From positions 1 through 11,428 of the forward strand of contig JAAENB010000381.1 in NCBI GenBank assembly GCA_024224995.1: a DNA stretch of 11,428 nucleotides, in the 5' to 3' direction. Positions 1 to 11,428 of the stretch are shown here, in pieces. The DNA is from a bacterium. GTDB lineage: Bacteria; Spirochaetota; UBA4802; UBA5550. The notes under the pieces are model-generated. The model did not search any database and was not told where the DNA came from. It saw only the letters and a list, made by a program, of their open reading frames with translations. Within the stretch, counting starts at the first letter, position 1. Each line of letters begins with the position of its first letter. Position numbers and translations under genes: made by a program.

Positions 1-60
1 AAGAAAAATGATAAGAAAAATGATGAGGAAGTTGATGAGGAAGTTGATGAGAAAAATGAT
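1..60 (+). repeat. 12-nt short tandem repeat
   Basis: Five consecutive 12-nt units: AAGAAAAATGAT twice (1-24), GAGGAAGTTGAT twice (25-48) and GAGAAAAATGAT (49-60). They encode the KKND/EEVD tail and probably continue upstream of the window. Unit number in such arrays tends to vary between strains. Confidence 0.8.
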
Positions 61-69
61 AATGATTGA
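1..69 (+). CDS. C-terminal tail of a truncated CDS with a 4-residue repeat
   Basis: Frame 1 is open from the window edge to a TGA at 67-69 and gives 22 residues. It is made of four-residue units (KKND twice, EEVD twice, then EKND and ND) encoded by 12-nt near-tandem repeats. The tail is highly charged and probably disordered. The body of the protein lies outside the window, so no function can be assigned. The gene converges on the minus-strand lipoprotein gene ending at 353. The regular 12-nt unit argues for repeat expansion at a gene end rather than chance, but a non-coding repeat that happens to be open cannot be excluded. Confidence 0.5.
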   Translation, partial: KKNDKKNDEEVDEEVDEKNDND

Positions 70-266
70 TGAATGGTTGAAAATATCCTTGCTATTCATG
101 AAAAGATAAAGAGGATAAAATTTTCATCAGCATAGAGAATGAAGCTTTAAAATTATTGTTCTTGCGAATTATTTTGGATAGGTATGTCTTAAGCTGGTGA
201 TCCCTGGAAAAAATTTGTAAAAAAGCCGGAATAGTAACAAAATAATAACGTAATTGGTTCAATAGC

Positions 267-309
267 ATAGCAACCTTCGTTATTGATTTGCTAAAACAAA
301 GGTTGCTAT
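267..309. terminator. Hairpin between convergent genes, possible bidirectional terminator
   Basis: An 11-bp perfect inverted repeat, ATAGCAACCTT (267-277) with AAGGTTGCTAT (299-309), has a 21-nt loop. It lies between the CDS ending at 69 on the plus strand and the CDS ending at 353 on the minus strand, where a shared terminator is expected. Neither side has a convincing T-run (TAAAATTT on the plus side), so it is a weak candidate. The rest of the 283-nt gap from 70 to 352 shows no gene. Confidence 0.45.
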
Positions 310-352
310 TAAAATTTGCATAAATGTTATGCTTTTAACGCTGGTTTTAGGA

Positions 353-1378
353 CTAGTTTTTAGCCTTAACAAAAATTGAGTTAGCATAGGCGCTTCGGCT
401 TATAGCCCAGGGAATAGATAATTCATCTTTGGTGTTTTTATCATTTTTCCAGACTAAAACGCCCTTATCTGTTCCGGCGTCATGACCGGCAATATAAACA
501 TCCCCATCAACAACCGTTAAATCCATTGCGTATGAACAACCGTCTCCGCCAAGAGACACTCTCTGTCCGTTTTTCCAGTATGCAGCGGTACAGCTAACCT
601 CTCCGGCTACATACACATCGGAACCGTCAGTTGTAACCGCATAGGCTTCGGCACTGCCCGATTCAAGTTCAATTTTCACGCCGTTTTTCCAAAAACCGGC
701 TCTGCTTTCTTTTGCCGCACTGTCCCAGATTCTTCCAACAACGTAAACATTGTCTCCCGCTACGGCAATATCTCTAATTATTGATCCGCTTAAATCAAGT
801 CCGTCCGCTTCCAGATCGAAACGGGTTCCATTTTTCCAGTAGCAGGGAGTTCTGTCATCATCACTGTACATTCCCGCGAGATAGATATCATCTCCCGAAA
901 GAGCCATTGACATTACAAATCCGTCAACGCCGGTAAAAACTCCGTCTTTCCATATCCAGTGACCCAAATCACTCCCACCGTTGCCCTCGTCAAAAGTATA
1001 TCCCAGTATAGTAACTTCACCGTCACGAACAATAATGTCACGGGTTACCGACCAGGTGGAAAGAAGCTCATTCGCCACTCCGTTTTTCCAGTACGCTGCC
1101 TTCCCAACAGAACGGTCCGGAATCTTCACACTTGACGAAGCATACACATCATTACCATCTCCATATACACCAACCAATGAATGCATATTATTTAAACCGG
1201 TTCTTTCTCCGTTTGCCCAATAGCAGGAATAGTAATAATCGCCAAGCATATAATACCCGCCAACATACACATCAACATTTTCAAACTCATCTTTGTCATT
1301 CGCGTCACACGCCGCGAACAACGCGACAGCAATCACAAAAATTGTTAGAACTGAAATAAATTTAAATCTTTTTAACAT
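353..1378 (-). CDS. Secreted lipoprotein with seven W-K-N-G repeats, probable beta-propeller
   Basis: 341 aa. Residues 1-24 are a lipoprotein signal peptide: positive start (MLKRFK), hydrophobic core and lipobox LFAAC with Cys24 as the lipidated residue. The mature part is a repeat protein. Seven tryptophan motifs (YWANG, YWKNG, IWKDG, YWKNG, FWKNG, YWKNG, VWKND) alternate with seven beta-strand motifs of the type DVYVAG (for example DVYVGG, DIYLAG, NVYVVG, DVYIAG). Seven units suggest a seven-bladed propeller displayed on the cell envelope; the binding partner is unknown. The start is fixed by the signal peptide and an AGAGGG ribosome site 4 nt upstream. The gene is divergent from the protease gene at 1679. 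Similar repeat lipoproteins are usually annotated as hypothetical. Its sharing of a locus with two other propeller lipoproteins suggests surface display or binding roles, which is inference. Confidence 0.9.
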   Translation of the reverse strand: MLKRFKFISVLTIFVIAVALFAACDANDKDEFENVDVYVGGYYMLGDYYYSCYWANGERTGLNNMHSLVGVYGDGNDVYASSSVKIPDRSVGKAAYWKNGVANELLSTWSVTRDIIVRDGEVTILGYTFDEGNGGSDLGHWIWKDGVFTGVDGFVMSMALSGDDIYLAGMYSDDDRTPCYWKNGTRFDLEADGLDLSGSIIRDIAVAGDNVYVVGRIWDSAAKESRAGFWKNGVKIELESGSAEAYAVTTDGSDVYVAGEVSCTAAYWKNGQRVSLGGDGCSYAMDLTVVDGDVYIAGHDAGTDKGVLVWKNDKNTKDELSIPWAISRSAYANSIFVKAKN

Positions 1379-1419
1379 AGTACCCTCTTTGAAATATTTA
1401 AAATATTATTTTTTACAGA

Positions 1420-1437
1420 ACAATGTTCACGCATTGT
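1420..1437. promoter_or_regulatory. Inverted repeat upstream of the minus-strand lipoprotein, possible operator
   Basis: ACAATG (1420-1425) and CATTGT (1432-1437) form a 6-bp inverted repeat with a 6-nt spacer, 42 nt upstream of the start codon at 1378. It would lie downstream of the candidate promoter at 1459-1487. The symmetry suits a dimeric DNA-binding protein, but the evidence is the symmetry alone. Confidence 0.3.
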
Positions 1438-1458
1438 CCCGCACCAAAACAAAAAAAC

Positions 1459-1487
1459 ATAAATGGTGCTGCCCTAAAAAATGTCAA
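1459..1487 (-). promoter_or_regulatory. Candidate promoter for the minus-strand lipoprotein gene
   Basis: Read on the minus strand, a perfect -35 box TTGACA (1482-1487) is followed by a 17-nt spacer and a poor -10, ATTTAT (1459-1464). The leader to the ATG would be roughly 75 nt. The -35 is good and the -10 is weak. Confidence 0.35.
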
Positions 1488-1678
1488 TGTTTTTCTGTCT
1501 TTATTTAAAAATATTCGTATAATGCGAGTTAGGTGAACATAGCACGACAAATTGATAATATATTTTTTATTAACAAAAAAATCACTTATGGCTATTTTTT
1601 TATTGACAAATATTAACGTCTTAACCCTTCTGGTTATTCTTCAAATTAATTTAAATATCTATCGGAGGGTTTAAACCT

Positions 1679-2530
1679 ATGAAAAAAACTATTTTAATGT
1701 TAACAGCGTTAACGCTGTGCGTGTCACTGGTATCCTGTTTCAGCGATGACCAGGGCGGTTCTCAAGAAGCTTCAGACATTTCTTATTCCAGTGAGAACTG
1801 GACAGAGTACAAGGCCCAGCAGGTTGTGGAATACCAGTACAGTGAAACAGAAACCCGTTTTCTTGTTGAAGGCGACATTGTTTTCACTTCGGAAGAAGCA
1901 GTAAAAGATTATTTCAACAACATGACGGGAAACAGCGGCAGCAAGTCTTCAGGACATTTAGTCAACGGTAATCTTGACAAATGGGATGATGATACCCGCC
2001 AAAATTTAACCTACAAGATCGAAGGGTTTTCAAGAAGCAGGAAAGCTATTGTAAAACAATACATGGATGCCGCTACTCAAGAATGGGAAGCTGCTGCCGA
2101 TCTTAATTTTATTGATATTACCGGCCAGGCCGATACCCCGCTTTTCGTTGTGAAAGCGCCATCCTGGTGGGATGCAATGACCGGTTATCTCCAGGGAGTT
2201 ATTGCTTCCGCGTTTTTCCCAAGCAGCGACGAGTATGAGCTCACTCTTTACAGTGTATTTTTCAAAGATGATTATATCAATGATCAGTGGAATACCGAAC
2301 AGGAAAGAATGTACACTGTATGTCACGAACTTGGACACGTTCTTGGTCTTCGCCACGAACATATCTGGGGAGACAATGGCGTGCAAACCGGTGAAGCTTC
2401 CGCTCCGGCTCAGCTCTTAACTGAAAAAGATCCTCAGTCTATTATGTGGTATCCTCATGTTGCCGGTTATACCGGAGACGGTACTATTTCGGATCTCGAT
2501 GAAGCTGGTGTGAATGTTTTATACCAGTAA
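1679..2530 (+). CDS. Metzincin-type zinc metalloprotease lipoprotein, astacin/matrixin-like
   Basis: 283 aa. Residues 1-20 are a lipoprotein signal peptide with lipobox LVSC and Cys20 as the lipid anchor. The catalytic motif HELGHVLGLRHEH starts at His216: His216, His220 and His226 would bind zinc and Glu217 would be the general base, matching the metzincin HExxHxxGxxH signature. The extra E after the third His recalls astacins. Thirty residues later SIMWYP (Met256, Tyr258) fits the Met-turn, with the tyrosine placed as in astacins. A propeptide is not obvious; residues 21-120 are family-unspecific. The protein is expected to act outside the cytoplasm, tethered to a membrane. The start is supported by GGAGGG 9 nt upstream (1664-1669). 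The transcript ends at the terminator 2558-2588. Substrates are unknown. The protease call is firm; the exact family is less so. Confidence 0.9.
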   Translation: MKKTILMLTALTLCVSLVSCFSDDQGGSQEASDISYSSENWTEYKAQQVVEYQYSETETRFLVEGDIVFTSEEAVKDYFNNMTGNSGSKSSGHLVNGNLDKWDDDTRQNLTYKIEGFSRSRKAIVKQYMDAATQEWEAAADLNFIDITGQADTPLFVVKAPSWWDAMTGYLQGVIASAFFPSSDEYELTLYSVFFKDDYINDQWNTEQERMYTVCHELGHVLGLRHEHIWGDNGVQTGEASAPAQLLTEKDPQSIMWYPHVAGYTGDGTISDLDEAGVNVLYQ

Positions 2531-2557
2531 TTGATTATTAGATACAATGATCGAAAG

Positions 2558-2588
2558 AAAGCGCAGGTTTATAGCCTGCGCTTTTTTT
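2558..2588 (+). terminator. Rho-independent terminator of the protease gene
   Basis: The stem GCGCAGG (2561-2567) with CCTGCGC (2575-2581) is extended by AAA/TTT pairs and followed by seven T residues (2582-2588). It lies 28 nt after the protease stop codon. Confidence 0.9.
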
Positions 2589-2636
2589 ATGGGAAAAAAA
2601 CCATCTGTCAGGTATGTAAATTTTAATACAAAAGAG

Positions 2637-2665
2637 TTGACAATATGTATGTGCATCAACATATT
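2637..2665 (+). promoter_or_regulatory. Promoter of the SBBP lipoprotein gene
   Basis: A perfect -35 TTGACA (2637-2642), a 17-nt spacer and -10 CATATT (2660-2665, four of six consensus bases) sit just after the upstream terminator and about 47 nt before the ATG at 2712. Confidence 0.65.
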
Positions 2666-2666
2666 G
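2641..2666. promoter_or_regulatory. Inverted repeat filling the -35/-10 spacer, probable operator
   Basis: CAATATGT (2641-2648) and ACATATTG (2659-2666) are perfect 8-bp inverted copies separated by 10 nt. They overlap the end of the -35 box and all of the -10 box. A dimeric repressor bound here would block RNA polymerase. The regulator is not identifiable in this window. Confidence 0.5.
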
Positions 2667-2711
2667 CCGACGATTAAATTTTATAATTTATTCTTTGGAG
2701 GGAATAAAATA

Positions 2712-4172
2712 ATGAAGATAAAAAATCTATCGATCAAAAAGGCTTTGCTCCTGAGCATTGCCGCTCTATTCTTTATGTCTTCCTGTGACAGCGGCGAGAC
2801 GATCTGGTCTAAAACGTATGCCGGTTCTGCCGGTTTTAGAGATGGAGCTCTTGCCATGACTTCAGATTCGCAAAACAACGTCTATGTTACGGGGTATGAA
2901 AAACTTGAAAAGGATGATATTTATACCAGCCTTAAGGGTGCTGTTACAATTAAGTATAATGCCGCCGGTGAACAGCAGTGGGTCGCGCAGTTCTCCCGGG
3001 AATTCAGTTCCGGAATAAACTCTGTCGACAAAGGTACTGCTATATCCGTTGACGCGGAAGGGAACGTTTACGTAATGGGAATTAGCCTTGGTGAATCTCT
3101 CACAAACGACTCTAGAGAAGATGATTTTCTTATTATTAAATATGACTCCTCCGGCAATATGCTCTGGAACAAAATTTACGACGGCCCATCGAATAAGACC
3201 GACACTCCCATGGGATTTGTTGTTGATTCAAACGGCAGTGTTTATGTAACCGGGACATCGGCCTGGGAAAGTTATCGTACCCGGGCTGTTACTATTGCCT
3301 ATGACACAGACGGCAATGAATTATGGAGAGACGGAGAAAATCTTGGGGGAGATTACGCTTATGCCTATAAAATCGCGCTCGACTCTGCTGAAAATATAAT
3401 TGTTGCTGCCTCCGAATTTAAAGATAATGGTCCGGGATACTCCGCTGATAAGTATGTTAGCATTTTAAAATATTCCGGCGACGGTACCAAAACCAGGTTA
3501 AACAGGCTGGAGAATGATGATATTCGCAGCAAAAGTATTCATAACATTTCCGGTATGGTGCTGGACAGTTCCGACAATATTTATCTTACGGGCTTTACCT
3601 ATATTGCCCATGACGGAAACAACTGGGCCGACACTGACGCGGTTACCATTAAATTTTCTTCCCACGGCTCATTTCAATGGGGCACAGTTTATAATTCCAG
3701 CAAAAATTACGATGATAAAGGTATTGATATAACTGTCGCCGCTGATGGTAATGTATATGTTGCCGCTGAGACCGAACACGGCGGTGATGAGATCGCGGTT
3801 ACCATCAAATACGATCAAAACGGAAACAAAGCCTGGTCAAAAACTGTTGGCTCCGCATTCTATTGTTTCGACAAACCTGTGAGCATTCATGTTGATAGTC
3901 AAAATAGGGTTTTTACTACGATGAACAGTACTAAATATATTATTATTCCCTATTTCACCATAGGTTTTCATGCTTACACTTCTGTAAAATGTAAAACCGT
4001 TGTATACGACGCGGGCGGAAGTAAAATTTTTACCGATGAAGAAAACCTTGTTGCGGCAAACGCCGCTCTGCTCGATCCCGATAGCGGATTTTTCTACCTC
4101 GCCGGAAGCAAACTATCCAGCGCGGGTACTTCAGATGGGAAGGACATGATTACGATTAAGAAAAGCCTGTAA
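2712..4172 (+). CDS. SBBP-type beta-propeller lipoprotein
   Basis: 486 aa from the ATG at 2712. An upstream in-frame ATG exists at 2547, but it lies before the terminator and promoter and would bury the signal peptide. The chosen start has GGAGGG 9 nt upstream (2697-2702) and a clear lipoprotein signal (MKIKNLSIKKALLLSIAALF, then MSSC as lipobox). The mature chain has about eight repeats. Each carries a strand of the type D-S-x-x-N-V-Y-V-T-G (for example NNVYVTG, GSVYVTG, DNIYLTG, GNVYVAA) followed by A-V-T-I-K-Y-D-x-x-G-N-x-x-W. This is the pattern of bacterial SBBP propeller repeats (Pfam SBBP). The N-terminal IWSKTYAG and the C-terminal DMITIKKSL each look like half a repeat, so the ring may close by joining its ends. 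It is probably a surface or periplasmic binding scaffold; no catalytic motif is seen. Confidence 0.88.
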   Translation: MKIKNLSIKKALLLSIAALFFMSSCDSGETIWSKTYAGSAGFRDGALAMTSDSQNNVYVTGYEKLEKDDIYTSLKGAVTIKYNAAGEQQWVAQFSREFSSGINSVDKGTAISVDAEGNVYVMGISLGESLTNDSREDDFLIIKYDSSGNMLWNKIYDGPSNKTDTPMGFVVDSNGSVYVTGTSAWESYRTRAVTIAYDTDGNELWRDGENLGGDYAYAYKIALDSAENIIVAASEFKDNGPGYSADKYVSILKYSGDGTKTRLNRLENDDIRSKSIHNISGMVLDSSDNIYLTGFTYIAHDGNNWADTDAVTIKFSSHGSFQWGTVYNSSKNYDDKGIDITVAADGNVYVAAETEHGGDEIAVTIKYDQNGNKAWSKTVGSAFYCFDKPVSIHVDSQNRVFTTMNSTKYIIIPYFTIGFHAYTSVKCKTVVYDAGGSKIFTDEENLVAANAALLDPDSGFFYLAGSKLSSAGTSDGKDMITIKKSL

Positions 4173-4177
4173 GATAT

Positions 4178-4224
4178 AAAGGCAGAACTTTTTTTAGAAA
4201 TTTAAAAAAAATTCTGCCTTTTTT
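4178..4224 (+). terminator. Rho-independent terminator after the SBBP lipoprotein gene
   Basis: AAAGGCAGAA (4178-4187) pairs with TTCTGCCTTT (4212-4221). A run of T on the inner left side faces a run of A on the inner right, which lengthens the stem. Six T residues end the structure (4219-4224). Confidence 0.9.
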
Positions 4225-4280
4225 GACCATATAATTGTTTTAATTCAGGCGTTTAAATTTATTTTTAGGTAGGTTTTTAT

Positions 4281-5516
4281 ATGAAACGTTTTACAAACTC
4301 ATTACTCATTCTGCTGTTATTTCTTATCCCCGGTTGTGATCCGGATATCGAGCCCCCTGTTATTTCTATCACTTCTCCGGAAGACGGGAGTTCTTTTGAA
4401 AAAGAGAATATTATCGTAAAGGGTACCGCGTCCGATAATATAGAAATTTCTGAAGTTTTTGTTGCCATTAATGATGGTGATTTTTATCCGGCTGCAGGTA
4501 AAGAGACATGGTCCTTTGCTATTGACGCGGACAAATTAGCTGATAGAGAAAACATCATTAAGGCTAAAGCTGTTGACCTTAGCGGAAATGATTCTCTTGT
4601 TGCTGAAATCTCTATTGCCATTGGCTTAACGCCCGGTATCGTTGGAAACTATGACACTCCCGGCACTGCCGGCGGGGTATCTGTTTCAGGGCAGTATGCA
4701 TACGTGGCTGACTGGAGTGAAGGTTTACAGATAATAGATATATCCGACCCCCTCTCTCCCACTATCGTCGGAAGCTGCGACACTCCCGGTATTGCCCAGG
4801 CCATATCTCTTTCCGGCAACTACGCGTATATTGCCGACAGGACTGAAGGGCTCCAGATTATAGATATATCCGACCCCGTATCTCCCAATATTGTTGGACA
4901 TTGCAGAACTCTCGAGGCAAAGGAAATTTTCCTATCGGGCAATTACGCGTATATTGCCGATAGCTATGATGGCGGTTTACAGATAATTGATATATCCGAT
5001 CCCTCAACTCCGTTTATCGTTGGAGGATGCGACACTCCCGATGCCGCATTCGGCGTTTCCGTATCGGGCAATTACGCGTATGTCGCAGACAGCTGGAGTG
5101 GCGGTTTACAGGTAATAGATATATCCGACCCTTCATCTCCGGCGATCGTTGGAAATTGTGCCATTCCCGGTTATGCTGTGGGTGTATCCATTTCCGGCAA
5201 TTTAGCGTATGTAGCTGCTGCTGATGCCAGCTTGCAGGTAGTTGATATATCCAATCCCGTATCTCCCAATATCGTTGCAAGCTGCAACACTCCCGGTGAT
5301 ACATATGAAATATTCCTATCGGGCAATTATGCATATCTGGCCGATCAAATGGGGGGATTCTATATCGTAGATATATCCGATCCCTTATCTCCAAATATGG
5401 TTGGAGGCTTCGACACTCCTGGTGATGCCTCTGGCGTATATGTATCAGGCTATTACGCGTATGTAGCCGATTCCCGTAGCGGTTTACAGGTAATCTACCT
5501 GGGGGAATTCCAGTAA
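4281..5516 (+). CDS. Lipoprotein with an Ig-like domain and seven LVIVD propeller repeats
   Basis: 411 aa. Residues 1-19 are a lipoprotein signal with lipobox LIPGC and Cys19 as anchor. Residues about 25-112 look like a bacterial Ig-like domain (PPVISITSPEDGSSF, then GTASDN and KAVDLSGND). From about residue 115 there are seven units of 41-43 residues, each with G-N-Y-A-Y-V-A-D, then L-Q-I-I-D-I-S-D-P-x-S-P-x-I-V-G and a D-T-P-G turn. These are LVIVD repeats (Pfam LVIVD), which form a beta-propeller; seven copies fit a seven-bladed ring. The last unit ends as LQVIYLG, just after the final strand. An AGGTAGG-like ribosome site precedes the ATG. No strong promoter is visible, although a TATAAT (4230-4235) follows the upstream terminator. 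A surface-exposed binding role is inferred from architecture alone. Confidence 0.9.
   Translation: MKRFTNSLLILLLFLIPGCDPDIEPPVISITSPEDGSSFEKENIIVKGTASDNIEISEVFVAINDGDFYPAAGKETWSFAIDADKLADRENIIKAKAVDLSGNDSLVAEISIAIGLTPGIVGNYDTPGTAGGVSVSGQYAYVADWSEGLQIIDISDPLSPTIVGSCDTPGIAQAISLSGNYAYIADRTEGLQIIDISDPVSPNIVGHCRTLEAKEIFLSGNYAYIADSYDGGLQIIDISDPSTPFIVGGCDTPDAAFGVSVSGNYAYVADSWSGGLQVIDISDPSSPAIVGNCAIPGYAVGVSISGNLAYVAAADASLQVVDISNPVSPNIVASCNTPGDTYEIFLSGNYAYLADQMGGFYIVDISDPLSPNMVGGFDTPGDASGVYVSGYYAYVADSRSGLQVIYLGEFQ
4640..5510 (+). repeat. Seven intragenic repeats of about 126 nt (LVIVD units)
   Basis: The tyrosine codon in the YAY motif recurs at 4695, 4821, 4944, 5073, 5202 (as Leu), 5328 and 5454, so the period is 123-129 nt. 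Stretches such as GATATATCCGACCC and GGCAATTACGCGTAT recur almost unchanged at the nucleotide level. This points to recent duplication or gene conversion between blades. Confidence 0.85.
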
Positions 5517-5521
5517 GCAGC

Positions 5522-5563
5522 ATTCCCGGTTCCGGTTCTTCACACATAAACCGGATCGGGAAT
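5522..5563 (+). terminator. Hairpin after the LVIVD lipoprotein, candidate terminator
   Basis: ATTCCCG (5522-5528) pairs with CGGGAAT (5557-5563) and TCCGGTT (5531-5537) with AACCGGA (5549-5555), with a small internal bulge. The 14-bp stem starts 6 nt after the stop codon. It has no adjacent T-run, so it may act in RNA stability instead. Confidence 0.5.
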
Positions 5564-5594
5564 ACCTCTCATTTATGTCGCCTTTGTTTTTTAG

Positions 5595-5621
5595 CAGTTG
5601 TCAAGAATTCCTTGATAACTG
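5595..5621. terminator. Second hairpin between convergent transcripts
   Basis: CAGTTGTCAAG (5595-5605) and CTTGATAACTG (5611-5621) form an 11-bp stem with one G-T pair and a 5-nt loop, followed by AATTTT. It lies between the plus-strand lipoprotein gene and the minus-strand tRNA genes. A weak terminator or a simple inverted repeat are both possible. Confidence 0.4.
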
Positions 5622-5673
5622 AATTTTCATGATGAAATTGAATAAAAAGAAAGCCTTTAAAATTTTTTAGGAT

Positions 5674-5702
5674 GGGCGGCTGCTCTAACCTTGCAACCGC
5701 CC
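5674..5702 (-). terminator. 10-bp hairpin abutting the tRNA-Gly 3' end
   Basis: On the minus strand GGGCGGTTGC pairs fully with GCAGCCGCCC (one G-U) around a 9-nt loop that contains GGTTAGA. It begins 2 nt after the tRNA-Gly discriminator base. The following sequence (ATCCTAAAAAATTTT) is a poor T-tract, so it may serve as a processing or termination signal. Its loop and arms also resemble a shortened tRNA 5' half (compare GGTTAGAGCA), so a decayed tRNA fragment is an alternative. Confidence 0.45.
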
Positions 5703-5704
5703 GG

Positions 5705-5779
5705 AGGTTTCAGTGAGATTCGAACTCACATTTCCGGGCTTGGCAAGCCCAGTGCTCTTACCAATTGAACTATAAAACC
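5705..5779 (-). tRNA. tRNA-Gly(GCC), atypical
   Basis: The minus strand folds into a full cloverleaf of 75 nt without CCA. The acceptor is GGTTTTA/TGAAACC, then TA. The D stem is GTTC/GAGC around AATTGGTAA, and the anticodon loop is TTGCCAA. The variable region precedes the T stem GTGAG/CTCAC with loop TTCGAAT. The discriminator is U, as usual for bacterial tRNA-Gly, and GCC decodes GGC and GGU. Two oddities stand out. The anticodon stem fits best as 6 bp (CTGGGC/GCCCGG), because one extra base follows the D stem. The acceptor is unusually U-rich for glycine. CCA is not encoded (CCG follows). It could be a divergent mobile-element or phage-type tRNA, but its loop landmarks are intact. Confidence 0.8.
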
Positions 5780-5804
5780 GGTATCATTACTTCCATCTGA
5801 CCAA

Positions 5805-5813
5805 AATTTCCGG
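5805..5813 (-). other. Segment complementary to the region next to the other tRNA half
   Basis: On the minus strand CCGGAAATT (5805-5813) lies 11-12 nt beyond the broken anticodon arm of the tRNA 5' half. It pairs over 9 positions (one G-U) with AATTTTCGG (5933-5941), which runs into the 3' half. The helix could hold the two halves together in one transcript. Confidence 0.45.
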
Positions 5814-5824
5814 ATGTAAACTCC

Positions 5825-5855
5825 AACCCTTGCTCTACCACTGAGCTACCATCCC
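5825..5855 (-). tRNA. tRNA 5' half (acceptor strand, D arm, start of anticodon arm)
   Basis: Read on the minus strand from 5855: acceptor strand GGGATGG, TA, D stem GCTC/GAGC around AGTGGTA, then A and AGGGTT. This is a textbook tRNA start with a consensus A-box. Cloverleaf structure stops at the anticodon arm: the next 45 nt hold no matching anticodon strand, T arm or acceptor 3' strand before the tRNA-Gly gene begins. The complementary acceptor strand CCGTCCC is 41 nt upstream on the same strand (5896-5902). The piece is therefore either the second part of a permuted tRNA gene or a truncated tRNA relic. Identity cannot be assigned because the anticodon is broken. Confidence 0.6.
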
Positions 5856-5894
5856 GTTGCTTGAAAAATGGGCTCCCGCTGAAACGGAGGCATG
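5856..5894 (-). other. 39-nt linker between the reversed tRNA halves
   Basis: This joins the 3' end of one tRNA half to the 5' end of the other on the minus strand. It contains a short imperfect hairpin (CTCCG and CGGGAG arms) and a T-run (CCCATTTTTC). CCA is not encoded after the discriminator; the sequence reads CAT. If the locus is a permuted tRNA, this is the segment removed to expose both mature ends. If it is two relics, it is a normal intergenic spacer, possibly with a weak terminator. Confidence 0.4.
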
Positions 5895-5934
5895 TGGGAC
5901 GGGAGGGGATCGAACCCTCGCACCAGGCTTTGCC
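5895..5934 (-). tRNA. tRNA 3' half (anticodon 3' strand, T arm, acceptor 3' strand)
   Basis: Read on the minus strand: GGCAA, AGCCT (3' side of an anticodon stem), variable GGTGC, T stem GAGGG/CCCTC with loop TTCGATC (consensus B-box), acceptor strand CCGTCCC and discriminator A. Just upstream the sequence (AATTTT) cannot form the 5' side of the anticodon stem, and no D arm or acceptor 5' strand is visible up to 6060. Its acceptor strand pairs 7 of 7 (one G-U) with the GGGATGG of the separate 5' half at 5849-5855. AGCCT pairs with that half's anticodon strand with one mismatch, or in another register with wobbles only. See the linked entry for the 5' half. Confidence 0.6.
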
Positions 5935-6070
5935 GAAAATTCTATCAAGTAAAAGCTGTTTAAGCTGAAACTATAGAGCGATAGACTTAGACTAAAAGGC
6001 TCATTTCCATCTCCAGGATGGCGAGTCCGTAACAATAAGTTTTAAGCTGAGACTGGCTCCATGTTTCATA
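5935..6070. other. Gene-free stretch upstream of the tRNA halves with a direct repeat
   Basis: No ORF or complete RNA gene is recognised. An imperfect direct repeat is present: GTTTAAGCTGAAACT (5958-5972) and GTTTTAAGCTGAGACT (6039-6054), 81 nt apart. There is also a 5-bp hairpin, CCATC/GATGG. I looked for group I intron core motifs and could not establish any. Confidence 0.4.
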
Positions 6071-6820
6071 TTAAAATATATCTTTATGGATAAAGTCAAA
6101 CAGTTTTTCCGCGATTTTGATATTATTTACTTCAACATCATTCGCCTTTGACCGGGCTACTTTTACCGCTTCAACCAGCTTATCCAGCCGCTGGAGCAAT
6201 TCCGATTTCTGCCTCGCCGATATTTTCCCTGAGGAGTAGACCGTTTCATATTTCCCTACCTGGAAATCGAGGTGAAGCAGTTCTGTCTGGGCCGGATGTT
6301 TTTCCGTAGCATCATACTTTACAATAACTTTTGGCCGTTTAATGCTTCTGAATTTCACTTCGGGATCCGTTGTATAGACTCCTACCTTTTCATCGAAATC
6401 CCATTTTCTTGTATGATCAAGGGCTGGTATTGCGAGGTACATCTCCCGCAGTTTATTCAAATGGCTCTCCATTGCCAGGAGCGATGTTGCTGAAAAAGTT
6501 CCAAAATTAACTTCGCCTACAATAAGCTCGGCTTTTACGGTATTGGAACAGTTTGTCTCTTCTTTGGATATATTCGCGTCAATTCCGGCGATAATTGTTT
6601 CCAGGTTTGAACCTAACTGGTCTTTTACTGTTGATACCATTTCTTTGACTTCATCCGGAATCTGCTCGGAATCTTCTTCAAGAGCGATATAATGTTTTAC
6701 CATGCCGTCGAAATTATCCGATTTCTGGCTAAAAGCGTTCTTGCATTCACCAATGACCCTGTTTGCTTTATTTTTCCTATCCTGTTCAACCGCAAGAAGT
6801 TCATGTAATTTGTTAGCCAT
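6071..6820 (-). CDS. Uncharacterised cytoplasmic protein of a widespread family (DUF7873-like)
   Basis: 249 aa from the ATG at 6820, which has GGGGG 5 nt upstream (6826-6830). An in-frame ATG at 6853 lies before the likely transcription start and is rejected. There is no signal peptide or membrane segment. The N-terminus MANKLHELLAVE, the middle LLAMESHLNKLREMYLAIPALD and the C-terminal block YDATEKHPAQ, then VGKYETVYSSGKISARQK and VKVARSKANDVEV, match what I recall of a family common in actinobacteria and bacilli. Those members share K-L-H-E-x-L-A-V-E, a P-x-L-D-x-x-R-x-W motif, E-A-T-x-x-H-P-A-Q and R-A-N-x-x-E-V. Function is unknown. The family name is from memory and would need a profile search. 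The gene is monocistronic between the tRNA region and the barrel gene, with its own -10 box. Confidence 0.85.
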   Translation of the reverse strand: MANKLHELLAVEQDRKNKANRVIGECKNAFSQKSDNFDGMVKHYIALEEDSEQIPDEVKEMVSTVKDQLGSNLETIIAGIDANISKEETNCSNTVKAELIVGEVNFGTFSATSLLAMESHLNKLREMYLAIPALDHTRKWDFDEKVGVYTTDPEVKFRSIKRPKVIVKYDATEKHPAQTELLHLDFQVGKYETVYSSGKISARQKSELLQRLDKLVEAVKVARSKANDVEVNNIKIAEKLFDFIHKDIF

Positions 6821-6855
6821 ATTTTCCCCCAATGATTTTATGTTTACATACATAT

Positions 6856-6884
6856 ATTATAGGGAGAATAAAAAAAACAAGTAC
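6856..6884 (-). promoter_or_regulatory. Candidate promoter of the DUF7873-like gene
   Basis: On the minus strand a perfect -10 TATAAT (6856-6861) lies 35 nt before the ATG at 6820. The -35 at 17-nt spacing is weak (GTACTT, 6879-6884). Confidence 0.5.
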
Positions 6885-6894
6885 TTTTCTCTAA

Positions 6895-7917
6895 TTAAAT
6901 ATCAAACCGTGTTCCAAGAAAAATATTCAGGTTAATGATATCAGCATTAATAGCTATCCCCTCATCATTCCGGAACATATAGGTAATTATCGTTTTATCC
7001 ATAGTAAAGGCGACACCTGCGAATATATTATCATGATTTATTCCTCCGGCGAATCTTCCGTTGAATTTCAAAAAGGGAGTATAATTGTTAACATCACCCG
7101 ATGTATCCGCGTAGTTCATGTTTGCCACGCCAATTCCGCCAAACGCGGACGCCGTAAGAAAGAAGATCTTTCCCAGAACCAGGGTATAGGCGTATCCTCC
7201 GGATATACCCACGGTGGTATACTTGCCGCCGGAATAAGCGCTTTCAAGACCGTAATTTGTCTGCTCACTGGCGGGGATTAATGTTGAACCACTTGAGAGA
7301 CTTAAATACGTCATCGATAAGGCGGCGATTATTCCTCCGGCGGATTTTTTCTGCCGCTCGGTTTGCTTAAAGGCCGCGCTGTAGGAATAATTATCCGCGA
7401 AAATATAAAAGAAATTGAAACCAAGCAGAAAGGTTTCAAGGTCTTGCCGTATAGTGCCGCTATCTCCGGCATTAAGCCCAAAGTCACCGGGCTCATCCAG
7501 ATAAAATCCATCATACATCTGTAAATACAAATCAGCCCCAATATTCCTGGAGTAATAATGCAGTTGATAATCCGAGTAATCGGTTGAACCGTATTTACTT
7601 TCGTCTTCTCCTGAGTTAATAACGATCCTGCTGTATGAAAGAATAAAATTCATGTATGAGATCTCAATACCCTGGTTGCTCATTGTATTGGGCTGGTAAC
7701 TAATATCTTTAGCAGCGCTGCTGTCGCTGCCTCTGTATTTCAACAGAACAAACTGCCAGGGTCTTTGAAGAGTGAGGCGAATCGTAAAGGCATCATTATA
7801 TTCTTCTATCCAGCCGTCATCCTCGGGCGGGGCGGTAACTTCTTCGGGCTGCGCGAATATCGCGTTGCTATAAAAAAGTGCGGCTATTAACAGCGTGTTT
7901 ATTATAAAATATCTCAT
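6895..7917 (-). CDS. Secreted outer-membrane barrel protein, DUF4421-like
   Basis: 340 aa. Residues 1-22 form a standard signal peptide (hydrophobic core, cleavage after IFA, mature start QPEEV). There is no lipobox cysteine. The rest is rich in alternating aromatic and polar strands ending in a terminal strand LNIFLGTRFDI, as in outer-membrane barrels. Several landmarks resemble DUF4421: ISYQPNTMSNQGIEISYMN near residue 73, then LHYYSRNIGADLYLQMYDGFYL, where a Y-D-G-F-Y-L segment follows a long strand. Such proteins are expected in the outer membrane; their cargo or partner is unknown. The start has GGGGGGATG-type ribosome sequence (GGGGGGATGAAGT) right upstream and a near-consensus promoter at 7961-7989. 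The gene is likely monocistronic, though the next gene downstream is on the same strand 74 nt away. Confidence 0.85.
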   Translation of the reverse strand: MRYFIINTLLIAALFYSNAIFAQPEEVTAPPEDDGWIEEYNDAFTIRLTLQRPWQFVLLKYRGSDSSAAKDISYQPNTMSNQGIEISYMNFILSYSRIVINSGEDESKYGSTDYSDYQLHYYSRNIGADLYLQMYDGFYLDEPGDFGLNAGDSGTIRQDLETFLLGFNFFYIFADNYSYSAAFKQTERQKKSAGGIIAALSMTYLSLSSGSTLIPASEQTNYGLESAYSGGKYTTVGISGGYAYTLVLGKIFFLTASAFGGIGVANMNYADTSGDVNNYTPFLKFNGRFAGGINHDNIFAGVAFTMDKTIITYMFRNDEGIAINADIINLNIFLGTRFDI

Positions 7918-7960
7918 ACTTCATCCCCCCATGTATTATTACAAAATCAATTTACTCTAT

Positions 7961-7989
7961 AGTATAGGGATTAATTTAGACATTGTCAA
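7961..7989 (-). promoter_or_regulatory. Near-consensus promoter of the barrel protein gene
   Basis: On the minus strand TTGACA (7984-7989), exactly 17 nt, then TATACT (7961-7966), 43 nt upstream of the ATG. This is the strongest sigma-70-type promoter in the window. Confidence 0.8.
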
Positions 7990-8073
7990 GGATATATATA
8001 AGCTGTATGAAGAATATATTTACTTATTATTTTGAGGGATTGATCTCACCCATATTAAAATTCAGTAAATTTT

Positions 8074-8216
8074 TTTCATTACTCATAATCTGTTCAAAAA
8101 AATTAACTCCATTCCAGGTTTCCGGTGGTTTGTGAGCACTAAAAATCCGGGGATGATCGCGAATCCTCTTGACTTAATTTTTCAAAATTACAATAATGAA
8201 ACACTAACCGTTATTG
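8074..8216 (+). other. Large imperfect inverted repeat, possible degenerate attC site
   Basis: TTTCATTA (8074-8081) matches TAATGAAA (8194-8201). AAAAATTAACTC (8098-8109) matches GACTTAATTTTT (8171-8182) with one mismatch. An inner hairpin has CCGG arms (8122-8125, 8147-8150) and a GTG-AG-CAC tip. About 128 nt therefore folds into one long imperfect stem. A GTT core (8210, GTTATTG) follows the right arm and the next ORF starts 28 nt later, as after an attC site. However, the left end lacks the matching AAC triplet and the core departs from GTTRRRY. It is listed as a possible site because it mirrors the better one at 8968. Confidence 0.35.
8169..8197 (+). promoter_or_regulatory. Candidate promoter of the cassette ORF
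   Basis: TTGACT (8169-8174), a 17-nt spacer and AATAAT (8192-8197) lie 47 nt before the TTG start at 8244. It coincides with the right arm of the inverted repeat, so sequence constraints may overlap. Confidence 0.4.
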
Positions 8217-8243
8217 GCAATAGAAACTTAAAAGAGAGTCAAG

Positions 8244-8940
8244 TTGAAAGCGATAGATAGTAAAATAATTTCGATTTAAAAAAAATCAAAAATTAACGAA
8301 AGAATTTGTAATTGCTATATTTTCAAAAGGCCTAACAGGTGAATTCCCAAGGGGTAGACAAACTCTAATAAGTTTTTTATATATAAAAAACTTATTTAAG
8401 CACGATTTTGAAGGAAAAGATATTTGTGAAATTTGTGGACTGCCTAAAAAGACAACAGAAGATAAAACTCATCAACTGTATACTTATTATTTAGGCCATT
8501 CCTGGAATGAAATGCCCTTACATTACTTAATTGAACTTGATGAAATTATGAGTTATGAAAAACCTGTAACTACAAAAAGTGAAGAAAGCAAAATCTTAGA
8601 ACTACTTAATTTTATTTCTGAATCTGAACCGAATGAAACTCCCGGAAAGTTAGAAAAGCGAATTGCAAAACATAAAATTTTACCAAAAACTGATAAATAT
8701 AAACGATATGGAATTTTATTGACATTGTCTGAATGTGGGATTTTACCTAATGAATTTATTCCACCCAAATATGATAAATTTTCGACTAAGAAAGAAATCC
8801 GCAAAGCAAGTGAAAACTTAACCACTTCTCACCGCTCTGATATTATCTTACCACCAGGCGTATTGGAGGCTATAAAAAATAAATTATTGATCTTTTTAAA
8901 ATATACTCCATATAGGGTTAGCTCTTCGGCAGAAAAATAA
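8244..8940 (+). pseudogene. Cassette-borne ORF of unknown function with a probable frameshift
   Basis: The longest ATG-started frame begins at 8512, but the same frame is open back to a stop at 8266-8268. It reads coherently there (KEFVIAIFSKGLTGEFPRGR, then a CEIC pair in DICEICGLPKKTTED). From a TTG at 8244 a second frame reads LKAIDSKIISI and hits TAA at 8277-8279. Removing one T before the eight-A run (8278-8285) joins the two frames into about 231 residues. The ORF is thus probably broken by one inserted base at a homopolymer, or carries a sequencing error; slippage is a remote option. The protein is basic, with an isolated C-x2-C pair and no signal peptide. I do not recognise the family. 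Codon use is far more AT-rich than the lipoprotein genes, which suggests transfer. It ends 27 nt before the attC-like site. If the frameshift is real, translation from 8512 would give only a 142-aa fragment. Confidence 0.65.
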
Positions 8941-8967
8941 AACTAAAAAGAGGGGCGGGGCAACAGC

Positions 8968-9093
8968 ATATAACAGAGAATATAAGCAATTGCCGCCTTT
9001 TTCAATAATAAATCTTACTTGACAAAAAACACAATCTATTTACTAAATCAAGTTGAATAAAGGCAACTGCTTATAATTCTCGAAACGTTGGGC
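8968..9093 (+). other. attC-like recombination site of an integron cassette
   Basis: The left core ATATAAC (8968-8974, conserved AAC) and right core GTTGGGC (9087-9093, an exact GTTRRRY match in context AACGTTGGGCG) bracket a long imperfect inverted repeat. GAGAAT (8976-8981) pairs with ATTCTC (9076-9081), ATAAGCA (8982-8988) with TGCTTAT (9068-9074) leaving A9075 unpaired, and TTGCC (8990-8994) with GGCAA (9062-9066). The inner ACTTGA and TCAAGT also match. The 126-nt length, extrahelical base and position between two ORFs in the same direction are typical of attC. The left core departs from RYYYAAC at one position. A TTGACA/TACTAA pair (9019-9046) in the loop may act as a promoter. Confidence 0.6.
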
Positions 9094-9127
9094 GCAATAT
9101 TAAAAAATCTATTGTGAGGATTTATAA

Positions 9128-9310
9128 ATGAAACGATTATTTTATATATTACCCATTATTACAATAATATTTATTATTTTCTATATAATATGGATTAATT
9201 TGCCATATGAAATAAACAGATATTATGATACTCATCATGGTATTAAAAATATTGAAGTATATTATAAAATAGATAATAAATTACCGGAAAATAAACTGGA
9301 AATAGAATGA
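9128..9310 (+). CDS. Small membrane protein directly after the attC-like site
   Basis: 60 aa: MKRLFYILPIITIIFIIFYI and a few more apolar residues form one N-terminal membrane segment (about residues 4-24), followed by a polar, charged tail (YYKIDNKLPENKLEIE). The start is supported by GTGAGGA about 7 nt upstream and lies 34 nt after the attC core, the usual spacing for a cassette ORF. The TGA at 9308-9310 is in frame with sequence that continues RKILEMIKELIYTYSLRKEE in the same very AT-rich style. The original cassette protein may have been about 80 residues and been cut by a CGA-to-TGA or similar change. No family is recognised; a small toxin or immunity-type protein is only a guess from size and context. 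Confidence 0.6.
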   Translation: MKRLFYILPIITIIFIIFYIIWINLPYEINRYYDTHHGIKNIEVYYKIDNKLPENKLEIE

Positions 9311-9325
9311 AGAAAAATACTTGAA

Positions 9326-10051
9326 ATGATTAAAGAACTGATCTACACTTATTCATTACGTAAAGAGGAAGTGTATGAAGATTACATTCACGGTTTTCCT
9401 TTTTTTAAACCGGCCTATGACAAAAAGCGGAACTTCACCATAGCTATCTGTGGATACGGCCGTAATGAGCGTGACCTGCAAGAGGTTTTTGATACCCAGA
9501 TGAGGAGGGATTTTTTTCCAGTCCCCCTTGACCAGATGGGCGGAAATTTCAGGTTCTGGGAGCCTCAAATTGATCTTTATATTGCTGAAAGCGGTAACGA
9601 AATCAGCGCGTCAAAGCTTAATCATCCCGGTGATTCATATGGTTACCGGGTTCAGGATGGCAATAGTGTACTTGTCTACTGCACTGATGTTGAACACGCA
9701 GACGGCATTGATCCTCATGTTGTGGAGCTGGCAAGGGATGCGGACCTTCTTATTCACGATGCGCAGTATACCCCTGAAGAGCTCAAATTGAAAAAAGGCT
9801 GGGGACACAGCAGCTGGAAACAGGCCGCTGAAGTGGCCCGCCTGGCGGGAGCAAAAAAACTGGCGCTCTTTCACGATGGCAAGGAAATTCCCGTGCTCTT
9901 TTGCAGGAATGATGATCTTTCGATCAAGGATTTTAATGACGCAATTATCGAACATGGCAAGCGGCCTAAACTTATCTCCAATTCCTCATGGAACTGGCAA
10001 CAGCCGAAAACAGGCAGGAATTCCTGGAAAGAGCCGACCCAAACATGGTAG
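9326..10051 (+). pseudogene. N-terminally truncated metallo-beta-lactamase-fold hydrolase
   Basis: 241 aa. From residue 21 the sequence follows a bacterial MBL-fold hydrolase family: IHGFPFFKPAYD, FPVPLDQMGGNFRF, LNHPGDSYGYRV (His100), YCTDVEH (Asp121), ADLLIHDAQYTPEE (His144), GWGHSSW (His161) and KLALFH (His183). Intact members have about 80 more N-terminal residues ending in T-H-x-H-x-D-H-I-x-G-F-P-F-F. Here the equivalent reads VYEDYIHGFPFF, with the metal-binding histidines absent (Tyr17 and Tyr20 at two positions) and the fold's first half missing. The C-terminus after His183 is also unlike the usual H-H-D-P ending. Near 9970-9988 coding character shifts to another frame, which gives MELATAENRQEFLERAD and ends at 10095. 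The gene is thus a remnant joined to cassette DNA near 9375-9385 and is unlikely to be catalytic. It may have been co-transcribed with the TPR gene downstream. Confidence 0.75.
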
Positions 10052-10113
10052 AAACCATGCAAAAAAATATATCAGCCCCTACAGAAAAACCGTAATAAAA
10101 AAAAGGAGGAACC

Positions 10114-10551
10114 ATGTTTAAAGAAAATTATGAAGACCTGAAATATCATGAACATCTTTTGGAAGAAGCCAAAAAGTCAGGAAACAAAGAATATATCGAT
10201 TCAGGTCTTTTTATAATTGGAAATATCCATCAACAAAAAGGAGATACTGACAAGGCAATGGCATATTATCGAAGCTGTCTTGAAATCAGGGAAGAGCTGG
10301 AAGACGAACACGGCATCGCAGAATTATTAGGATTAGTCGCTTTGATAAGAATTGAATCAGAGGATTATGCCGAAGCCCTGGACAACTTACTGGAGGCATA
10401 CCTGCTCTTTAAAGAGCTTGAAGACCCGAAAATTAAAACAATAAGCGAGAATATTCTAAAAGTAAAAAGCCATATGAACGAAAAAGACTTCAACGAAACC
10501 CTGAACCGGGCCGGAATAGACCCGGAAGAACAGGCCTTTTCCTTTTCTTAA
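10114..10551 (+). CDS. Tetratricopeptide-repeat protein
   Basis: 145 aa, all helical in character, with no signal peptide. Two TPR-like units are visible. The first covers about residues 28-61 (SGLFIIGNIHQQKGDTDKAM, then YYRSCLEIREELED), with the G-x-x-x-x-x-x-G-D-x-x-x-A-x-x-Y-Y pattern. The second covers about residues 66-102 (LVALIRIESEDYAEALDNLL, then EAYLLFKELED). The C-terminal 40 residues are charged and may form a capping helix. TPRs bind protein partners; the partner is not evident. The start has a very strong AAAAGGAGG ribosome site 4 nt upstream. It lies 62 nt after the stop of the MBL remnant and only 18 nt after the alternative-frame stop at 10095, so it was probably in an operon with that gene before it broke. 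Confidence 0.85.
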   Translation: MFKENYEDLKYHEHLLEEAKKSGNKEYIDSGLFIIGNIHQQKGDTDKAMAYYRSCLEIREELEDEHGIAELLGLVALIRIESEDYAEALDNLLEAYLLFKELEDPKIKTISENILKVKSHMNEKDFNETLNRAGIDPEEQAFSFS

Positions 10552-10861
10552 ACAGGAAATTTGTTCATCTAATTTGATATATAAATCTAATTTTTACCCA
10601 ACTTCCAACCAAACAACATTAAACAAAATAGGATAAAAACAAGATTTTTTCACCATCCCCACTAAAAAAGCTTGATTTTTTTAGAACAAAACCCAACATA
10701 TGTTTATCAAAAGAGAAAGGCCCCATCTCCTGCAAGAGATGAGGCCTTTCGTGACAATCCTTACGGAGAGCACACTTAAAACATAAGCCTTTTAAGTAAA
10801 ACGCTCTTCTTAAGAATTGTCAATCAAAATTAATTTCTAATTCTTTAAGGAGAACAAAATC
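10552..10861. other. Intergenic region with two inverted repeats
   Basis: No ORF is supported in these 310 bases. Contents: a 14-bp hairpin at 10715-10750 (separate entry), an 8-bp AT-rich inverted repeat ACTTAAAA/TTTTAAGT (10774-10781 and 10790-10797), and the small palindrome TTCTTAAGAA just after it. No clear promoter is seen. Confidence 0.5.
10715..10750. terminator. Strong hairpin, possible terminator of the TPR gene
   Basis: GAAAGGCC (10715-10722) pairs with GGCCTTTC (10743-10750) and CATCTC (10724-10729) with GAGATG (10736-10741), with one C/A mismatch and the loop CTGCAA. The stem is stable, but no T-run follows on the plus strand (GTGACAATCC). Termination, RNA stability or a structured small RNA are all possible. 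Confidence 0.5.
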
Positions 10862-11092
10862 ATGTTACAAAAAGAAACCTCTGAATTCATTAAAACAGTA
10901 CACCTGGACCAGGCGGAGCGTGAAAGCCTGGAACTAATCCTCAAGGAACTAATCCTCAATCTCCCCCTGGACCCGGAATCGGGCGAAGAATATTACCGGT
11001 CAAACATTCCCGAAGTACGGGACCAGTTTAAGCTGAGTCTTTACGGCTATGAAATGCGCGCGCTCAGAACGCTCTTGCAAAAAATAATATAG
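10862..11092 (+). CDS. Small helical protein of unknown function
   Basis: 76 aa with no signal peptide, transmembrane segment or known motif. It looks like three helices: residues about 4-34 (TSEFIKTVHLDQAERESLEL, then ILKELILN), a short linker rich in D, P, G and E, and residues 47-75 (SNIPEVRDQFKLSLYGYEMR, then ALRTLLQ). The start is supported by AAGGAG about 10 nt upstream. The codon composition is balanced like the TPR gene, which suggests native genome content rather than the AT-rich cassette DNA. Hairpins on both sides suggest it is transcribed alone. I do not recognise it; a small regulatory or adaptor protein would fit the size. Confidence 0.75.
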   Translation: MLQKETSEFIKTVHLDQAERESLELILKELILNLPLDPESGEEYYRSNIPEVRDQFKLSLYGYEMRALRTLLQKII

Positions 11093-11104
11093 AACTCAAA
11101 AAAC

Positions 11105-11142
11105 TTCTCATAGCGATGGGTTTCAACCCATCGTGATGAGAA
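11105..11142. repeat. Long near-perfect hairpin after the small CDS
   Basis: TTCTCAT (11105-11111) pairs with ATGAGAA (11136-11142) and CGATGGGTT (11114-11122) with AACCCATCG (11125-11133), giving 17 of 18 paired positions around a 2-nt loop. No T-run follows. Motifs of the type GATGGGTT/AACCCATC occur as dispersed intergenic hairpins in many bacteria, so a repeat element is likelier than a simple terminator. Confidence 0.65.
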
Positions 11143-11210
11143 TTCAGGGGGAGCAGTTCCCCGGCTCTCTTAAGAAACTCTTTTTAAACAGGGCTTGTTT
11201 CCGGGAAGAG

Positions 11211-11230
11211 AGACGTTGCATGCAACGTCT
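11211..11230. repeat. 20-bp perfect palindrome
   Basis: AGACGTTGCATGCAACGTCT is fully self-complementary with no loop. The same core occurs as a dispersed palindromic repeat in cyanobacterial and other genomes, as far as I recall. It is surrounded here by further inverted repeats. Confidence 0.75.
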
Positions 11231-11262
11231 TTACGGGTTGGTTTCCGGAGATTTGTCCTGGG

Positions 11263-11428
11263 TCAACACCACAGAGGGGTTAAACCCCAAATAAACACCG
11301 TGTACGCGTACCGAATCCCCTCGCAGGGGTCGCATCCCTCCTCAGGGTCTCCATAGCCCTGGCCTGAAAGCGTCCAGTACAGTCGTTGCAGTGCCACTTC
11401 TCTCCGAACCAAGCCGCTCTCAGGGGTC
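11263..11428 (-). CDS. Partial ORF at the window edge, doubtful
   Basis: The minus strand is open from the window edge to a TGA at 11263-11265, about 54 codons (TPESGLVRREVALQRLYWTL, then a CDPC pair and a hydrophobic end WGLTPLWC). There is no start codon context in the window and the region is full of small palindromes, including GGGGTTAAACCCC near 11277 and GTACGCGTAC near 11302. It may be the tail of a real gene or just an open repeat. Confidence 0.2.
   Translation of the reverse strand, partial: TPESGLVRREVALQRLYWTLSGQGYGDPEEGCDPCEGIRYAYTVFIWGLTPLWC

Follow-up and report, generated by a model that had tools for sequence, protein, structure and literature searches.

A permuted tRNA-like domain at a spirochaete locus, probably part of a conserved bacterial non-coding RNA associated with DUF7873

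The analyzed DNA, referred to here as the window, is a stretch of 11,428 nucleotides from a bacterium of the Spirochaetota (contig JAAENB010000381.1). On its minus strand, the two halves of a tRNA-like domain lie in permuted order: the T arm and the acceptor 3′ strand precede the acceptor 5′ strand and the D arm. The first gene upstream of it, also on this strand, codes for a DUF7873 protein. The sole ARAGORN call on the window was a complete tRNA-Gly downstream of the permuted unit. The features of the locus are collected in Table 1.

Table 1. Features of the DUF7873 locus in the window, in the order of the minus strand.
Feature	Positions	Strand	Basis and remarks
DUF7873 gene (PF25283), candidate protein partner	6071..6853	(-)	Pfam E 2e-78; family start codon at 6820
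5′ domain of the RNA: imperfect hairpin closed by GGAG/CTCY	5958..6068	(-)	fold; limits approximate
Basal helix, 5′ strand	5933..5956	(-)	own-locus pairing stronger than cross-locus pairing, 38 units
T arm of the permuted tRNA-like domain	5903..5919	(-)	motif, alignment
Acceptor 3′ strand, CCGTCCC	5896..5902	(-)	7/7 pairing with 5849-5855; covariation in relatives
Variable loop between acceptor strands	5856..5895	(-)	6-123 nt across 38 units
Acceptor 5′ strand, GGGATGG	5849..5855	(-)	7/7 pairing
D arm, TA at positions 8-9, GG in loop	5832..5848	(-)	D-stem pairs invariant, 15 sequences
Basal helix, 3′ strand	5789..5813	(-)	own-locus pairing stronger than cross-locus pairing, 38 units
Second, normal-order tRNA-like domain (tRNA-Gly GCC)	5703..5779	(-)	ARAGORN
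3′ hairpin with D-loop-like loop AAGGTTAGA	5674..5702	(-)	10-bp stem in the window

The acceptor strands of the window pair at 7 of 7 positions, as the preliminary description of this DNA had reported; one of the pairs is G-U. It had placed the halves 39 nt apart; the spacing is 40 nt, or 39 nt with the discriminator A assigned to the half. The 9-position pairing of the extensions that it had noticed (5941-5933 with 5813-5805) was present in the unconstrained minimum-energy fold, where it is part of a longer helix (5956-5933 with 5813-5789) of 23 bp that contains a single 1x1 mismatch and a single bulge. The full permuted unit covers positions 5789-5956 and is larger than the span first described (5825-5934). 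At the position of the anticodon arm, the folds contain a long helix with an asymmetric internal loop. The whole unit was not more stable than shuffled sequences (z -0.17; 84 of 200 shuffles reached as good a fold). For its flank duplex, equal or better pairing was obtained in 511, 689, and 102 of 5000 shuffles with flanks of 30, 40, and 50 nt, respectively. The fold and flank pairing of the window alone are weak evidence. Judged from the sequences compared below, what exceeds chance is the conservation in relatives, not the window's own fold.

A search with an alignment of 32 DUF7873 proteins gave 54 relatives in genome contigs. The labels of these contigs are Bacteroidota, Planctomycetota, Spirochaetota, Actinomycetota, Myxococcota, Verrucomicrobiota, and Pseudomonadota. 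A script then looked within 1 kb downstream of the gene for a T arm, a 7-nt strand, a loop, a complementary strand, and a D arm, with at least 6 of 7 acceptor positions paired. The preliminary description had suggested looking for the same arrangement in related genomes, and it was found in 34 of the 54 relatives; with the window, 40 units were obtained. Two units with 151-nt loops, which are second pairings of an already paired T arm, were excluded, leaving 38 units for the flank, bulge-helix-bulge, and ARAGORN counts. At this pairing threshold, the script found no unit adjoining DUF7873 in the other 20 relatives. The permuted order was observed downstream of DUF7873 genes in seven labelled phyla. 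Limnoglobus roseus PX52, Zavarzinella formosa, Aureispira sp. CCB-QB1, and Streptomyces longispororuber are harmless carriers in culture. A motif search without a pairing requirement placed both a T arm and a D arm in 34 of 55 loci, one of the 55 being the window; the acceptor strands pair at 7/7 in 33 of these 34. In the case of the exception, L019, the motif picked a wrong D arm, and the pairing-based script finds its 7/7 partner. Among the other 21 loci, 19 gave no T arm and two gave a T arm with no D arm. The acceptor sequences differ between loci yet stay complementary (for instance CGACCCT/AGGGTCG, CTCCCGT/ACGGGAG, and CCCCTTC/GAAGGGG), and the first acceptor pair varies among units (G-C, A-U, U-A). 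ARAGORN called no tRNA overlapping any of the 37 permuted units of the 34 relatives. With the exception of the RNA, the gene neighbours are not conserved among the relatives.

Covariation was assessed in two alignments of units preselected for acceptor pairing. In the first, composed of 14 Bacteroidota sequences and the window, 6 of 7 acceptor pairs were changed on both sides, and 240 of 240 cells pair, whereas slid controls fall to 36-50%. The second alignment holds 17 units of other phyla. Changes on both sides were seen there in 6 of 7 acceptor pairs and in all five pairs of the T stem, and three rows were unpaired in the D stem as drawn. The pairing of the extensions also extends to relatives: in the 38 units, likewise preselected for acceptor pairing, the mean energy was -24.7 kcal/mol for flanks of the same locus versus -14.7 kcal/mol (sd 5.0) for flanks of different loci. 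The z-score was negative in 37 of 38 units, with a value of -2.9 for the window.

A covariance model, R2, was built from 12 sequences with the window left out, and it scored the window at 82.2 bits. DUF7873-type units outside its training set reached 96.6 (L070), 86.0 (L024), 72.6 (L017), and 63.2 bits (L019), and tandem identical tRNAs gave 41-55 bits (maximum 55.3). The Y RNA L059 scored 62.8 bits; L057, a permuted unit whose 3 kb gave no TROVE match, scored 62.3 bits. Units from other phyla obtained 30-46 bits with the models, which is not above tandem identical tRNAs; the case for these phyla therefore rests on position and covariation.

The link to DUF7873 was examined in 193 genomes of one order, 31 of which contain the gene. 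Matches of model R1 of at least 67 bits, a cut-off picked after the scores were seen, occurred in 22 genomes, namely 21 of the 31 DUF7873-positive and one of the 162 negative ones (Fisher 1.5e-19). At 62 bits, the counts were 25 of 31 versus 6 of 162 (2.5e-20). The single negative genome at 67 bits, G191, has the RNA and no DUF7873 match. In the five extra DUF7873-negative genomes at 62 bits, a TROVE gene, 58-64% identical to a fetched one, lies 0.8-0.9 kb from the match; because such a gene adjoins each of these RNAs, we assigned them to the Y RNAs. In L136 and L142-L145, which carry DUF7873-type RNA, neither TROVE nor DUF7873 was found within the 4-8 kb taken, so the RNA can sit apart from the gene. 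Fourteen Bacteroidota genomes with no unit adjoining DUF7873 were searched whole; nine had an R1 match of at least 67 bits elsewhere, and five had none.

Further conserved parts surround the permuted unit. At the base of the 5′ domain, RNAalifold gave five consensus pairs, two of them with changes on both sides. In 18 of the 19 loci labelled Bacteroidota, ARAGORN called a normal-order tRNA 3′ of the permuted domain. The 3′ hairpin, whose loop resembles AAGGYTAG, was present in 16 of 19 adjacent loci (window included) and in 5 of 5 others; of 352 control kilobases, 3 contained similar hairpins. In most loci, the hairpin is followed by a run of T, which is absent in the window. An RNAalifold analysis of 11 whole elements revealed 47 consensus pairs, 32 of them changed on both sides, which span the 5′ hairpin, the permuted domain, the second, normal-order tRNA-like domain, and the 3′ hairpin. 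The case is thus carried by neighbours that the preliminary description did not draw on, namely the DUF7873 gene upstream and the complete tRNA-Gly and the hairpin downstream.

Some variation was seen in these parts. Short repeated motifs, e.g., YAGYYTMA, occur in the 5′ domain upstream of the permuted unit (window 5958-6068); they are perhaps protein-binding sites. The identity of the normal-order domain shifts among relatives, with Gly, Met, Val, Phe, Leu, and Arg calls and some odd lengths. Two permuted units stand in tandem in L036, L037, and L050 (Spirochaetota), in L045, L046, L048, and L051 (Planctomycetota), and in L039, L040, L042, and L043. Two such units in a row mean that the second domain, which has the normal order in Bacteroidota, is itself permuted there.

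The feature in the window probably belongs to a conserved non-coding RNA that is about 400 nt long and associated with DUF7873; it would be the permuted tRNA-like domain of this RNA. The comparison of genomes established the permuted order, the compensatory changes in the stems, the basal helix predicted to replace the anticodon arm, and the DUF7873 association. On these comparative grounds, the permuted order in the window is neither chance nor decay. According to the preliminary description, no established bacterial case of a permuted tRNA was known. This has to be corrected as regards the fold, as the structure of a bacterial Y RNA (PDB 6CU1) is described as superposing on tRNA with a circular permutation (PMC11472068). 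The account of YrlA in PMC8394870 presents a tRNA-like domain and a stem; the basal stem tethers Rsr and the tRNA-like domain binds PNPase, which is a precedent for a permuted tRNA-like fold as an effector domain.

By analogy, the DUF7873 RNA is probably a Y-RNA-like tRNA mimic with DUF7873 as its partner. Its permuted domain, in which the TTCRA of the T loop and the GG of the D loop are kept, would fold like a tRNA elbow and may, in the manner of YrlA, offer this elbow to a nuclease or a tRNA-binding enzyme. DUF7873 would bind or hold the RNA in the position that Rsr occupies on Y RNA, and RNA and protein would act as one particle. The likeness of topology to Y RNA was tested; we infer the partner, target, and role of the RNA. 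A fold search with DUF7873 returned no matched fold suggesting RNA binding, and no mention of DUF7873 was found in the literature covered, a set outside which the main Y RNA papers lie. Such RNAs would be the second bacterial family that mimics tRNA in permuted form; the family is apparently undescribed and was found in seven labelled phyla. This suggests that tRNA mimicry by permuted RNAs extends beyond Ro/Y RNA particles, and DUF7873, as a candidate protein partner, gains a testable role. RNAs of this kind are easily missed: at gathering cut-offs, Rfam 15 gave only tRNAs in the 17 loci scanned (12 of DUF7873 type and 5 with Y RNA).

Alternatively, the RNA could be a true, though divergent, bacterial Y RNA, bound to an Rsr/Ro60 protein whose gene lies at another place in the genome; we consider this unlikely. 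Both YrlA (RF02553) and the DUF7873 RNA have the order T arm, acceptor, D arm, and a mimic of the tRNA elbow on a helix formed by both ends; TROVE was found in 12 of 36 DUF7873 genomes, and the Y RNA L059 reaches the above-mentioned score with the DUF7873-RNA model. The window itself matches the Rfam YrlA model with 26.5 bits, but the gathering score is 69. At E <=10, this model matches 27 of 27 genomes and 13 of 14 controls, with tandem identical tRNAs among its targets. The Rfam cut-off is also a weak test, since TROVE-linked Y RNAs of the same order miss it as well (the TROVE-adjacent L137, L139, L140, and L141, and L059). The permuted RNAs of L137-L141, 0.8-0.9 kb from TROVE genes, look like Y RNAs. 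Their Y-type stem sequence, GTTACTTCG, occurs in the TROVE-adjacent L137-L139, with variants in L140, L141, and L059; it is absent from the window when at most one mismatch is allowed. The RNA was not filed as YrlA because it scores below the Rfam cut-off and lacks this stem sequence. No rsr/TROVE gene was found among the 10 window ORFs scanned. Against a Y RNA, five fetched loci with DUF7873-type RNA gave no TROVE match, and TROVE was not found in 24 of the 36 DUF7873 genomes, many of which are incomplete MAGs. In the five DUF7873-negative genomes of the same order, in contrast, TROVE lies close to the Y RNA. Unlike YrlA, the DUF7873 RNA has DUF7873 as its neighbour, with no TROVE/Rsr neighbour found, a variable and often long acceptor loop, an extra 5′ hairpin, a second tRNA-like domain, and a 3′ hairpin.

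Two further readings concern the acceptor loop. A quite unlikely one takes DUF7873 and the RNA as a new, widespread, Rsr-independent bacterial RNP. Its RNA would carry three tRNA-like elements (the permuted domain, the normal-order domain, and the D-loop-like hairpin), and tRNA end-processing enzymes would remove the acceptor loop of the permuted domain, giving a two-piece, CCA-ended, possibly charged molecule. The other, which we regard as similarly unlikely, is a two-piece tRNA-like RNA whose loop is cut out by RNase P and RNase Z and which becomes CCA-ended and perhaps charged, as in permuted tmRNA. Consistent with cutting are the range of loop lengths (6-123 nt in the 38 units) and C74 after the discriminator, present in 34 of 38 permuted units and in 69 of 78 ordinary tRNA genes of the fetched loci (redundant copies included); of 20 second domains, only 6 have it. 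This pattern fits acceptor-end processing in some lineages. The 6-nt loops of Streptomyces and one spirochaete unit, however, fit a closed hairpin, the acceptor helix runs past 7 bp in L014, L037, and L050, and neither the first pair nor the acceptor sequence is kept. In L008 (9100-9267), a 168-nt acceptor loop lies between acceptor strands that pair at 7/7, as if insertions were tolerated.

The pieces of permuted two-piece tmRNA are described as not re-ligated (PMC3978253). Permuted tmRNA and the DUF7873 RNA are both permuted bacterial RNAs with a tRNA-like end; unlike tmRNA, the latter has a tRNA-type D arm. A tmRNA was rejected: ARAGORN, which reports only tRNA-Gly in the window, called none with a tag reading frame, and the Rfam tmRNA match was 15.7 bits versus a threshold of 84.

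Circularly permuted tRNA genes occur in red and green algae and in some archaea. According to PMC3978253, their halves are re-ligated into a tRNA with an anticodon. The preliminary description had put the locus forward as possibly such a gene, which would mature by ligation into a translating tRNA. Its view that the halves are truly permuted parts of one RNA stands, and the 3′ half before the 5′ half, the sequence between complementary acceptor strands, and the conserved pairing of the extensions agree with it. The tRNA gene itself is very improbable. A bulge-helix-bulge at the leader/trailer junction was present in 0 of 38 minimum-energy flank duplexes, and no proper anticodon stem-loop was found in the folds after joining; the internal loop and long helix take its place. 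Because both features are lacking, the RNA does not belong to the algal/archaeal type. The varying first acceptor pair also argues against this gene. We infer that maturation does not turn the RNA into a tRNA used in translation.

Two decayed tandem tRNA copies, the alternative in the preliminary description, are almost certainly not the explanation: intact tandem identical tRNAs (L062, L063, L064, L066, and L069) do give the T-then-D order with 7/7 pairing, and a complete tRNA-Gly is next downstream, but the half-and-half arrangement is conserved in relatives with compensatory changes, which argues against decay, ARAGORN called no tRNA over the relatives' units, and the model from which the window was left out scored it above the tandem tRNAs.

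Several copies of the RNA per genome were observed in L142 (G005:C23), G095:C19, G099:C2, G014, and G129, some of them in tandem about 0.5 kb apart. Among the 14 control genomes, Deinobacterium chartae is the only one with DUF7873, and it is also the only one with TROVE.
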